The notes beneath the pieces are model-generated. The model saw only the letters and a program-made list of their open reading frames with translations, was not told where the DNA came from and did not search any database. A stretch of DNA of 64,000 nucleotides from Streptacidiphilus carbonis (lineage in GTDB: Bacteria > Actinomycetota > Actinomycetes > Streptomycetales > Streptomycetaceae), in NCBI RefSeq assembly GCF_000787775.1, contig NZ_BBPM01000005.1:187084-251083 (forward strand), given 5' to 3'. The position numbers and the translations under genes were made by a program. Positions 1 to 64,000 of the stretch are shown one piece after another. Every line of letters starts with the position of its first letter. The first letter of the stretch is position 1.

Positions 1-150
1 GCGACTGAACGCGGCCTCCTCGGCCTCGGCGTTCTGGGCGTTCTGCGCAGCCGCGACGAGCTCGCGCACGTATGAGTGGGCCTGCTCCTGCGACAGCTCG
101 GGGGCCAGGGCCAACAACCGGCCCGCCCACTCCTCGATCAGATCAGTCAT
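1..150 (-). CDS. hypothetical protein, N-terminal part only
   Basis: An open frame reads leftward from an ATG at 150 and runs off the window edge, giving only the first 50 residues. The visible part starts MTDLIEEWAGRLLALAPEL and is rich in Ala, Glu and Leu, so it is probably alpha-helical; it has no signal peptide or membrane segment. A G-rich stretch (GGAGGGAGGGAG on the minus strand, about 162-175) lies upstream of the start. I do not recognise a family from this fragment. The gene diverges from the NTF2-like gene beginning at 314. Confidence 0.6.
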   Translation of the reverse strand, partial: MTDLIEEWAGRLLALAPELSQEQAHSYVRELVAAAQNAQNAEAEEAAFSR

Positions 151-313
151 ACAAACCACGACACCACTCCCTCCCTCCGCCCGCCACTCCGACGGATCGC
201 GCCCCGGCACGGTCGTCCGGGGTCCGGGCGCGATGAGTTCCGGTCTCCCCGCCGGTATGTATCGACGAGCCCGCCGGAACCCGCCGGGCGAACCGGTCAC
301 AAGGGAGAACCCG

Positions 314-724
314 ATGTCACACACCCACGTCGAGGACGAAGCCGCGATCCAGGCCGTGCTGGTCGACTCCTACCGGGCCTGGGAGGCCGGCGACGCCGAC
401 GCCATGGTCGCCGACTACACCACGGACGCGACCGCCATCGTCACCGGCTCGCTCCGCGACGGCCGCGAGGCGATCCGCACCAGCATGGCCCAGGGCTTCG
501 ACGGGCCGCTCAAGGGCACCGCGACCTACAACAAGCAGCTCAGCATCCGCTTCCTCGGCGACGACGCCGCAATCGTCGTCAGCGAATCCGGCATCCTGTT
601 CCCCGGCCAGACCGAGGTCCCGGAGGCCGGCAAGGTGAACTGCACCTGGACCCTGGAGAAGCGCGACGGCCAGTGGCTGATCGCCGCCTACCACAACAGC
701 CCGGTGCTGACGCCCGGACAGTAA
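314..724 (+). CDS. SgcJ/EcaC-type NTF2-like (SnoaL-fold) protein
   Basis: A 136-residue protein of the NTF2-like superfamily, of the kind annotated as SgcJ/EcaC family or DUF4440. It begins MSHTHVEDEAAIQAVLVDSY with the usual N-terminal helix followed by the AWEAGDADAMVADYTTDATAI segment, and ends in the strand-rich WTLEKRDGQWLIAAYHNS typical of the fold. The ATG at 314 is preceded by AAGGGAG at 301-307; a longer in-frame reading from 233 would have no comparable ribosome site and is compositionally unlike this family. No signal peptide. These folds are cone-shaped and used both as enzymes and as small-molecule binders, so the reaction cannot be assigned from sequence. Confidence 0.8.
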   Translation: MSHTHVEDEAAIQAVLVDSYRAWEAGDADAMVADYTTDATAIVTGSLRDGREAIRTSMAQGFDGPLKGTATYNKQLSIRFLGDDAAIVVSESGILFPGQTEVPEAGKVNCTWTLEKRDGQWLIAAYHNSPVLTPGQ

Positions 725-785
725 GCAGCAGGGCGGCCCCGTCCTGCCAGTCAGGGCGGGGCCGGCCTGGCCTCCCCGACCATTC

Positions 786-849
786 ACGCAACTAAAGGTT
801 GCGTGAGGGTGGGACCGGCGATACGCTGACATGCAACCGTTAGTTGCGT
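786..849 (+). promoter_or_regulatory. twin ArsR-type operators around a promoter
   Basis: Two 19-bp inverted repeats with identical architecture lie 45 bp apart: acgcaac-N5-gttgcgt at 786-804 and atgcaac-N5-gttgcgt at 831-849. Between them is a plausible promoter, -35 TTGCGT (799-804) and -10 TACGCT (822-827) with a 17-bp spacer, so the first repeat covers the -35 and the second covers the expected transcription start. The second repeat ends 18 bp before the start codon at 868. This is the layout expected for autoregulation by the ArsR protein encoded two genes downstream. Confidence 0.7.
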
Positions 850-867
850 TTAGGCCAGGAGGAGCAC

Positions 868-1329
868 ATGGAGTACGGCAGCATCGAGCGGGAGCTCCGC
901 ATCGACGCCACCCCCGAGGTGGTCTACGAGGTGGTCAGCTCTCCCGAACACCTGCGCGAGTGGTGGCCTGACGACGCCGACCTGGACCCGGTCCCCGGAG
1001 GCACCGGCTCGATCACCTTCGGCGACCCGGCCACAGCCGACGCGGAGATCGCGCTGCTCACCGTCCTGGAGGCCGACCCGCCCCGCCGGTTCGCGTTCCG
1101 CTGGGCGCACAGCGAGGGCCCGGCCACCGAGGCGAACTCGTTCCTGGTGACCTTCGACCTCGCTCCCTCCGGCGGCGGCACCCTGGTGCGCTTCAAGGAG
1201 ACCGGTTTCCGTGAGCGCGGGTGGGAGGCCGCCGTGCTGGAGGAGGCCTACCTCGACCACGTCCGTGGCTGGAACGTCTTCCTCCCACGCCTGGTCGCGC
1301 ATGCCAACGAGCTGGTCGCGCGGCCGTGA
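868..1329 (+). CDS. SRPBCC (AHSA1-like) domain protein
   Basis: A 153-residue START/Bet v1-like (SRPBCC) protein. It opens with MEYGSIERELRIDATPEVVY, where the family has its first strand and the I-x-A-x-x-x-V-Y motif, followed by SSPEHLREWWPDDADLDPVPGG and a C-terminal helix (RGWNVFLPRLVAHANELV) that would close the hydrophobic cavity. The ATG at 868 follows AGGAGG at 858-863. The stop overlaps the GTG of the next gene by 4 bases (GTGA), so the two are translationally coupled. SRPBCC proteins paired with small ArsR regulators are a very common actinobacterial unit; the ligand is not known. Confidence 0.88.
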   Translation: MEYGSIERELRIDATPEVVYEVVSSPEHLREWWPDDADLDPVPGGTGSITFGDPATADAEIALLTVLEADPPRRFAFRWAHSEGPATEANSFLVTFDLAPSGGGTLVRFKETGFRERGWEAAVLEEAYLDHVRGWNVFLPRLVAHANELVARP

Positions 1330-1664
1330 GCACCGACATCGACGACGACCTCTGGTCCGCCGTCGGCGACCCGACCCGCCGGCGGATGCTCGACCTGCTC
1401 CTCACCGCCGGCGGCGGCACGGCGACCACGCTCAGCGAACGGCTGCCGGTGACCCGGCAGGCGGTCGCCAAGCACCTCGGCGTGCTGGACCGCGTCGGTC
1501 TGGTGCACATGACGCCTGCCGGGCGCGAGCGCCGCTACGAGGTGGACGAGGCCCAACTCGCCCGCGCGGTGGCCCAGCTGTCCGCTGTCGGCAGGGCCTG
1601 GGACGCCCGACTGCTGCGGATCCAGCGGATCGCCGAGCGGATCCAGCGCGGCAGGTCCGACTGA
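1326..1664 (+). CDS. ArsR-family helix-turn-helix regulator
   Basis: A 112-residue winged-helix regulator starting at a GTG that overlaps the preceding stop. It begins VSTDIDDDLWSAVGDPTRRR, with the ArsR hallmark GDPTRRRMLDLL, then the recognition helix region LPVTRQAVAKHLGVLDRVGLV and the wing GRERRYEVDEAQLA. It has no cysteine or histidine metal site of the ArsR/SmtB type, as is normal for the SRPBCC-associated subgroup. It is very likely the repressor of its own operon through the paired inverted repeats at 786-849. Confidence 0.88.
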   Translation: MSTDIDDDLWSAVGDPTRRRMLDLLLTAGGGTATTLSERLPVTRQAVAKHLGVLDRVGLVHMTPAGRERRYEVDEAQLARAVAQLSAVGRAWDARLLRIQRIAERIQRGRSD

Positions 1665-1723
1665 CCGCGACGTCCGACCGGCACACACCCGACCGCTCAA
1701 CCACCCGGCACTACGAGACAAGG

Positions 1724-2230
1724 ATGCGATCGCTCATGACCACACACTCCGCGGGCAGCCGCGAGACGAGCACAGCAGGCACAGCGCGCGCCGAAGGCGG
1801 CTACTCGACATCGTTCACGGTTCAGCAGTCACCGCAGGAGGTCTTCGCCGCCGTCCTGGACGTGGGCGCCTGGTGGACCGGTCAGGTCGAGGGGCGCGCC
1901 GACGAGTTGGGGGCCGAGTTCAGCTACCGGCATCCCCCTCAGCACTACAGCCTCCAACGCGTCGACGGCCTCGAACCGGACCGTCGCGTGGTCTGGCGGG
2001 TGACGGACAGTCATCTGTCCTTCGCTCCGCATCCGGAGGAATGGACCGGCACCGAGATCGTGTTCGACATCGTCCCCACCGCCGACGGCACCGAGCTGCG
2101 GTTCACCCACGTGGGCCTGGTGCCGGAAGTCGAGTGCTTCGGCGCGTGTTCCACGGGCTGGCTGCACTACATCAACGGCAGCCTGCGCAGCCTCGTCACC
2201 ACCGGGGAGGGCCTGCCCGATCCGTGGTGA
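1724..2230 (+). CDS. SRPBCC domain protein
   Basis: A second SRPBCC protein (168 residues) 59 bp downstream of the ArsR gene and in the same direction. After a polar, flexible N-terminus (about 25 residues) it has FTVQQSPQEVFAAVLDVGAWWTGQVEG, followed by the typical strand sequence SYRHPPQHYSLQRV, a central RVVWRVTDSHL strand and the closing helix STGWLHYINGSLRSLVTTG. Two in-frame ATGs are possible (1724 and 1736); neither has a strong ribosome site, and I chose the first. It probably belongs to the ArsR-controlled unit. The substrate is unknown. Confidence 0.8.
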   Translation: MRSLMTTHSAGSRETSTAGTARAEGGYSTSFTVQQSPQEVFAAVLDVGAWWTGQVEGRADELGAEFSYRHPPQHYSLQRVDGLEPDRRVVWRVTDSHLSFAPHPEEWTGTEIVFDIVPTADGTELRFTHVGLVPEVECFGACSTGWLHYINGSLRSLVTTGEGLPDPW

Positions 2231-2283
2231 CCGGCCGGCGTGGGCGGCGGGCGCGGGTCGTCGGGCGCGATGGCGACGGGCCG

Positions 2284-2421
2284 CGGCGGCGCCCGCTCCC
2301 GACCGTGGTCCTGCCCGCCGACATGGCGCCCAGCAGCGTCGTCGTGGTGTGGAACGAGGGCGACAGCAACCCGCTGATCTGCTCCTTCGTGCAGATCGCG
2401 ACGGCCGCCTACCGCGGCTGA
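2284..2421 (+). pseudogene. relic of a LysR-type regulator C-terminus
   Basis: The frame ending in TGA at 2421 encodes about 45 residues including VVVVWNEGDSNPLICSFVQI, which looks like the last strand and helix of a LysR substrate-binding domain (the family usually ends with a V-x-W-x-x-G-x-x-S-P-x-x-x-x-F motif). There is no helix-turn-helix or rest of the effector domain upstream: the preceding DNA belongs to the SRPBCC gene in another frame. I therefore read it as the remaining tail of a deleted gene. A chance resemblance is possible because the fragment is short. Confidence 0.45.
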
Positions 2422-2795
2422 CGCCCGGGGGATCCGGCTTGTCCCGGATTCGGTCGAAGGGACCTGTAACGGCCTCGTAAGGACTCGCCGGCCGCCTGTG
2501 GAGAACATCGACGGCACCCTGCCGCGAAGCTTTCGGCGGTGCTCGCGCGGACCGGCCCCACCAGGGGTTCCGCGCCGCGGGGACGGCGGGCGGGTCGCCT
2601 GGGGCGGCAGGGGAGGTTGGTTCCCACCGGGGCCCCATATCCGTGTTTACCCGGATATCCATGGCCCTGGAGCACCCTGCTCCGGTTCTGCAACTATCGG
2701 CCAGCAGAGCAGTTCCCCCGCGGGAAGAGGAGCTGCCGTCCCCGAGTGCGGCCGCGAACACAGCATGACGCGGCCGCCGGATAGGAGTGGGTTCG
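2422..2795. other. intergenic region, upstream of secreted-protein gene
   Basis: About 370 bp with no convincing gene. The notable element is a 22-bp inverted repeat at 2637-2658 (arms atatccg and cggatat, 8-bp spacer), in an AT-richer patch about 140 bp before the start codon at 2796, which could be an operator. A short inverted repeat (atccgg/ccggat around 2432-2449) follows the LysR relic. The ribosome site AGGAG lies at 2783-2787. Confidence 0.4.
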
Positions 2796-4574
2796 ATGGC
2801 AAGCAACCGTTCACTGCGCAGGCGCTCACAGCCCCTGCCCATGCCGCCACTGCGCACGCGCCGATCGTGGGGTCAACGAAGCAGACAACGCAGGAGGCGG
2901 TCCCTGTGGGCCGTCCTGACGGTGGTGCTCACCGTGGTGGCCGGCGGACTGGCCACCGCCCTCGCGGCCAACAATGCCGCGCCCGCCGCCGCGCCCAACC
3001 CGAACTGCTCGCTGATCATTCCGGCCAACCCCTTGACCGCACAGGGCCTCGCCACGCCCTACCAGTTGACCGCGACCAACGCCGGCGGCGGCCCGTGCAA
3101 CGAGGCCAACGCCAACCAGTCCGCCTTCGTCGAGGCGGCGATCCTCACCAACAACGGCCAGTTGACGCTCTACGACCCCCTGGTGATCGACCAGGGCACC
3201 CAGCCCGCCGCTGCCACCGTCACCCCGCAGGTGCCCGCCGGATCGACCGTGGGCATCTGGTTCGGCTTCAACGGCACCAACCTCACCCTGCAGTCGGCCA
3301 ACGGCGCCAACGCCCTCCAGCAGGGCAACTGCGTCAACGGCACCCAGGGCTCCATATTCGGCCAGTTCTCCTACTGCAACGCGCCGGCGTTCTTCCAGAC
3401 GGCCAACCAGCAGATCCAGGCCAACATGCTGCAGGTCCCGGCCGCCGGAACGGCCAAGGACGGCCAGGCCTGCCCCACCGTGCGTGACTTCTCCGTGGTC
3501 GACCAGGACCAGAGCGACAACGTGGTGACCCACTACGTGGCAACCGGCAACGGGACGACGGCGCAGAACAACGCCGCGAGCAAGGCCGCCCTGCAGAACC
3601 AGAACCTCGTCGACCTGGCGAACGGCAGCGACAACCTGCTGCTCACGCAGTTCATCGACCCGGCCCTGGGCTGCACGCCGTGGACCCGGCCCGACCAGTC
3701 GAGCGACGGCGCGGCGTCCGCGGCGCTTCCGCTGGACGAACTCTCGGCCGCAGCCAACCAGCAGGCGCCCATCGCCCTGGTTCCGCTGAACGACCCGATG
3801 ACCGTCAACAACAACAACCAGGACCCCAACAAGGCCAACCTCTACCGCCAGGGCGTGGACCAGACGCCGATCGGTGGCGCGGACAACGGCAGCGGCACCA
3901 CGTACTGCCAGAGCTTCTTCGGCTCCGCCAACGGCATCCAGCGGGTCTTCAAGGACCAGGCGATGTTCCAGAACGCGCCGTCGGTGGACGCGGCGATGGC
4001 CACCAACCTCTTCACCTTCCTGGCCATGCGAGCCAACCAGAGCTTCACCAACCTGGGCTGCGGCGGCCTGCTCAACGCCGCCAACCCGATCACCCTGACG
4101 ATGAACGGCAACGGCGTCGTCACCGCGGCTACCTTCACCCCGCTCGGCCAGACGACCCCCGTCGCGGCCGCCAGTTGCACGCCGTCCGCGAGCGCCGGCG
4201 CGCCTACGGCGGCGGGGACCGCGAGCGCCTCGGCGCCGGCCGGCATGTCGGCCACGCCGACAGCCGGTTCCGCCGGCGCGTCGGCCCCGGCAGCCGGCAC
4301 CGCACCGGCAGGAGTCGGTAGCGCGACAGCGATGGCGAGCACCGGCACCGCGCCGACGGCAGTCGTCGGTACAGCCACCTCGGTGGCCGGTACGGCAGGC
4401 GTGCCGTCGACCGCCGCCGCCATGCCGTCGGCAGGCAGCACCTGCACCGCGGCCGCCGGCTCGTCCGCCCCGGCGGCCGGCAGCAGCACCGGCACGGGTG
4501 CCTCGGCTTCGCCCATGCCGACTGCCACCTTCGGCGGCGGCACGGGGATGAGGCACCATCACCACCACATGTGA
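2796..4574 (+). CDS. large secreted or surface protein with low-complexity tail
   Basis: A 592-residue protein of unknown function. The N-terminus is highly basic (residues 5-36, many Arg) followed by a hydrophobic segment at about 37-57, fitting an export signal or anchor. Residues about 60-455 are Asn, Gln, Ala and Thr-rich with scattered cysteines, and the NNNNQDPNKANLYRQGVDQT stretch is typical of its composition. Residues about 460-585 are a repetitive Ala/Ser/Thr/Pro/Gly tail, and the protein ends RHHHHHM. The ATG at 2796 is 8 bp after AGGAG; a GTG at 2787 overlaps that site and is unlikely. A 17-bp perfect hairpin terminator follows 21 bp after the stop. I do not recognise a named domain. 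Confidence 0.85.
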   Translation: MASNRSLRRRSQPLPMPPLRTRRSWGQRSRQRRRRSLWAVLTVVLTVVAGGLATALAANNAAPAAAPNPNCSLIIPANPLTAQGLATPYQLTATNAGGGPCNEANANQSAFVEAAILTNNGQLTLYDPLVIDQGTQPAAATVTPQVPAGSTVGIWFGFNGTNLTLQSANGANALQQGNCVNGTQGSIFGQFSYCNAPAFFQTANQQIQANMLQVPAAGTAKDGQACPTVRDFSVVDQDQSDNVVTHYVATGNGTTAQNNAASKAALQNQNLVDLANGSDNLLLTQFIDPALGCTPWTRPDQSSDGAASAALPLDELSAAANQQAPIALVPLNDPMTVNNNNQDPNKANLYRQGVDQTPIGGADNGSGTTYCQSFFGSANGIQRVFKDQAMFQNAPSVDAAMATNLFTFLAMRANQSFTNLGCGGLLNAANPITLTMNGNGVVTAATFTPLGQTTPVAAASCTPSASAGAPTAAGTASASAPAGMSATPTAGSAGASAPAAGTAPAGVGSATAMASTGTAPTAVVGTATSVAGTAGVPSTAAAMPSAGSTCTAAAGSSAPAAGSSTGTGASASPMPTATFGGGTGMRHHHHHM

Positions 4575-4595
4575 CCGACCCCTGGTCACCGCATA

Positions 4596-4632
4596 AGAGG
4601 TGCCGCAGGCTCCCGGAGCCTGCGGCACCTCT
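4596..4632 (+). terminator. strong hairpin terminator
   Basis: Perfect 17-bp inverted repeat (4596-4612 with 4616-4632) and a 3-base loop ccg, 21 bp downstream of the stop of the secreted protein gene. No long T-run follows, as is usual in actinobacteria. Confidence 0.85.
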
Positions 4633-4681
4633 GTGTCTCCGGTGATTTTGTGTCTCCGGTGATTTTGTGTCTCCGGTGACC
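4633..4681. repeat. 17-bp tandem repeat, 2.8 copies
   Basis: The unit gtgtctccggtgatttt occurs at 4633-4649 and 4650-4666 without a mismatch, with a third copy beginning at 4667 that matches for 13 bases. It starts on the base after the terminator hairpin and includes T4 runs, so it may simply extend the termination region. It lies in the roughly 375-bp gap between two convergent genes. Confidence 0.85.
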
Positions 4682-4890
4682 TGAGCCATTTCCTGCACAG
4701 CTGCGCAGTTTCGGTCGACTTTCGAGCGGCCCTCGAAATGCGGAATTCACTGAGCAATGCACACGGAATGGTTCGGCCCCACGCCGTTTCCGCTCAGGTG
4801 GTGACGAACTATCAGTGGGAGCCACCCCACCGGACACCCACCCCACCGGCCACCCACCCGGCCGGACACCCACCCGATGGCGCATCAAGC

Positions 4891-4937
4891 AAGGCACTGG
4901 GCCCCCCGAGCGCTTCGCTCGGGGGGCCCAGTGCCTT
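4891..4937 (-). terminator. very strong hairpin terminator
   Basis: A perfect 22-bp inverted repeat (4891-4912 and 4916-4937) with a 3-base loop, 12 bp beyond the stop of the leftward gene at 4950. It would also work for transcription arriving from the left. Confidence 0.88.
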
Positions 4938-4949
4938 GGGGTCAGCGGG

Positions 4950-6470
4950 TCACCAGTGGGAGCCCGCGTTGGTGCTGGAGGAGGGGGTCGGCATCGAGGC
5001 CGAGGTGCCCGGTGCGCCGCCAGCCGTCAGCGAGGGCATCGGCGAGACGGACACGCTCGGCGAGGGGGACATGGTGGGTGAGGACGTCGGGGAGGAGGAC
5101 GTACCCGACAGGCTGACCCGCAGCCGGGCCAGGAAGAGGTGCGTGGTGGTGGGCCAGCTGCCGCCGCGGTGGTAGGAGGCCGGGGTCTGCTGGACGAACG
5201 CCCAGGCGAGGTCCCCGTTGCCGAGCACCACGATGTTGCCGGAGACATGGATCGTCAGGACGAGATCCACCGTCAGGAACCGGCCCTGCGAGTCGACCAG
5301 CCGGAAGTGCGTACCCGCGTACTGCCCGTTGCGGTAGGCGTCCCAGGTGACCAGCATCGCGTTCCGGCCGTAGGGCGCCATGTGCACGTTGAGGTTCTGG
5401 GTCGACTGGTCGCCGGTGAGGACGACCGAGTTCGCCTGCTTCCAGTGGCTGCCGTTGAGGAAGACGAGCACGACCTGGTCGGTCTTCCAGCGCGGGTTCA
5501 CGCTCCAGGTGAGGCTGCTCTTCTTGTAGGTGACGGGGCCGCGTGCGGAGAGGGCGACGACCTGGCTGCCCTTGCCGTTCGTCATCTGCTCGACGCTGCT
5601 GCTCGTCGAGGACCCGGAACCGCCGTCGTCGTAGCAGGTCCCGTAGGAGGTCGAGCCCGAGGAGAGGGAGCGTCCGACGTCGCCGCGGCAGCCCCACTCC
5701 CAGCCGCCGGGGAGGACCTGTCCGGAGCCCCCGACCAGGACCATCTTGTCGCCCCACCGGCCGGACGAGGAGCCGCTCGTGCCGTGCACGGTGAAGTACG
5801 CCGTGTACTGGCTGCCGTTCCAGGCGAGTTGGCCGTTGAGCGCCGGTGAGCTGTCACGGCTGGACGAGCCGGTCAGCTTGACCACGAAGACCAGCCGGCC
5901 GTTGGCGACCCGGATGAGCGCTGCTGCGGTCTCGCCCATCCTGTTGTGATCGGCGACGCGGGTCAGCAGGGTGAAGCCGTTGTTGAAGGCGACCAGGCCG
6001 CCGACCTCCCGGGCCCCGTTGATCACCACGTCCGGCCCGCGCCGCTGCAGGTTCCGGTCGACGGGCGTGACGTGGATCGAGTTGGCCGCCTGCCAGGCCA
6101 CCTCCAGCGTTCCGTTGGGCGCGACCGCGGTGACGGTCCGTGTCCAGGTCGGGATGCCGTTGGTGGACGGGGACAGGAAGCTGAAGGCGGAGCCGAGCTT
6201 GACCGTCGTGACGGAGATGTTCGCCGCGAGGGTGCTGCTGCTCATCATGGTGGGCGCGGTGACCGCCGCCGAGACCGGAGCAGGAGCTGCTCCGCCGACC
6301 GGAGTCGAGGTGCTGGGCGGTGCCCCGGACACCGGGGTCGACGGCGGCGCGACGTCCGCGAACGCCAATCCGCCGACCGCGGCGAGGGCCATCGCCACCG
6401 GGATTCCGATCACGATCCGGCGCTTGCGCCGGGCCGCACGATCCCTGACTTTTATTCGCATGCCGGGCAT
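4950..6470 (-). CDS. secreted protein of unknown function, possible beta-propeller
   Basis: A 506-residue exported protein. It starts with a basic stretch and a hydrophobic segment, IVIGIPVAMALAAVGGLAFA, a likely signal sequence. The central part (about 90-440) is strand-rich with repeated short blade-like patterns such as GTLEVAWQAANSI, GRLVFVVKLTG, AMLVTWDAYRNGQ and GDLAWAFVQQ, suggesting a propeller or other all-beta fold, but I cannot assign a family. The last 60 residues are a Ser/Thr/Pro linker-like tail without a sorting motif. The ATG at 6470 is preceded by AGGGAG with a 5-base gap. It converges on the other secreted protein (2796-4574), and both share a basic leader and a low-complexity C-terminus. 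Confidence 0.82.
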   Translation of the reverse strand: MPGMRIKVRDRAARRKRRIVIGIPVAMALAAVGGLAFADVAPPSTPVSGAPPSTSTPVGGAAPAPVSAAVTAPTMMSSSTLAANISVTTVKLGSAFSFLSPSTNGIPTWTRTVTAVAPNGTLEVAWQAANSIHVTPVDRNLQRRGPDVVINGAREVGGLVAFNNGFTLLTRVADHNRMGETAAALIRVANGRLVFVVKLTGSSSRDSSPALNGQLAWNGSQYTAYFTVHGTSGSSSGRWGDKMVLVGGSGQVLPGGWEWGCRGDVGRSLSSGSTSYGTCYDDGGSGSSTSSSVEQMTNGKGSQVVALSARGPVTYKKSSLTWSVNPRWKTDQVVLVFLNGSHWKQANSVVLTGDQSTQNLNVHMAPYGRNAMLVTWDAYRNGQYAGTHFRLVDSQGRFLTVDLVLTIHVSGNIVVLGNGDLAWAFVQQTPASYHRGGSWPTTTHLFLARLRVSLSGTSSSPTSSPTMSPSPSVSVSPMPSLTAGGAPGTSASMPTPSSSTNAGSHW

Positions 6471-6601
6471 TTCTGCTCCCTTTCGCTTGGACGGGATACA
6501 GACTGCCCCTCCCGGAGCCCAGGAGTCCGCTCCGGAAGCGTTGTGTAAGACAGCGGTAATGCGGCGCCTTCTGCGTCAGGAATTCCCGCTCCCAAGGGAA
6601 T

Positions 6602-6988
6602 TCACCCGATCACCGAACTCGCGTGGGCCGCGAGGACTCGCCACGCGCCGTCGGCGTGGACCCAGGTCCGGGTGTAGCGGAGCCGAGCCGCGAAGGACTG
6701 GCCTGCGGCCGTGCCCTTGAGACCGGCCAGCACATGGGTGATACCGGTCGTACCGGCGACCCTCAGCCGCAGGTCCTCCTGGTCGAACGCCTCGACGACC
6801 AGGGTCCGGGTCCGGTGGGCCTCCAGGTCCTCCTCCTTGGTGAGGCAGCGGCCGTCAGGACCCGTGTAGACGACTCCGTCGTCCAGCAGCCGGTCCAGCG
6901 CCTCCACATCGCCCGAGCGAACCGCTGACTGCAGTTCCCGCTCGGCGTCGCTCAGAGCAGCCTCGAGTGCGGTCTGATCCATCGTCAT
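6602..6988 (-). CDS. NTF2-like (DUF4440) protein
   Basis: A 128-residue NTF2-fold protein: ALSDAERELQSAVRSGDVEA is the N-terminal helix, followed by LDRLLDDGVVYTGPDGR, where the family has its pocket-lining residues, and the strand set RLRYTRTWVHADGAWRVLAA near the C-terminus. It is probably a small enzyme or binding protein; no catalytic assignment is possible. The ATG at 6988 follows GGGGACCAGGGT. It lies between two large secreted-protein genes but has no signal peptide itself. Confidence 0.8.
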   Translation of the reverse strand: MTMDQTALEAALSDAERELQSAVRSGDVEALDRLLDDGVVYTGPDGRCLTKEEDLEAHRTRTLVVEAFDQEDLRLRVAGTTGITHVLAGLKGTAAGQSFAARLRYTRTWVHADGAWRVLAAHASSVIG

Positions 6989-7062
6989 ACCCTGGTCCCC
7001 CTCGTCCGATCGGCCGCTCGGTGCACGTGGCCGGCTGGGCCACAACGCTACCGTGCGCGAAC

Positions 7063-7100
7063 GGGTCCGGCTCCGCCGCATCCGCGGCGGAGCCGGACCC
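7063..7100 (-). terminator. hairpin terminator of the GH3 gene
   Basis: Perfect 16-bp inverted repeat (7063-7078 and 7085-7100) with loop catccg, 33 bp beyond the stop of the leftward GH3 gene at 7134. Confidence 0.85.
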
Positions 7101-7133
7101 CGTCCCTCTCATCGGCCTAGCGGTGCGCCGTGC

Positions 7134-10100
7134 TCACTGCACGACGGACCAGATGAAGGTGGCCGAGCCCGACACCCCCCTCGGGTCGGTCGCGGTCACC
7201 GTCACCGTGTAGGTCCCCAACGTGCTGCCGGCGCCGGAGACCGTGCCGTTCGACGCGATCGCGACGCCGGGCGGCAGTCCGGTCGCGGTGAAGGCGAGGG
7301 TCTGCGACGCGTCGGAGTCCACGGCCTGCATGGTGAAGGAGGCCGCCGCGCCCTTCGGGCTGCTGTAGCCGAAGGGGTTGACCACGCCGACCGTCTCCGC
7401 GCCCGGCACACCGGAGTTCGGTGTGACGTTGGCGCTGACCGCCGTGTTGGTCAGGGAGACGCCCGCGCCGGAGGCTCCTGCGGCGATCTGGCCGGTCAAC
7501 TCCTTGGCCAGGCTGGTCGATCCGGTCAGCGGCAGGCTGTTGGACGCGTCCCCGACCTTGATCGAGTAGCTGCCCGCCGGGGCCTCCCACTGGTTGTCCG
7601 CCGCCGACCAGGAGGCCAGGTCGTGGATGCTCAGCGGGAAGGTGACCGTCGCGCTCTGCCCGGGGTTGAGCGTCTGCCGCTGGAAGCCCCTGAGCTGTTC
7701 CGGCGGATCCTGTCCGGCGGCCGGGTCGCCGACGTACAGCTGCGCGACGTCCGCGCCCGCCACCGACCCGGTGTTGGTGACCGTGGCGGTCACCGTGGCC
7801 GTGCCGTTGGCGTTGAAGGCGCCGACGTTCAGGTTGGAGAAGGAGAACTTGGTGTAGGACAGTCCGAAGCCGAACGGGAAGGCAGGGGTGATGTTCTGCG
7901 ACTGGTACCAGCGGTAGCCGATGTTCACGCCCTCGCTGAAGTCCACCCCGGTCGAGGTGCCCGGCCACTGCGCGGTGGTCTGCGCCGGGACCTGGCTCAG
8001 ACTGCTCGGCAGGGTGACCGGCAGCTTGCCGGACGGGTCGGCCGTGCCGAAGATCAGTGCGGCCATGGCGGCGCCGGTCTCCTGTCCGCCGTACCAGTTC
8101 TCGAAGACCCCGGCGACCGAGTTCAGCCACGGCATGACCACCGGCGAACCGCTGTTGATGACCACGACGGTGTTCGGGTTCGCCGCGGCGACGTCCGCGA
8201 TCATCGTCTCGTCGGTGCTGGACAGGTCCAGCGTGGTGAGGTCGGACTCCTCGCCCTCCGGCGCGTTGACGTAGACGATGGCGTCGGTCGCGGCCTTGGC
8301 CGCGGCCACCGCCTGCGGGATGTCGGTGGTGCCGTTGTCGTTGCCCTGGGTGTAGCTGACCTTGACGTTGGGTCCGGCGGCGTTCTGGATGCCGGTGATC
8401 GGCCAGATCGTGTTGGAACTGGTGACCGTGCCGCTGCCCCCGCCGGCGAGTTCCACCCCGGCGCCGCCGTCGGTGCCGATCACCGCGATGGACTCGGTGC
8501 CGTTCGGGTTGAGCGGCAGCAGGCCGTTGTTCTTCAGCATGACCGTGCCCTCCTCGCCGAGCTGCAGCGCGGTCTGCTGGTGCGCCGCCGAGGTGACACT
8601 GGTGGAGAGGTTGCCGCTCTGCGGGTTGTCGAACATCCCGAAGGCGAACATCTGGGTGAGGATCCGGGCGGCGTTGGAGTTGAGCGTCGCCTGGCTGAGC
8701 GTGCCGGCCGTGAGGGCGGCGGACAGGGCGCCGGCGTCGGAGAAGGGCATCGCCACGTCCATGCCGGCCACGGTGGAGGGGACGCTGGAGTAGTCGGCGC
8801 CCCAGTCGGAGGTGATGTAGCCGCCGTAGTTCGCCTCGTCGTCGAGTCCCTGCTGCTGGATGTCGGCGTTCTGGCAGGAGGCGGCGCCGTTGACGACGGC
8901 GTAGGAGCACATCATCGCGGCCGGTGCGGACTGCTTGGCGGCGGACTCGAAGGGCGCCAGGTAGAGCTCCTCCAGCGACTTCTGACTGACCGTCTCATTG
9001 TTCTTCCCGTTGGGGTACTGCTCCTGGTCGTAGGCCGCGGTGTGCTTGACCATGGCCATCACGCCCTGGCTCTGCAGACCCTGCACCTCGGCCGTGGTGA
9101 TCTGGCCGGCCAGGTACGGGTCCTCGCCGTAGGTCTCGTAGGTCCGGCCCCAGCGCGGGTCGCGCACCAGGTTGGTGGTCGGGCCGAGTGAGACGTTCAC
9201 CCCCTTTCCGGCGAACTCGTTGCCGATCGCCGTGCCCTCCTGCTTGATCAGCGCCGGGTCCCAGGTCGCGGCGGCGTTCTCGCCGTCCGGGAAGGCGGTC
9301 ACGCCGCCGGCCCCGTCACCGACGCCGTTGGGGCCGTCCTCCATGTTGGTCGGCGCTATGCACAGGTTGGGAATGCCGGGGATGTGCCCGATGTAGGACG
9401 TGGTGCCGTCGCCGGCGACCAGGCTGAGCTCCTCCGACTGGTCCATGGTGTCGAGCACCTGCTGCACCCGCTGGGCGACCGGCGCGGTGGAGCCTACCCA
9501 GGAGCAGCTGCCGTTGCCGCCGCTGCCGTTGCCGCCGCTGATCGGGGCGACCGTGGTCAGGCCGTAGACGCCGAGCTCGAAGATCGAGTACCCGAACTGG
9601 GTGGCGCGCGCGGTCCCGTTCATCCGGACGTAGCGGGCGGTCACCGAGAGCGGGAAGGACTGGTTGCCGCCGGTCCCGGTAGTCGTGGAGTAGACCGTGG
9701 TCCAGGCCGAGCCGTCGGTGGACACCTGGAGCGAGAACCCGGTGGCGTACGCAGCCTCCCAGAGCAGGCCCACACTGCAGATCTGCTGCTGCGAGCCGAG
9801 GTCGACCTGCAGCCACTGCGGGTCGCTGGCGGCGCTGGACCAGCGGGTGCCCGGGTCGCCGTCGGTGGCGTCCGGTGCGGGGTAGTCGGTGGCGTCCTGG
9901 GTCGAGGAGGCCGTGGTCGGGTGGTCCAGGGCGAGGTCCTGGGTGCCGCAGTACTCGGTCGGGCCGCCTCCGCCTCCCCCGCCGCCGCCGCTGGATCCCT
10001 GGGTGAAGGCCAGGTAGTGGTAGTTCCAGCCGTTGGCGTCCTGATCGAGGGTCAGTGTCTGCACGCCTGCCGCGAGGGTGATGCCGACGGTGACGGTGGT

Positions 10101-11159
10101 CCAGGTCTGGTAGCCGCCGGTGTTCGGCACGGCGACCGGGCCGGTGAGGTTGGTGCCCGAGGCGTTCGCGATGTGCAGCGCGTCGGTGATCGCGTAGGGC
10201 GAGGCCACCCGGAAGCTGACGGTGTAGATCCCGGCAGTGGCCACGGTGACCGTGTAGTTGAACCACTGCCCCGCCGCCGTCCAGCCGACGTCGTAGGGCG
10301 CACCGGCCCCGGTGGCGTCCTGGGTGTCGGCCGTGGACTCCAGGTCGACACCGTCCGACCGGTAGCTGTCCGCGGTGCCGTTGGCGGCGGCGACCTTGTA
10401 CGCCACTCCGCTGCCGCCGGTGTCGTAGTTGGCCCCCTGCACCGTGCCCGGCACCGCACCCGGCGTGCCGCCGAAGGGCTGGTCGCTGCCCGAGCCGCCG
10501 GATCCGCCGCCGGCCGAGCTCAGGGTGAAGGCCAGGTTGTGGAAGTTCCAGCCGTTGGAGTCCTGGTCGACGGTCAGCGTCTGCACCCCGGCCGGCAGGG
10601 TGACGCTGGCGGTGACGGTGGTCCAGGTCTGGTAGCCGCCGGTGTTCGGAACGGCGACCGAACCGGTGAGGTTGGTCCCCGAGGCGTTCGCGATGTGCAG
10701 CGCGTCGGTGATGCCGTAGGGCGAGGCCACCCGGAAGCTGACGGTGTAGATCCCCGCGGTGGCCACGGTGACGGTGTAGTCGAACCACTGGCCCGCTGTG
10801 GTCCAGCCCACGTCGTACGGGCCGCCGGCCGCGCTGGTGTCCTGCGTGTCCGCCGTGGACTCCAGGTCGATCCCGTCGGCGCGGTAGGCGTTGGCGGAGC
10901 CGTTGGTGGAGGCGACCTGGTACGCCACGCCGCTGCCGCCGGTGTCGTAGTTGGCGGCCTGCACCGTACCCGGCACCGCTGCCGGAGTGCCCCCGAAGGG
11001 CGCGCTGCCCGCGGCGAACGCCGCGCTGCGCACGCCGACCAGCGACACGGCGAGCAGGGCCACGACGGTGAGCAGTGCACGGAACGCGGGCCTGCGACGG
11101 GCCGGCCGGGATCTGCCGCGTGCGGACGCCGGCGGCCGTGGGAGGGGGAAAGGCTTCAT
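7134..11159 (-). CDS. secreted multidomain GH3 beta-glycosidase with two CBM6 modules
   Basis: A 1341-residue exported glycoside hydrolase family 3 enzyme that would release sugars from beta-glucosides or beta-xylosides outside the cell. Order of parts: basic signal peptide (1-50, ending AAFAA), CBM6-like module (about 53-212), second CBM6-like module (227-387) nearly identical to the first, poly-Gly linker (391-399), discoidin/F5-8C-like module (about 405-534), GH3 N-domain (555-840) with KH at 705-706 and the nucleophile Asp785 in TSDW, GH3 C-domain (870-1100), fibronectin III-like domain (1115-1200) and an Ig-like domain (1265-1341). The ATG at 11159 has GAAGGGAA upstream; longer readings would run into the leader repeats. 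The family is certain; substrate is not. Confidence 0.93.
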   Translation of the reverse strand: MKPFPLPRPPASARGRSRPARRRPAFRALLTVVALLAVSLVGVRSAAFAAGSAPFGGTPAAVPGTVQAANYDTGGSGVAYQVASTNGSANAYRADGIDLESTADTQDTSAAGGPYDVGWTTAGQWFDYTVTVATAGIYTVSFRVASPYGITDALHIANASGTNLTGSVAVPNTGGYQTWTTVTASVTLPAGVQTLTVDQDSNGWNFHNLAFTLSSAGGGSGGSGSDQPFGGTPGAVPGTVQGANYDTGGSGVAYKVAAANGTADSYRSDGVDLESTADTQDATGAGAPYDVGWTAAGQWFNYTVTVATAGIYTVSFRVASPYAITDALHIANASGTNLTGPVAVPNTGGYQTWTTVTVGITLAAGVQTLTLDQDANGWNYHYLAFTQGSSGGGGGGGGGPTEYCGTQDLALDHPTTASSTQDATDYPAPDATDGDPGTRWSSAASDPQWLQVDLGSQQQICSVGLLWEAAYATGFSLQVSTDGSAWTTVYSTTTGTGGNQSFPLSVTARYVRMNGTARATQFGYSIFELGVYGLTTVAPISGGNGSGGNGSCSWVGSTAPVAQRVQQVLDTMDQSEELSLVAGDGTTSYIGHIPGIPNLCIAPTNMEDGPNGVGDGAGGVTAFPDGENAAATWDPALIKQEGTAIGNEFAGKGVNVSLGPTTNLVRDPRWGRTYETYGEDPYLAGQITTAEVQGLQSQGVMAMVKHTAAYDQEQYPNGKNNETVSQKSLEELYLAPFESAAKQSAPAAMMCSYAVVNGAASCQNADIQQQGLDDEANYGGYITSDWGADYSSVPSTVAGMDVAMPFSDAGALSAALTAGTLSQATLNSNAARILTQMFAFGMFDNPQSGNLSTSVTSAAHQQTALQLGEEGTVMLKNNGLLPLNPNGTESIAVIGTDGGAGVELAGGGSGTVTSSNTIWPITGIQNAAGPNVKVSYTQGNDNGTTDIPQAVAAAKAATDAIVYVNAPEGEESDLTTLDLSSTDETMIADVAAANPNTVVVINSGSPVVMPWLNSVAGVFENWYGGQETGAAMAALIFGTADPSGKLPVTLPSSLSQVPAQTTAQWPGTSTGVDFSEGVNIGYRWYQSQNITPAFPFGFGLSYTKFSFSNLNVGAFNANGTATVTATVTNTGSVAGADVAQLYVGDPAAGQDPPEQLRGFQRQTLNPGQSATVTFPLSIHDLASWSAADNQWEAPAGSYSIKVGDASNSLPLTGSTSLAKELTGQIAAGASGAGVSLTNTAVSANVTPNSGVPGAETVGVVNPFGYSSPKGAAASFTMQAVDSDASQTLAFTATGLPPGVAIASNGTVSGAGSTLGTYTVTVTATDPRGVSGSATFIWSVVQ

Positions 11160-11181
11160 TGCGTTCCCTTCAGTTGCCAAC

Positions 11182-11232
11182 AGGGCATGGCGTATGCCGG
11201 TAGGGCATGGCGTATGCCGGTAGGGCATGGCG
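11182..11232 (-). repeat. 20-bp tandem repeat in the GH3 mRNA leader
   Basis: The unit agggcatggcgtatgccggt is present at 11182-11201 and 11202-11221 exactly, with a third partial copy at 11222-11232. Each full copy contains the inverted repeat ggcat-N5-atgcc, so the leader RNA could fold into two successive hairpins 23 bp before the start codon at 11159. Confidence 0.85.
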
Positions 11233-11285
11233 AAGCACAGCCGGGTGGTGGTGGCTGGGCGCTCAGGTGTCGTCACAGCAGTCTC

Positions 11286-11333
11286 AGAGAGCGCTCTCTA
11301 GAGAGGTTTAAGGTAGCGCTACGGACATGTCAA
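11286..11333 (-). promoter_or_regulatory. promoter with two LacI-like palindromes
   Basis: Read leftward, there is a consensus -35 TTGACA (11328-11333) and a candidate -10 TAAACC (11305-11310) with a 17-bp spacer. A 10-bp palindrome gtagcgctac (11313-11322) lies inside the spacer, and a 14-bp perfect palindrome agagagcgctctct (11286-11299) covers the predicted transcription start. Both have the central CG and GCGC core common in LacI-family operators such as CebR sites, so repression by a sugar-responsive LacI regulator is likely. No such regulator lies beside it. Confidence 0.65.
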
Positions 11334-11389
11334 GCGTCCCGCCGACCGCACCGGTACCGGAACCTGTCCACCCCTCGCCCGACAACTGA

Positions 11390-11423
11390 CGGGGCCTCAC
11401 CTGTCGCTACAGGCAAGGCCCCG
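11390..11423 (-). terminator. hairpin terminator of the SDR gene
   Basis: Nested inverted repeat: outer arms cggggcct (11390-11397) and aggccccg (11416-11423), inner arms cctgt (11400-11404) and acagg (11409-11413) with loop cgct. It is 26 bp past the stop of the leftward gene at 11449. Confidence 0.6.
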
Positions 11424-11448
11424 CCGGAGCTGTTCGCAGTGGTGCCGG

Positions 11449-12336
11449 TCAGGCCGGGTAGTCCCCTGCTGCGAGGTCTTCGAGCAGGCTCGGACCGGTG
11501 GGCTGCCAGCCGAACCTCTCACGGGTGACGGTGCTGGTGGACGGCTGGTCGATGCCGAAGATGGTGCCGAGGAAGCCGAAGCCCTCGGCCGGGACCGCTT
11601 CGGTGGGCAGTCCGAGTTGGCGGCCGATGGCCTCGGCGATGGCGCGCATCGGGTCGCCTTCGTCGGCGACCGCGTGGGCGACGGTTCCCGGGGCGGCCTC
11701 CTCCAGGACCAGCCGGAAGAGTCGGGCGGCGTCCTGGCAGTGCACGGCCGGCCAGCGCTGGGCGCCGTCGCCGACGTAGCCGGAGACACCGGTGCGCCGG
11801 GCCGCCTGGATCAGGACGGAGGCGAAACCGAACCCGGTCCGCTCGCCGCGGCCGTGGACCGAGCGCGGCAGCCGCACCACTGCCGAGCGCACGCCCTGGG
11901 CGGCGAGGTCGAGCACGGCTCGGGCGTTGCGGCCGCGGCCCCCGGCCGGGCCCTCGGTCGGCGCCGGGTCGTCCTCGGTCGAGGGACGGCCCGCGACGGC
12001 GGGGGTGCCGGACGCGATCACCAGCGGTTTGCCGCTGCCCTTGAGGGCGGCGCCGAAGGCCTCGACGGCCAGGCCCTCCTCGGCGACCGACCCGGCGAAG
12101 TTGCTGAAGTCGTGACCGAAGGCGAGGTGGATCACCCCGTCCGCCTCGCCGGCGCCGGCCCGCAGGCTGTCGGGGTCGGCGAGATCGCCGCGGAACGCGG
12201 TGGCCCCCGCGGCGGTGACGGCCTGCGCCGAGGCGTCGGAGCGGGCCAGGGCCAGGACCGTGTGGCCCGCGGCGATGAGTTCGGGGACGACTGCGGACCC
12301 GATCAGCCCGCTGGCACCGGTGACGAAGACGCGCAT
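11449..12336 (-). CDS. SDR-family NAD(P)-dependent oxidoreductase/epimerase
   Basis: A 295-residue extended short-chain dehydrogenase-like protein. The N-terminal MRVFVTGASGLIGSAVVPEL carries the TGxxGxxG dinucleotide site, with GDLADPDSL and DGVIHLAFGHD as the next Rossmann strands. The usual YxxxK is not evident; the region VVRLPRSVHGRGE corresponds to the substrate-binding half, so it resembles the NAD-dependent epimerase-like SDRs used in small-molecule detoxification. The ATG at 12336 follows GGAGGAG. It is transcribed divergently from the TetR gene at 12420 from a shared region containing two palindromic operators, so it is probably the repressed target. Confidence 0.85.
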   Translation of the reverse strand: MRVFVTGASGLIGSAVVPELIAAGHTVLALARSDASAQAVTAAGATAFRGDLADPDSLRAGAGEADGVIHLAFGHDFSNFAGSVAEEGLAVEAFGAALKGSGKPLVIASGTPAVAGRPSTEDDPAPTEGPAGGRGRNARAVLDLAAQGVRSAVVRLPRSVHGRGERTGFGFASVLIQAARRTGVSGYVGDGAQRWPAVHCQDAARLFRLVLEEAAPGTVAHAVADEGDPMRAIAEAIGRQLGLPTEAVPAEGFGFLGTIFGIDQPSTSTVTRERFGWQPTGPSLLEDLAAGDYPA

Positions 12337-12353
12337 GGGAACTCCTCCAGGCT

Positions 12354-12404
12354 ATGGGACCTTTGTCCCATCACCGTACACCAGTGATGGGACAAAGGTC
12401 CCAT
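12354..12404. promoter_or_regulatory. double TetR operator in 51-bp inverted repeat
   Basis: Arms 12354-12374 and 12384-12404 are perfect 21-bp inverted copies of one another. Each arm itself contains the palindrome tgggac-cttt-gtccca, so the site offers two identical binding sites in opposite orientation, 9 bp apart between the arms. It fills the gap between the divergent SDR (start 12336) and TetR (start 12420) genes, as expected for a regulator that represses both directions. Confidence 0.85.
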
Positions 12405-12419
12405 GGATAGGATGGACCA

Positions 12420-12992
12420 ATGCCCCGATGGGAACCCGACGCACGCGAGCGGCTGGTCGCAGCCGCACTACACCTGTTCACCGAACAGGGCTACGACAAC
12501 ACGACCGTCGCGGAGATCACCGAACGCGCCGGCGTGGCCAAGAGCACCTTCTTCCGGCTCTTCCCGGACAAGAGGGAAGTCCTGGCCGCCGGGCAGGAGG
12601 TGCTGTCGCGGCTCCTCACCCAGGGCATCGCCGCAGCGCCCGAGGACGCCTCGCCGCTGGCCGCGGTCGCCGCCGGTCTCGACTGCGCGGCCGAGGCCAT
12701 GACACCCTTCAACCGCGAACTCGCGCCCCGCGTGCGCGCCGTCATCGCCACCAGCGCCGAACTCCAGGAGCGCGACCAGCTCAAGCAGGTCGGCCTGGGC
12801 GCGGCCATGGCGGACGCGCTGCGCGCCCGCGGCGTGCCGGACCCGGCCACCGCCCTGGCGGCCGAGATGGGCGTGCTCGCCTTCAAGGACGCCTTCGCCG
12901 CCTGGACCGTCCCCGGCAATGAGCGTGAGCTGGGCGAGCTGGCCCACGAGGCGCTGGACCGGCTGCGCGGCTCACTCACCGACCTCGGCTGA
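12420..12992 (+). CDS. TetR-family repressor
   Basis: A 190-residue TetR regulator. The DNA-binding domain covers about 8-55: ARERLVAAALHLFTEQGYDN, TTVAEITERAGVAKSTFFRL and FPDKREVL match the family helix-turn-helix closely. The C-terminal ligand domain is all-helical and not assignable to a ligand. The ATG at 12420 is preceded by AGGATGG. It is divergent from the SDR gene and surrounds itself with the duplicated palindrome at 12354-12404, so it probably represses both genes until a ligand, plausibly the SDR substrate, binds. Its 3-prime end overlaps the convergent LysR gene by 17 bp. Confidence 0.92.
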   Translation: MPRWEPDARERLVAAALHLFTEQGYDNTTVAEITERAGVAKSTFFRLFPDKREVLAAGQEVLSRLLTQGIAAAPEDASPLAAVAAGLDCAAEAMTPFNRELAPRVRAVIATSAELQERDQLKQVGLGAAMADALRARGVPDPATALAAEMGVLAFKDAFAAWTVPGNERELGELAHEALDRLRGSLTDLG

Positions 12993-13962
12993 CAACCGCC
13001 CCCTGCGCACCGGAAGGTGACGGCCCGGTAGCGGGGATCGTCCAGTCGGGCATCCAGGTCCCGGCGTCCTCGCGGCCGGGAGCGGTGGCGGCGAGGTGGG
13101 CGCGGAGGGCGGCCAGCGCCGGGTGGGGGTTGTCGCGGTGCCAGAGCAGCGAGTGCGGGTAGACGGGCGTCGGGTCGGTCACCGGGATGCGGCGCAGCCC
13201 GTAACCGGCGGGCCAGACCAGGCGGGTGTGCCCGCCCGTGAAGGTGGCCAGGGCCGGGGTGTCGGCGACGGTGTCCAGGAGCGCGTCGGAGCCGAAGTTG
13301 GGGCCGGTCGCCTCGATGGTCAGACCGAACTCGGCGACGAGGTCGTCGTAGTAGGCGGCCCACTCGGTCCCGGGGACGATGCCGGGCATCCAGATCCGGT
13401 GCCCGGCGAGCTGGGCCAGGGTCACCGACCGGGCGCCCGCCAGCGCGTGGGCCGAGCCGGTGAGCAGGTCGAGGTGTTCGTCGAGCACCCGGACGCACTC
13501 GATGTCCTCCGGCAGGGGCCGGCCGGGCACGGTGACGGCGCGGAAGGACGCGTCGATCGCACCGGACCGGATGGCGGCGACAGCCGCGTCGATGTCGAAC
13601 ATCATCACCACGTCGAGCTCGATCTCGGGCTGCGCGCGATGGAAGCCCCGCATCAGGCCCGACGCCGCGCCGCGCGAGGAGAGGATGTCGACGCGCAGCG
13701 GACGGCGGCCGGTGCGCACGGACGCGACCGCGCGCTCGGCGATGCGCACCAGTTCGCGCGCGTGGGGCAGGAAGGCCTGACCGTCGATGGTGAGCTCGGC
13801 GCCGCGCGGGGTCCGGGTGAAGAGCCGTACGCCGAGGTTGCGCTCCAGCGCGGCGATCCGCTTGGAGACGGCCTGCTGGGTGAGTCCCAACTCGGCGGCG
13901 GCCTGCTGGAACTGCCCCGCATCGGCGGCGGCGGCGAAGGTCCGGACGGTGTCGAGGTCCAC
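12976..13962 (-). CDS. LysR-family transcriptional regulator
   Basis: A 328-residue LysR regulator starting at GTG 13962. The winged helix-turn-helix is at about 3-60 (LDTVRTFAAAADAGQFQQAA, LGLTQQAVSKRIAALERNLG, VRLFTRTPRG), followed by the linker helix and the periplasmic-binding-like effector domain from about 90. It is divergent from the MFS transporter gene at 14098, the classic arrangement in which LysR controls its neighbour. An inverted repeat resembling a LysR box lies at 13980-13994, between the two starts. The C-terminal 25 residues are Pro/Gly/Ser-rich and overlap the TetR gene end. Confidence 0.92.
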   Translation of the reverse strand: MDLDTVRTFAAAADAGQFQQAAAELGLTQQAVSKRIAALERNLGVRLFTRTPRGAELTIDGQAFLPHARELVRIAERAVASVRTGRRPLRVDILSSRGAASGLMRGFHRAQPEIELDVVMMFDIDAAVAAIRSGAIDASFRAVTVPGRPLPEDIECVRVLDEHLDLLTGSAHALAGARSVTLAQLAGHRIWMPGIVPGTEWAAYYDDLVAEFGLTIEATGPNFGSDALLDTVADTPALATFTGGHTRLVWPAGYGLRRIPVTDPTPVYPHSLLWHRDNPHPALAALRAHLAATAPGREDAGTWMPDWTIPATGPSPSGAQGAVVSRGR

Positions 13963-13979
13963 GTCGGCACCCTACAGGT

Positions 13980-13994
13980 ACAACCGTTGGTTGT
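13980..13994. promoter_or_regulatory. LysR-box-like inverted repeat
   Basis: Perfect inverted repeat acaacc-gtt-ggttgt, 18 bp upstream of the LysR start and about 100 bp upstream of the MFS start. It fits the short imperfect dyads bound by LysR proteins and is the only clear dyad in the 135-bp divergent region. Confidence 0.55.
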
Positions 13995-14097
13995 GGCTGG
14001 ACGGCTCCGTGGTTGTTTGACCTCCGGGTACGGCACTCGCTTTGATGCTGCTGATCGCGGATCGGTTGTGCGGGCGAGTGGCGAGGGGCGGTCGGAC

Positions 14098-15372
14098 ATG
14101 AGCAGCGGGCACCGGCTGGGAGACCTGCTCGGGCATCGGCTGGGGTGGCGGTTCGGGTGGCTCTGGGGAGCCTACGGGACCAGCGCGCTCGGCACCTGGC
14201 TCGCCTTCGGCGCGTTCCCGCTGATCGCCATCCGGGTGCTGCACTCCGGACCGGCCGAGGTCGCCGCGCTCTCCTCGGTGGGGGCGGCGGTGGGCGCGGC
14301 CGTGGCGGTGCCGCTCGGCCCGTGGGTGGAGTTCCGCCGCAAGCGGCCGGTGCTGATCGCGATGGACCTGGCCCGGTTCGCCGCACTGCTGACCGTCCCG
14401 GCCGCGTTCGCGCTCGGCGTGCTCACCTTCGTCCAGCTGCTGCTGGTCTCGGTCGTGGTCGCGGCCGCCGACATCACCTTCCGAGCCGCCTCGGGCGCCT
14501 ACCTCAAGACGCTGTTGCCGGCCGAGGACCTGCTGGTCGCCAACGCCCGGTTCGAGTCCACCTCGTGGACCACCACGATCATCGGACCGCCGCTGGGCGG
14601 CGCGGCGATCGCCCTGCTCGGTCCGGTGGCGACGGTGGTGGCCGACGCGGTCAGCTACCTGCTCTCGGCGCTGGGCATCCGCGCGAGCGGGAGCCAGGAG
14701 CCCCGGCCGGAGGACCGGGCGGGCGTCCGTATGCGGCCCGGGGACCTGCTCGACGGCTGGCGCTACATCCTCGCCGACCCGACGCTGCGCCCGCTGTTCT
14801 TCAACACCGCCCTGTTCAACGGTCTGGTGATGGCCGCGCAGCCGCTGCTGGCGGTACTGATGCTCGGCCGGCTCGGGTTCGCTCCGTGGCAGTACGGCCT
14901 CGCCTTCGCCGCCCCCTCGGTCGGCGGGCTGCTCGGTTCGCGACTGGCCCGACCACTGGTCACCCGGTTCGGGCAGCACCGGGTCCTGGTCGCGTTCGGG
15001 GCGCTGCGCGTGCTCTGGCCCGTCGGCCTGGCGTTCGTCGGACCGGGCAGTCGTGGGCTGCTGCTGGTGATCGGCGTGGAGCTCGGGATCATCTTCTGCT
15101 GCGGGGTCTTCAACCCCGTCTACGCCACCTACCGCCTGGAGCGCACCGCGCCCGAACGGGTCACCCGCACGCTCTCCGCCTGGACTGTGTCGACCAAGGC
15201 CTCGACGGCGCTGCTGACCGCCGTCTTCGGCGTGCTGGGAGGCCTGCTCGGCCCGCGTACGGCCATCGGGCTGGCCGGCGTGCTGCTGCTGGCGACCCCG
15301 CTGCTGCTCCCCCGCCGCGCGGCGGCAGGTCACCCCGAGGCGGCGCCGGCAGCGTCGCCCAGCCGCGCCTGA
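14098..15372 (+). CDS. MFS transporter (putative drug exporter)
   Basis: A 424-residue membrane protein of the major facilitator superfamily, probably an exporter. The N-terminal half shows the first helix (LWGAYGTSALGTWLAFGAFP), then the conserved loop 2-3 feature (GPWVEFRRKRPVLIAMDLAR), with further helices around 95-125, 150-175, 225-245, 255-275, 300-345 and 370-395. The ATG at 14098 follows GAGGGG. Short cytoplasmic tail ends ASPSRA. Its divergence from a LysR gene suggests induction by the exported compound, which cannot be identified. Confidence 0.88.
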   Translation: MSSGHRLGDLLGHRLGWRFGWLWGAYGTSALGTWLAFGAFPLIAIRVLHSGPAEVAALSSVGAAVGAAVAVPLGPWVEFRRKRPVLIAMDLARFAALLTVPAAFALGVLTFVQLLLVSVVVAAADITFRAASGAYLKTLLPAEDLLVANARFESTSWTTTIIGPPLGGAAIALLGPVATVVADAVSYLLSALGIRASGSQEPRPEDRAGVRMRPGDLLDGWRYILADPTLRPLFFNTALFNGLVMAAQPLLAVLMLGRLGFAPWQYGLAFAAPSVGGLLGSRLARPLVTRFGQHRVLVAFGALRVLWPVGLAFVGPGSRGLLLVIGVELGIIFCCGVFNPVYATYRLERTAPERVTRTLSAWTVSTKASTALLTAVFGVLGGLLGPRTAIGLAGVLLLATPLLLPRRAAAGHPEAAPAASPSRA

Positions 15373-15441
15373 CGCGTCGACAGCTCGGATCGCTCTAGAG
15401 TGCTTGAGTCTCCAGAAGGACCCCCGGGAGGAGAACTCCGG

Positions 15442-15825
15442 ATGCTCACCCCTGACGTACGCCGCGCCCTCGACGGCACCTCGCTGGCCCACCTGGCGAG
15501 CGTGCTGCCGAACGGGTCGCCCCACTCCGTCCCGCTCTGGATCGGAACCCGGGGCGATCACATCGTGTTCCTCACCGGCCCGAACTCGCGCAAGGCACGC
15601 AACCTGCGCCGCGACCCCCGAGTGGCACTCTCCCTGACGTCGGCGGACAACCCCTTCGAGCCGGTCATCGTGCGCGGCCGCGTCGTCGAGTGGCTCGAGG
15701 GCGACGCCGCTTGGACCGTCATCGACGAGTTGGCCGTCAAGTACACCGGTCAGCCGTACTCGCGCAGCGAGGAACGCGTGGTCGGGGTGATCGAGCCCGA
15801 GCGGCAGCGGGTCGGTATCGGCTGA
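15442..15825 (+). CDS. PPOX-class flavin/F420-dependent enzyme
   Basis: A 127-residue split-barrel protein of the pyridoxamine 5-phosphate oxidase-like class. It begins MLTPDVRRALDGTSLAHLAS, then PNGSPHSVPLWIGTRGDHIVF, the standard second and third strands, and KARNLRRDPRVALSLTSADNPF, where the cofactor phosphate is usually held. Length and sequence resemble the F420-dependent PPOX subfamily common in actinobacteria, but flavin cannot be excluded. The ATG at 15442 has GGAGGAG 8 bp upstream. It precedes the CLC gene by 67 bp with inverted repeats between. Confidence 0.87.
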   Translation: MLTPDVRRALDGTSLAHLASVLPNGSPHSVPLWIGTRGDHIVFLTGPNSRKARNLRRDPRVALSLTSADNPFEPVIVRGRVVEWLEGDAAWTVIDELAVKYTGQPYSRSEERVVGVIEPERQRVGIG

Positions 15826-15835
15826 GCGGTTCGGG

Positions 15836-15883
15836 TCACGACCCCGTGTCGTGATCCCTGTCCGTCATGGATCGGTGACAGGG
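15836..15883 (+). other. two inverted repeats before the CLC gene
   Basis: The first, tcacgac-cccgt-gtcgtga (15836-15854), could terminate the PPOX transcript. The second pairs ccctgtc (15856-15862) with gacaggg (15877-15883), and its right arm is the only ribosome-site-like sequence before the ATG at 15893, so this hairpin could mask translation of the CLC gene. Confidence 0.5.
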
Positions 15884-15892
15884 TCGACGACC

Positions 15893-17161
15893 ATGGCGAC
15901 CGATACCACCGTGCCCCTCCCCGGGAAGCTCGTTGCCGTCCAGCTGAGACTGCTGCCCTGGGCGGCGCTGATCGGGATCGCCTGCTCGGCCGTCCTGCTC
16001 GGCGTCGGCAAGGTCGAGGAACTGATCCACCACCTGCTGTGGCAGCACCTGCCCGGTTGGCTGGGCATCCACGACGGCGCCCACAACCGCTGGTGGATCG
16101 TCGCCGTGCTGACGTTCGTCGGCCTCGCCGTCGGCCTGACGGTCCGTTACGCCCCTGGCCACGCCGGGCCCGACCCGGCCACCGAGTCGCTCGTCGCACC
16201 GCCGATGCCGGTGGCCGTGCTGCCGGGACTGCTGCTGGCGACCGTACTGGCGCTCGGCGGCGGCGTCAGCCTGGGGCCGGAGAACCCCATCACCGCCGCC
16301 AACATCGCCCTGGCCTGGTGGTTCGCCCACACGGTGCTCAAGCGGCAGGACACCGCGACCTGGGTCGCCCTGGGCGCCGCCGGCACCGTGGGCGCACTGT
16401 TCGGCACCCCCGTGGCCGCCGCACTGATCCTGTCAGAGGTGCTGGTCAGCCGTCCCGGGCAGCGCATGTGGGACCAACTGCTTGCCCCGCTTCTGGCGGG
16501 CGCCGCCGGTTCGCTCGCCACCACGGTGATCGGCGCGCCGTCACTGTCGCTGACGCTCCCGCCCTACCGGGGCTTCGAACTCGTGGATCTGGTCTCCGGC
16601 ACCGTGATCGTGCTGTCGGCGACGGCCCTCGGAGTCGCCGGCGCCTACGCCTTCCCCTATCTGCACACGTGGTTCCACTCGATGCGCGCCCCGGTCCTGA
16701 TGCTCGGCGTCGGCGGCCTGTGCCTGGCCGTCCTGGGCGCGATCGGCGGGGAGATCACCTTGTTCAAGGGCCTGGACCAGATGAACGAACTGGTGACCGG
16801 GCTGCCAGGATTCGGCAACGCCCAACTGCTCATGTACGCCTTGGTCAAGCTTGCCGCCCTGATCACCGCCGCGACCTGCGGCTTCCGCGGTGGACGGATC
16901 TTCCCTGCCGCGTTCGTCGGCGTCGCGGCCGGCTGCCTCTCCCACGGGCTCGTGCCCGGCGTCCCGCTCGCTCTGGCCATCGGCGCCGGCGTGATGGGCA
17001 TGGTGACCGCAGCGACCCGGCAGGGCTGGCTCAGCCTCTTCATGGGCGTGGCGATCACCGGCGACCTCAAGCTGCTGCCGGTGCTGTGCGTGCTGATCAT
17101 CCCGGCCTGGCTGCTGTGCGTCGGCCGCCCGCCGCTGCAGATCGAGCACCCGCAGGCATGA
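15893..17161 (+). CDS. CLC-family (YfeO-like) anion transport protein
   Basis: A 422-residue integral membrane protein of the chloride channel superfamily. The family signature appears as GGGVSLGPENPITAANIALA, in which GPENP occupies the position of the canonical GREGP loop and keeps the gating glutamate; GGRIFPAAFVGVAAG matches the second anion-binding loop (GxFxP). About ten hydrophobic helices are evident. The sequence is closest in style to the ion channel proteins related to E. coli YfeO. I chose ATG 15893 over GTG 15851 because the latter adds a hydrophilic stretch overlapping the inverted repeats. The transported ion is inferred only from the family. Confidence 0.85.
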   Translation: MATDTTVPLPGKLVAVQLRLLPWAALIGIACSAVLLGVGKVEELIHHLLWQHLPGWLGIHDGAHNRWWIVAVLTFVGLAVGLTVRYAPGHAGPDPATESLVAPPMPVAVLPGLLLATVLALGGGVSLGPENPITAANIALAWWFAHTVLKRQDTATWVALGAAGTVGALFGTPVAAALILSEVLVSRPGQRMWDQLLAPLLAGAAGSLATTVIGAPSLSLTLPPYRGFELVDLVSGTVIVLSATALGVAGAYAFPYLHTWFHSMRAPVLMLGVGGLCLAVLGAIGGEITLFKGLDQMNELVTGLPGFGNAQLLMYALVKLAALITAATCGFRGGRIFPAAFVGVAAGCLSHGLVPGVPLALAIGAGVMGMVTAATRQGWLSLFMGVAITGDLKLLPVLCVLIIPAWLLCVGRPPLQIEHPQA

Positions 17162-17261
17162 CCAGCCACCGGACCTGTCGCGCTGAAACCGACGTACGGC
17201 GGCACCCCGGTCTACGCCCCGATCACGCTCCGGCTCCACGGCAAGCAGGGCTGAAGTGCCG

Positions 17262-18452
17262 TCAGGTGCTCAGCACGACGGCCGAGCCGTGGCCGAACAG
17301 GCCCTTGTTGGCGGTGATGCCGACCCGGGCACCGTCCACCTGGCGTCCGCCCGCGCGGCCCTGGAGCTGCCAGGTGATCTCGCAGACCTGGGCGATGGCC
17401 TGAGCGGGCACCGCCTCCCCGAAGCAGGCCAGCCCGCCGCTGGGGTTGACCGGGATCCGCCCGCCCACCGCGGTCTCCCCGTCCCGCAGAAGCTTCTCCG
17501 CGCCACCCGCCTCGCACAGCCCCAGGTGTTCGTACCAGTCCAGTTCCAGCGCCGTGGCCAGGTCGTAGACCTCGGCGACGTCCACGTCCTGCGGGCCGAT
17601 GCCGGACTGCGCATAGGCCGCGTCGCCGATCGAGTCCATGAACCCCCGTGTCGGCGGGGCGGCCACGGCCGTGGAGTCGGTGGCGATGTCCGGCAGCTCC
17701 AGCACCGTGTTCGGATAGGTCGGCGTGACGCTCGCGACCCCCCGGATCCGCACCCCGGGCGACGCCCCGCCGTGTCGGCGGTAGGCCGCCTCGCTCATCA
17801 GCACCAGCGCCGCCCCGCCGTCGGAGGTCGCGCAGATGTCCAGCAGGTGCAGCGGATCGGACACGATCGGCGAGGCCAGCACCTCCTCCGCGGTGACCGC
17901 CTTCCGGTACCGGGCCCGGGGGTTGGCCAGACCGTGCCGGGCGTTCTTCACCTTCACTTCCGCGAAGTCCTCGGCGGTGGCCCCGTGCAGGTCCATCCGG
18001 CGGCGCGCCGCCAGCGCGAAGTACGCCGGGTTGGTCGCCCCCAGCAGCCGGAACCGCAGCCAGTCCGGGTCCGCGGGCCGATCACCGGCGTTCGGCGCCA
18101 GGAAGCCCTTGGGCGTGGTGTCCGCCCCCACCACCAGGGCGATGTCACACAACCCGGCCAGAATCCGGGCCCGCGCCGTGTCGATGGCCATCGCGCCCGA
18201 GGTACAGGCACCGTAGGCACTCGCCACCTGCGCCCCCGACCAGCCCAGAGCGCGGGCGAGGGTGGCGCCGGCGACGTACCCCGCATAGCCGTTGCGGACC
18301 GTCTCCCCCGCTGCCACGAACTGCACCTCACGCCAGTCCACCGCGGCGTCCGCCAGGGCCTCCGAGGCGGCCCGCACGCCGTACTCGACGAACGGACGGC
18401 CCCACTTGCCCCAGGGGGTCATCCCGACCCCGGCCACGATCACGTCGTTCAC
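17262..18452 (-). CDS. thiolase-like protein (SCP-x/lipid-transfer type)
   Basis: A 396-residue thiolase-fold enzyme of the subgroup annotated as lipid-transfer protein or acetyl-CoA acetyltransferase. It starts VNDVIVAGVGMTPWGKWGRP, has the reactive Cys83 in SAYGACTSGAMAID, DICATSDGGAALVLMSEAAY in the middle, and ends with VNPSGGLACFGEAVPAQAIA and a C-terminal TANKGLFGHGSAVVLST. GTG start at 18452 overlaps the stop of the upstream DUF35 gene by 4 bases. Thiolase-like proteins encoded with DUF35 partners form aldolase or thiolase complexes acting on acyl-CoA side chains (for example Ltp2 with the ChsH2 DUF35 domain in steroid breakdown); the substrate here is unknown. Confidence 0.87.
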   Translation of the reverse strand: MNDVIVAGVGMTPWGKWGRPFVEYGVRAASEALADAAVDWREVQFVAAGETVRNGYAGYVAGATLARALGWSGAQVASAYGACTSGAMAIDTARARILAGLCDIALVVGADTTPKGFLAPNAGDRPADPDWLRFRLLGATNPAYFALAARRRMDLHGATAEDFAEVKVKNARHGLANPRARYRKAVTAEEVLASPIVSDPLHLLDICATSDGGAALVLMSEAAYRRHGGASPGVRIRGVASVTPTYPNTVLELPDIATDSTAVAAPPTRGFMDSIGDAAYAQSGIGPQDVDVAEVYDLATALELDWYEHLGLCEAGGAEKLLRDGETAVGGRIPVNPSGGLACFGEAVPAQAIAQVCEITWQLQGRAGGRQVDGARVGITANKGLFGHGSAVVLST

Positions 18453-18892
18453 CGCGCCACCCCCGCCGGACGCCACTTCCAGATCGTGTACTCGTGCTCG
18501 TCGTCGCAGAACAGCGTGTCCACCACCAGCTCCACCCGCGCCCCCACCCGCAGGTCCTCCACCGAGACCCCCGCCACCGCCTGGCCCAGCACCACCAGCC
18601 CGCTGCCGTCGACCTCCACCGCCACCAGCGTGCACGGCTCGTACGGTTCCAGGGCCGGAACGAAGGGAGCCGGCGGCTGGTACCGCAGATCCGTGTAACT
18701 CCACACGGTGCCCCCGGGCCCCAATCTCACCTCGGTGAACTCGCTCCCGCCGCAGGCCGGGTTGGGACAGCGGAAGCTCGCGGCCGGAAACGCCACCGCG
18801 GCGCAGCCGTCGCACCTGCTGCCGACGAGGGCCGGTCCACCGTCCTCGGTGAACCAGCCCTCCGCGCCCAGCGCGGGCGTCCTCGTCCTCAT
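18449..18892 (-). CDS. DUF35 (zinc ribbon plus OB-fold) acyl-CoA-associated protein
   Basis: A 147-residue protein with a rubredoxin-like zinc ribbon (Cys27, Cys30, Cys42, Cys47) followed by an OB-fold beginning GGTVWSYTDLRY and including PYEPCTLVAVEVDGSGLVVLG. This is the DUF35/ChsH2-type partner that binds thiolase-like enzymes and positions CoA. ATG at 18892 has GGGAAGGGG immediately upstream; a TTG at 18907 is less likely. Translationally coupled to the thiolase by a GTGA overlap, which supports a stable two-subunit complex. Confidence 0.87.
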   Translation of the reverse strand: MRTRTPALGAEGWFTEDGGPALVGSRCDGCAAVAFPAASFRCPNPACGGSEFTEVRLGPGGTVWSYTDLRYQPPAPFVPALEPYEPCTLVAVEVDGSGLVVLGQAVAGVSVEDLRVGARVELVVDTLFCDDEHEYTIWKWRPAGVAR

Positions 18893-19025
18893 CGCACCCC
18901 TTCCCAAGCCCGGAGCCGGAGCCGCAGTTCAGGTCGTACCTGACGGGTCTAGCCCATGGCGCTGTGACTTGGAAGGGGCACGCGACCGGTGATCGCTCAC
19001 GCCGGCCCTGCGGGACTACGGCGGG

Positions 19026-21387
<2,362 letters not shown>

Positions 21388-21522
21388 GACGCTGTCCTTC
21401 CAGGTCCGTTCGGGTACGCCTCCAGGCTCGCCCGGCGCGCGCCGCCGTGACAGCGGCGTGATCGCCATGGTCCGCAAGGATCGTGCCACCCCGGCCGGCG
21501 GCCCGACTGGGGGCCGCTGGCT

Positions 21523-21635
21523 GGCTGGGCGCGCACGCAGCGAATGAAGCAGAGCCCCGCCCCCCGGGGGGCTGCAACCGAACCGCGGTGGGCAAGTTGC
21601 AGCCGCACAGGGGCGCGGGGACTGCGCGCCCAGCC
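21523..21635. repeat. streptomycete-like intergenic inverted-repeat element
   Basis: Imperfect multi-hairpin element. Outer arms ggctgggcgcgc (21523-21534) and gcgcgcccagcc (21624-21635) are perfect inverted copies; an inner pair ggctgcaac (21570-21578) and gttgcagcc (21596-21604) is also perfect, with further G/C-rich complementary segments between. The right half (about 21605-21635) resembles the dispersed intergenic repeat of Streptomyces genomes containing GGGGCGCGGGGAACTGCGCG. It lies between the stop of the GlxA-like gene and the start of gap and may terminate the former. Confidence 0.6.
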
Positions 21636-21672
21636 GGCAACGGTCAGCAGTCGACTCCGGGCCCCGCAGTGG

Positions 21673-22629
21673 CTACTCGCCCCGGGTGAAGGTGCGCCGG
21701 TACTCGCTCGGTGTGGTGCCGAGGATGCGCTGGAAGTGGAGCCGCAGGTTCGAGCCGGTACCGAGGCCGACCTCGGCGGCGATCTGCTCGATGCCGAGAT
21801 GCGAGCGCTCCAGCAGCTCGCGGGCGGTGTCGATGCGGGCACGCATGATCCACTGCATCGGCGTGTACCCGGTCTCCTCGGCGAAGCGCCGCGAGAAGGT
21901 CCGGGGCGAGACCGCCGCCTCCCGGGCGAGGATGTCCAGGGTGAGGGGCTCGCCGAGCCGCCGCAGCGCCCACTCGCGGGTGGCGGCGAACCGCTCGCCG
22001 AGCGGCTCGGGCACGCTGCGCGGCACGTACTGCGCCTGTCCGCCGCTGCGGTAGGGGGCCGCGACCAGGCGTCGGGCGGCGTGGTTGGACGCGGCCACGC
22101 CGAGGTCGCCGCGCAGGATGTGCAGGCACAGGTCGAGGCCGGAGGCGGCGCCCGCCGAGGTCAGCACGCTGCCCTCGTCGACGAAGAGCACGTTCTCGTC
22201 GACCCGGACCAGCGGGTGCTTCGCCGCCAGCGCCCGGGTGTAGTGCCAGTGGGTGGTGGCGCGCCTGCCGTCGAGCAGGTCGGTGGCGGCCAGCGCGAAC
22301 GCCCCGGTGGAGATCGCGGCCAGCCGCGCGCCCCGCTCGTGGGCGGCCAGCAGCGCGTCGACGACCGCCTGCGGCGGATCCTCGCGGTCCGGGAACCGGT
22401 AGCCGGGGATGAAGACGATGTCGGCCCAGACGAGGGCCTCCGGACCATAGGCGACGCTGTAGGACAGCCCGTCGCCGCCGGTCACCATCCCGCGCGCCGC
22501 ACCGCACACCCTCACCTCGTACGGCATGCTGGCGCGGGTCGTGAACACCTGCGCGGGAATGCCCACGTCGAGCGGTTTCGCACCCTCCAGGACCAGGACG
22601 GCGACACGGCGGCGACGCGAGACGGGCAC
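21673..22629 (-). CDS. GlxA-family AraC regulator (DJ-1/PfpI plus HTH)
   Basis: A 318-residue regulator combining an N-terminal DJ-1/PfpI-like domain (about 8-170, VAVLVLEGAKPLDVGIPAQV) and a C-terminal AraC DNA-binding domain (about 220-318, ILAREAAVSPRTFSRRFAEE and IEQIAAEVGLGTGSNLRLHF). At the nucleophile elbow, where DJ-1 proteins often have Cys, it has Ser107 in AISTGAFALAA, so it is probably a sensor rather than an enzyme. The GTG at 22629 was preferred because upstream sequence is arginine/aspartate-rich and unlike the family; longer starts up to 22770 remain possible. An inverted repeat gatgcc/ggcatc at 22777-22800 lies in the divergent region. Confidence 0.85.
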   Translation of the reverse strand: MPVSRRRRVAVLVLEGAKPLDVGIPAQVFTTRASMPYEVRVCGAARGMVTGGDGLSYSVAYGPEALVWADIVFIPGYRFPDREDPPQAVVDALLAAHERGARLAAISTGAFALAATDLLDGRRATTHWHYTRALAAKHPLVRVDENVLFVDEGSVLTSAGAASGLDLCLHILRGDLGVAASNHAARRLVAAPYRSGGQAQYVPRSVPEPLGERFAATREWALRRLGEPLTLDILAREAAVSPRTFSRRFAEETGYTPMQWIMRARIDTARELLERSHLGIEQIAAEVGLGTGSNLRLHFQRILGTTPSEYRRTFTRGE

Positions 22630-22849
22630 GGGACGATCGTACGTGCTGGACCGGCCTGGCCTGCGCACGCCGCGATCCGGCGTGGTGTCCGAGGCGACCG
22701 GGTCCTCCGCGTCGGACCCGGACTCGCGCTCGGGCGTGCGGCTCGGATCGAGTAGCATTCTCACGATCATGCAGATGATGCCATGTCAATATCGGGCATC
22801 CCCCTGCATGTTGGGACCTCCACAGCGAACTGACGGGTCGAGGAGAGAC

Positions 22850-23704
22850 ATGACTGCCGAGAACTGGGACTGGGCCGTATCCGACGGCAGCCTCCCGGCC
22901 AGCGTCGACCTGCGCACGGACATACCGCACCCGGCCCGGATGTACGACTACTACCTGGGCGGGAAGGACAACTTCCCCGCCGACCGCGCCGCCGCCGCAC
23001 AGGTGGTCCAGCTGCTGCCGAGCGCCCCGGCCGGCTCCCGGGCCAACCGGCGCTTCCTGGGCCGGGCGGTGCGCTACGCCGCCGAGTTGGGCATCCGTCA
23101 GTTCCTGGACATCGGCACCGGCATCCCCGCCTCCAACAACACCCACGAGGTCGCCCAGGCGGCGTCCCCGGACGCCCGGGTGGTCTACGTCGACAACGAC
23201 CCGATCGTGCTCACCCACGCCAGGGCCCTGCTGCGCGGCACCGCCGAGGGCCGCACCGCCTACATCGACGCCGACTTCCGCGACCCCGACTCGATCCTGC
23301 AGGCCGCACAGACCAAGGAGCTGCTGGATTTCACCCAGCCGGTCGCGCTGCTGGTGGTGGCCCTGCTGCACTTCTTCTCCGACACCGACAACCCGCAGGC
23401 GCTGCTGGCCCGCTATGTCGAGGCCCTGCCGCCCGGCAGCCTGCTGATCCTGACCCACGGCACCGGCGAGCTGATGGACCCGGAGATCGCGGCCCGGATC
23501 GAGGACACCTACACCAAGTCCGGACTCAACATCCGCTCCCGCACCCATGTCCAGGTGCTGGAGTTCTTCAAGGGCCTGGAGCTGGTCGAGCCCGGTCTGG
23601 TGCCGGTGCACGAGTGGCGCCCGGACCCCGACAACGAGGACGACCGGCTGATGACCCGCGAGGAGGTCGCCGGCTACGGGGGCGTCGCCCTCAAGCGCGG
23701 CTGA
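22850..23704 (+). CDS. S-adenosyl methyltransferase, PF04672 type
   Basis: A 284-residue protein of the actinobacterial SAM-dependent methyltransferase family PF04672 (formerly DUF574). Signatures are DIPHPARMYDYYLGGKDNFP, RANRRFLGRAVRYAAELGI, the SAM-binding FLDIGTGIPASNNTHEVAQ, and VVYVDNDPIVLTHARALL. The ATG at 22850 follows AGGAG. The next gene is a close paralogue nine bases beyond the stop, so the pair is a tandem duplication. The acceptor molecule is not known for this family; two copies side by side suggest diversification. Confidence 0.9.
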   Translation: MTAENWDWAVSDGSLPASVDLRTDIPHPARMYDYYLGGKDNFPADRAAAAQVVQLLPSAPAGSRANRRFLGRAVRYAAELGIRQFLDIGTGIPASNNTHEVAQAASPDARVVYVDNDPIVLTHARALLRGTAEGRTAYIDADFRDPDSILQAAQTKELLDFTQPVALLVVALLHFFSDTDNPQALLARYVEALPPGSLLILTHGTGELMDPEIAARIEDTYTKSGLNIRSRTHVQVLEFFKGLELVEPGLVPVHEWRPDPDNEDDRLMTREEVAGYGGVALKRG

Positions 23705-23713
23705 ACGGACGCC

Positions 23714-24526
23714 ATGTCCGGACTTCGTGTCGATCTGCCCCATCCGGCCCGGATGTACGACTACTACCTGGGAGGCAGGGACAGCTTTCCGGCGGACCGC
23801 AACGCCGCCGCCCGGGTCGTCGCGCTGTTCCCGCAGGTCCGCAGCACGGCCAGGGCCAACCGCCGGTTCCTCGGCCGGGCCGTGCGCTTCGCCGCACGGC
23901 AGGGGATCCGGCAGTTCCTGGACATCGGCACCGGTATCCCCACCGCCGACAACACGCACCAGGTGGCGCAGACGGTGGCCGCCGACGCCCGGGTGGTCTA
24001 CGTCGACAACGACCCGATGGTGCTCAGCCACGCCCGCGCCCTGCTGCGCGGCAACGCCGAGGGCCGCACCGCCTTCGTCGACGCCGACTTCCGCGAACCG
24101 GCGGAGATCCTGCGCTCGCCGCAGGTCACCGAGGTGCTGGACTTCTCCCTGCCGGTCGCGCTGATGGTGGTCTCGCTGCTGCACTTCGTCCCCGCCGAGG
24201 ACCGCCCGGAGCAGGTGCTGCGGCAGCTGAAGGACGCGCTGGCCCCCGGCAGCGCGCTGATCCTCTCGCACGCGACCGACGCGTTCACCCCGCCGGAGAT
24301 CGCCGCCCACGTCCTGCGGACCTACACCGGCGCGGGGACCAGCCTCACCCCGCGCAGCCACCGCGAGGTGCTGCGCTTCTTCGACGGCCTGGACCTGGTC
24401 GAACCCGGCCTGGTGCCGGTGCACCGGTGGCGCACCGAGGACGCCGAAGACCTCGGCCTGACCAGCGAGGAGGTCGCCGGCTACGCCGGCGTGGCGCTGA
24501 AGCCGGGCCCGGGAATTGCAACCTGA
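23714..24526 (+). CDS. S-adenosyl methyltransferase, PF04672 type (tandem paralogue)
   Basis: A 270-residue paralogue of the preceding gene: DLPHPARMYDYYLGGRDSFP, FLDIGTGIPTADNTHQVAQ and VVYVDNDPMVLSHARALLRG align almost position by position. It lacks the 15-residue leader of its neighbour. It shares the C-terminal EPGLVPVHRWR and EEVAGYAGVALK segment. The two genes are separated by 9 bp and surely co-transcribed. Possibly distinct methyl acceptors, but nothing in the sequence shows this. Confidence 0.9.
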   Translation: MSGLRVDLPHPARMYDYYLGGRDSFPADRNAAARVVALFPQVRSTARANRRFLGRAVRFAARQGIRQFLDIGTGIPTADNTHQVAQTVAADARVVYVDNDPMVLSHARALLRGNAEGRTAFVDADFREPAEILRSPQVTEVLDFSLPVALMVVSLLHFVPAEDRPEQVLRQLKDALAPGSALILSHATDAFTPPEIAAHVLRTYTGAGTSLTPRSHREVLRFFDGLDLVEPGLVPVHRWRTEDAEDLGLTSEEVAGYAGVALKPGPGIAT

Positions 24527-24631
24527 TCCTCATCCCTTCTTGACACGGTCCTCAGGACCGGAGCACAGGATGAGGGTTCAGGAGAAGCGGAGACCCGGAC
24601 AGGTCCGGGTCGGCGGCTGCTGGAGGCTCTC

Positions 24632-26035
24632 GTGAGTGACGGCCAGGGACAGTACGGCGCGACGGGCACGGCAGGCGGCGGCTGGGGGCCGCCCTACCCG
24701 CCGGGAGAACCCTCTGCCGAGGGCAGCATGAGCGGCTACCCCCCGCCGCCGGTCCACGGCGCCCCTCCCGCCGGTCCGCCGCCGAGGCGGCCGCGCAGGC
24801 GGGGCCGAAGGCTGGGCACGTCGGTGATGCTGCTGGCCGCGGTCGGGGTGGGCATCGGGATCGACCACGCGTTCTGGCGTCCCGCGGCTGCTGCCCCGGC
24901 TTCGTCGTCGGCGTTCGGCGCGAACGCGACTCCCCAGCCGGGCGCCTCGCTGCAGCCCGGCGCCGGGGGCGCGACGCCCTCCCCCGCCTTCCCGACCACG
25001 CCCACTGCTCCGTCCACCCAGGGGGCGGGACCGGGGGCGGCCGGCGGTGACCCGGCGGTGGCGGCCAAGGTCGAACCGGCACTGGCGATCATCAACGTCA
25101 CCCTCGGCTACCAGGACCTCCAGGCGGCGGGCACCGGCATGGTGCTCACGTCCAGCGGTGAGATCCTCACCAACAACCATGTGATCAGCGGAGCCACCCA
25201 GATCTCCGTCACCGACGTGGGCAACAACCGCACCTACACCGCCGCCGTGGTCGGCTACGACGCCGCCGAGGACATGGCGGTCCTGCAGTTGCAGAACGCC
25301 TCGGGCCTGACCACCGTGCAGATCGGTTCGTCCGCCAAGACCGCAGTGGGCGACCAGGTCACCGCCATCGGCAACGCCGGCGGGACCGGCACGCCCACCG
25401 CGGCCTCCGGCAGTGTGACCGCGTTGAACCAGTCGATCACCGCCGGCGACGACGCCACCGGCTCCTCCGAGCAGCTGCACGGGCTGCTCCAGGTGGACGC
25501 GGACATCCAGCCGGGCGACTCCGGCGGCCCGCTGGTGAATTCCTCCGGCCAGGTCATCGGGATGGACACGGCCGGCTCCGCCTCCTCCGGCTTCCGGCAG
25601 AACGCCACCCAGGGCTTCGCCCTGCCGATCGACTCGCTGGTGCCGCTGGCCCAGCAGATCGAGGCGGGCAGGGCGAGCGCGGCCGTGCACATCGGCGCCA
25701 CGGCATTCCTCGGTGTCGAGGTCAGCAGCGGCAACAGCGCCGGCGGCGGCCTGGGCAACGGTGGGGGCAACGGCGGCGGCAGCGGCAACAACGGCACCGG
25801 CGTCAACGGCGCGCTGGTCGCCGGGGTGCTCAACGGCTCGCCCGCCGCGCAGACCTCGCTGGCGCAGGGTGACGTGATCACCTCCGTCGGCGGTCGGACG
25901 GTGTCCGGTTCGGCGGCATTGAGCGCGATCATGGCCACCCACCGTCCGGGCGACAAGGTCACCGTGGTGTGGACCGACACCTCCGGCACCCGGCACAGCG
26001 CCACCCTGGTCCTGGCCAGCGGCCCGGCGACCTGA
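24632..26035 (+). CDS. membrane-anchored HtrA-like serine protease
   Basis: A 467-residue protease with a Pro/Gly-rich cytoplasmic leader (1-50), a basic patch (51-60), one membrane helix (about 62-80), a Pro/Ser linker (85-140) and a trypsin-like domain with the triad His183 (TNNHVI), Asp214 (EDMAVL) and Ser297 (GDSGGP). A PDZ-like domain occupies about 355-465 and is interrupted by a Gly/Asn run (373-388). This is the DegP/HtrA layout, expected to act on misfolded or surface proteins outside the membrane. GTG start at 24632. Probably monocistronic. Confidence 0.9.
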   Translation: MSDGQGQYGATGTAGGGWGPPYPPGEPSAEGSMSGYPPPPVHGAPPAGPPPRRPRRRGRRLGTSVMLLAAVGVGIGIDHAFWRPAAAAPASSSAFGANATPQPGASLQPGAGGATPSPAFPTTPTAPSTQGAGPGAAGGDPAVAAKVEPALAIINVTLGYQDLQAAGTGMVLTSSGEILTNNHVISGATQISVTDVGNNRTYTAAVVGYDAAEDMAVLQLQNASGLTTVQIGSSAKTAVGDQVTAIGNAGGTGTPTAASGSVTALNQSITAGDDATGSSEQLHGLLQVDADIQPGDSGGPLVNSSGQVIGMDTAGSASSGFRQNATQGFALPIDSLVPLAQQIEAGRASAAVHIGATAFLGVEVSSGNSAGGGLGNGGGNGGGSGNNGTGVNGALVAGVLNGSPAAQTSLAQGDVITSVGGRTVSGSAALSAIMATHRPGDKVTVVWTDTSGTRHSATLVLASGPAT

Positions 26036-26118
26036 CCAGGTGCCGGGGCGGGTGCTCGGCACGGAGGCGGGGTGGCGCATAATCGGTGGCACCGACCGGC
26101 AGAGAGGTGACCCGCGCG

Positions 26119-26547
26119 ATGATCCCGACCGGTGCCGCCGTAGCGGCTGCCGTGACCTTCGTCTGGCTCGGAATGGTTCTGGCCATCTCCTTCCTGGAGG
26201 CGCCGCTGAAGTTCCGCGCCCCCGGGGTGACCATCCCGATCGGGCTGGGCATCGGCCGCCTGGTGTTCCGCGCGCTGAACCTCGTCGAGGCGGTGCTCGC
26301 GGTCGTGGTCGTCGTCGCTGTGGTCGCTGACCGGGCGTCAGCGACCACCGTCTCGCTCACTGCTGTCGTCGCCGTGCTGCTGGCCGTCCAGCTGGGTGTG
26401 GTCCGCCCCCGGCTCAACCGCCGCTCCGACCGGGTCCTGGCCGGCGAGGAGTTGCCCCGCTCGCGGGGCCACCTCTCCTACGTGGCCCTGGAGACGGCCA
26501 AGGTAGTCGCCCTGCTCGCCCTCGGCGTCGCCGTTCTGGCGGGCTGA
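26119..26547 (+). CDS. small integral membrane protein
   Basis: A 142-residue protein with about four membrane segments (5-25, 40-60, 60-90 and 120-142), including AAVAAAVTFVWLGMVLAISF and VLAVVVVVAVVADRASATTV. The FLEAPLKFRAPGVTIPIGLG loop is suggestive of the DUF4149-like group, but I cannot name a function. ATG 26119 with an AGAGAGG stretch 12 bp upstream; an in-frame GTG at 26107 is an alternative. It converges on the iminopeptidase gene. Confidence 0.75.
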   Translation: MIPTGAAVAAAVTFVWLGMVLAISFLEAPLKFRAPGVTIPIGLGIGRLVFRALNLVEAVLAVVVVVAVVADRASATTVSLTAVVAVLLAVQLGVVRPRLNRRSDRVLAGEELPRSRGHLSYVALETAKVVALLALGVAVLAG

Positions 26548-26591
26548 TCTCCGTACCGTGGTGTCCTTCGGGGCCGCCGCCCGCCCGGGCG

Positions 26592-27548
26592 TCAGCGGTG
26601 CTTGAACTCCTCGATGGCTCCGCGGGTGGTCTGCGCCATGGCGTCGCTGCCGGCGTGCCCGGAGTCCTCGATGATGTGCAGCCGCGCGTCCGGCCACGCC
26701 TTGGCCAGCTCCCACGCCGTCTGCACCGGGCTGCCCATGTCGTGCCGGCCGTGCACCAGCACGGCCGGGATCCCGGCCAGTCGGCCGACGTCGCGCAGCA
26801 GTTGGTCCTCCTCCAGCCACGCGCCGTTGCTGAAGTAGTGTGCGCAGATCCGCACGAAGGCGATCTGCGCGTCGACGTCGCGGTCGCTGTACATGCCCGG
26901 CACGCCGTTGGGCTCGTTGGAGATGACCGCGTCCTCCCAGGCGAGCCAGTCGGCGGCGGCCTTCTCCCGGACCGCCCGGTCGGGGTTCTCCATCAACCGT
27001 GCGTACGCCGCCAGGAGGTCGTCCCGCTCGTCCTCGGGGACGCCGTCGCGGAACCGGTCCCAGGCTTCGGGGTAGAACCGCCCGGCGCCCCGGTAGAGCC
27101 AGTCGGTCTCGGCGCGGCGGGTGGTGGTCACCGCGGGGATCACGATCTCGGTGACCCGCTCCGGGTGCTGCTGCGCATAGGCCAGGATCAGCGTCGAACC
27201 CCAGGAGGCGCCGTTCAGCAGCCACTTGTCGATGCCGAGGTGCTCGCGCAGCCGTTCCATGTCGTCGATCAGGTGCTGCGTGGTGTTCAGGCTCATGTCC
27301 GCCGCCGGGTCGGCGGCGTGCGGGGTGCTGCGGCCGCAGTTCCGCTGGTCGAAGCGGATGACGCGGTAGCACGCCGGGTCCCAGGCCCTCGTCGGCCGCT
27401 GCGGCGCGCCCGAGCCCGGACCGCCGTGGACGTTCAGGGCGGGCTTGCCCTCGGGATTGCCGAGCTGCTCGTAGTAGATCCGGTTGCCGTCACCGGTGTC
27501 GATAAAGCCACTGTCGTACGGACTTGTCGGAGGATAGAGGTCAACCAT
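26592..27548 (-). CDS. pip: proline iminopeptidase (alpha/beta hydrolase)
   Basis: A 318-residue prolyl aminopeptidase of the S33 family, releasing N-terminal proline from peptides in the cytoplasm. It has the oxyanion motif HGGPG at 41-45, the nucleophile Ser115 in GASWG, Asp270 in HGRHD and His298 in DSGHAG. The opening MVDLYPPTSPYDSGFIDTGDG is typical of the family, as is the length. It is divergent from the SGNH hydrolase with only 49 bp between the starts. Confidence 0.92.
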   Translation of the reverse strand: MVDLYPPTSPYDSGFIDTGDGNRIYYEQLGNPEGKPALNVHGGPGSGAPQRPTRAWDPACYRVIRFDQRNCGRSTPHAADPAADMSLNTTQHLIDDMERLREHLGIDKWLLNGASWGSTLILAYAQQHPERVTEIVIPAVTTTRRAETDWLYRGAGRFYPEAWDRFRDGVPEDERDDLLAAYARLMENPDRAVREKAAADWLAWEDAVISNEPNGVPGMYSDRDVDAQIAFVRICAHYFSNGAWLEEDQLLRDVGRLAGIPAVLVHGRHDMGSPVQTAWELAKAWPDARLHIIEDSGHAGSDAMAQTTRGAIEEFKHR

Positions 27549-27597
27549 GGTCGTCGATCGTACGGGACCGGCCGTTGCCAGGTGGCAGCATGGGCCA

Positions 27598-28389
27598 ATG
27601 GCCGCCTATCAGCACGTCGTCGCCCTGGGGAGTTCGTTCGCCGCCGGACCGGGAATCGATCCGATCGTCGACCGGGGCGCGCTGCGGTCCGGTCGCAACT
27701 ACCCCAGCCTGCTCGCCGAGCGGCTGGGCGCCCGGCTGACCGACCTGACCGTGTCCGGGGCGACCACGGCGACCATCCTGGACACACCCCAACACGCCTT
27801 GTGGCGAAGGACGTTCGCTCCTCAGCTGGAGGGGGTCCCGGACGATGCCGACCTGGTGACGGTCACGGCCGGCGGCAACGACCTCGGCTACATCGGCTCC
27901 ATGGTGCGCGCCGCCTCGGCCGGACGGCTGCGATCCCGGCTGCTGACCCGGCCGTTGGCCGCGATCGTGGGCCGCGGCGGCCTCCCCGCCGCGAGCGACG
28001 AGGCGGTGGAGCAGGCGGTGGACGGGCTGACCCGGGTGGTGCGGGCCGCCAGGGTCCGCGCGCCGAGGGCGCGGGTGGTGCTGGTCGACTACCTGACCCT
28101 GGTCGGCGGCTCCACCCGGCCCGATCCCGGAACGCCGTTCACGACGGCCGAGATCGCCGCCTTCCGGCTGCTCGCGGAGCGCCTCGCGGACGCCTTCGCC
28201 GTGGCGGCCGAACGCACCGGCGCCGACCTGGTGCGGGCCTCGGCGCTGAGCGGGCGGCACGGCCTGGGATCGGCCGATCCGTGGGTGACCGGGTTCCGAA
28301 CTCCCCGGCGCGGCGCACCCTTCCACCCCAACGCGGCGGGCATGGAAGCCGTCGCCGAAGCCGTGTGCACAGCCCTCGGCACCGGGTGA
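27598..28389 (+). CDS. SGNH/GDSL-type hydrolase
   Basis: A 263-residue SGNH hydrolase without a signal peptide. Block I is VALGSSFAAGPGI (Ser in place of the usual GDS with GSS), block III VTAGGNDLGYIG, and the C-terminal block FHPNAAGMEAVAEAV carries the catalytic His. Such enzymes deacylate esters or lipids; the substrate cannot be inferred. ATG at 27598 is 3 bp inside a GC-rich region with weak ribosome sites; a longer reading from 27547 is possible but would overlap the divergent pip promoter. Confidence 0.82.
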   Translation: MAAYQHVVALGSSFAAGPGIDPIVDRGALRSGRNYPSLLAERLGARLTDLTVSGATTATILDTPQHALWRRTFAPQLEGVPDDADLVTVTAGGNDLGYIGSMVRAASAGRLRSRLLTRPLAAIVGRGGLPAASDEAVEQAVDGLTRVVRAARVRAPRARVVLVDYLTLVGGSTRPDPGTPFTTAEIAAFRLLAERLADAFAVAAERTGADLVRASALSGRHGLGSADPWVTGFRTPRRGAPFHPNAAGMEAVAEAVCTALGTG

Positions 28390-28463
28390 CGCTCCGTCAG
28401 TGACGTCGGCGGGAACTCCGGTCAGGCCCTGGCACATTTCGCAATCCTGCAACATTCGCCGCA

Positions 28464-28492
28464 TTGTGAGCGTCGTGGCCCGCTGCTATCAA
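28464..28492 (+). promoter_or_regulatory. candidate promoter of the peptide ABC operon
   Basis: -35 TTGTGA (28464-28469) and -10 TATCAA (28487-28492) with a 17-bp spacer, leaving a leader of about 135 bases before the start codon at 28634. The leader carries an inverted repeat ggcatg-gg-catgcc (28562-28575). Confidence 0.45.
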
Positions 28493-28633
28493 TGAGTCAT
28501 GATCGCGACAAGGTCCGGCATGGAGCATCCGGGCCCGGGGTAGACCCATGCGAAGGCTAATGGCATGGGCATGCCGCACTTATTAGGTTGATTCGGACAT
28601 GACACTACGCTTTCGAAGGAGGCGAGGACACCC

Positions 28634-30478
28634 ATGAGAGTGGTCCAACGGCTGAAAGTCGCCGCAGTCGCGACGGTCCTGGCGCTGGTCGCGGTCGGGT
28701 GCACCGGGAGCAGCAGCGGTGGCGGCGGTGCGATCAACAACGGCGAGAGCGCGACGGCCGGCAAGGCCGCGGTGAAGAAGGGCGGGACGGTCACCCTCGC
28801 GGAGGTGGGAACACAGCCCGACTTCATCTTCCCGTTGGTCCCGGCGACCAACCAGAACGGCTACAACGTCAACCTGACCCAGCCCATGTGGCCGTTCCTG
28901 GTGTACGCCGGCGACGGCGCCAACTCGGTGGTGAACAAGGACAAGAGCCTGTTCACCTCCCTTGACTACTCCAATGGCGACAAGCGGATCACCATCCACC
29001 TCAAGACCTGGAACTGGTCCGACGGCCAACCGGTCACCAGCCGCGACTTCTCCTTTGTCTACAACCTGCTGAAGGCCAACGCCTCCAACTGGAGCGCTCA
29101 TCTGGTGGGGCTCTTCCCCGAGGACGTCGCCAAGGTGTCCACCCCCGACGCCCACACCGTGGTGCTCGACCTCACCCAGGCGTACAACCCGGACTTCTAC
29201 ACCGACGACGTCCTCAGCACCATTCCACTGCTGCCGCAGCACGCCTGGGACAAGACCTCCGACACCGGCGCGGTCGGTGACGACGACACCACCGCCACCG
29301 GGGCCAAGGCCGTCTACGCCTACCTGCAGAAGGAGGGGGCGAAGACCACCGCCTTCACCAGCAACCCGCTGTGGCAGGTCGTCGACGGGCCGTGGAAGCT
29401 GTCCGAGTTCCGCAGCAACGGCTACTACAGCTACGTACCCAATACCCAGTACTCCGGCTCGGACAAGCCCAACCTCGACAAGATCGTCTTCTCCCCGTTC
29501 ACCACGGACACCCCCGAGATCAACGCCCTGCGCTCGGGCAGTTCCCTGGACATCGCCGCGCTGCCGCTGAACGACCTCAAGCAGGCCCAGGCGCTGGAGT
29601 CCAGCGGCTACGCGATCGCCAGCGTGCCCATCCCGGGTGTCGCCGAGATCCAACCCAACCTCTACAACTCCTCCGTCGGCGCGGTGTTCCGCCAGCTCTA
29701 CATCCGCCAGGCGCTGGAGTACCTGATCAACCGCGACCAGATCGTCGCCAAGGTCTACAACGGCTACGCGGACCCGGGCAATGGGCCGGTCCCGGTCAAG
29801 GCCGCCGGCACCTGGGCCTCACCGCTGGAGAAGAGCGGCGGCCCCTACCCGTACGACCCGGCCAAGGCCAAGTCACTGCTGCAGGCGCACGGCTGGAAGG
29901 TGGTGCCCAACGGCACCACGACCTGCGCCGACCCCGGGACCGGCCCCACCCAGTGCGGCGCGGGCATCAGCGCGGGCCAGGCCCTGACGTTCGGTCTGGC
30001 CTACTCCTCCGGCCGGGCCACCACGGACCAGCAGAACGCCGCCATCAAGTCCTCCGAGGCCCAGGCCGGCATCACCGTCAACCTCAAGTCGGAGCCGTTC
30101 AACACGCTGATCAGCACGATCGGCACCTGCACCGCGGCCTCGCACCCGGCCTCGGGCTGCGGCTGGCAGCTGGCCGAGTTCGGCTACGAACCCTACCCGC
30201 TCTACCCCAACGGCACCGGCTACTTCGACACCGGCGGCTCCGGCAACTCCGGCGGCTACTCCGACCCGACGATGGACCAGCTGATCAAGGCCACCGAGTA
30301 CGGCGCCTCCTCCCAGGCGTTCACCCAGTACGAGGACTACGCGGCCAAGCAGCTCCCCTGGCTCTGGCTGCCGCTGCGCGAGAGCCTGCTGGTCTACCGC
30401 AAGAACCTGCAGGGAGTGGTCCCGCTCAACCCGTTCTCGCAGGCGCAGAACTTCGAGGACTGGGGCTTCACCTCGTGA
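28634..30478 (+). CDS. peptide ABC transporter substrate-binding lipoprotein
   Basis: A 614-residue family 5 solute-binding protein, the extracytoplasmic receptor of a peptide or nickel-type importer. The leader MRVVQRLKVAAVATVLALVA ends at Cys23 in AVGC, a lipobox. Typical features follow: GTVTLAEVGTQPDFIFPL, the TWSDGQPVT-like segment at NWSDGQPVTSRDFSFVYNLL, and the C-terminal domain with YIRQALEYLINRDQIVAKVY. AAGGAGG at 28615-28621 precedes the ATG. It heads a dpp/opp-type operon with two permeases and one fused ATPase. The ligand is not known. Confidence 0.92.
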   Translation: MRVVQRLKVAAVATVLALVAVGCTGSSSGGGGAINNGESATAGKAAVKKGGTVTLAEVGTQPDFIFPLVPATNQNGYNVNLTQPMWPFLVYAGDGANSVVNKDKSLFTSLDYSNGDKRITIHLKTWNWSDGQPVTSRDFSFVYNLLKANASNWSAHLVGLFPEDVAKVSTPDAHTVVLDLTQAYNPDFYTDDVLSTIPLLPQHAWDKTSDTGAVGDDDTTATGAKAVYAYLQKEGAKTTAFTSNPLWQVVDGPWKLSEFRSNGYYSYVPNTQYSGSDKPNLDKIVFSPFTTDTPEINALRSGSSLDIAALPLNDLKQAQALESSGYAIASVPIPGVAEIQPNLYNSSVGAVFRQLYIRQALEYLINRDQIVAKVYNGYADPGNGPVPVKAAGTWASPLEKSGGPYPYDPAKAKSLLQAHGWKVVPNGTTTCADPGTGPTQCGAGISAGQALTFGLAYSSGRATTDQQNAAIKSSEAQAGITVNLKSEPFNTLISTIGTCTAASHPASGCGWQLAEFGYEPYPLYPNGTGYFDTGGSGNSGGYSDPTMDQLIKATEYGASSQAFTQYEDYAAKQLPWLWLPLRESLLVYRKNLQGVVPLNPFSQAQNFEDWGFTS

Positions 30479-30524
30479 CGGCCCATCACCCCGCACCGGG
30501 CGCCCGCGGAGCGGCGGGCGCCCG

Positions 30525-31478
30525 GTGACCGCCTACCTCCTGCGGCGGACCGGCCAGGCACTGGTGGTGGTCTTCGGAGTCATGGTGCTGACCTTCGTGA
30601 TGATCCACCTGGTCCCGGGCAGCGCCGCCCGGGCCAGCCTCGGCACCCGCGCCACCGCCGAACGGATCGCCCTCTTCAACGCGGCCAACGGCCTGGACCG
30701 ACCGCTGGCCGCACAGTTCGTGTCCTTTGTGCAGCAGGCCGCCGAGGGCAACTTCGGCACCTCCTACTCCCTGCACCAGCCGGTGTCCACGCTGATCGCC
30801 CAGCGGCTGCCACGCGACGGGGTGCTGCTGGGGCTGTCCACCCTGCTGGCGCTCTCGGTCGCGCTGCCGATGGGGATCTTCCAGGCGGTGCGGCGCGGCC
30901 GGGTCGCGGACCACGTCCTCACCGTGGTGTCGTTCGTGCTGTATTCGATGCCGGACTTTTTCTTCGCCCTGCTCCTGGTCGCGGTCTTCTCGGTGCAGCT
31001 GCACCTGCTGCCCTCCCAGGCCCCGCAGGCGGAGAGCGTCGCCGGGATCCTGGCCGACCCGCGCGCCCTGGTGCTGCCGGTGGTCACACTGACCCTGGTC
31101 AGCGTGGCGGGTTTCAGCCGCTACATGCGGTCCTCGGCGATCGGCACCCTGGCTCAGGAGTACGTCCAGGTGGCCCGCTCCAAGGGACTGCCGGAGCGGC
31201 TGGTGCTGCGCCGGCACGTGCTGCGCAACTCGCTGCTGCCGGTCGTCACGGTGCTGGGGCTGTCGGCCCCGACCGTGGTGGCCGGGGCGGTCATCGCGGA
31301 GTCGGTCTTCAACTACCCAGGCATGGGACTGCTCTTCTTCCAGGCCGCCACCAGCAAGGACTACCCGGTCATGCTCGGCTCGACCCTGGTGGTCGGCGTG
31401 GCCACCGTCATCGGCAGCCTGCTCGCCGACATCGCCTACAGCCTCCTCGACCCCCGGATCCGCTATGTCGACGCTTGA
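30525..31478 (+). CDS. peptide ABC transporter permease (DppB/OppB type)
   Basis: A 317-residue membrane permease with about six helices, forming the translocation channel with its neighbour. It starts MTAYLLRRTGQALVVVFGVM at a GTG, has FMIHLVPGS-like context, a large loop (about 45-95) typical of DppB, and the EAA motif region EYVQVARSKGLPERLVLRRH, which contacts the ATPase. The C-terminal helix ends at IAYSLLDPRIRYVDA. It overlaps the following permease gene by 14 bp. Confidence 0.93.
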   Translation: MTAYLLRRTGQALVVVFGVMVLTFVMIHLVPGSAARASLGTRATAERIALFNAANGLDRPLAAQFVSFVQQAAEGNFGTSYSLHQPVSTLIAQRLPRDGVLLGLSTLLALSVALPMGIFQAVRRGRVADHVLTVVSFVLYSMPDFFFALLLVAVFSVQLHLLPSQAPQAESVAGILADPRALVLPVVTLTLVSVAGFSRYMRSSAIGTLAQEYVQVARSKGLPERLVLRRHVLRNSLLPVVTVLGLSAPTVVAGAVIAESVFNYPGMGLLFFQAATSKDYPVMLGSTLVVGVATVIGSLLADIAYSLLDPRIRYVDA

Positions 31479-32430
31479 ACCCCTGGAGACCTCCGGACCC
31501 GAAGGACCGTCAGGACCCGCAGGACCCGCAGGTCCCGCAGGACCCTCAGGACCTTCGGGACCGCTGGGCGCGCCGCCCGCGCCGCGCGGCTCCGGACGGC
31601 TGCTGGTGGCGGCGTTCGTCCGCAACCGGCGCGCCCTGGTCGGGCTCGGCATGGTCGCGGTGATCGCTGCCTTCTGCTTCATCGGACCGCTGCTGTACCG
31701 GACCGACCAGGTCACCGTGCGGCTGGACCTGGCGAACCTGCCGCCCGGCACCGGCAATCCGCTGGGCACCGACGCCTCCGGGTACGACGTGCTGGGACGG
31801 ATGATGGCGGGCGGCCGGTCGTCGCTGGAGCTCGGCTTCGCGGTGGCCCTGACCACCACCGTCATCGGCACCCTGTACGGCGCGGTCGCCGGCTATCTCG
31901 GCGGCATCGTCGACGCGGTGATGATGCGGGTCATCGACACATTCCTCGCGATCCCCGGCATCGTGCTGCTGCTGATCATGGTCAGCATGATCACGCCGAC
32001 CCTGTGGAGCATCGTCCTGCTGCTGTCGCTGCTGTCCTGGCTCGGTGCCGCACGCCTGGTCAGGGGAGAGGTACTCGCCCTGCGGACCAGGGAGTTCGTG
32101 CTGGCGGCCCGGATGATGGGCGGCACCGGGGGGCGGATCGTGCTGCGGCACCTGGTGCCCAACGCCGCCGGGGTGATCATCGTCAGCGGCACCTTCACCA
32201 TCGCCGACTCCATCCTGACCCTGTCGGCCCTCAGCTTCCTCGGGCTCGGGCTGCCGCCGCCCCACGCCGACTGGGGCACCATGCTCTCCGCCGGGCTGAA
32301 CTCCCTGTACGACGGCTACTGGTGGCTGGTCTACCCGCCCGCGCTGATCCTGATCACCACCGTGGTGGCGTTCAACCTGATCGGCGACGCCGTCCACGAC
32401 GCCCTGGACGTCCGGCAGCAACGCCCCTGA
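31465..32430 (+). CDS. peptide ABC transporter permease (DppC/OppC type) with collagen-like N-tail
   Basis: A 321-residue partner permease. Helices cover about 50-70, 110-140, 155-180, 190-210, 230-255 and 285-310, with the ATPase-contact motif EFVLAARMMGGTGGRIVLRH. Uniquely, residues 11-34 of the cytoplasmic leader are eight consecutive Gly-Pro-X triplets (E, S, A, A, A, S, S, L in X), a collagen-like stretch rare in this family. The ATG at 31465 overlaps the upstream gene by 14 bp. The function of the tail is unknown. Confidence 0.92.
   Translation: MSTLEPLETSGPEGPSGPAGPAGPAGPSGPSGPLGAPPAPRGSGRLLVAAFVRNRRALVGLGMVAVIAAFCFIGPLLYRTDQVTVRLDLANLPPGTGNPLGTDASGYDVLGRMMAGGRSSLELGFAVALTTTVIGTLYGAVAGYLGGIVDAVMMRVIDTFLAIPGIVLLLIMVSMITPTLWSIVLLLSLLSWLGAARLVRGEVLALRTREFVLAARMMGGTGGRIVLRHLVPNAAGVIIVSGTFTIADSILTLSALSFLGLGLPPPHADWGTMLSAGLNSLYDGYWWLVYPPALILITTVVAFNLIGDAVHDALDVRQQRP
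31495..31566 (+). repeat. Gly-Pro-X (collagen-like) codon repeat
   Basis: Nine-base repeats of the form ggaccx-like (ggaccgtca, ggacccgca, ggtcccgca and variants) encode eight Gly-Pro-X triplets at the start of the DppC-type permease. Confidence 0.85.
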
Positions 32431-32491
32431 CCTGCCGCGACCACCTGCTCCGGACATTTCTGACGCCGCAACGGATCCGAGGACCACGCCC

Positions 32492-34552
32492 ATGCCGCCC
32501 CTCCTTGAGGTCAGGAACCTCACCACCCACATCAGGACCCGGCGCGGAACCGTCCGGGCCGTGGACGACGTGTCCTTCACCCTGGAGGCCGGCGAGACCC
32601 TGGGCCTGGTCGGCGAGTCCGGCTGCGGGAAGTCGATGACCGGCCTGTCCCTGATGGGACTGCTGCCGCCCGGCGGCGCCATGGTCGGCGACTCCTCGGT
32701 GGCGCTGGACGGGCGCGAACTGGTCGGGCTGCCCGAACGCGACCTGCGGCGGGTGCGCGGCAATGACATCGCCATGGTCTTCCAGGACCCGATGACCTCC
32801 CTGGACCCCACCAAGACCATCGGCCACCAGGTCGCCGAAGGCGTGCTGCTGCACCGCGGCTGCAGCCGGGCCGAGGCCGCCGACCGGGCCGCCGAGGTGC
32901 TCGGCCTGGTCGGGCTGCCGCATCCGCGCGAGCGGCTGAAGGACTACCCGCACCAGCTGTCGGGGGGTCTGCGGCAGCGGGTGCTGATCGCCATGGCCCT
33001 GGCCAACGAACCCCGGGTGCTGATCGCCGACGAGCCCACCACCGCGCTGGACGTCACCATCCAGGCGCAGATCCTGGCCCTGCTGGCCGACCTGCGCGCC
33101 CGGCTCGGCATGGCGATGATCCTGATCACCCACGACATGGGCGTCACCGCGGGCCACACCGACCGGGTCAACGTCATGTACGCCGGCCGCATCGCCGAGA
33201 GCACCGGCACCGACCGGCTGTTCCACGGCATGCGCCACCCCTACACCCAGAGCCTGCTGGCCTCCGTGCCCCGGCTCGACCAGGACCCCGGCAAGGAACT
33301 GCCCACCATCCCCGGGATGCCCCCGGACCTCACCGACCCGCCCGGCGGCTGCCGCTTCGCCGGCCGCTGCCGCTACGCCACCGACCGCTGCCGCACCGAC
33401 GAGCCCGAGCTCACCGGCTCGGACCAGCACCGCTACGCCTGCTGGCACCCGACCGACGGCCCGCTGCCACCGAGCGCCACCGCCGCGGTGCCGCGCGCGA
33501 CCGAGGCCGCGGCGCCGGCCGTCCACGACCGGCCGCTGCTCGAAGCGCGCGGCCTGGTCCGGGAGTTCCCGGTCCGCGGGGCCCGGATCCCCGGCCGCGG
33601 CCGTCGCGTCGTGCACGCCCTTTCCGGCGTCTCCCTCGAACTGGCTCCCGGCGAGACCTTCGGCCTGGTCGGCGAGTCCGGCTGCGGCAAGACCACCCTC
33701 GGCCGGCTGCTGGTCGGCCTGGACCGCCCCGACACCGGCACGGTCACCCTGGACGGCACCGACCTCGGCCTACTGCGCGGCCGCGAGCTGCGCCGGCGCC
33801 GGCGCGACCTGCAGATGATGTTCCAGGATCCGTTCTCCTCGCTCGACCCCCGGATGCGGGTCGGCGGCATCCTGCGCGAGCCGCTGCAGATCCAGGGCAT
33901 CGGCACGGCCCGCGAGCAGAAGGCCCGGGTCGCCGAACTGCTCGCCGAGGTCGGGCTGCCCGAACGCGGCGCGGAGCTGTACCCGCACGAGTTCTCCGGC
34001 GGCCAGCGCCAACGCATCGGCCTGGCCCGCGCGCTGGCGCTCACGCCGAAGCTGATCGTCGCCGACGAGCCGGTCTCCGCGCTGGACGTGTCCGTACGGG
34101 CCCAGGTGCTCAACCTGATGAACCGTCTGCAGGCGTCGCACGGCCTGTCCTACATCGTCATCTCGCACGACCTCGCGGTGGTCCGCTACCTGGCCGACCG
34201 GATCGGGGTGATGTACCTGGGCCGCATGGTCGAGGTCGGCAGCGCCGACGACATCCACCTGCGGGCCGCCCACCCGTACACCGCCGGACTGCTCAAGGCC
34301 GTCCCGGTGCCGGACCCGCAGCTGGAGCGGGCCAAGCTCGGCACCGGGATCAGCGGCGAACTGCCGAGCCCGGTCGACCCGCCCTCGGGCTGCCGCTTCC
34401 GCACCCGCTGCCCCCTGGCCCGCGAACGCTGCGCCGACGAGGAGCCCGCCCTGCGGCTCTTCGGCGCCGGCCACACCGCGGCCTGCCACTTCCCCCTGCA
34501 GCAGCCGCTCCCCGACACCCCGGCGAAAGCCGCCACCGACGCCTCCGCCTGA
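32492..34552 (+). CDS. peptide ABC transporter fused ATPase (DppD-DppF)
   Basis: A 686-residue fusion of two ATPases. Half 1: Walker A GESGCGKS (41-48), signature LSGGLRQR (156-163), Walker B VLIADEP (176-182), and a C-terminal oligopeptide domain with [15 protein letters not shown] and clustered Cys. Half 2: Walker A GESGCGKT (394-401), signature FSGGQRQR, Walker B IVADEP, and again [15 protein letters not shown]. The two halves normally exist as separate DppD and DppF, so a single gene codes both energisers. It ends the importer operon. Confidence 0.94.
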
Positions 34553-34580
34553 CGGTTGAGCCGGTGGTTCAGGCGACAGT

Positions 34581-35768
34581 TCAGCGGAACACCTTGGCGA
34601 GGCGGGTCAGGCCCTCGCCGATCTCGTCCGGGGTGTGCGTGGTGAAGGACATCCGCAGCGCGGTGGGGTCCGGGGGACCGGCGAAGAAGGGAGCGCCCGG
34701 GACGTAGGCGACGTCACGGGCCACCGCCTCGGCCAGCAGGGCGGTGGCGTCGTGGCCCTGCGGCAGCTGCACCCAGAGGAACATCCCGCCGTCGGGACGG
34801 TTCCACCGGCTGCCGGTCGGCAGCGCGTCGGGCAGCCCGGCCAGCAGCGCGTCCCGCCGGGCGTGGTAGGCGGTGCGGACCCTGGCCAGATGGGCGTCCA
34901 GGTCGTTGTCCGCGAGATAGCGGGCCGCTGCGGCCTGGTCGACGGTGGAGGTGTGCAGGTCGGCGGCCTGCTTGGCGATGACGCAGGCACGGCGCAGGGC
35001 CGCGGGGGCGCGCAGCCAGCCCAGCCGCATCCCCGGGGCCATGATCTTGGAGAAGCTGCCGAGCAGCACCGTGCGGTCGGCCGCCGCCTCCAGCGATGCG
35101 ATCCACGGCTGCGGCTCCCCCTCGAAGCGCAGATCGCCGTACGGGTCGTCCTCGACGATCCACAGCCCGTGCCGCTCGGCGACCTCCGCGACGGCCCGGC
35201 GGCGCTCGGCGGGGAGGGTCCGGCCGGTCGGGTTCTGGAAATTGGTCACCAGGTAGAGCAGCTTGGGCCGCTCGGCGACCACCAGGTCCGCCAGCGCCGC
35301 CGGATCGAGGCCGTGCTCGTCCGAGGGCACCGGCAGCACCCTGGCCCCGGCGAACCCGAAGCTCTGCAGAGCGGCGAGGTAGGTGGGGTCCTCGACCAGG
35401 ACGACGTCGCCCGGCTCCAGCAGCGCCGCGGCGACCAGCGTCAGCCCCTGCTGCGATCCCCCGGTGACCAGCAGGTCGTCCGCGTCCGTGGCCAGCCCCC
35501 GGACGCCGAGCCGGGCGGCGACCGCGGCCCGCAGCGCGGGGTCGCCCTCGGTGGTCGAGTACTGCAGCACCCGCCGCGGCTCCTCGGCGAGGACCTGGTC
35601 GTACGCGGCCCGCAGTCCCTGATGGTCGAACAGTTCCGGTGCGGGCAGCCCGCCGGCGAAGGAGATCACCTCGGGCCGCGCGGTCAGCGCGAGGATCTCG
35701 CGCACGGGCGACGCACCCACGGAGACGGCACGTGAGGCAAGGGCGGGGACGGCGGCTCGGCTGGTCAT
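34581..35768 (-). CDS. class I/II PLP-dependent aminotransferase
   Basis: A 395-residue aminotransferase of the subgroup annotated as 2-aminoadipate or aspartate-like transaminase. PLP site: Lys241 in GSFSKIMAPG, NFQNPTG around 176-182, Asp208 in EDDPYGDLRF and the phosphate-binding GSQQG. The first 30 residues (ALASRAVSVGASPVREILAL) are standard. It lacks the GntR DNA-binding domain of MocR regulators, so it is an enzyme. Divergent from nothing here; it is convergent to the ABC operon with a 28-bp gap. Confidence 0.9.
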   Translation of the reverse strand: MTSRAAVPALASRAVSVGASPVREILALTARPEVISFAGGLPAPELFDHQGLRAAYDQVLAEEPRRVLQYSTTEGDPALRAAVAARLGVRGLATDADDLLVTGGSQQGLTLVAAALLEPGDVVLVEDPTYLAALQSFGFAGARVLPVPSDEHGLDPAALADLVVAERPKLLYLVTNFQNPTGRTLPAERRRAVAEVAERHGLWIVEDDPYGDLRFEGEPQPWIASLEAAADRTVLLGSFSKIMAPGMRLGWLRAPAALRRACVIAKQAADLHTSTVDQAAAARYLADNDLDAHLARVRTAYHARRDALLAGLPDALPTGSRWNRPDGGMFLWVQLPQGHDATALLAEAVARDVAYVPGAPFFAGPPDPTALRMSFTTHTPDEIGEGLTRLAKVFR

Positions 35769-35821
35769 ACGCGCAGCCTACGAAATCCGGCCGTCCGCGC
35801 CACCGCCCTTTCACCATCCGG

Positions 35822-36637
35822 TCAGCGGCGGACGCGGGCCAGCAGCGCCGCATGGGGCAGCGCCAGCCGGCCGTCGGGCCGCGCGAACTCCGGGCAGAGC
35901 AGCTCGAACTGACGCTTGATCTCGCTCCGTACCTGCTCGGACTGGTTCAGCACGATCTGCCCGACGCAGCCGACGCCCGCCGCCGCCCCGCCCCACCACT
36001 GCTCAGCGGTGGCCAGGTGGTCCCAGCGGACCGTCTCGCACCCGGCGCCGTGCAGCCCGGCCGACTCCATCAGCCCGACCAGCCCCTGCGGGTCGCGCGA
36101 GAAGTCGTGCCCGGGGTCGAGCGGCGGCAGCTCCGGCGGCCGGACCGCGCCGGCGGCCTGCTGGGCCCGGCCCAGCAGCGCCTGCCCCGACGCCGGCGGA
36201 ACGGCCCAGACCGTCACCGCGACCGAACCGCCGGGGCGCACCACCCGGCGCAGCTCGGCCAGGGCGTCCCGGGGCCGCCCGACGTGGTTGATCACGAAGT
36301 TGCTCACCACCGCGTCGAACTCACCGTCGGCGAAGGGAAGTTCCGGCAGGACCGCCACTTTCACCTCGGCCGCGGGGGCCGCCTGCCGGGCCAGCTCCGC
36401 CATGCCGGGCTCGGCGTCGACCGCGGTCACCTTCGCCCCGCGCGCGCAGGCCGCCGCCGCGGCCGTGCCGGGACCGGTCCCCACGTCGAGGACCCGGGTC
36501 CCCTCGCGCACCCCGGCGGCATCCAGCAACTGCGGCACCGTGTACGCGCACAGAGCCGCGAAGCTGTCGGCGTACGCGCCGGCCCGGCCGGACCACATCC
36601 GCCGCTCACTCTCGTCGAAGCCCGTCACCACGACCAT
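35822..36637 (-). CDS. class I SAM-dependent methyltransferase
   Basis: A 271-residue methyltransferase with RVLDVGTGPGTAAAAACARG (motif I), VTAVDAEPGMAELARQ, FDAVVSNFVINHVGRP (motif II region) and a UbiE-like RRVVRPGGSVAVTVW. The C-terminal 100 residues include MESAGLHGAGCETVRW and a WWGGAAAGVG cap. Either the ATG at 36637 or the GTG at 36631 may be used; the G-rich ribosome site GGGAGG just upstream is better spaced for the GTG. It could modify a small molecule; the acceptor is unknown. Confidence 0.82.
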   Translation of the reverse strand: MVVVTGFDESERRMWSGRAGAYADSFAALCAYTVPQLLDAAGVREGTRVLDVGTGPGTAAAAACARGAKVTAVDAEPGMAELARQAAPAAEVKVAVLPELPFADGEFDAVVSNFVINHVGRPRDALAELRRVVRPGGSVAVTVWAVPPASGQALLGRAQQAAGAVRPPELPPLDPGHDFSRDPQGLVGLMESAGLHGAGCETVRWDHLATAEQWWGGAAAGVGCVGQIVLNQSEQVRSEIKRQFELLCPEFARPDGRLALPHAALLARVRR

Positions 36638-36694
36638 CCCCTCCCGGATCCACCGCGAGAGATCGACACCGCGGTGGCCCAGGACCCTAGCGCA

Positions 36695-36731
36695 CGGCCC
36701 GGCCCGCAGGGTCGGCGGCGGCGCCGGGCCG
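36695..36731 (-). terminator. candidate hairpin downstream of GH16
   Basis: Arms cggcccggc (36695-36703) and gccgggccg (36723-36731) with a 19-base loop, 14 bp past the stop of the leftward GH16 gene at 36745. Confidence 0.4.
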
Positions 36732-36744
36732 CACCCGGTGGGCG

Positions 36745-37575
36745 TCAGCGGTAGACGCGGATCCGGTCGATCTGCATGGTGATGGGGTGGGTCGAGGCCG
36801 GGAACCGGCCCGGTTGGGCCGAGACGCTGAGGTTGGCGATGAGATAGGCGTGCCAGTCCGCGCCGACGCCGGTGTGGTCGCTCTTCGCGAGCCGGAGGCC
36901 GTGGGTGTCGTCCCCGAGGTACCAGCTGACGTCGGTCGCGCCGATGCGCACGGCGACAGTGATCCACTTGCCGAAGCCCACCAGCGGCGAGTGGTGGAAG
37001 TCGAACGAGTCGGCGCCCCCCGAGTGGTTGGCGAACTCGGCGATGTCCGGGGTCTCGCTGTGCCACTCCACCACGTCGACCTCGTTGCCCCCGCGCCAGG
37101 TCCAGATCCCCGGCCAGGCGCCGTGACCGCCGCCGTCCTGGCGGCCTGGGAGCTTCAGCCGCGCCACCACGTAGTCGCCGGCCCTGAGCTGGAAGCCGTT
37201 TCCGCCCGTCGTGCCCGAGGCGGACGGCTCCGTGCTGAGCAGTCCCGTCCCCCAGGAGCCGTGCGCGGTCCTGGCCTTGGCGGTGATGTTCAGGGCGCCG
37301 TGGCTGATGCTCATCGCGCCCGGCTGGAGCTGGTCGAGCTTGGCGTCCCTCCGGTCGCTCCGTCCGTCCTCGTAGGCGACGGTGGTGTCGGTCCACACCG
37401 CGCCGCGGTGTCCCCAGCTCGGCGAGTTGAACTCCTCGTCGAAGACCAGGGCCTGCGCCCGGACCGCCCCCGCCCGAGGCGCCCCGGCCCGGGCCGCCGG
37501 CGTCGGCAGGAACAGGGCCAGCAGCGCTACGGCCGCCAGGAGGCGCAATGCAGACACACCCGGGATGACGCGCAT
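36745..37575 (-). CDS. secreted GH16-like glycosidase
   Basis: A 276-residue exported enzyme resembling GH16 beta-glucanases or related galactanases. The N-terminus MRVIPGVSALRLLAAVALLA is a signal peptide. The family motif appears as GNEVDVVEWHSE with Glu165 and Glu170 as the likely nucleophile and acid, and Asp167 between. Surrounding sequences GAWPGIWTWRGGNEVDV and IANLSVSAQPGRFPASTHPI fit the beta-jelly roll. ATG at 37575 follows TGGAG. The exact polysaccharide (laminarin, agar, lichenan) cannot be told. Confidence 0.85.
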   Translation of the reverse strand: MRVIPGVSALRLLAAVALLALFLPTPAARAGAPRAGAVRAQALVFDEEFNSPSWGHRGAVWTDTTVAYEDGRSDRRDAKLDQLQPGAMSISHGALNITAKARTAHGSWGTGLLSTEPSASGTTGGNGFQLRAGDYVVARLKLPGRQDGGGHGAWPGIWTWRGGNEVDVVEWHSETPDIAEFANHSGGADSFDFHHSPLVGFGKWITVAVRIGATDVSWYLGDDTHGLRLAKSDHTGVGADWHAYLIANLSVSAQPGRFPASTHPITMQIDRIRVYR

Positions 37576-37672
37576 ATCGCTCCAGAGCTCGGCGCGGGAG
37601 GGCAAGGGAACGGTTCGAGCCATTCCCTGCGGCGAACGCCGCAACTCCGAGTTCCCCTGTTCGGCCCAGCCG

Positions 37673-38296
37673 CTACCTGACTGCCCAGAAGACGGCGCCG
37701 GCCACCAGGGTCCCCGCCACCGCACCCGCGATGACCTGCGCGGTGGTGTGGTCCTTGAGCACCACGCGGGACCAGGCGACGACTGCGACCAGGATGTATC
37801 CGGCAAGCAGCCAGGGGCCCAGCGCGATGGTGAGCATCGCGACGGCGCCGCCGAGCGCGCCGGTGTGCAGCGAGATCTTCCACTTGGCGGTGATCGCGGT
37901 CACCGGGATCAGGGTGGCGAACTGGGCGATGATCATCGCCGTGAGATCGCCCGGCGCGTGGCCGAAGCGCAGCAGCACGACGCCGACCGCGACGGATACC
38001 ATGATCAGCGGCAGGACGGTCATGCGTCGGGCCCGGTCGTGGACGTAGCGGTCGCCGACGCTGCCCTTGCGGACCGCCATGGCTATGCCCAGTTGCGGCA
38101 CGACGCCGGCGCACAGCGCCCCGACCAGCCCCCAGGCCGCTCCGTCCCAGCCGTCCCGGACCGCCCCGACGGTCACCATGACGACGAGGATGGTGTTCAT
38201 CGGGTCGAGGCTGCGGGTCACTGCCCAGGCGAGCCGCCCGCGGCCATCCAGTGCGGCACTGGGGCGGTCGGACGTGCGAACGGTCGTCTCAGTCAT
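37673..38296 (-). CDS. PAP2-like membrane protein
   Basis: A 207-residue membrane protein with about six helices, resembling type 2 phosphatidic acid phosphatases. Recognisable parts are SLHTG in the position of PSGH, and SRVVLKDHTTAQ, a SRxxxxxH motif with Gln where PAP2 enzymes have Asp three residues later; the KX6RP motif is only weakly represented by DRYVHDRARR. Enzymatic activity is therefore uncertain. Start ATG at 38296 without a strong ribosome site. Confidence 0.7.
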   Translation of the reverse strand: MTETTVRTSDRPSAALDGRGRLAWAVTRSLDPMNTILVVMVTVGAVRDGWDGAAWGLVGALCAGVVPQLGIAMAVRKGSVGDRYVHDRARRMTVLPLIMVSVAVGVVLLRFGHAPGDLTAMIIAQFATLIPVTAITAKWKISLHTGALGGAVAMLTIALGPWLLAGYILVAVVAWSRVVLKDHTTAQVIAGAVAGTLVAGAVFWAVR

Positions 38297-38478
38297 GATC
38301 AGGCCAGACTGCCGTGGGGCGGCGTTGGGCCGCGGCAGGGCGCAGCGGATGGCAGGCCGATTCGCTGTGGCCGTTGCCTCACCCCTCTGTGCTCGATGGA
38401 GGCTCGGGACCACAGCGCCTCGGCATGCTACTACGGCCGGTCGGCCGGCCCCCCGCTGGTCGGCGTCGACCGACGGAT

Positions 38479-38910
38479 TCAACTCGCCGCAGTGAGCGTG
38501 GTGTTCTGCGAGCCGCGGGCCACCAGGTCCGGCATCGGAATGAGCGACCCCGACGACCACTCCAGATGGACGAGCGAGGCCTGGACCGTGACCGGTCCGT
38601 CGGCGACCGGGGTGAACGGTCGGCCACTGCTGCTCCAGCTGTGCTCCTCACCGTCGCAGACGGCGGGGACACTGCTGCCGATGCTGCTGGTCTCGTCCCC
38701 CGTCGTCAGCGAGCTGCTGACCACCGTGCCCTGGGACAGGTCCGGGGAGCAACGGTAGGTCCCGGACACGGTGACCGTCCCGTCCTTGGCGACCGCCGCC
38801 TGCGGTGCGACGGTCACCGTGTTCACTGCGTCGCTCGCCTCGGCCACGGGGGCGGCGGCCCCCAGGCACAGCATGCCGACGATTCCGACGGTAAGCGTTC
38901 GATATCCCAC
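38479..38910 (-). CDS. small secreted protein, DUF6299-like
   Basis: A 143-residue exported protein starting at GTG 38910, with GGAGG 5-6 bp upstream. The leader ends in a probable site after AAPVAEA. The mature part contains GTVTVSGTYRCSPDLSQGTV, SSIGSSVPAVCDGEEHSW and a C-terminal LVHLEWSSGSLIPMPDLVA, which match what I recall of the Streptomyces DUF6299 family. The two cysteines (in YRCS and AVCDG) probably form a disulphide in an Ig-like beta fold. Function is unknown. Confidence 0.75.
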   Translation of the reverse strand: MGYRTLTVGIVGMLCLGAAAPVAEASDAVNTVTVAPQAAVAKDGTVTVSGTYRCSPDLSQGTVVSSSLTTGDETSSIGSSVPAVCDGEEHSWSSSGRPFTPVADGPVTVQASLVHLEWSSGSLIPMPDLVARGSQNTTLTAAS

Positions 38911-39115
38911 AGTAGCCTCCAGATGACGACGAATCGCCATATCTGTACCGCGACCTCGGCTCCGGTCCGCCTCACTCGTCCATTCGACGGCGAGTCGGCC
39001 CGGCGGGCGGAACTCCCGGGCCGGAAGCGCCTCGGCGGCTTCGACTTGTTCCCCCGCACGGGCGGGGTCAGGCTGATCCCATGCAGTCTGGAAGCCAGGG
39101 CCATGGAGTGCGGTC

Positions 39116-41287
39116 ATGAGCGGGCCCCCCGACCTCGCGGTCGGCCCGGACCTGCTGGCGGGCATGTTCGCACACGCCCCGGTGATCTTCGCCGCGCTCA
39201 GCGGTCCCGAGCACCGCCTCGCCGGAGCCAACGACCCCTTCTTCGAGGCCATCGGGGTAGGCCGGGGCCGCGAGCTGATCGGCCGCCCGACCACGGAGGT
39301 CGTCCCCGAGCTGGTGCACCAGGGCCTGGTGGCGCTCCTCGACGGGGTCTACCGGCAGGGGGTGCCGTTCGTCACCCGCAACGCCTCGGTGCTGATCGGG
39401 CCGACCGGCAAGGCACGGCTGCGCTACTACGACTTCAGCCTCGAACCACGCTACGACCAGGACGGCAAGATCCAGGGCGTGGCCTTCGTGGCGGTGGACG
39501 TCACCCGGCAGCGCGCCGCCCACCGGCTGGCCGCCGAGCAGCAGGTCCTGCTCGAACAGATCGCCCGGGACGCGCCGCTGGGCGAAGTCCTGGACGGGAT
39601 GTGCCGGGCCATCGAGAAGCTCTCGCCCAAGGTGCTCAGCTCGGTGCTGCTGCTGGACCCGTCCGGGCGCCGCCTGGTGCACGGGGCCGCCCCGAGCCTC
39701 CCCGACTTCTTCAACGAGGCCGTCGACGGCAACCCGATCGGGCCGAAGGAGGGTTCCTGCGGTACCGCCGCGTACCGCCGGGAGATGGTCGTGGTCGACG
39801 ACATCGCCAGGGATCCGCTCTGGGACTCCTACCGGGACCTGGCCCGCCGGGCCGGCCTGGCGGCCTGCTGGTCCTCCCCCATCATGTCCAGCACCGGGGA
39901 GCTGCTGGGCACCTTCGCGATGTACCACCGCACGCCGCAGCTGCTGCGTGAGGACGACCTGGACCTGAGCATCGTCTTCACCCGTACCGCCGCGCTGGCG
40001 ATCGAGCGCCACCGCGCCGAGCAGGCGCGCAGCCGGGCCCATGAGAGCGAGCAGGCGCTCAGCTCGGATCTGGCCTTCGTGCTGGAGACCGGCATCGCGG
40101 TCAGCGAGGAGGCCCACTACCCGCAGAACCTGCAGTCGCTGGCCCGGCTCGCGGTCCCGGCGCTGGGGCCGGTCTGTGTCATCGACGTGCTGGACGACGG
40201 CCGGATCCAACGGGTGGCCGTCGCCGTGGCCCCCCAACTGCCGCAGCGGGTCCAGGCGCTGCTGGAGGCCGAGGAGCCGACGCTCGACGCGTCCGCCGTC
40301 GGGCGGGTGCTCGCCACCGGCATGAGTCAGACCAGCGCGGGCGCGCCCCCGGGGCCGTGGCGGGAACTGGGCCTGCCGGTGACCGCGCAGGTCTGCGTCC
40401 CGCTCACGGCACGCGGGCACACCTTCGGAGTGCTCACCCTGGCCGCCACCGCGGACCGGCCGCTGGACGAACGGACGATCGCGCTCGCGGAGTCGCTGGC
40501 CCGGACCGCGGCGGCCGGCGCCGAGACCACACGCCAGCACGACCAGCGGGCCCGGCTGGCACGGGACCTGCAGGCCGGACTGCTGCTGGCGGCCCTGCCC
40601 GTGGTGCCCGGGGCGCAGTTGGCCGCCTCCTACCGGCCCGCGGGCGAGGGGCTGGACATCGGCGGCGACTTCTACGACGTGTTCCCGCTGCCCGGGGACT
40701 GGTGGGGGCTGGTCATCGGCGACGTCTGCGGCCGCGGGGCCTATGCGGCGACCACCACCGCCCTGGTCCGCCACACGGCTCGCGCGGTGGCGCCGCTGCT
40801 GGCGACCCCGAACGCGGTGGCACAGGCGATCAACGACGCACTGCTGGCCCGGCCCGACGACAGCGAGAGCTTCGTGACCCTGATCTACGCCGAACTGCGC
40901 CGCACCCGCGACGGCCTCGCGGTCAGCATGGTCCGGGCCGGACACCCCGCGCCGGTACTGCGGCGGGCCGACGGAACCGTCAGCAGCCCGAGCCCGGCCG
41001 GGCAGCTACTGGGCGTCTCGCCCGAGCCCGATCTGGACCTGGAGGTCTTCACCGTTGCCCACGGCGACAGCCTGGTCCTGGTGACGGACGGCATCCTGGA
41101 GGCCCGCGACGCCGACGGGGCCTTCTTCGGCGAGGAGCGGCTGCGCGAGGTGCTGGCCGCGGGGGCGGGCGGCGCCGACGCACAGCAGATCCTGGACCGG
41201 GTGACCGAGGCCGTCGACGGGTTCACCGGGTCCCTCACCGACGACGATCAGGCGGTGCTGGTGCTGGTCGCCGAGCCCCCGGGGTAG
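39116..41287 (+). CDS. PAS-GAF-GAF PP2C phosphatase (SpoIIE type)
   Basis: A 723-residue regulator with PAS (about 13-130), GAF (145-300) and a second, divergent GAF-like domain (about 325-480), followed by a PP2C/SpoIIE phosphatase domain (about 500-720). Metal-binding acidic residues appear in GGDFYDVFPL and GDVCGRG, and DSLVLVTDGILEARD and TDDDQAVLVL complete the fold. Such proteins typically dephosphorylate anti-sigma factor antagonists in response to a small-molecule or redox signal, feeding stress or development sigma factors. No RsbW- or RsbV-like partner is encoded nearby. ATG 39116. Confidence 0.92.
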   Translation: MSGPPDLAVGPDLLAGMFAHAPVIFAALSGPEHRLAGANDPFFEAIGVGRGRELIGRPTTEVVPELVHQGLVALLDGVYRQGVPFVTRNASVLIGPTGKARLRYYDFSLEPRYDQDGKIQGVAFVAVDVTRQRAAHRLAAEQQVLLEQIARDAPLGEVLDGMCRAIEKLSPKVLSSVLLLDPSGRRLVHGAAPSLPDFFNEAVDGNPIGPKEGSCGTAAYRREMVVVDDIARDPLWDSYRDLARRAGLAACWSSPIMSSTGELLGTFAMYHRTPQLLREDDLDLSIVFTRTAALAIERHRAEQARSRAHESEQALSSDLAFVLETGIAVSEEAHYPQNLQSLARLAVPALGPVCVIDVLDDGRIQRVAVAVAPQLPQRVQALLEAEEPTLDASAVGRVLATGMSQTSAGAPPGPWRELGLPVTAQVCVPLTARGHTFGVLTLAATADRPLDERTIALAESLARTAAAGAETTRQHDQRARLARDLQAGLLLAALPVVPGAQLAASYRPAGEGLDIGGDFYDVFPLPGDWWGLVIGDVCGRGAYAATTTALVRHTARAVAPLLATPNAVAQAINDALLARPDDSESFVTLIYAELRRTRDGLAVSMVRAGHPAPVLRRADGTVSSPSPAGQLLGVSPEPDLDLEVFTVAHGDSLVLVTDGILEARDADGAFFGEERLREVLAAGAGGADAQQILDRVTEAVDGFTGSLTDDDQAVLVLVAEPPG

Positions 41288-41319
41288 CGACCTTCCTCGC
41301 CGCGGCGTGTGCGTGGCGT

Positions 41320-41694
41320 CTACGATCCGCAGCCGAATTCGAACAGGGCCCGTTCCACCGCGGCCAGTTGCAGGCGCAGCTCGGTGAGCCGCCGGGCCTC
41401 GGCCGCGTGGGCTGCCAGCAGGGTCAGCATGGTCTCCGGCGGCAGCCGGTCGGTGTAGAGCTCAGCCGCCTCCCGGCCGGACTCCCCCAGACCGTCCACG
41501 AGTCGGCCGACGGCCACCATCAGCTGGGTCGTCAGCGCCCACGGCTGATCCCGGAGCGCCTCGACGCGCCACCGCTCGGACGGCACCGTCTCCCGCAGCC
41601 AGTCGACGACGCGCGCGGGCAGCGCGGGATCGTCGGGCGGCGGCAGGGCTTCGGGCCAGTTCAGCGGTGGGACCCCGCACTCGCGTTCGCACAT
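41320..41694 (-). CDS. hypothetical protein
   Basis: A 124-residue Leu/Ala/Glu-rich protein beginning MCERECGVPPLNWPEALPPP, predicted mostly helical from about 30 on (AELYTDRLPPETMLTLLAAH, RRLTELRLQLAAVERALFEF). No family recognised. No ribosome site precedes the ATG, but a -10-like CATAAT (41702-41707 on the complement) stands 7 bases before it, so a leaderless message is possible. Confidence 0.6.
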   Translation of the reverse strand: MCERECGVPPLNWPEALPPPDDPALPARVVDWLRETVPSERWRVEALRDQPWALTTQLMVAVGRLVDGLGESGREAAELYTDRLPPETMLTLLAAHAAEARRLTELRLQLAAVERALFEFGCGS

Positions 41695-41940
41695 ACATTC
41701 GATTATGCATCCGCAAAGACGCGTTCTGCCAGCTGAGTGCCGAGGTGAGTGGGGCTTCCGAAGCCGCTGTCGGGGGCGTCGGGTCCACCGGTCCGCGGGT
41801 CCGCGGGTTGGGGGCGGCCAGTGTTGCTGAGCACCGGGCCGCCCCCGCCTCGGCCCGAAGGCCACCCACGCGGCGAACCGCCTACCCGACCAGGCCGGTC
41901 CCACACCTGACCCGTCATGTGCGGGAGCGCGCACCCGGCC

Positions 41941-42903
41941 CTACGGCACCTCGGCGGTGCGCGGGGCGAGGCGCTCCAGGAGCAGGCCCTCGCGGGTGGA
42001 CCAGGGGCAGATCCGCACGCTGTCGGCGCCGCAGGCCTCCATCAGCGCCTCCGCGACCAGCGCGCCGGCCAGCGACTGCTCCGCGCGGTGCGGGGAGATC
42101 CCGGGCAGCCTGCCGCGGCGCACCGGACCGGCCGCGGCCAGCAGCGGGATCACGGCGCGCAGGGCCGTCAGCGTCAGCGTGCCGGCCGCCCGGGGCGTCC
42201 GGGCTGCTCCGGAGGTCCGCGGCGGCCTGCTACGGGCGGCGGCCAGCCGGGCGAGCTGGGTGAAGGTCTTGGAGCAGGCCAGCACGTCCGTTCCGGATTC
42301 CGCCCGCGGCAGGTCGGGGACCTCGTCCAGCGAGCTGCGCAGGTAGTGCCGCACCTCGGCCAGCTGCTTCCGGCCGGTGACCCGACCGCCCGGCAGCCGG
42401 TCCCGGGTGATCCGGCGGGCGCCCAGCGGCAGTGAGCACACCGCGTCGGGCTGGTCGCCGCTGCCTGCGGCGACCTCCACGGTGCCGCCGCCCACGTCCA
42501 GCACCAGCAGCGGGCCCGCTGCGGGGCCGACCCAGTTCCGGGCGGCCACATAGGCCAGCCGGGCCTCCTCCTCGCCGGGCAGCACCCGCAGCCGGACGCC
42601 GGTGGCCGCCGCGACCTGGGCGATGATCTCGTCCCGGTTGGGCGCGTCCCGGATGACCGAGGTGGCGAAGGCGAACACCTCCGGCATGCGCAGCTCCGGA
42701 TCCTCGGCCACCGCCCGGGCCACCGCCTCCTGCACGCTGAGCACCCCGGACCTGCGCAACCTCCCACTGGGACCCAGACTCTGATGCAGCCTCAGCCGAA
42801 CTTTGCGCGAGAACACCGGCTCCAGTCCGCCGCCCGAGCGCCGCCGCGTCACTGTGAGCAAGGCGCTGTGGCACCCGACATCAAGAACCCCCGCCTTACG
42901 CAT
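41941..42903 (-). CDS. Ppx/GppA-family phosphatase
   Basis: A 320-residue member of the exopolyphosphatase/guanosine pentaphosphatase family in the sugar kinase-actin fold. It opens GVLDVGCHSALLTVTRR instead of the usual D-x-G-S-N-S motif, and has the second phosphate loop VLDVGGGTVEVAAGSGD. The remaining parts (FAFATSVIRDAPNRDEIIAQ, SRPPRTSG) fit. It lacks the C-terminal HD domain, which is normal for the short type. ATG 42903 follows GGGGGAG. Substrate could be polyphosphate or pppGpp. Confidence 0.83.
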   Translation of the reverse strand: MRKAGVLDVGCHSALLTVTRRRSGGGLEPVFSRKVRLRLHQSLGPSGRLRRSGVLSVQEAVARAVAEDPELRMPEVFAFATSVIRDAPNRDEIIAQVAAATGVRLRVLPGEEEARLAYVAARNWVGPAAGPLLVLDVGGGTVEVAAGSGDQPDAVCSLPLGARRITRDRLPGGRVTGRKQLAEVRHYLRSSLDEVPDLPRAESGTDVLACSKTFTQLARLAAARSRPPRTSGAARTPRAAGTLTLTALRAVIPLLAAAGPVRRGRLPGISPHRAEQSLAGALVAEALMEACGADSVRICPWSTREGLLLERLAPRTAEVP

Positions 42904-43117
42904 TCCACTCCCCCCGTACCGTCCTCTGTCCCACCTGGCGTGCCGCCCCGTCCTCCCGCAGCACAGGTCGCGCGGTCGCGGTCGCAGTCAATCACACGGC
43001 CAACCGAACGCCCGTTCGCCGGAGCCGCATCCGCACGCGGTCCCTCACCTCACACTCCTCGGAGCTGTCTCGTCGTACTCGTGAGAGGGAAACGGACACT
43101 ACGGAAGAGGAATCCTG

Positions 43118-44176
43118 ATGACCGACTTCCAGGCCATCGCCGACCGGGTCGAGATCGAGGCGCTGCGCGGCGAGTTCACCGACTGCGTGATGATGCGCGA
43201 CCGGGCCCGGTTGGCTTCGCTGTTCACGTCGGACGGCGTGCTGCGGATGCCCGACGTCCCGGTCGAGTTCGTCGGCCCGGAGGCGATCCGGGTCGGCGGC
43301 GAGCGGCTGCAGGAGCAGTGGGACTTCTTCGTGCAGGACACGCACCCCGGCACGGTCCGGATCGACGGCGACACCGCGACCGGCCGTGCCTACATGCACG
43401 AGACCCTCCGGCTCCGCAATGGTTTCCAGGGGCTGAACCACGCCGTCTACCACGACCGCTACCAGCGCACCCCGGACGGCTGGAGGTTCGCCGAGCGGAC
43501 CTACGAGATCCGGTACCTCGACACCACCCCGCTGACCGGCCGGGCCCCGGGGAGCACGACCGGGGCAGAGCCCTTCACCGCCGCGGCGACCGGCGACCGC
43601 CTGGAGCGGACGGCCGCCGCGCTGACGGCGAACGGCTTCACCGTCGAGCTGCTCGACGACGTCGACGCGGCGCGCAGCCGGGTCAAGGAGCTGATCCCGG
43701 AGGGCGCCGAGGTCTTCACCGCGGCCAGCGAGACCCTGCGGCTGTCCGGCATCGACGAGGACATCAACGGCAGCGGCAGGTACCGGGCCGTCAGGCCGCT
43801 TGTCCTGGCCATGGACCGGGTCGCCGAGGCCGACGGGTTCCGGCGGCTGCTGGCCCGCCCCGACGTGGTCGTGGGCAGCGTCGCCGCGGTCACCGAGACC
43901 GGCTCCCTGGTGATCGCCTCGGGCAGTGGAAGCCAGCTGCCCGCCTACGCCGGCGGAGCGGCCCAGGCGATCTGGATCGTCGGGGCGCAGAAGGTGGTCC
44001 CTGACCTGCAGACCGCGCTGCGCCGGGTCGAGGAGCACGCGCTGCCGCTGGAGAGCGCCCGCACCGAGGAGGCCTACGGACAGCCCAGCGCCGTCAACCG
44101 GCTGCTGGTCCTCAACGCGGAGCCCCGTCCCGGGCGTGGCACCGTGCTGCTGCTGCGCGAGGCCGTCGGATACTGA
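43118..44176 (+). CDS. SnoaL-like/LUD domain fusion protein
   Basis: A 352-residue two-domain protein. Residues about 1-140 form an NTF2/SnoaL-type domain (DRVEIEALRGEFTDCVMMRD, GRAYMHETLRLRNGFQGLNH, DGWRFAERTYEIRYL). Residues about 165-352 are a LUD (LutC/YkgG-like) domain: GFTVELLDDVDAARSRVKEL, the P-loop-like EVFTAASETLRLSGI, and SLVIASGSGSQLPAYAGGAA and RPGRGTVLLL. LUD domains are normally found in lactate or formate-linked oxidoreductases. Fusion to SnoaL is unusual and its role is unknown. ATG 43118; GAAGAGGAA upstream. A dyad cgaacg-cc-cgttcg lies at 43005-43018 in the divergent region. Confidence 0.85.
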   Translation: MTDFQAIADRVEIEALRGEFTDCVMMRDRARLASLFTSDGVLRMPDVPVEFVGPEAIRVGGERLQEQWDFFVQDTHPGTVRIDGDTATGRAYMHETLRLRNGFQGLNHAVYHDRYQRTPDGWRFAERTYEIRYLDTTPLTGRAPGSTTGAEPFTAAATGDRLERTAAALTANGFTVELLDDVDAARSRVKELIPEGAEVFTAASETLRLSGIDEDINGSGRYRAVRPLVLAMDRVAEADGFRRLLARPDVVVGSVAAVTETGSLVIASGSGSQLPAYAGGAAQAIWIVGAQKVVPDLQTALRRVEEHALPLESARTEEAYGQPSAVNRLLVLNAEPRPGRGTVLLLREAVGY

Positions 44177-44232
44177 GACCAGCGGATCCCGTCGCCGTGG
44201 GTCCGGTGTCCGTCGCAGGAAAGAGGACGACG

Positions 44233-44895
44233 ATGTCGAAGCCGCCCGGGACCCCCGCCGACGACCCGTTCGGCGGTCGCCGGCCGACCAGCCATGAACG
44301 GATGACGGGCCGTCCGTGGGACGCGTCCTACCACGACGGCCCCGCGCCCTGGGACGTCGGCCGCCCGCAGCCGGCCGTGGTGCGGGCGGCCGCCGAGGGC
44401 GGCTTCGCCGGAGCAGTGCTCGACGCGGGGTGCGGATCGGGCGAGAACGCGCTGCACCTCGCCTCGCTGGGGCTGTCGGTCCTGGGCATCGACGTGGCCG
44501 GAACGGCCTTGGCGCGTGCCCGGGCCAAGGCCGACGAACGCGGGATCGCGGCCGAGTTCGCCGAGGCCGACGCGTTCGGACTGCAGGCTCTCGGGCGCAG
44601 CTTCCGGACGGTGCTGGACTGCGGGCTGTTCCACACCTTCGACGCCGACGAGCGGCCGGCATATGTGGCGAGTCTGGCGTCGGTGACCGAGCACGGCGGA
44701 ATGCTGTACGTGCTGTGCTTCAGCGACGAAGGCCCTGACACCGGCCCGCACCCGGTCAGCCGGGCGCAGCTGACGGCGGCCTTCGGCCCCGGCAGCGGCT
44801 GGGACGTCGTCAGTGTCGTACCGGACCGGGTGCTGACCAGGTTCCACGATGAGCACGGAGCGCCGGCCTGGTTCGCGACGATCGGACGGAGCTAG
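44233..44895 (+). CDS. class I SAM-dependent methyltransferase
   Basis: A 220-residue methyltransferase of the TPMT-like type: AVLDAGCGSGENALHLASLG is motif I, and SVLGIDVAGTALARARAKAD, FRTVLDCGLFHTFDADERPA and HGGMLYVLCFSDEGPDTGPH follow the fold. It starts with a Pro/Gly-rich stretch of about 20 residues. ATG 44233 is preceded by GGAAAGAGG. It comes 56 bp after the SnoaL-LUD gene in the same direction, so they may be co-transcribed. Confidence 0.87.
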   Translation: MSKPPGTPADDPFGGRRPTSHERMTGRPWDASYHDGPAPWDVGRPQPAVVRAAAEGGFAGAVLDAGCGSGENALHLASLGLSVLGIDVAGTALARARAKADERGIAAEFAEADAFGLQALGRSFRTVLDCGLFHTFDADERPAYVASLASVTEHGGMLYVLCFSDEGPDTGPHPVSRAQLTAAFGPGSGWDVVSVVPDRVLTRFHDEHGAPAWFATIGRS

Positions 44896-44940
44896 GGCCG
44901 GACCGGCCCCGACAGGACCCGCCGCGTCCGGACCCGCCGT

Positions 44941-46029
44941 TCAGGCCACGCACAGGTCGTCCAGGGCGTCCTCGTCCCAGTCGATGCCCAGGCCCGGCGT
45001 CTGCGGCGGGACCACGTAGCCGTCGGTGATGGCCAGCGGGGTGCGGGTGACCGCGTCCAGCTGCGGGATGTGCTCGACGTACATCCCGGCCGGAACCGCG
45101 CAGGCCAGGCTCGCGTGCAGCTCCATCAGGAAGTGCGGCGCGACCTGCACATTGAACGCCTCCGCGGTGTGCGCGGTCTTCAGCCAGGGAGTGATGCCGC
45201 CGATCCTGGCGACGTCGGGCTGGACGATGCCGGCGGCGCCCGCCGCCAGGTACTCCGCGAAGCGCGCCGGGCTGTAGACCGACTCGCCCACCGCGATCGG
45301 GATGGGTGTCGAGGCCGAGAGCCGTACGTGTCCTGACAGGTCGTCGGCGGGCAGCGGCTCCTCGAACCAGGCCAGGTCGTAGGGCTCGAAGGCGTGGGCG
45401 CGACGGATCGCCTCGGCGGCGGTCATGGACTGGTTGGCGTCCACCATGAGCACCCAGTCGGGGCCGACCGCCTCGCGGACCGCGGCCAGGCGTTCGGCGT
45501 CCTCGCCCGCGGTGGGCCGGCCGACCTTCACCTTGCCGCCGCGCAGCCCCCTGGCCTTCGCCTGCCGAGCGTTGTCGGCCAGCTCCGCGGCGGACAGGTG
45601 CAGCCAGCCGCCCTCGGTGTCGTAGACCGGCAGCCGCTCGTGCGCCCCTCCGGCCAGCCGCCACAGGGGCTCGCCCGCGCGCAGGCAGCGCAGGTCCCAC
45701 AGTGCGGTGTCCACCGCGGCCAGCGCGAGCGAGGTGATCGCGCCGACGGAGGTGGCCCTGGTCGTGGACAGCAGCCGGTGCCACAGTGCCTCGATGTCCC
45801 GGGCGTCCGCGCCGAGCAGCAGGCCGGTGAGGTGGTCGCGCAGCAGCGCCAGCACGGAGCTGCCGCCGGTGCCGATGGTGTAGGTGTAGCCGGTGCCGGT
45901 CAGGCCGTCGTCGGTGGCGACGGTGACCAGGACGGTCTCCTGGCGGACGAAGGTCTGCTGCGCGTCGGTGCGCAGGACCTCGGGTTCCAGGAAGACCATC
46001 CTGGTCCCGACGCCGGTGATGGTGGTCAT
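44941..46029 (-). CDS. mandelate racemase/muconate lactonizing enzyme superfamily dehydratase
   Basis: A 362-residue enolase-superfamily enzyme. The active site is preserved: Lys166/Lys168 in KVKVG, Asp197 in VDANQ, Glu223 in WFEEP, Glu249 in VGES, and the His298/Asp272 dyad (APHF, QPDVAR). This pattern is that of mandelate racemase-type members, many of which are sugar-acid dehydratases (galactonate, fuconate or related). It is preceded by a regulator of the ROK family and stands next to the fucose/galactose locus, so a sugar-acid substrate is plausible but not shown. ATG at 46029; GGAGT upstream. Confidence 0.87.
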   Translation of the reverse strand: MTTITGVGTRMVFLEPEVLRTDAQQTFVRQETVLVTVATDDGLTGTGYTYTIGTGGSSVLALLRDHLTGLLLGADARDIEALWHRLLSTTRATSVGAITSLALAAVDTALWDLRCLRAGEPLWRLAGGAHERLPVYDTEGGWLHLSAAELADNARQAKARGLRGGKVKVGRPTAGEDAERLAAVREAVGPDWVLMVDANQSMTAAEAIRRAHAFEPYDLAWFEEPLPADDLSGHVRLSASTPIPIAVGESVYSPARFAEYLAAGAAGIVQPDVARIGGITPWLKTAHTAEAFNVQVAPHFLMELHASLACAVPAGMYVEHIPQLDAVTRTPLAITDGYVVPPQTPGLGIDWDEDALDDLCVA

Positions 46030-46040
46030 GGGACTCCCCG

Positions 46041-46092
46041 TCAGGTCACGTGGTCAGGTCACGTGGTCAGGTCGCTCGGTCAGGTCACTTGG
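46041..46092. repeat. four 13-bp tandem repeats between ROK and MR/MLE genes
   Basis: Units at 46041-46053, 46054-46066, 46067-46079 and 46080-46092. The first two are identical, tcaggtcacgtgg, and the others differ by one to three bases. The stop codon of the ROK gene lies in the last unit, so the array fills the 55-bp space between the two genes. The first two contain the palindrome cacgtg. Confidence 0.85.
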
Positions 46093-47254
46093 TGGGCGCG
46101 AACAGGCGCTGGGCGGCGACCGCGGCGCCGCCGCGGGCCCACTCCTCGAACGGCAGCGGGCGGACCACCAGGTCGCACTCGGACGCCGCGCCGAACGCGT
46201 GGGCGGCGAAGGTCTGCCGGATCTGGTCCTCGTAGAGGTCGTAGGAGGCCACGCCCTCGCCGGAGATGATGATGCGCTCCGGGCCGATCAGGTTGGCCAC
46301 CGAGGCGAGGGCGAGGCCCATCACATGGCCGGCGTGGGAGAACACCGCCCGCACCGCACCGTCGCCGGCGTGCGCGAGCCGTACCGCCTCGTCCATGGTC
46401 AGCGCCGGGTCTCCGCTGGCCTGCCGGGCCTGCTCGGTTATGGCATGGGTGGAGGCGACGGCCTCCACGCAGCCGGTGTTACCGCAGGTGCAGACGCGGT
46501 CGGTGCCGCCGACGGGCAGATGTCCGACCTCTCCTGACACCCCGTGGGCGCCGGAGACCACCCGCCCGCCGATGGAGATCCCGCAGCCGATCCCGGCCCC
46601 GACCGTGACCACGGCGAAGGAGGACAGTCCGACGCCGGCGCCGAACCACTGCTCGGCGACGGTCAGCGCCCGCACGTCGTTCTCGATCACCGTGGGGGTT
46701 CCGGTGGCCGTCTCGACCAGCTGGGCCAGCGGCACCCGGCGCCAGTCCAGGAACGGCGAGTACTGCACGGTGCCGGTCTGCCCGTCGACGTCGCCGGAGA
46801 TGGTGACGCCGATGCTGTGCACCTCGCGCTCCCCCATCGCGTCGGCCTCGGCGCGCAGTTCGCCGACCAGCCGGGCGATGGCCAGCACGACGTTGCCGAC
46901 GTCGCGCGAGGCGAGCGCGGTCCGGGCGGTGGCGAGCGGCTGCGCGGTGAGGTCGGCGAGGACGCCGATCAGCTCGTCACCGGTGACCTTCACCCCGACG
47001 AAGCGTGCCCGACCTGCGTGCACCGCGATCAGCGTGGCGGGGCGGCCGTTGGCCCGTTCGACGGCAGGACGGCCCAGTTCGGTGATCCAGCCGTCGGCGA
47101 GCAGCGGCGCGGTGACCTTGGTGACCGCGCCCGGGGACAGTCCGGTCCGGCGGCCGACCTCGGCCCTGGTGAGCGGGCCGTGGGCGAGCAGGGTCTGGAA
47201 GACCAGGGCACCCGCTGGAGGCTGGTCGGCAAGCGTCATGGCTGGATCATACAT
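46085..47254 (-). CDS. ROK-family transcriptional regulator
   Basis: A 389-residue repressor-type ROK protein with an N-terminal winged helix (about 12-70, ALVFQTLLAHGPLTRAEVGR and LSPGAVTKVTAPLLADGWIT) and a sugar kinase-like domain with the ATP/ligand loops and zinc motif CTCGNTGCVEAVAS. Start ATG 47254 has GAGGAA only two bases upstream; ATG 47239 (384 residues) is an alternative. It is divergent from the GH27-ABC-GH95 operon, which it likely controls through a nearby site; a 13-bp palindrome tttcc-tcg-ggaaa lies at 47254-47266. Confidence 0.9.
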   Translation of the reverse strand: MYDPAMTLADQPPAGALVFQTLLAHGPLTRAEVGRRTGLSPGAVTKVTAPLLADGWITELGRPAVERANGRPATLIAVHAGRARFVGVKVTGDELIGVLADLTAQPLATARTALASRDVGNVVLAIARLVGELRAEADAMGEREVHSIGVTISGDVDGQTGTVQYSPFLDWRRVPLAQLVETATGTPTVIENDVRALTVAEQWFGAGVGLSSFAVVTVGAGIGCGISIGGRVVSGAHGVSGEVGHLPVGGTDRVCTCGNTGCVEAVASTHAITEQARQASGDPALTMDEAVRLAHAGDGAVRAVFSHAGHVMGLALASVANLIGPERIIISGEGVASYDLYEDQIRQTFAAHAFGAASECDLVVRPLPFEEWARGGAAVAAQRLFAPTK

Positions 47255-47383
47255 TTCCTCGGGAAACTAAGGAAGGGTGGACAACGACCCTTGTCATCCG
47301 ATGTATCTGCCGATCAGACGGCGTTTCCGGGACATATCCGCATGATCATCGGGCCAGTCCTCGGATTATTTGTGCTGACTATG

Positions 47384-47413
47384 TTGACGATGGAAGGAAA
47401 CCCTGGCTACATT
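47384..47413 (+). promoter_or_regulatory. candidate promoter of the fucose/galactose locus
   Basis: -35 TTGACG (47384-47389) and -10 TACATT (47408-47413) with an 18-bp spacer, leaving about 120 bases of leader before the GH27 start. It is the best promoter in the 282-bp divergent region to the ROK gene. Confidence 0.5.
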
Positions 47414-47536
47414 CGCCGCATTCCGCACCCCTCGGTGGTGTTCCGGGACGACCGCCACCGAGGGAACGCGCTACGGGCAGCCACGTCCTGCTGCCCGCTA
47501 CCGGGCACCGACTCCGCGCCGAGATGGAGTGACCTC

Positions 47537-49672
47537 ATGGTTCGTCAGGCAGCATCCCCACCGGCATCACGACGGGGCGGCGCACTGCGCACCCTCGCCG
47601 TACCGCTGATCACCGTCACCGCACTCGCGGCGACCTTCGCCGTACCGGCGGCCGCGTCCGCCGCCGCCCCCGCACAGACCGCCGCGTCAGCGACCGCTCC
47701 CACGGCCGCCTCCACCGCGAGCGGCACGCCCGCAGCCGTACTGGCCGACAAGCCGTACATGGGCTGGAGCAGTTGGAGCCTTGAGTCCACCAACTTCCCC
47801 GGCTACGGCGGAGAGGGCTGGCTCACCGAGGCCAATGTGCTGCAGCAGGCGAACGTGGTCGCCTCCAAGCTGAAGTCGCACGGCTACGACTACGTCAACG
47901 TGGACGCCGGCTGGAACGTGGACAACGGCAAGAACGTGTCCGACGGCTACGCCCGGCCCACCGCCGACCTCAACAAGTTCCCGCACGGGATGAAGTACCT
48001 CGGCGACCAACTGCACGCCAAGGGACTCAAGTTCGGCATCTACCTGGCCGTCGGGCTGTACCAGGACTACTACAACGACGGCAACACCCCGATCTACAAC
48101 GCGCCGGGCTGCAGCACCAAGGACATCGTCTACCCGGACCTGCGCAAGACCAGCGGCTGGGACAACGTCTCCTACCAGCTGAACTTCGCCAGCCCCTGCA
48201 CCACCAAGTACATCCAGTCCATCGCCGACGAACTCGCGGGCTGGGGCGTGGACTTCCTCAAGATCGACGGGGTCGGACCGGGCTCCAACCAGGGCGACGC
48301 CGCGCACAACAACGTCCCCGACATCGAGGCCTGGCACACCGCGCTGCAGGCCACCGGCCGGCCGATCCAGCTGACCCTGTCCTGGTCGCTCAGCCACACC
48401 CAGGCCGCCACCTGGCAGCAGAACTCCAACGGCTGGCGGGTCGACACCGACGTCGAGTGCTACTGCAACACCCTGACCACCTGGAACAACTCCGTAAAGG
48501 AGCGCTGGAACGACGTCGTCCAGTGGATCCCGGACGCGGGTCCCGGCCACTGGAACAACCTGGACTCCCTCGATGTGGGCGTCGGCGCCATGGACGGCCT
48601 GACCGACCCGGAACGGCAGAGCTACGAGACGCTGTGGGCGATCGAGTCCGCTCCGCTGTTCTCCGGTGACGACCTCACCAAGCTCGACTCCTACGGGCTC
48701 AAGCTGCTCACCAACGACGAGGTCATCGCGGTCGACCAGGCCGGCAACCCGGCCAAGCCGGTCAGCCAGACCACCGACCAGCAGGTCTGGTACTCCCGCA
48801 ACGCCAACGGCAGCTACACCGTGGCGCTGTTCAACCTCGGCTCGGGCTACAGCGACGTCACCGCCGACTTCTCCGACCTCGGCATCAGCGGCAAGGCCTC
48901 CGCCCGGGACCTGTGGAGCCACAAGACCCTCGGCAGCTTCTCCGGCAGCATCACCGAGAACCTCCCGCCGCACGGCTCCAGGCTGCTCACCGTCACCCCG
49001 AGGAGCACCGGCACCGCCCCCGGCACCCCGCTGGCCGTGCACGGCACCGCGTCCACCGCCACCAGCGTCTCGCTGGCCTGGGACAAGGTGAACACCGGCG
49101 CCTCGGCCACCACCGGCTACGACGTGTACTCCGGCACCACCAAGGTGGCCACCGTCAGCGGCACCGCCGCCACCGTCGGCGGGCTGACCGCCGGCACGGA
49201 CTACTCGTTCACCGTCGTCGCCAGGGATGCGAAGGGACGGACCTCGGCGAGCAGCAAGGCGGTCCCGGTCACCACACCTGCCGCCGGCGGACCCACCGGC
49301 TACGAGGCGGAGGCGTCCGGCAACACCCTCAGCGGCTCCGCGAGCGTCGGCGGCTGCTCCGGCTGCTCCGGCGGACAGAAGGTCGGCAACCTCGGCGGCA
49401 GCGGCAACACGCTGGCGATCAACAACGTGACCGCGCCGAAGGACGGCACCTACCTGCTGAAGCTCGACTACGTCGACGGCGACTCCAGCCGCACCCTCGT
49501 CGTCACCGTCGACGGCAGCCCGATCCACGTCCCCGTGGCCGGCACCAATGACAACAACTGGGGCCAGTCCCAGTCCGTCACCCTCCCGGTCCGGCTCAAG
49601 GCCGGCAGCAACACCGTCACCTTCGGCAACGCGACCGACTACGCCCCGGACGTGGACAAGATCACCGTCTGA
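47537..49672 (+). CDS. secreted GH27 alpha-galactosidase with FN3 and CBM
   Basis: A 711-residue exported enzyme. Signal: twin-Arg at 12-13 (ASRRGGALRTLAVPLITVTA) to about residue 42, possibly Tat. GH27 catalytic domain (about 72-395): MGWSSWSLESTNFPG, DYVNVDAGWN, nucleophile Asp244 in FLKIDG and candidate acid Asp305 in WRVDTDVE. A beta-sandwich domain (about 400-490) follows, then fibronectin III (about 495-580) and a CBM35/CBM6-like module (587-711, GYEAEASGNTLSGSA). It removes terminal alpha-galactose from hemicellulose or related glycans outside the cell. ATG 47537 with GGAG at 47526-47529. First gene of the operon. Confidence 0.93.
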   Translation: MVRQAASPPASRRGGALRTLAVPLITVTALAATFAVPAAASAAAPAQTAASATAPTAASTASGTPAAVLADKPYMGWSSWSLESTNFPGYGGEGWLTEANVLQQANVVASKLKSHGYDYVNVDAGWNVDNGKNVSDGYARPTADLNKFPHGMKYLGDQLHAKGLKFGIYLAVGLYQDYYNDGNTPIYNAPGCSTKDIVYPDLRKTSGWDNVSYQLNFASPCTTKYIQSIADELAGWGVDFLKIDGVGPGSNQGDAAHNNVPDIEAWHTALQATGRPIQLTLSWSLSHTQAATWQQNSNGWRVDTDVECYCNTLTTWNNSVKERWNDVVQWIPDAGPGHWNNLDSLDVGVGAMDGLTDPERQSYETLWAIESAPLFSGDDLTKLDSYGLKLLTNDEVIAVDQAGNPAKPVSQTTDQQVWYSRNANGSYTVALFNLGSGYSDVTADFSDLGISGKASARDLWSHKTLGSFSGSITENLPPHGSRLLTVTPRSTGTAPGTPLAVHGTASTATSVSLAWDKVNTGASATTGYDVYSGTTKVATVSGTAATVGGLTAGTDYSFTVVARDAKGRTSASSKAVPVTTPAAGGPTGYEAEASGNTLSGSASVGGCSGCSGGQKVGNLGGSGNTLAINNVTAPKDGTYLLKLDYVDGDSSRTLVVTVDGSPIHVPVAGTNDNNWGQSQSVTLPVRLKAGSNTVTFGNATDYAPDVDKITV

Positions 49673-49704
49673 CCCGCCCGCCCGCCAGACAAGTAAGGAG
49701 TGCC

Positions 49705-50742
49705 GTGGTGGTCACATCGCAGGGCAACCACACGACGCCGGTGCAACCATCGGCCGGCTCAGCCGGCGCGGTGGCCACCACGGCCGCCTCGCAACACAGC
49801 ACGGAACGCCGCAGCAGCGCACAGCGCCGGTCCGCCGGCCCGAAGCACAACGCCCCGACCCGGTCCGCGGCCGCGCGCCGCAAGGACCTCCCGGTCGCCC
49901 TGCTGCTCATCATCCCGTCGGTCGTCGGCTTCGCGGTCTTCTACGCGTACCCGACCCTGCGCGGCATCTACCTCAGCTTCACCGACTTCCATGTGCTGAG
50001 CCCGCCCTCCTGGGTGGGACTGGCCAACTTCCGCGAACTGGTCCACGACGGCGTCTTCTGGCACTCGCTGTGGGTGACCCTCTACTTCGTCGTTCTGTCC
50101 GTGGTCTTCGGCACCCTCGTCTCGCTGTTCACCGCAGTGGTGCTGCACCGGGTGACCCGCTCCTCGTTCCTGCGCGGCGTCATCCTGCTGCCCTTCCTCA
50201 TATCCAACGTGATCGCCGCCCTGGTGTGGCAGTGGATGCTCGACCCCACCCTGGGCATCATCAACATCGCGCTCAAGGACGTGACCGGGCACTCGATCCT
50301 CTTCTTCGGCAGCGGGCCCTGGGCGATCCCCTCGCTCGCCGCCATCAGCGTCTGGAAGTGGATGGGCTACTACTCCCTGCTGATCTTCGCCGGACTGCAG
50401 ACCATCCCGGAAACGATCTACGAGGCGGCCCGGGTCGACGGCGCCGGCGAAGCCCAGATGTTCCGCCGGATGACGGTCCCCCTGCTCCGGCCGATCCTCG
50501 TCATGGTGGTCGTCCTGACAGTGATCAACTCCTTCCAGGTCTTCGACATCGTGCAGGTCACCACCAAGGGCGGGCCGGCCAACGCCTCCAACGTGCTGCA
50601 GATGTACATCTACGAGAAGGCGTTCAACGAGTTCGACTTCGGCTACGCCGCGACCATGTCGCTGGCCCTGTTCGCGCTGCTGATCACGGTCACCTTCACT
50701 CAGCTGCGGCTCGCCCGCGCCAACGAATCCGACCTGAACTGA
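49705..50742 (+). CDS. carbohydrate ABC transporter permease (MalF type)
   Basis: A 345-residue sugar permease with a 55-residue polar N-tail rich in Ser, Ala and Arg, then helices at about 62-85, 125-150, 160-180, 205-230, 255-280 and 305-330. The EAA loop (GLQTIPETIYEAARVDGAGE) contacts the ATPase. GTG at 49705 follows AAGGAG. It lies 32 bp after the GH27 gene and pairs with the next permease; the substrate is presumably an oligosaccharide from the hemicellulose attacked by the neighbouring enzymes. Confidence 0.93.
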   Translation: MVVTSQGNHTTPVQPSAGSAGAVATTAASQHSTERRSSAQRRSAGPKHNAPTRSAAARRKDLPVALLLIIPSVVGFAVFYAYPTLRGIYLSFTDFHVLSPPSWVGLANFRELVHDGVFWHSLWVTLYFVVLSVVFGTLVSLFTAVVLHRVTRSSFLRGVILLPFLISNVIAALVWQWMLDPTLGIINIALKDVTGHSILFFGSGPWAIPSLAAISVWKWMGYYSLLIFAGLQTIPETIYEAARVDGAGEAQMFRRMTVPLLRPILVMVVVLTVINSFQVFDIVQVTTKGGPANASNVLQMYIYEKAFNEFDFGYAATMSLALFALLITVTFTQLRLARANESDLN

Positions 50743-50753
50743 AGGAGGCCGCC

Positions 50754-51695
50754 ATGGCTGTCATCGCCGCACCCGCCGCACCCGCACCCGCCGCAACCCC
50801 GCGAGGCACCGGCGTCCGCCGGAGGTTCGCCCCCGGCAAGGCCCTCGCCTGGACCTACCTCGGCGCCGTCGTGCTGGTCACGCTCTTCCCCTTCTACTGG
50901 ATCCTGCGCACCGCGCTGTCCAACAACTACAAGCTGGCCACCCACCCCTCCTCGCCGCTGCCCGTCGGCTTCACCTGGGGCGCGTTCGAGCGGGCGCTCG
51001 GCATCGCCACCACCGCGCAGGCCCAGGCCCAGGGCGGATCGGGGGCATCCCTCGACATCCTGCTCTACCTGCGCAACTCGGTGGTCTACGCGACCAGCCA
51101 GACCCTGCTGATCGTGCTGATCTCCGCGTCCGGCGCCTACGCCTTCTCCCGACTGCACTGGCGCGGCCGCAACCTGGTCTTCAACATCCTGATCAGCGCG
51201 CTGATGGTGCCCGGCGTGTTCACCCTGCTGCCCAACTTCGTGTTCGTGAAGAACCTGGGCCTGACCAACACCTTCGCCGGACTGATCCTGCCCGGCGCGC
51301 TCTTCCAGGCGTTCGCGCTGTTCTTCCTGCGGCAGTTCATGCTCGGGCTGAGCAGCGAGATCGAGGAGGCCGCGATCATCGACGGCGCCGGGCCGCTGCG
51401 GATCTTCTTCCGGATCATCCTGCCGATGACCGCGGCGCCCATCGCCACGGTGTCACTGCTGATGTTCGTGAACGCCTGGAACGACTACCTCTGGCCGCTG
51501 CTGATCACCAACTCGCAGAGCGTCGAACCGCTGACGCTGGCCCTGGGCGTCTTCAAGCAGTCGTCGCCGCAGGCCGCCCCCGACTGGGCCGGGCTGATGG
51601 CCGCCGCGCTGATCGCGGCGCTGCCGATGCTGCTGCTCTTCGTCGCCTTCGGCCGGCGCATCGTCAACTCCATCGGCTTCTCCGGCCTCAAATGA
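50754..51695 (+). CDS. carbohydrate ABC transporter permease (MalG type)
   Basis: A 313-residue partner permease: AVVLVTLFPFYWILRTALSN is the first helix, the EAA loop is SSEIEEAAIIDGAGPLRIFF, and it ends IVNSIGFSGLK, which is the standard end of the subfamily. AAGGAGG precedes the ATG by about 6 bases; the gene begins 11 bp after the first permease. Confidence 0.94.
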   Translation: MAVIAAPAAPAPAATPRGTGVRRRFAPGKALAWTYLGAVVLVTLFPFYWILRTALSNNYKLATHPSSPLPVGFTWGAFERALGIATTAQAQAQGGSGASLDILLYLRNSVVYATSQTLLIVLISASGAYAFSRLHWRGRNLVFNILISALMVPGVFTLLPNFVFVKNLGLTNTFAGLILPGALFQAFALFFLRQFMLGLSSEIEEAAIIDGAGPLRIFFRIILPMTAAPIATVSLLMFVNAWNDYLWPLLITNSQSVEPLTLALGVFKQSSPQAAPDWAGLMAAALIAALPMLLLFVAFGRRIVNSIGFSGLK

Positions 51696-51747
51696 CCGGC
51701 GGCACCCGCGCCTTGGACAGCATCCCACCCCCTTGGACGGCACCCTC

Positions 51748-54168
51748 ATGCATCCCACCGATCTGCTGCTGAGCTGGCCCGCACCCGCGGCCGACTGGAA
51801 CGAGGCCGCGCCCGTCGGCAACGGCCGACTCGGCGCCATGGTCTTCGGCGGCGCCCACCGCGCCCGGATCCAGATCAACGACTCCACCGTATGGTCCGGC
51901 ACCCCCGGTGTCCCGGCCGCGGCCCTGGCGGCGGTCCGCGCGGCCGGAGCCGGGCCGGAGCGGCTGGACGAGGTCCGGGCCGCGGTCCGGGCCGGCGACC
52001 ACGACCGTGCCGAGGCCCTGCTGATGGCCTTCGAGGGCCGCTACAGCCAGGAGTTCCTGCCCTACGCCGACCTGTGGCTGACCGTGGCCGGCGGCGAGGA
52101 CGCCGACTACCGCGGCCGGACGCTCAACCTGGACACGGCGGTGGCCCAGGAGGACTTCGACCTCGACCGGACCCCGGTCCGCCGCCGGGTCTGGTGCGAC
52201 TCCGTCACCGGCACCCTGTGCGCGGCCGTGGAGGCCCGGGGCGGCACGATGGACCTGCACGTCGACCTGTCCACGCCGCTCCGCGAGGTGCACCGCTCGG
52301 CAGCCGCCGAAGGGCTCACAATGGGCGTGGAGATTCCGGTGGACGGCGCTCCGGCGCACGAGCCCGACGTGGCCGAGCCGCTGCGGTACGCCGACGGACC
52401 GGTCGACGGCTACGACCCGTTCGGGGCGCTCGCCCTGGCCGTCGCCACGGACGGCGAGGTGACCGCGGACGACGGCGGCCTGCTGGTCACCGGCGCCACG
52501 CGGCTCCTGGTCACGCTGGCCGGCTCCACCAACGCCGAGCGCCACTGGCACGGCAGGGCCACCGCGGACCGCGCCGCGCACCTGGACGGCGCAGCCGCGA
52601 CAGCCGCCCGCGCCGCCACCCGAGGCGCAGCCGCCCTGCTCGACGCCCACGAGGCCGAGGTGCGCGGCCTGCTCGGCGGCACCTCGCTGCGCTTCGGCGC
52701 ACGCCGCGCGGGCACCCACGACGTCGCCCGGGACATCCTCAGCGGGAAGGACGAACACCTCACCGCCACCGTGCTGTTCCAGTACGGCCGCTACCTGCTC
52801 GCCGCCGCCTCCCGTCCGAACGGCGGCCCCCCGGCCAACCTGCAGGGCATCTGGAACGGCGACCTGCGCCCCGCCTGGTCGTCCAACTACACCATCAACA
52901 TCAACACCCAGATGAACTACTGGGGCGCCGAGGCCGCCGGCCTGAGCACCTGCCACGAGCCGCTGTTCGACCTGCTGGACCACCTCGCCGTACAAGGTGC
53001 CGAGGTGGCCCGCGAGTTGTACGGAACGCGCGGCTGGATGGCGCACCACAACACCGACATGTGGGGCTGGGCCCTGCCGGTCGGCATGGGCCACGGCAAC
53101 CCCTCCTGGGCGATCTGGCAGATGGGCGGCGCCTGGCTGTCCCAACACCTCTGGGACCACTATGAGTTCACCCAGGACGCCGAGTTCCTTCGGAACCGCG
53201 CCTGGCCGCTGCTGCGCGGCTGCGCCGCCTTCCTGCTGGACTGGCTGGTCGAGGACCCCGACGGGGTCCACCTCGACACCGTCCCCTCCACCTCACCGGA
53301 GAACCTGTTCCTCACCCCCGACGGCGCGCCCGCCTCGCTCACCCACTCCAGCGCCATGGACTGCGCCCTGATCCGGGCCACCTTCGAGCGGACCCTGCGC
53401 ACCGCCGGGATCCTCGGCCTCAGCGACCCTCTGACCGACGAGATCCGCGCCGCCCTCCCCCGAGTGCGGCGACCCCAGGTCTCCGCCGGCGGCTGGCTGC
53501 AGGAGTGGGCCGACGACCTCCCCGAGGCCGATCGGCACCACCGCCACCTCTCCCAGCTGATCGCCGTCCACCCCCTCAGCTCGATCGACCCCGTCCTCAC
53601 CCCCGAACTGGCCGTCGCAGCAGCCAAACTGATGGACCGTCGCGGCCCCGGCGCGATGGGCTGGTCCTGGGCCTGGAAGATCGCCCTGCGGGCGCGGCTG
53701 CGCGACGCCGGCAACGCCCGGTCGCTGTTCCTGGAGGCAGCCAACCGGCTGGCCCACGACCCCGGCACCGACGCCCCGGTCGACGGCTCGCAGTGGGGCG
53801 GCCTGCTGCCGAACCTCTTCTCCACCCATCCGCCGTTCCAGATCGACGGCAACTACGGCTTCACGGCCGCTCTCACCGAAATGGTGCTGCAGAGCCACAC
53901 CGGCGTCCTGGACCTGCTGCCCGCCCTCCCCGCCCAGTGGCCCGACGGCGAGGCCGTGGACCTGCGCTGCCGCGGCGGCCTCGCGGTCGACTTCGGCTGG
54001 AGCGGCGGCGCACCGACCACCGTGACGGTCCGCAGAATCGCGGGGGACGACAGCCGACCGGTCCGGATCCGTCACCGCGACCGCACCACCGAGGTCTCCG
54101 TCCCCACCGGCAGTCAGCTCACCCTCGACGCGGAGCTGCGCCCCCGAGGGGAGCCGACGCCGTGCTGA
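51748..54168 (+). CDS. GH95 alpha-L-fucosidase-like enzyme, cytoplasmic
   Basis: An 806-residue GH95 protein. It opens with LLLSWPAPAADWNEAAPVGN, the usual start of the N-terminal beta domain, then an alpha/alpha barrel with NININTQMNYW (Asn384, Asn386), Glu518 in STSPEN as the likely acid, and Asp700 in FQIDGNYG. Typical GH95 length. No signal peptide, so it acts on imported oligosaccharides. The family also contains alpha-L-galactosidases and other activities, so fucose is the most likely but not proven product. ATG at 51748 was preferred to a TTG at 51733. Confidence 0.92.
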   Translation: MHPTDLLLSWPAPAADWNEAAPVGNGRLGAMVFGGAHRARIQINDSTVWSGTPGVPAAALAAVRAAGAGPERLDEVRAAVRAGDHDRAEALLMAFEGRYSQEFLPYADLWLTVAGGEDADYRGRTLNLDTAVAQEDFDLDRTPVRRRVWCDSVTGTLCAAVEARGGTMDLHVDLSTPLREVHRSAAAEGLTMGVEIPVDGAPAHEPDVAEPLRYADGPVDGYDPFGALALAVATDGEVTADDGGLLVTGATRLLVTLAGSTNAERHWHGRATADRAAHLDGAAATAARAATRGAAALLDAHEAEVRGLLGGTSLRFGARRAGTHDVARDILSGKDEHLTATVLFQYGRYLLAAASRPNGGPPANLQGIWNGDLRPAWSSNYTININTQMNYWGAEAAGLSTCHEPLFDLLDHLAVQGAEVARELYGTRGWMAHHNTDMWGWALPVGMGHGNPSWAIWQMGGAWLSQHLWDHYEFTQDAEFLRNRAWPLLRGCAAFLLDWLVEDPDGVHLDTVPSTSPENLFLTPDGAPASLTHSSAMDCALIRATFERTLRTAGILGLSDPLTDEIRAALPRVRRPQVSAGGWLQEWADDLPEADRHHRHLSQLIAVHPLSSIDPVLTPELAVAAAKLMDRRGPGAMGWSWAWKIALRARLRDAGNARSLFLEAANRLAHDPGTDAPVDGSQWGGLLPNLFSTHPPFQIDGNYGFTAALTEMVLQSHTGVLDLLPALPAQWPDGEAVDLRCRGGLAVDFGWSGGAPTTVTVRRIAGDDSRPVRIRHRDRTTEVSVPTGSQLTLDAELRPRGEPTPC

Positions 54169-55181
54169 CGGCCGGCGACCTCCCCGAGCTGTTCGGCTAC
54201 CGGAGCGACTACCGGGAACCCGCGGACTTCGACGCCTTCTGGAAGGGCACCCTCGCCGACTCGCGCGCCGACCGGGGGGCCGGGCTCGACCTGACTCCGG
54301 TGCACACCGGCCTGGAGACCGTGGAGGTCTTCGACGCCGCCTTCCCCGGCTTCGCCGGCCATCCGGTGCGCGGCTGGCTGCGGCTGCCCCGGCACCGCAG
54401 CGGGCCGCTGCCCGCCGTCGTGCAGTTCCACGGCTACGGCAGCGGACGCGGCGCCCCCGTGGACGACCTGCTGTGGGCGTCGGCCGGCTACGCCCACCTG
54501 GTCATGGACACCCGCGGGCAGGGCGGCGCCTGGGCCGGCGGCGGCGCGACGCCCGACCCGGTCGGCTCCGGCCCCTCCCACCCCGGCTTCCTCACCCGCG
54601 GCATCCAGGACAAGGAGACCTACGTCTACCGCCGGGTCTTCACCGACGCGGTACGGGCGGTGGACGCGCTGCGAGCCTGTGAGCACGTCGACGGCGAACG
54701 GATCGCGGCGATCGGCAACAGCCAGGGCGGCGGCATCGCCCTCGCCGTCGCCGGACTCGTCCCCGACCTGGCGGCCGCGCACATCCAGTCCCCGTTCCTC
54801 ACGGACGTCCGCCGGGCCACCCGGCTCACCGGCGAAGCCCCCTGGGACGAGCTGATCGGCTACCTCGCCGCCCGGCGCGAGCTGGTCGAGCAGACCTTCA
54901 CCACCCTCGGCTACTTCGACGGCCTGGCCTTCGCCGCCCGCGCGACCGCACCGGCCTGGTTCTCCGCCGGACTGCGGGACACCGTCTGCCCCCCGCAGAC
55001 CGCCGTCGCCGCCCACCACGCCTACGCCGGTCCCAAACAGCTGCGGCTGTGGGAGTTCAACGGCCATGACGCCGGCGGCTCCGAGGACCTGGCCATCGCC
55101 CTGAGCGCGTTCGGCGCGCTCCTCAAGACGTCGTCCCACCCGCACCCGCACAACGATCCGTCCCGAAAGCAGGCATCATGA
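54162..55181 (+). CDS. CE7 acetyl esterase (acetylxylan esterase-like)
   Basis: A 339-residue alpha/beta-hydrolase of carbohydrate esterase family 7, removing O-acetyl groups from acetylated sugars or cephalosporin-like esters. VQFHGYGSGRG near 90, the nucleophile Ser187 in GNSQGG, Asp273 in LRDTVCPP and His302 in FNGHDAGG are the triad and its context. No signal peptide. GTG start at 54162 inside the GH95 end (7-bp overlap), with AGGGGAG upstream. Co-location with GH95 suggests it deacetylates imported oligosaccharides. Confidence 0.92.
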   Translation: MLTAGDLPELFGYRSDYREPADFDAFWKGTLADSRADRGAGLDLTPVHTGLETVEVFDAAFPGFAGHPVRGWLRLPRHRSGPLPAVVQFHGYGSGRGAPVDDLLWASAGYAHLVMDTRGQGGAWAGGGATPDPVGSGPSHPGFLTRGIQDKETYVYRRVFTDAVRAVDALRACEHVDGERIAAIGNSQGGGIALAVAGLVPDLAAAHIQSPFLTDVRRATRLTGEAPWDELIGYLAARRELVEQTFTTLGYFDGLAFAARATAPAWFSAGLRDTVCPPQTAVAAHHAYAGPKQLRLWEFNGHDAGGSEDLAIALSAFGALLKTSSHPHPHNDPSRKQAS

Positions 55182-56527
55182 GAATCCAGAAGATCGTCGC
55201 CATGGGAGCCACCCTCGCCCTGGCGGCCGTGGTCTCCGGCTGCTCGTCCGGCTCCACCTCCGCGAGCGGCTCCAAGACCGTCAACTGGTGGACCTGGGAC
55301 GACAAGCAGGCCGCCGCCTACCAGGTCTGCGCCACCGATTTCGAGGCCGCCAACCCGGGCGTGACCGTCAAGATCTCCCAGTACGACGTGGCGGACTACT
55401 TCACCAAGCTCACCGCCGGATTCGTGGCCGGGAACGCCCCCGACGCCTTCCAGAACAGCGTGCAGTTCTTCCAGGCCTACGCCTCGCAGCACCAGTTGCT
55501 GCCGATGGACAGCTACATCGCCAAGGACAAGTTCGACCTGTCCCGCTTCTCGGTCGGCGTCGACGCCTGGAAGTACACCGACGGCAAGCAGTACGCCCTG
55601 CCGCTGGACTGGGCGGCCGCGGGCATCTACTACAACGACGCCACCCTGGCCAAGGCCGGATACACCCGGCAGCAGGCCGACTCGCTGACCTGGAACCCCG
55701 ACGACGGCGGCACGCTGGGCAAGATGATCGCCCACCTCACGGTCGACGCCAAGGGGGTCCGCGGCGACCAGCCGGGCTTCGACAAGAACAACGTCAAGAC
55801 CTACGGCTACGGCGAGATCGCAGCCAAGGACTTCATCGGCCAGACCACCTGGGGCCCGCTGGTCGAGTCCACCGGCTGGCGTATCAGCGACAAGGAGTCC
55901 TGGCCCACGGTGTTCAACTACGGCGACCCGCGGTTCGTGAAGACCATGGACTGGATCCGCTCCCTGACCGACAAGGGGTTCGCCCCCAAGATCGGCCAGT
56001 TCGGCGACAGCGTCAGCGACATCGACCTGCTGTCGTCCGGAAAGGTCGCCATGGAGAGCGCCGGCTCCTGGGAGGCCGCCACCTTCGTGAAGATCCCGGG
56101 CCTCAAGGTGGGCATCGCCCCCATGCCGTACGGCCCCGACGGCAAGACCCGGGCCGTGCTCAGCAACTCCAACGGCAACAACATCTGGGCCGGAACCAAG
56201 AACCCCGACCTGGCCTGGAAGTGGGTCTCCTACATGGGCTCCGAGGCCTGCCAGTCCAAGGCCTCGCTGACCGGCACCTTCTTCCCGTCGATCCCGGCCT
56301 CGATGGACGCCTCGGCCAAGGCGCTGGCCGCCAAGGGCGTCGACCTGTCGGTCTTCACCGGCATGCTGAAGAACAAGGAACTCATCGCCTCCCCGGTCTA
56401 CGTCAACGGCGCCGCCCTCCAGGCCGCGGTGGAGCCGCTCTTCCAGGCCTACTTCGCCGGTCAGAAGAGCGACTCCGTCTTCACCGACATGCAGAACCAG
56501 AGCAAGACCATCCTCGCCAAGAAGTGA
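55178..56527 (+). CDS. sugar ABC transporter substrate-binding lipoprotein
   Basis: A 449-residue family 1 solute-binding protein. The signal MRIQKIVAMGATLALAAVVS ends at Cys22 in VSGC, a lipobox, then VNWWTWDDKQAAAYQVCATD and the hinge strands typical of MalE-like receptors; the C-terminus NQSKTILAKK is full. ATG overlaps the CE7 stop (ATGA). It delivers the sugar to the two permeases upstream. Its position after the enzymes, rather than before the permeases, is uncommon but internal to one operon. Confidence 0.94.
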   Translation: MRIQKIVAMGATLALAAVVSGCSSGSTSASGSKTVNWWTWDDKQAAAYQVCATDFEAANPGVTVKISQYDVADYFTKLTAGFVAGNAPDAFQNSVQFFQAYASQHQLLPMDSYIAKDKFDLSRFSVGVDAWKYTDGKQYALPLDWAAAGIYYNDATLAKAGYTRQQADSLTWNPDDGGTLGKMIAHLTVDAKGVRGDQPGFDKNNVKTYGYGEIAAKDFIGQTTWGPLVESTGWRISDKESWPTVFNYGDPRFVKTMDWIRSLTDKGFAPKIGQFGDSVSDIDLLSSGKVAMESAGSWEAATFVKIPGLKVGIAPMPYGPDGKTRAVLSNSNGNNIWAGTKNPDLAWKWVSYMGSEACQSKASLTGTFFPSIPASMDASAKALAAKGVDLSVFTGMLKNKELIASPVYVNGAALQAAVEPLFQAYFAGQKSDSVFTDMQNQSKTILAKK

Positions 56528-56620
56528 ACCGGAAACCCGACAGCACCTGGTGATCCGGACCATCGGACACGGCCCACGACCGGGCCGGTCCGGTGGTCCG
56601 GACAATGGAAAGGACTCCCA

Positions 56621-58831
56621 GTGGCGGACACCTCCGTGCGGATCGTCGCCCTGCGCGCGAGCGGCACCTCACTCGTCGTGGAACTCGCCGAGCCGCTGCC
56701 CAGAGTCCTCCACTGGGGAGCGGACCTCGGCGACCTGACGGCGACCGACCTGGCCGCGCTCGCCCTCACCGACGAGCCGGCGGTGCTCAACAACTCCATC
56801 GACGTCCCGCGCAGGTTCACCGTCTGGCCCACCGAGGCCGACGGCTGGTCGGGCACCCCCGCCCACACCGGCCACCTCGACGGCGCCTCGGGCGCGCCCC
56901 GGCTCGCCCTCAAGGGCGTCACCCACCGCGAGCACCCCGAGGGCGGCGGCGAGCTCGTCCTGGACCTGGCCGACACCGGCTCCGGCCTGGACGTCACCCT
57001 GACCTACCGGCTGGAACCCTCCGGCGTCCTCGCCGTGGTCGCCGAACTCACCCGCCGGGCAGCCGACTCCGCACCCGCCGGCACCGCAGTCCTCCAACCC
57101 GCGCCCTACGACCTCGGCCACGCCCTGGCCCTGCTGCCGCTCCCCCGCCGGGCCACCGAGATCCTGGACTTCACCGGCAAGTGGAGCCGCGAGCGATCCC
57201 CCCAGCGCCGCCCGCTCGGCCACGGCACCCACTCCCGCGAGGTGCGCCGCGGCAAGCCCGGCGCGGACTCGCCCTACCTGCTGACGGTCGGCACCCCCGG
57301 CTTCGGCTTCCGCAGCGGAGAGGTGTGGGGCGTGCACGTCGCCTGGAGCGGCGACCAGCGCTACCTGGTGGAGCAGCTGCCCGAGGGCGCCGGCAGCCAC
57401 GCCTCGGTACTCGGCGGCGGCGAACTCCTGCGCGCCGGCGAGATCCGGCTCGCCCCGGGCCGGAGCTACCGCACCCCGGTGAGCCACTTCGCCTGGTCCG
57501 CCGACGGCCTGGACGGCCTGGCCGACCGCTTCCACACCCTGGTGCGGGCCCGCCCGGGACACCCGCGCGCCCCCAGGCCGCTGGTGCTGAACAGCTGGGA
57601 GGCGGTCTACTTCGACCACGACCTGGACCATCTGCGGCGGCTCGCGGACCGGGCGGCCGAGGTCGGCGTCGAACGGTTCGTGCTGGACGACGGCTGGTTC
57701 ACCGGCCGTCGGGCCGCCGACGCCGGGCTCGGGGACTGGAGCGTCGACCCGACCGTGTGGCCGGACGGGCTGGGCCCGCTGGCCGACCACGTCCGCGGGC
57801 TCGGCATGGACTTCGGCCTCTGGGTCGAGCCCGAGAGCGTCAACCTCGACTCCGCGCTGGCCCGCGCCCACCCCGACTGGGTACTCGGCCCGGCGGCCGG
57901 CCTCGGGCCGTCCTTCCGCGACCAGTACGTCCTGGACCTGGCCAACCCCGAGGTGTGGTCCTACCTGCTGCAGTCCCTGGACGAGCTGGTGACCACGTAT
58001 CAGATCGCCTTCCTGAAGTGGGACCACAACCGCGAGCTGCACGAGGCCGTGCACGGGCCCGGCGACCGCCCGGCCGCGCACGCCCAGGTCGACGCCCTGT
58101 ACCGGCTGCTGGACACGCTGCGCGAGCGCCGTCCCGGGCTGGAGGTCGAGAGCTGCGCGGGCGGCGGCGGACGGATCGACCTGGGCATCCTCGCCAGGAC
58201 CGACCGGGTCTGGCCCTCGGACTGCAACGACCCGGTGGAGCGCCAGACCATCCAGCGCTGGACCGGGCAGCTGCTGCCGCCCGAACTGGTCGGCACCCAC
58301 TTCGGCCCCTCCCCCAGCCACACCACGGCGCGGACCGGCAGCGACTCCTTCCGGCTGGCCACCGCGCTGTTCGGGCACGCCGGGATCGAGCAGGACCTGA
58401 CCCGGTGCTCGCCCGGTGAACTGGCCCGGATCACCGCCTGGACCGCGCTCCACCGCGAGCTGCGACCCCTGCTGCACGGCGGCCGCACGGTCCGCGCCGA
58501 CCTGGAGGACGACGCCCGGCTGCTGCACGGCGTCGTGGCCCCCGACGGCTCGGCGGCGCTGTACTGCTGGGTGCGGCTGGCGACCTCGGCCGAGGGGCAG
58601 TCAGGCCGGGTGCTGCTGCCCGGACTCGCAGCCGACGCCCGCTACCGGCTGCGGATCCGCACCGACCTCGGCCTGCCGTCCTTCCACCAGACCAGCGGCC
58701 CGGCCTGGCTGACCGGGGCGCTGCGGGACTGGATCCCGCTGCCGGGCTCCGTCCTCGCCCTGGCCGGCCTGCCGATGCCCACGCTCAACCCCGAACAGGC
58801 GCTGCTGATCGAGATCCGCCGGACCGCATAG
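56621..58831 (+). CDS. GH36 alpha-galactosidase, cytoplasmic
   Basis: A 736-residue GH36 enzyme. An N-terminal beta-supersandwich (1-310) is followed by a catalytic barrel with WFTGRRAADAGLGDWSVDP, nucleophile Asp468 in FLKWDHNRE and acid/base Asp534 in WPSDCND; a C-terminal beta domain follows. No signal peptide. It starts at GTG 56621, with AAAGGA 9 bp upstream and a 93-bp gap from the binding protein gene. It would remove alpha-galactose from imported oligosaccharides. Confidence 0.93.
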   Translation: MADTSVRIVALRASGTSLVVELAEPLPRVLHWGADLGDLTATDLAALALTDEPAVLNNSIDVPRRFTVWPTEADGWSGTPAHTGHLDGASGAPRLALKGVTHREHPEGGGELVLDLADTGSGLDVTLTYRLEPSGVLAVVAELTRRAADSAPAGTAVLQPAPYDLGHALALLPLPRRATEILDFTGKWSRERSPQRRPLGHGTHSREVRRGKPGADSPYLLTVGTPGFGFRSGEVWGVHVAWSGDQRYLVEQLPEGAGSHASVLGGGELLRAGEIRLAPGRSYRTPVSHFAWSADGLDGLADRFHTLVRARPGHPRAPRPLVLNSWEAVYFDHDLDHLRRLADRAAEVGVERFVLDDGWFTGRRAADAGLGDWSVDPTVWPDGLGPLADHVRGLGMDFGLWVEPESVNLDSALARAHPDWVLGPAAGLGPSFRDQYVLDLANPEVWSYLLQSLDELVTTYQIAFLKWDHNRELHEAVHGPGDRPAAHAQVDALYRLLDTLRERRPGLEVESCAGGGGRIDLGILARTDRVWPSDCNDPVERQTIQRWTGQLLPPELVGTHFGPSPSHTTARTGSDSFRLATALFGHAGIEQDLTRCSPGELARITAWTALHRELRPLLHGGRTVRADLEDDARLLHGVVAPDGSAALYCWVRLATSAEGQSGRVLLPGLAADARYRLRIRTDLGLPSFHQTSGPAWLTGALRDWIPLPGSVLALAGLPMPTLNPEQALLIEIRRTA

Positions 58832-58864
58832 CGGGCTTGCCCCCAGGGGCGCCCGCACAGGCAG

Positions 58865-58896
58865 GAGGGCCGACACCGCGCAGGGTGCCGGCCCTC
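58865..58896. terminator. terminator shared by GH36 and a small convergent gene
   Basis: 13-bp hairpin with one mismatch (58865-58877 and 58884-58896, loop gcgcag), 34 bp after the GH36 stop and 26 bp past the stop of the leftward small gene at 58923. Confidence 0.65.
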
Positions 58897-58922
58897 ACCG
58901 ATCCGCCGTCAGCAGCCGCCGG

Positions 58923-59093
58923 TCACCATCGGTACCAGCGTCCGCGCGCACCGGCGGATCCGGCGCCGCGGAACACGAAGCCCAGCAGCCACAGCACCAG
59001 TACGACGATCGCGATCCACCACAGAACGTGAACCGCGAAGCCCAGTCCACCGAGGAGCAGGGCCAGCAGCAGGACCAGAAGCAGTGCACCCAT
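58923..59093 (-). CDS. small hydrophobic membrane protein
   Basis: A 56-residue protein with two hydrophobic stretches, ALLLVLLLALLLGGLGFAV and VLWWIAIVVLVLWLLGFVF, and a short basic C-terminus (RGAGSAGARGRWYRW). AGGAGG at 59103-59108 precedes the ATG at 59093. It resembles the small DUF5670 or lmo0937-like proteins common in streptomycetes, whose role is unknown. Confidence 0.75.
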   Translation of the reverse strand: MGALLLVLLLALLLGGLGFAVHVLWWIAIVVLVLWLLGFVFRGAGSAGARGRWYRW

Positions 59094-59248
59094 AGTTATC
59101 ATCCTCCTGACCAGCGCGTGCCCCGGAACGCCGAACGCATGCACGCGATTCGACCGGCACGTTGCGTCCCCCGTCCAGCGGCGGTCTGTCAGCCGTCGCC
59201 GCCCCGGCCCGCATCCGGGTCCTCGACGGCGCGACCGCAGCTCCGGCT

Positions 59249-59989
59249 TCAGGACAGCACCAGCAGGTCCATCCAGCTGACGGCGGGTTCGGTGGGGGCC
59301 GCGGCCGCGGCGGCGTGCAGGCGGGCGAGGCCCCGGGCGTAGTCCTCGTCGGACAGGGCACGCAGTTTGGAGTCCGCGTCCCGGCGCAGTCCGCGCGCGA
59401 AGGCGTCCAGGGTCGGGGCGCTTCGCTGCGGCAGGGAGCGCAGGGACATCTGCTGGAAGCCGGCCGTGGCGAACGCCGTGCAGACCTGGCCGACGCTCGG
59501 ATAGGCGTCGACCAGGCGCGCCGTCTCCGGGAAGAACCGCACCCGCAGGTCCCGGTCGCAGCGGCCGGGGAAGGCGTTGCGGATCAGCACGGGAGCGCCG
59601 GGCCTGAGCACCCGGCGCAGTTCGCGGGCGACGGCCGGCAGATCGCTCAGATAGTGCAGCACCGAGCCGAACCAGGCCGCGTCCGCGCAGCCGTCCTCGA
59701 CCGGCAGCGCCTCGGCGCGGCCGTCCAGCGCCCGGATCGCCGCGGAGACCGGTATCAGCGCGCGCATCGCCTCGGCGGGTTCGACGGCCAGCACCTCGAC
59801 GCCGTACCAGTCGTGGAACGCGGCGGCGAACGCCCCGGTCCCGGCGCCGACGTCGAGCAGTGTCATGCCAGGTCCGAGCCTAGCCGCGGCGGCGACCGCG
59901 GTGCGCCAGGCCTCCAGACCGGATCTGGGAATCTCACGGGCTGCCCGGTAGTCCTCGGCGGCCTGGCGGTCGTACGTTGTTCCGGTCAT
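59249..59989 (-). CDS. class I SAM-dependent methyltransferase
   Basis: A 246-residue methyltransferase with TLLDVGAGTGAFAAAFHDWY as motif I, then VLAVEPAEAMRALIPVSAAI, DAAWFGSVLHYLSDLPAVAR and LRRVLRPGAPVLIRNAF. The C-terminal half is less conserved. ATG 59989, with GAGG about 8 bp upstream. It is divergent from the HelD/HelR gene, with a 296-bp region between them that contains the RAE-like repeat. A functional link to the helicase is not shown. Confidence 0.85.
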   Translation of the reverse strand: MTGTTYDRQAAEDYRAAREIPRSGLEAWRTAVAAAARLGPGMTLLDVGAGTGAFAAAFHDWYGVEVLAVEPAEAMRALIPVSAAIRALDGRAEALPVEDGCADAAWFGSVLHYLSDLPAVARELRRVLRPGAPVLIRNAFPGRCDRDLRVRFFPETARLVDAYPSVGQVCTAFATAGFQQMSLRSLPQRSAPTLDAFARGLRRDADSKLRALSDEDYARGLARLHAAAAAAPTEPAVSWMDLLVLS

Positions 59990-60130
59990 CGGGACAGCCT
60001 CGCTCCATTGACGGGGAGTCAAGAGCATAACGACCCACCGGGCCGGATTCGGCGAGCCTCCGGGCTGTCGCCACGCCGGTGACGGGAAGGAGGAAAACCC
60101 ACTCCTTGCCATATCCAACTTATAGCGTAC

Positions 60131-60155
60131 GGGGGGCCTTGCGGCAAGGCCCCCC
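60131..60155 (+). promoter_or_regulatory. RAE-like inverted repeat upstream of helR
   Basis: A G/C hairpin whose core is ccttgcggcaagg flanked by G6 and C6 runs, symmetrical over 25 bp (10-bp arms 60131-60140 and 60146-60155 with the gcggc loop). It matches the recalled rifamycin-associated element core (TTGCGGCAAGGCCCC exactly) found upstream of rifamycin-inactivating and helR genes. It lies 130 bp before the HelR start codon at 60286, and a TATAGC-like -10 element is at 60121-60126. Confidence 0.7.
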
Positions 60156-60285
60156 TGCTGCCGCACAATCGTGGGCCGAGGCCGCAACCTGCGGAAATGA
60201 GGATCGCGGCCGACATCGTCCGCGCGTGTGGAACGCGCGCGGACACCGATCACCCGGTATTCCCGATCCACTGGAGCTGGTTTTG

Positions 60286-62625
60286 GTGTCCACGTCATCG
60301 TCCTCGTCCGAAATCGATTCGGACAACGGCGCCCGACCCTCCGACGACTGGCGGGCCCGGGAGCTGCGGGCGGAGAACGAGTACGTCAGCACGCTGTACG
60401 ACCGCCTCGACTCCCAGCGCGATCTCGCCGTCTCCCGACTGCGGGACCTGCACCGACAGGACCGGGGCGGGACGGCCCAGTCGCGGATGGAGCGCGACAC
60501 CCTGGAGATCCACCACACCCGCCGGCTGTCGGAGCTGCACGCCGCCGAGTACGGGCTCTGCTTCGGCCGGATCGAGGACGCCGCCGGCGAGCGGCAGTAC
60601 ATCGGCCGCATCGCCCTGGCGGACGAGGAGCACGAGCCGCTGCTCACCGACTGGCGGGCGTCGGCCGCTGAGCCCTTCTACCGGGCGACGCCCGCGGCGC
60701 CCGGCGCGGTGACGGCCCGTCGGCACCTGCGCAGCAAGGGCCGGGCTGTCGTCGACTTCGACGACGACGCCTTCGGCCTGAACGCCGCCGAGCACCGGGA
60801 CAGCGCCGAGCTCAGCGGCGAGGCCGCGCTGCTCGCCTCGCTGACGGCCGACCGTACCGGTCGGATGGGCGACATCGTCTCCACCATCCAGTCCGAGCAG
60901 GACCGCGTCATCCGCTCCGAGCTCGGCGGTGTGCTGGTGGTGCAGGGCGGGCCGGGGACCGGCAAGACCGTGGTCGCCCTGCACCGCGCCGCCTACCTGC
61001 TCTACACCCACCGCGACCGGCTGGCCAGGAGCGGTGTGCTGGTCATCGGACCGAACACGACCTTCCTGCGCTACATCGACGAAGTGCTCCCCGCGCTGGG
61101 CGAGAGCGAGGTGGTGCTGAGCAGCATCGGCGCCCTCTACCCGGGCGTGACCGGCACGGACACCGAGACGCCCGAGGCCGCCGCCGTCAAGGGCGACGTG
61201 CGGATGGTCGGGGTGCTCACCGCCGCGCTGGCGGGACTGCGCCGGCTCCCGGAGCCCGACGAACCGTGGACCATCACCGTGGGCCGCAGGTCGGCCCGAC
61301 AGGAGCAGCTGGAGATCGGCCGGGCACTGTGCGAGCGGGCCCACGCCGCCGCGCACCGGTCCGGCGAGGCCCACAATCCGGCCCGGGCCGAACTGGTCGA
61401 GCGGCTCTCCTCGGAGCTGGCCCTGCGGATCGCCAAGCAGCGGGGCGCCGCGGACCGGGGCGCGAAGATGGACCTGGACGAGATCGCGGACCTGGCCGAC
61501 TCGCTCGTCGAGGAGCGCGACTTCCAGGCGCTGGTCGACCGGCTGTGGCCGCTGCTCAGCCCGGAGCAGCTGCTCACCACGCTGTTCGGCTCACCGGAGC
61601 TGCTGGAGCGGGCCACGCCGGGCTTCATCGCGGCCGAACGCGCCGCGCTGCTGCGCGAGCAGCCTGGACCGGACGGCGGGCCCGCCTGGACCACCGCCGA
61701 TGTGCCGCTGCTCGACGAGGCCGCCGAACTGCTCGGCCCGCTGCCCGGCAGCACCGCCGCCCGCGACAGCGGGCCCAGCGCCGCGGAGCTGGAGTTCGCG
61801 AAGATCGTCCTGGACGACTTCGGCGTGGGCCTGGTGGAGATGGACGCGCAGATGCTGGCGCGCCAGTACCAGGGCGAGCAGTCACTGCTGCCGCTGTCCG
61901 AGCGCGCGACCGAGGACCGGGAGTGGGCCTTCGGGCATGTGATCGTGGACGAGGCGCAGGAGCTGTCCCCGATGGACTGGCGGCTGCTGACCCGGCGCTG
62001 CCCCGGCCGCTCCATGACCATCGTCGGCGACCTGGCGCAGACCGGAGCTCCGGCCGGGCTCAGCTCCTGGGGCGAGGCCCTGGACGCCTACACGGCCGGG
62101 CGCTGGCGCACGGTCGAACTCACCGTCAACTACCGCACCCCGGCCGAGATCATGCAGGTCACCGAGGGCGTCCTGCGTGCGGTCGACCCGGCGCTGACCG
62201 CCCCCACCGCGGTGCGCAGCGGCGGGACCCGCCCGTGGAGCCTGCGCATCCCCGCGGACGGCCGGGGACCGGCGCTGCGCGCCGCCGTCGAACAGGAGGT
62301 CGCGGCGCTGGGCGGCGGCCGGATGGCGGTCATCCACGCGCCGTCCCTGTCGGCCGGCGTCGTCGACACACTGGCCGAGCTGGACGGCGTCACCGTCGCC
62401 GACGGTCCTTCGGCGCTGGACTCGCCGGTCGTCCTGATGACGCCGGGGCAGACCAAGGGCCTCGAGTTCGACGCGGTCCTGGTCGTGGAGCCCACGGAGA
62501 TCCTCGCGACCGGCAGCCGCGGCGTGAACGACCTCTATGTCGCCCTCACCCGTGCCACCAAGACCCTCGGGGTCCTGCACAGCGAGGCGTTGCCGGAGAT
62601 GCTGGCAGGCCTGGAAACCCGCTGA
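60286..62625 (+). CDS. helR: HelD-family RNA polymerase-associated helicase-like protein, probable HelR
   Basis: A 779-residue UvrD/HelD-like ATPase: N-terminal coiled-coil (about 25-85, ELRAENEYVSTLYDRLDSQR), Q-motif region IQSEQDRVIR (201-210), Walker A GGPGTGKT (221-228), Walker B VIVDEAQEL (552-560), GDLAQTG (581-587), VNYRTPAEIM (614-623), and VALTRATK near 752. HelD proteins displace RNA polymerase from DNA; the HelR subgroup rescues polymerase trapped by rifamycins. Assignment to HelR rests on the upstream RAE-like repeat, not the protein alone. The GTG at 60286 has GGAG 9 bp upstream; no other rifamycin enzyme is nearby. Confidence 0.85.
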   Translation: MSTSSSSSEIDSDNGARPSDDWRARELRAENEYVSTLYDRLDSQRDLAVSRLRDLHRQDRGGTAQSRMERDTLEIHHTRRLSELHAAEYGLCFGRIEDAAGERQYIGRIALADEEHEPLLTDWRASAAEPFYRATPAAPGAVTARRHLRSKGRAVVDFDDDAFGLNAAEHRDSAELSGEAALLASLTADRTGRMGDIVSTIQSEQDRVIRSELGGVLVVQGGPGTGKTVVALHRAAYLLYTHRDRLARSGVLVIGPNTTFLRYIDEVLPALGESEVVLSSIGALYPGVTGTDTETPEAAAVKGDVRMVGVLTAALAGLRRLPEPDEPWTITVGRRSARQEQLEIGRALCERAHAAAHRSGEAHNPARAELVERLSSELALRIAKQRGAADRGAKMDLDEIADLADSLVEERDFQALVDRLWPLLSPEQLLTTLFGSPELLERATPGFIAAERAALLREQPGPDGGPAWTTADVPLLDEAAELLGPLPGSTAARDSGPSAAELEFAKIVLDDFGVGLVEMDAQMLARQYQGEQSLLPLSERATEDREWAFGHVIVDEAQELSPMDWRLLTRRCPGRSMTIVGDLAQTGAPAGLSSWGEALDAYTAGRWRTVELTVNYRTPAEIMQVTEGVLRAVDPALTAPTAVRSGGTRPWSLRIPADGRGPALRAAVEQEVAALGGGRMAVIHAPSLSAGVVDTLAELDGVTVADGPSALDSPVVLMTPGQTKGLEFDAVLVVEPTEILATGSRGVNDLYVALTRATKTLGVLHSEALPEMLAGLETR

Positions 62626-62657
62626 CGCCCGATCAATTCCGGCTCGCACCCAGTCTC

Positions 62658-62702
62658 TTGACAGTACATCACCCATACGCCACGGTGTCCTACAACGTTG
62701 TA
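62658..62702 (+). promoter_or_regulatory. -35 element and LacI-like palindrome upstream of GH54
   Basis: A consensus -35 TTGACA lies at 62658-62663 and a perfect 12-bp palindrome tacaacgttgta at 62691-62702, with a central CG as in LacI-family operators. A clear -10 at normal spacing is not visible. It is about 30 bp before the start codon at 62733. Confidence 0.5.
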
Positions 62703-62732
62703 ATGGTAGGAGAGACAGAGAGCGGGACACCC

Positions 62733-64000
62733 ATGCCCCAAAGGAGATCCTTACTGCAGGCCCTGCTGTCCACGGTGGCGGCCCTCGGGCTGGTCCTCGG
62801 CGTCGTGATCGGCCTACCGGCCGTCTCGGAGGCCGCCGGGTCGCTGCCATGCGACATCTACGCGGCCGCGGGCACCCCATGCGTCGCCGCCCACAGCACC
62901 GTGCGCGCCCTGTTCTCCTCCTACAACGGCCCGTTGTACCAGGTCACCCGGGCCTCGGACGGGGCCACCGCCGACATCGGCCTGCTGACCCAGGGCGGGT
63001 ACGCCGCCGCCGGGGCGCAGGACGCCTTCTGCGGCGGCAGCACCTGCCGGATCAGCCGGATCTACGACCAGACCTCGCGCCACAACGACCTCACCCCGGG
63101 GCCGGCCGGCGGCGCGGGGGCGGCGGACCGCGGGGCCGATGCCGGTGAGCTCTCGGTGAGTGCCGGCGGACACAAGGTCTACGGCATCTGGATATCCCCG
63201 GGCGTCGGCTACCGCTACAACGGCGCGGCCTCGGGCGTGGCCGTCAACGGGCAGGCCGAGGGGGCCTACATGGTCGCCAGCGGCACCCACGTCGGCTCGG
63301 AGTGCTGCTTCGACTACGGCAACGCGGAGTCCACGCCGTACGACACCGGCAACGGCCACATGGACGCCGTGTCCATCGCGACCACCTGCTACTTCGCTCC
63401 GTGCACCGGGTCCGGCCCCTGGGTCGAGGCCGACATGGAGAACGGCATGTTCCAGGGCGGCAACGGCTCCAACACCGCGAACGCCGGCAACGGCAGCGCC
63501 TTCGTCACGGCCGTGCTGAAGGACAACGGGCAGACGACCTACGCCCTCAAGGGCGGCGACTCCGAGTCCGGCGGCCTGTCGACCTGGTGGAGCGGACCGC
63601 TGCCGACCAGGGGCGGTTACCAGCCGATGCACCAGGAGGGCGGCATCATCCTGGGCACCGGCGGCGACAACAGCAATCGCAACATGGGCAGCTTCTTCGA
63701 GGGCGTCATGGTGGCCGGCTATCCCACCGACGCCGCCGAGAACGCGGTCCAGGCGAACGTCGTCTCGGTCGGCTACTCAGGGGAGACCAATGTCCCCAAC
63801 GGCCCGCAGGGGACCATCACCGGACCCGGCGGCCAGTGCGTGGACGTCGCCGCGGACGACACCGGCGTGGACGGCGCGGCGGTGCAGTTGTGGAACTGCC
63901 AGTCCTACGCCGAGGACCAGCACTGGACCCACAACCCCAACGGCTCGCTCACCACACTGGGGCGCTGCCTGGACATCAACGGCAACGGCACCGCCAACGG
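62733..64000 (+). CDS. secreted GH54 alpha-L-arabinofuranosidase with ricin-type lectin domain, 3-prime end beyond window
   Basis: The first 422 residues are visible. Signal MPQRRSLLQALLSTVAALGL to about 35. The GH54 domain follows: ECCFDYG with the adjacent Cys191-Cys192 pair that forms an unusual vicinal disulphide in this family, the nucleophile Glu236 in DMENGMFQGG and the probable acid Asp312 in GGDNSNRN. From about 362 the sequence GGQCVDVAADDTGVDGAAVQ and LWNCQSYAEDQHW is a ricin B-like (CBM13-like) module, not the usual CBM42. The gene continues past 64000. It releases arabinose from arabinoxylan or arabinan. Confidence 0.9.
   Translation, partial: MPQRRSLLQALLSTVAALGLVLGVVIGLPAVSEAAGSLPCDIYAAAGTPCVAAHSTVRALFSSYNGPLYQVTRASDGATADIGLLTQGGYAAAGAQDAFCGGSTCRISRIYDQTSRHNDLTPGPAGGAGAADRGADAGELSVSAGGHKVYGIWISPGVGYRYNGAASGVAVNGQAEGAYMVASGTHVGSECCFDYGNAESTPYDTGNGHMDAVSIATTCYFAPCTGSGPWVEADMENGMFQGGNGSNTANAGNGSAFVTAVLKDNGQTTYALKGGDSESGGLSTWWSGPLPTRGGYQPMHQEGGIILGTGGDNSNRNMGSFFEGVMVAGYPTDAAENAVQANVVSVGYSGETNVPNGPQGTITGPGGQCVDVAADDTGVDGAAVQLWNCQSYAEDQHWTHNPNGSLTTLGRCLDINGNGTAN

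What the first reader, a model, noticed from the sequence alone, without database searches (positions are those of the whole stretch)
60131..62625. Stand-alone RAE-helR rifamycin resistance unit
A HelD-like protein with all helicase motifs has a 25-bp near-perfect G/C hairpin in its leader whose core contains TTGCGGCAAGGCCCC, matching the rifamycin-associated element I recall from the literature on actinomycete rifamycin resistance. This indicates HelR, which protects RNA polymerase. No rifamycin-inactivating gene (ADP-ribosyl, phospho- or glycosyltransferase, monooxygenase) is present beside it, and the divergent gene is an unassigned methyltransferase.
Basis: partly seen in the sequence, partly recalled or inferred. 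Interest (0 to 1): 0.78.

Follow-up and report, generated by a model that had tools for sequence, protein, structure and literature searches.

The report
Rifamycin shield gene, back-to-back promoters
A bacterial gene predicted to shield RNA polymerase from rifamycin antibiotics sits behind a known drug-response DNA palindrome which, in 79 of 84 site comparisons beside several resistance genes, lies between two back-to-back promoter-like sequences that likely form the drug-sensing switch.

Summary
Window 60131-60155 is a perfect 25-bp palindrome with the rifamycin-associated element (RAE) core, before an intact Class II HelD/HelR-type gene (60286-62625). "Stand-alone" is true locally, but the genome also has an rph behind a second, slightly diverged RAE.

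(1) The RAE is the centre of a composite of about 110 bp. In 84 gene-oriented sites beside helR, rox-like, rgt-like, rph and arr genes, the palindrome gives overlapping -35-like boxes on both strands, each followed at 19 nt by a -10-like box (82/84 rightward, 80/84 leftward). The leftward one runs into a covarying stem (55/83), with a T run in 34/83; the window keeps the stem but not the T run. (2) This protein belongs to a distinct lineage (22 genomes, all with an RAE upstream). Two of 22 have an intact rgt-like gene between RAE and helR and four keep remnants, so the bare unit is likely derived.

RAE-helR is known. The back-to-back layout was not seen in the searched listings and makes the open question of how RAEs sense rifamycin testable. 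No activity was measured.

The parts
60131..60155 (.). 25-bp perfect palindrome holding the RAE core (CTTGCGGCAAG), centre 60143
60139..60144 (+). rightward (sense) -35-like box TTGCGG inside the palindrome
   Evidence: sequence; in the 84 compared sites the search pattern fixes this place; a review reports that the -35 of M. smegmatis helD promoter 2 overlaps the RAE
60164..60169 (+). rightward -10-like box CACAAT, 19-nt spacer; predicted start about 60176
   Evidence: A2 and T6 conserved in 82/84 sites and 22/22 orthologs
60142..60147 (-). leftward -35-like box TTGCCG, overlapping the rightward one by 3 bp
   Evidence: sequence
60117..60122 (-). leftward -10-like box TAAGTT at 19-nt spacing (TATAAG at 60119-60124 at 17 nt); predicted start about 60110
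   Evidence: A2 and T6 conserved in 80/84 sites and 21/22 orthologs
60084..60110 (-). stem GGCAAGGAG/CTCCTTCCC with which a leftward transcript would begin; terminator-like in part of the relatives, but here without a T run
   Evidence: weak taken alone (z -0.04, none found)
60273..60276 (+). GGAG, likely ribosome-binding site of helR
   Evidence: sequence
60286..62625 (+). helR-type gene, 779 aa, Class II HelD
60946..60969 (+). Walker A motif GGPGTGKT (residues 221-228)
61819..61842 (+). likely tip of the primary-channel loop, FGVGLVEM (residues 512-519), between predicted helices 499-511 and 521-528
   Evidence: low model confidence at 513-519

Best explanation
This is a helR-type gene, predicted to free RNA polymerase from rifamycin, placed behind a rifamycin-associated element whose palindrome carries overlapping -35-like boxes on both strands and so joins two back-to-back promoter-like sequences, which would act as a drug-responsive choice of direction. 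Shown by sequence: the palindrome, -10-like boxes at a fixed 19-nt spacing on both sides beside resistance genes of five kinds, and a covarying stem at the predicted start of the leftward transcript in most sites. Inferred: without drug, RNA polymerase mostly takes the leftward promoter, whose boxes match the consensus better in 64 of 84 sites if a 17- or 19-nt spacer is allowed, and makes an RNA of about 30 nt that ends at the stem; this keeps the weak rightward promoter quiet because the shared -35 admits one polymerase at a time. Inferred: rifamycin-arrested initiation lowers productive use of the leftward promoter and lets drug-free polymerase fire rightward into helR; HelR then strips rifamycin from polymerase. 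Whether polymerase alone does this, or a protein on the palindrome sets the direction, is open.
For:: gene-oriented alignment of 84 site-orientations (83 sites) beside helR 29, rox-like 36, rgt-like 9, rph 7, arr 3. -10 A2 and T6 at a 19-nt spacer: 82/84 rightward, 80/84 leftward, both in 79/84; spacers 14-18 and 20 give 0-1 on either strand; 22/22 and 21/22 in HelR orthologs chosen by protein (the RAE core was then located by its pattern); strong stem at the predicted leftward start in 55/83 (controls 4/84, 12/83, 9/84); stem plus at least 4 T of 8 in 34/83 (controls 0, 0, 1); arms pair with their own partner (15.72 v 12.68; 0 of 20,000 permutations as high; control stretch 2935 of 5000); 84.6% of cells pair, 31 cells change on both sides v 16.0 shuffled (0 of 500 as high); centre base G in 68/84 and C at rightward -10 position 1 in 74/84 (T leftward in 81/84), both weakening the rightward side; two composites in the genome, before helR and rph; the rph copy has a called terminator on its leftward strand; 0 of 15 HelDs at 42-49% identity had an RAE core within 500 nt upstream; a review says the RAE is required for induction and overlaps the -35 of a mapped promoter in M. 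smegmatis.
Against: No transcript was measured. Nineteen-nt spacers are long; the standard scan (which allows 16-18 nt only) found no promoter, and no terminator, at the window. The window stem lacks a T run and folds no better than shuffles (z -0.04); 7/22 orthologs have stem plus T run. With the 19-nt register alone the leftward boxes are better in 25, equal in 44 and worse in 15 of 84. Two covariation measures did not exceed shuffles: pairs with two-sided change 6 v 5.6 (273 of 500 as high) and pair types 17 v 15.1 (82 of 500). The leftward -10 is lost at L104, L116, L153 and L155. G and C at -9 and +9, outside both the -35 boxes and the search pattern, are conserved (82/84, 79/84), which suits a protein operator. 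In B. subtilis, shortening the distance so that the promoters clash abolished induction, so that mechanism cannot be copied here. A sense promoter starting about 20 bp upstream of the RAE is reported in M. smegmatis and is not explained.
Confidence: 0.45

Rival explanations
1. The palindrome is the operator of an unknown dimeric regulator that responds to rifamycin or to stalled RNA polymerase; it controls the rightward promoter, and the leftward promoter is a by-product.
For: Positions -9 and +9, outside the -35 boxes and the search pattern, are conserved (82/84 and 79/84) and complementary in 78/84. The papers seen propose an unknown factor.
Against: It does not explain why the leftward -10 is kept at 19 nt in 80/84 sites or why a covarying stem sits at its predicted start. 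The papers seen name no such regulator.
Confidence: 0.35
2. The gene is a general RNA-polymerase-recycling HelD that does not displace rifamycin; its RAE only raises recycling when polymerase is blocked.
For: The primary-channel loop is 10 residues shorter than in M. smegmatis HelD (59 v 69) and the acidic stretch holding the reported Glu484/Asp485 pair has no clear counterpart. The tree puts RAE-less HelDs next to it, weakly (80/85, long-branch warning). It is below the NCBIfam HelR cut-offs.
Against: All 22 members found of the lineage have an RAE upstream, in six with an intact or broken rgt-like gene in between. The loop tip resembles tips of NF041254-type HelRs in some members (10 of 22 reach at most 1 of 400 shuffles).
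Confidence: 0.15
3. The leftward promoter is real but makes a small RNA with a job of its own, unrelated to switching.
For: Covarying stem, with a T run in 34/83 sites.
Against: The predicted RNA is little more than the stem, and no Rfam family reaches its gathering score at the window.
Confidence: 0.05

Closest known systems
RAE-controlled helR of S. venezuelae (SVEN_6029) and M. abscessus (MAB_3189c), as told in passages of PMC10719064 and PMC8655204
   Same: Class II HelD-type gene directly behind a RAE palindrome; the -35 of a helD promoter overlaps the RAE in M. smegmatis.
   Different: Separate protein lineage with a loop shorter than that of M. smegmatis HelD; the back-to-back promoter and terminator-like layout is described here from sequence; some relatives keep an rgt-like gene between RAE and helR.
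B. subtilis helD/pps dual-promoter rifampicin alarm (PMC12802891)
   Same: Two opposed promoters before a helD gene; there the promoter that does not make helD is the stronger one, as is predicted here.
   Different: There the promoters are convergent and lose induction when brought close enough to clash; here they point apart and share the -35 region.
Rifamycin-inactivating enzyme genes with RAE (Rgt, Rph, Rox, Arr)
   Same: The same composite sits before such genes.
   Different: They modify the drug; HelR is a target-protection protein.

Membership tests
RAE | 19-bp palindrome of RAE type | tested here: met
   the consensus letters are recalled, the 19-bp palindrome is stated in PMC10719064
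RAE | lies before a rifamycin-resistance-type gene | tested here: met
RAE | needed for induction by rifamycin | not testable with these tools
   needs expression data
HelR / Class II HelD | Class II HelD sequence and fold | tested here: met
HelR / Class II HelD | Walker A and DEAQ-type motor motifs | tested here: met
HelR / Class II HelD | primary-channel loop with the acidic tip pair needed for rifampicin resistance in M. abscessus | tested here: inconclusive
   loop present but 59 v 69 residues in M. smegmatis HelD; tip FGVGLVEM; alignment of the pair ambiguous; tip pLDDT under 50
HelR / Class II HelD | score over an NCBIfam HelR model cut-off (not a defining feature: both are 'exception' models with strict cut-offs) | tested here: not met
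   674 v 1100 (NF041258), 460 v 750 (NF041254)
HelR / Class II HelD | groups with characterised HelR in a tree | tested here: inconclusive
   own clade 100/100, in the half with M. smegmatis HelD and RAE-less HelDs (82/92); long-branch warning; SVEN_6029 and MAB_3189c themselves were not in the tree
HelR / Class II HelD | removes rifamycin from RNA polymerase | not testable with these tools
   needs biochemistry
B. subtilis-type convergent dual-promoter alarm | two convergent, non-overlapping promoters | tested here: not met
   boxes here point apart and overlap at -35

The most novel reading that the evidence does not exclude
The RAE is a regulator-free rifamycin sensor: two back-to-back promoters share one palindromic -35, RNA polymerase itself is the sensor, and a strong decoy promoter that makes only a ~30-nt self-terminating RNA holds the resistance promoter down until the drug stops it. 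The same device was fitted to five kinds of resistance gene across Actinobacteria.
Probability: 0.35. Interest if true: 0.85.

Novelty: new variant of a known kind. Interest (0 to 1): 0.6.

Why it matters
How RAEs sense rifamycin is said to remain to be elucidated in a 2026 paper (PMC12802891). The conserved leftward promoter-like sequence and its stem give a concrete, cheap test: map 5' ends and inactivate one -10 box at a time in a reporter. If right, RNA polymerase inhibitors would be read out by promoter choice rather than by a dedicated receptor, parallel to but built differently from the B. subtilis alarm. The rgt-like remnants suggest that drug inactivation can be lost while target protection keeps the same sensor.

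Tried and rejected
RNA hairpin function of the palindrome: rejected as the main reading, since positions +/-6 pair in only 28/84.

The TATA box as a rightward promoter upstream of the RAE: its position 6 would be C in 81/84 and no rightward -35 stands out at the right distance.

Structural RNA at the window: two Rfam matches far below gathering score, judged chance.

Methyltransferase and arabinofuranosidase neighbours as part of the unit: no tblastn match (E 1e-8) in 21 of 21 orthologous loci as fetched, each with roughly 1.5 kb or less of flank.

rgt-like remnant in the window itself: best piece E 0.005 and from the middle of the protein, so not claimed. Weak pieces in L180, L184 and L186 (E 5e-4 to 1e-3) were not counted either.

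Loop length: by a second anchor rule the 22 clade members have 54-65 residues, 15 RAE-less HelDs 56-72 and 5 mycobacterial-type rows 64-68, so the ranges touch; the first rule gave no length for the NF041254-type rows or the two own paralogs.

Loop-tip likeness to NF041254-type HelRs: mixed. Ten of 22 clade members reach at most 1 of 400 shuffles, the other 12 reach 5 to 263; 2 of 15 RAE-less HelDs reach 4 of 400; the 5 mycobacterial-type rows reach 71 or more. The tip-finding rule missed three training loops and mis-took one. Only suggestive.

One search folded three stretches; the L161 and L170 ones were placed off the stem and are not used. One search had a spacing slip in the pattern and found nothing; corrected.

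Full report

Genome context. The genome and its family are not named to me. The exact 17-base RAE pattern occurs once in its 8.46 Mb, reversed control 0; a 21-base pattern with up to 2 mismatches also matched one place, as did its reversed control. A composite pattern that I drew up after seeing both sites occurs twice, each without mismatch, control 0: before helR, and before a gene scoring 1631 bits to the Rph model (cut-off 999) on another contig, where the core reads CTTGCCACAAG. No arr (22 bits v 130), rgt (no match) or rox (best 214 v 800) passes its cut-off; a rox-like gene cannot be excluded, since a RAE-linked one elsewhere scores only 339. So the helR unit is stand-alone in place but not the genome's only RAE gene. 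The rpoB rifamycin region reads MDQTNPLSGLTHKRRLSALG; by recalled E. coli numbering D516, H526 and S531 are unchanged, so the polymerase is expected to be drug-sensitive.

The RAE is the middle of something larger. With the window locus this gave 150 sites. I oriented sites by the gene they precede, not by promoter features: 83 sites (84 orientations, since L078 has a gene on each side) lie before helR (29), rox-like (36), rgt-like (9), rph (7) or arr (3) genes by clustering. Of scanned representatives, the rph and arr ones pass their NCBIfam cut-offs; the one rox-like and three rgt-like ones match those models below the cut-offs. Of the other 67 sites, 64 were examined and 3 lay too near an edge; 16 of the 64 have both -10 boxes. 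Of these 16 the genes scanned include more helR, rox, rgt-like and one MFS transporter, and several loci end before the gene.

Promoter-like boxes. With the RAE centre as 0, the rightward strand has TTGCGG at -4 to +1 and CANAAT at +21 to +26. The leftward strand has the mirror image, TTGCCG and TANGTT at -21 to -26. Counting only -10 positions A2 and T6, a 19-nt spacer fits 82/84 rightward and 80/84 leftward (both in 79); spacers 14-18 and 20 fit 0-1 on either strand, and 21 and 22 fit 13 and 17 rightward, 0 leftward. The exceptions are L012 and L104 rightward and L104, L116, L153 and L155 leftward. In 22 orthologs of the window protein, chosen by protein similarity, the counts are 22/22 and 21/22. 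Two asymmetries weaken the rightward promoter: the centre base is G in 68/84, and -10 position 1 is C in 74/84, against T in 81/84 leftward. By matches to TTGACA/TATAAT the leftward pair is better in 64, equal in 7 and worse in 13 when it may use the 17- or 19-nt register; with the 19-nt register only it is better in 25, equal in 44 and worse in 15. A review reports that in M. smegmatis the RAE overlaps the -35 of a mapped helD promoter, that the RAE is required for induction, and that another sense promoter starts about 20 bp upstream (section 9 of PMC10719064); the last point is not explained here.

Terminator-like stem. A leftward RNA would start near -33 and could fold at once. A strong stem is there in 55/83 sites, against 4/84, 12/83 and 9/84 in three control stretches; stem plus at least 4 T in the next 8 bases in 34/83 against 0, 0 and 1. 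Own arms pair better than swapped ones (15.72 v 12.68, none of 20,000 permutations as high; with 47 distinct arms 12.27 v 10.0, none of 20,000), while a control stretch shows nothing (2935 of 5000). For a MAFFT alignment I took 62 of the 73 sites listed, which had already left out arr and all but two rgt-like sites; the 11 were dropped by eye, mostly for a poor stem, which favours the structure. There 84.6% of cells pair and 31 cells change on both sides against 16.0 in shuffles, but the number of pairs with two-sided change (6 v 5.6) and of pair types (17 v 15.1) do not stand out. The window stem scores well (20.8) but has no T run, folds no better than shuffles and is not called by the standard scan. 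The genome's rph copy is called, on its leftward strand.

The protein lineage. In a 35-row tree (RAE-linked HelRs of at least 600 aa, same-genus relatives, two of the own genome's paralogs and M. smegmatis HelD) the window protein forms a 100/100 clade with four same-genus proteins. It lies apart from 16 RAE-linked HelRs, of which two that were scanned score 1267-1271 to NF041254, and on the side of M. smegmatis HelD, mycobacterial-type HelRs and RAE-less HelDs of the same genus (82/92; long-branch warning). That NF041254 and NF041258 stand for the S. venezuelae and M. abscessus proteins is recalled, not tested. A scan of 294 family genomes listed 22 genomes at about 70-100% identity, then a gap to 51% and below. 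All 22 have an RAE upstream, 19 within 500 nt and 3 at about 820-1420 nt; 0 of 15 HelDs at 42-49% have the core within 500 nt. The primary-channel loop has 59 residues by one anchor rule, against 69 in M. smegmatis HelD and 76 in seven RAE-less HelDs; by a second rule over more rows the ranges touch. The likely tip is FGVGLVEM. The review names Glu484/Asp485 of M. smegmatis HelD as the pair whose counterparts are needed for rifampicin resistance in M. abscessus; no clear counterpart is seen.

How the bare unit arose. Of the 22 loci, 2 have an intact rgt-like gene between RAE and helR (L188, L192), 4 keep remnants (L176, L178, L181, L183; E about 1e-13 or better) and 16, the window among them, show none at that level. 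The two intact cases lie on different branches, and strongly supported branches force at least three changes of the 'none' state. Loss of the rgt-like gene from a RAE-rgt-helR arrangement is the likely history. This is description only.

Mechanism. Shown by sequence: palindrome, paired boxes, stem, gene. Inferred: both directions are used, they exclude each other at the shared -35, the leftward one wins without drug, and drug shifts the balance. The B. subtilis helD alarm gives a precedent for opposed promoters, but there they are convergent and lose induction when made to clash, so the step by which rifamycin favours the rightward promoter is the weakest part. A protein operator remains almost as likely: bases outside the -35 boxes are conserved too.

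Literature. Seen: passages and sections 8 and 9 of PMC10719064; outline with abstract, passages and sections 37 and 47-49 of PMC12802891; passages of PMC8655204 and PMC13246000. The primary RAE and HelR papers were not held. Searches whose listings, often capped at 8-20 of many papers, showed no description of the back-to-back layout: (open PMC papers only; no preprints or subscription journals).

Noticed in passing
G000 contig C134:242772-242820 (locus L170/L201): The genome's rph has an RAE whose palindrome is broken at one base (CTTGCCACAAG), so that the rightward -35 reads TTGCCA; it keeps both -10 boxes and a called leftward terminator.
   Followed up: partly
L035:229-1794: Actinoplanes aureus has an RAE composite before a 522-aa MFS transporter, a possible RAE-driven efflux pump.
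   Followed up: partly
L078: One RAE in Pseudonocardia xinjiangensis lies between an rgt-like gene and a helR pointing away from each other, so both directions may serve resistance.
   Followed up: no
L051, L053: Contigs labelled Gemmatimonadaceae carry the RAE composite before rox-like genes; a jump between phyla or misbinning was not tested.
   Followed up: no
window 51733-64000: helR and the methyltransferase sit between carbohydrate genes: GH95, acetyl xylan esterase, solute-binding protein and GH36 on the left, arabinofuranosidase with a ricin-B-type lectin domain on the right.
   Followed up: partly
G000:C121 (L203): rpoB rifamycin region reads MDQTNPLSGLTHKRRLSALG; the main resistance positions (recalled numbering) look unchanged.
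   Followed up: yes
alignment of 84 RAE sites, +29 to +60: The rightward leader has further weak conservation (GGCCGAGGCC, CTGCGGAAA) around and after the predicted start; its role is unknown.
   Followed up: no
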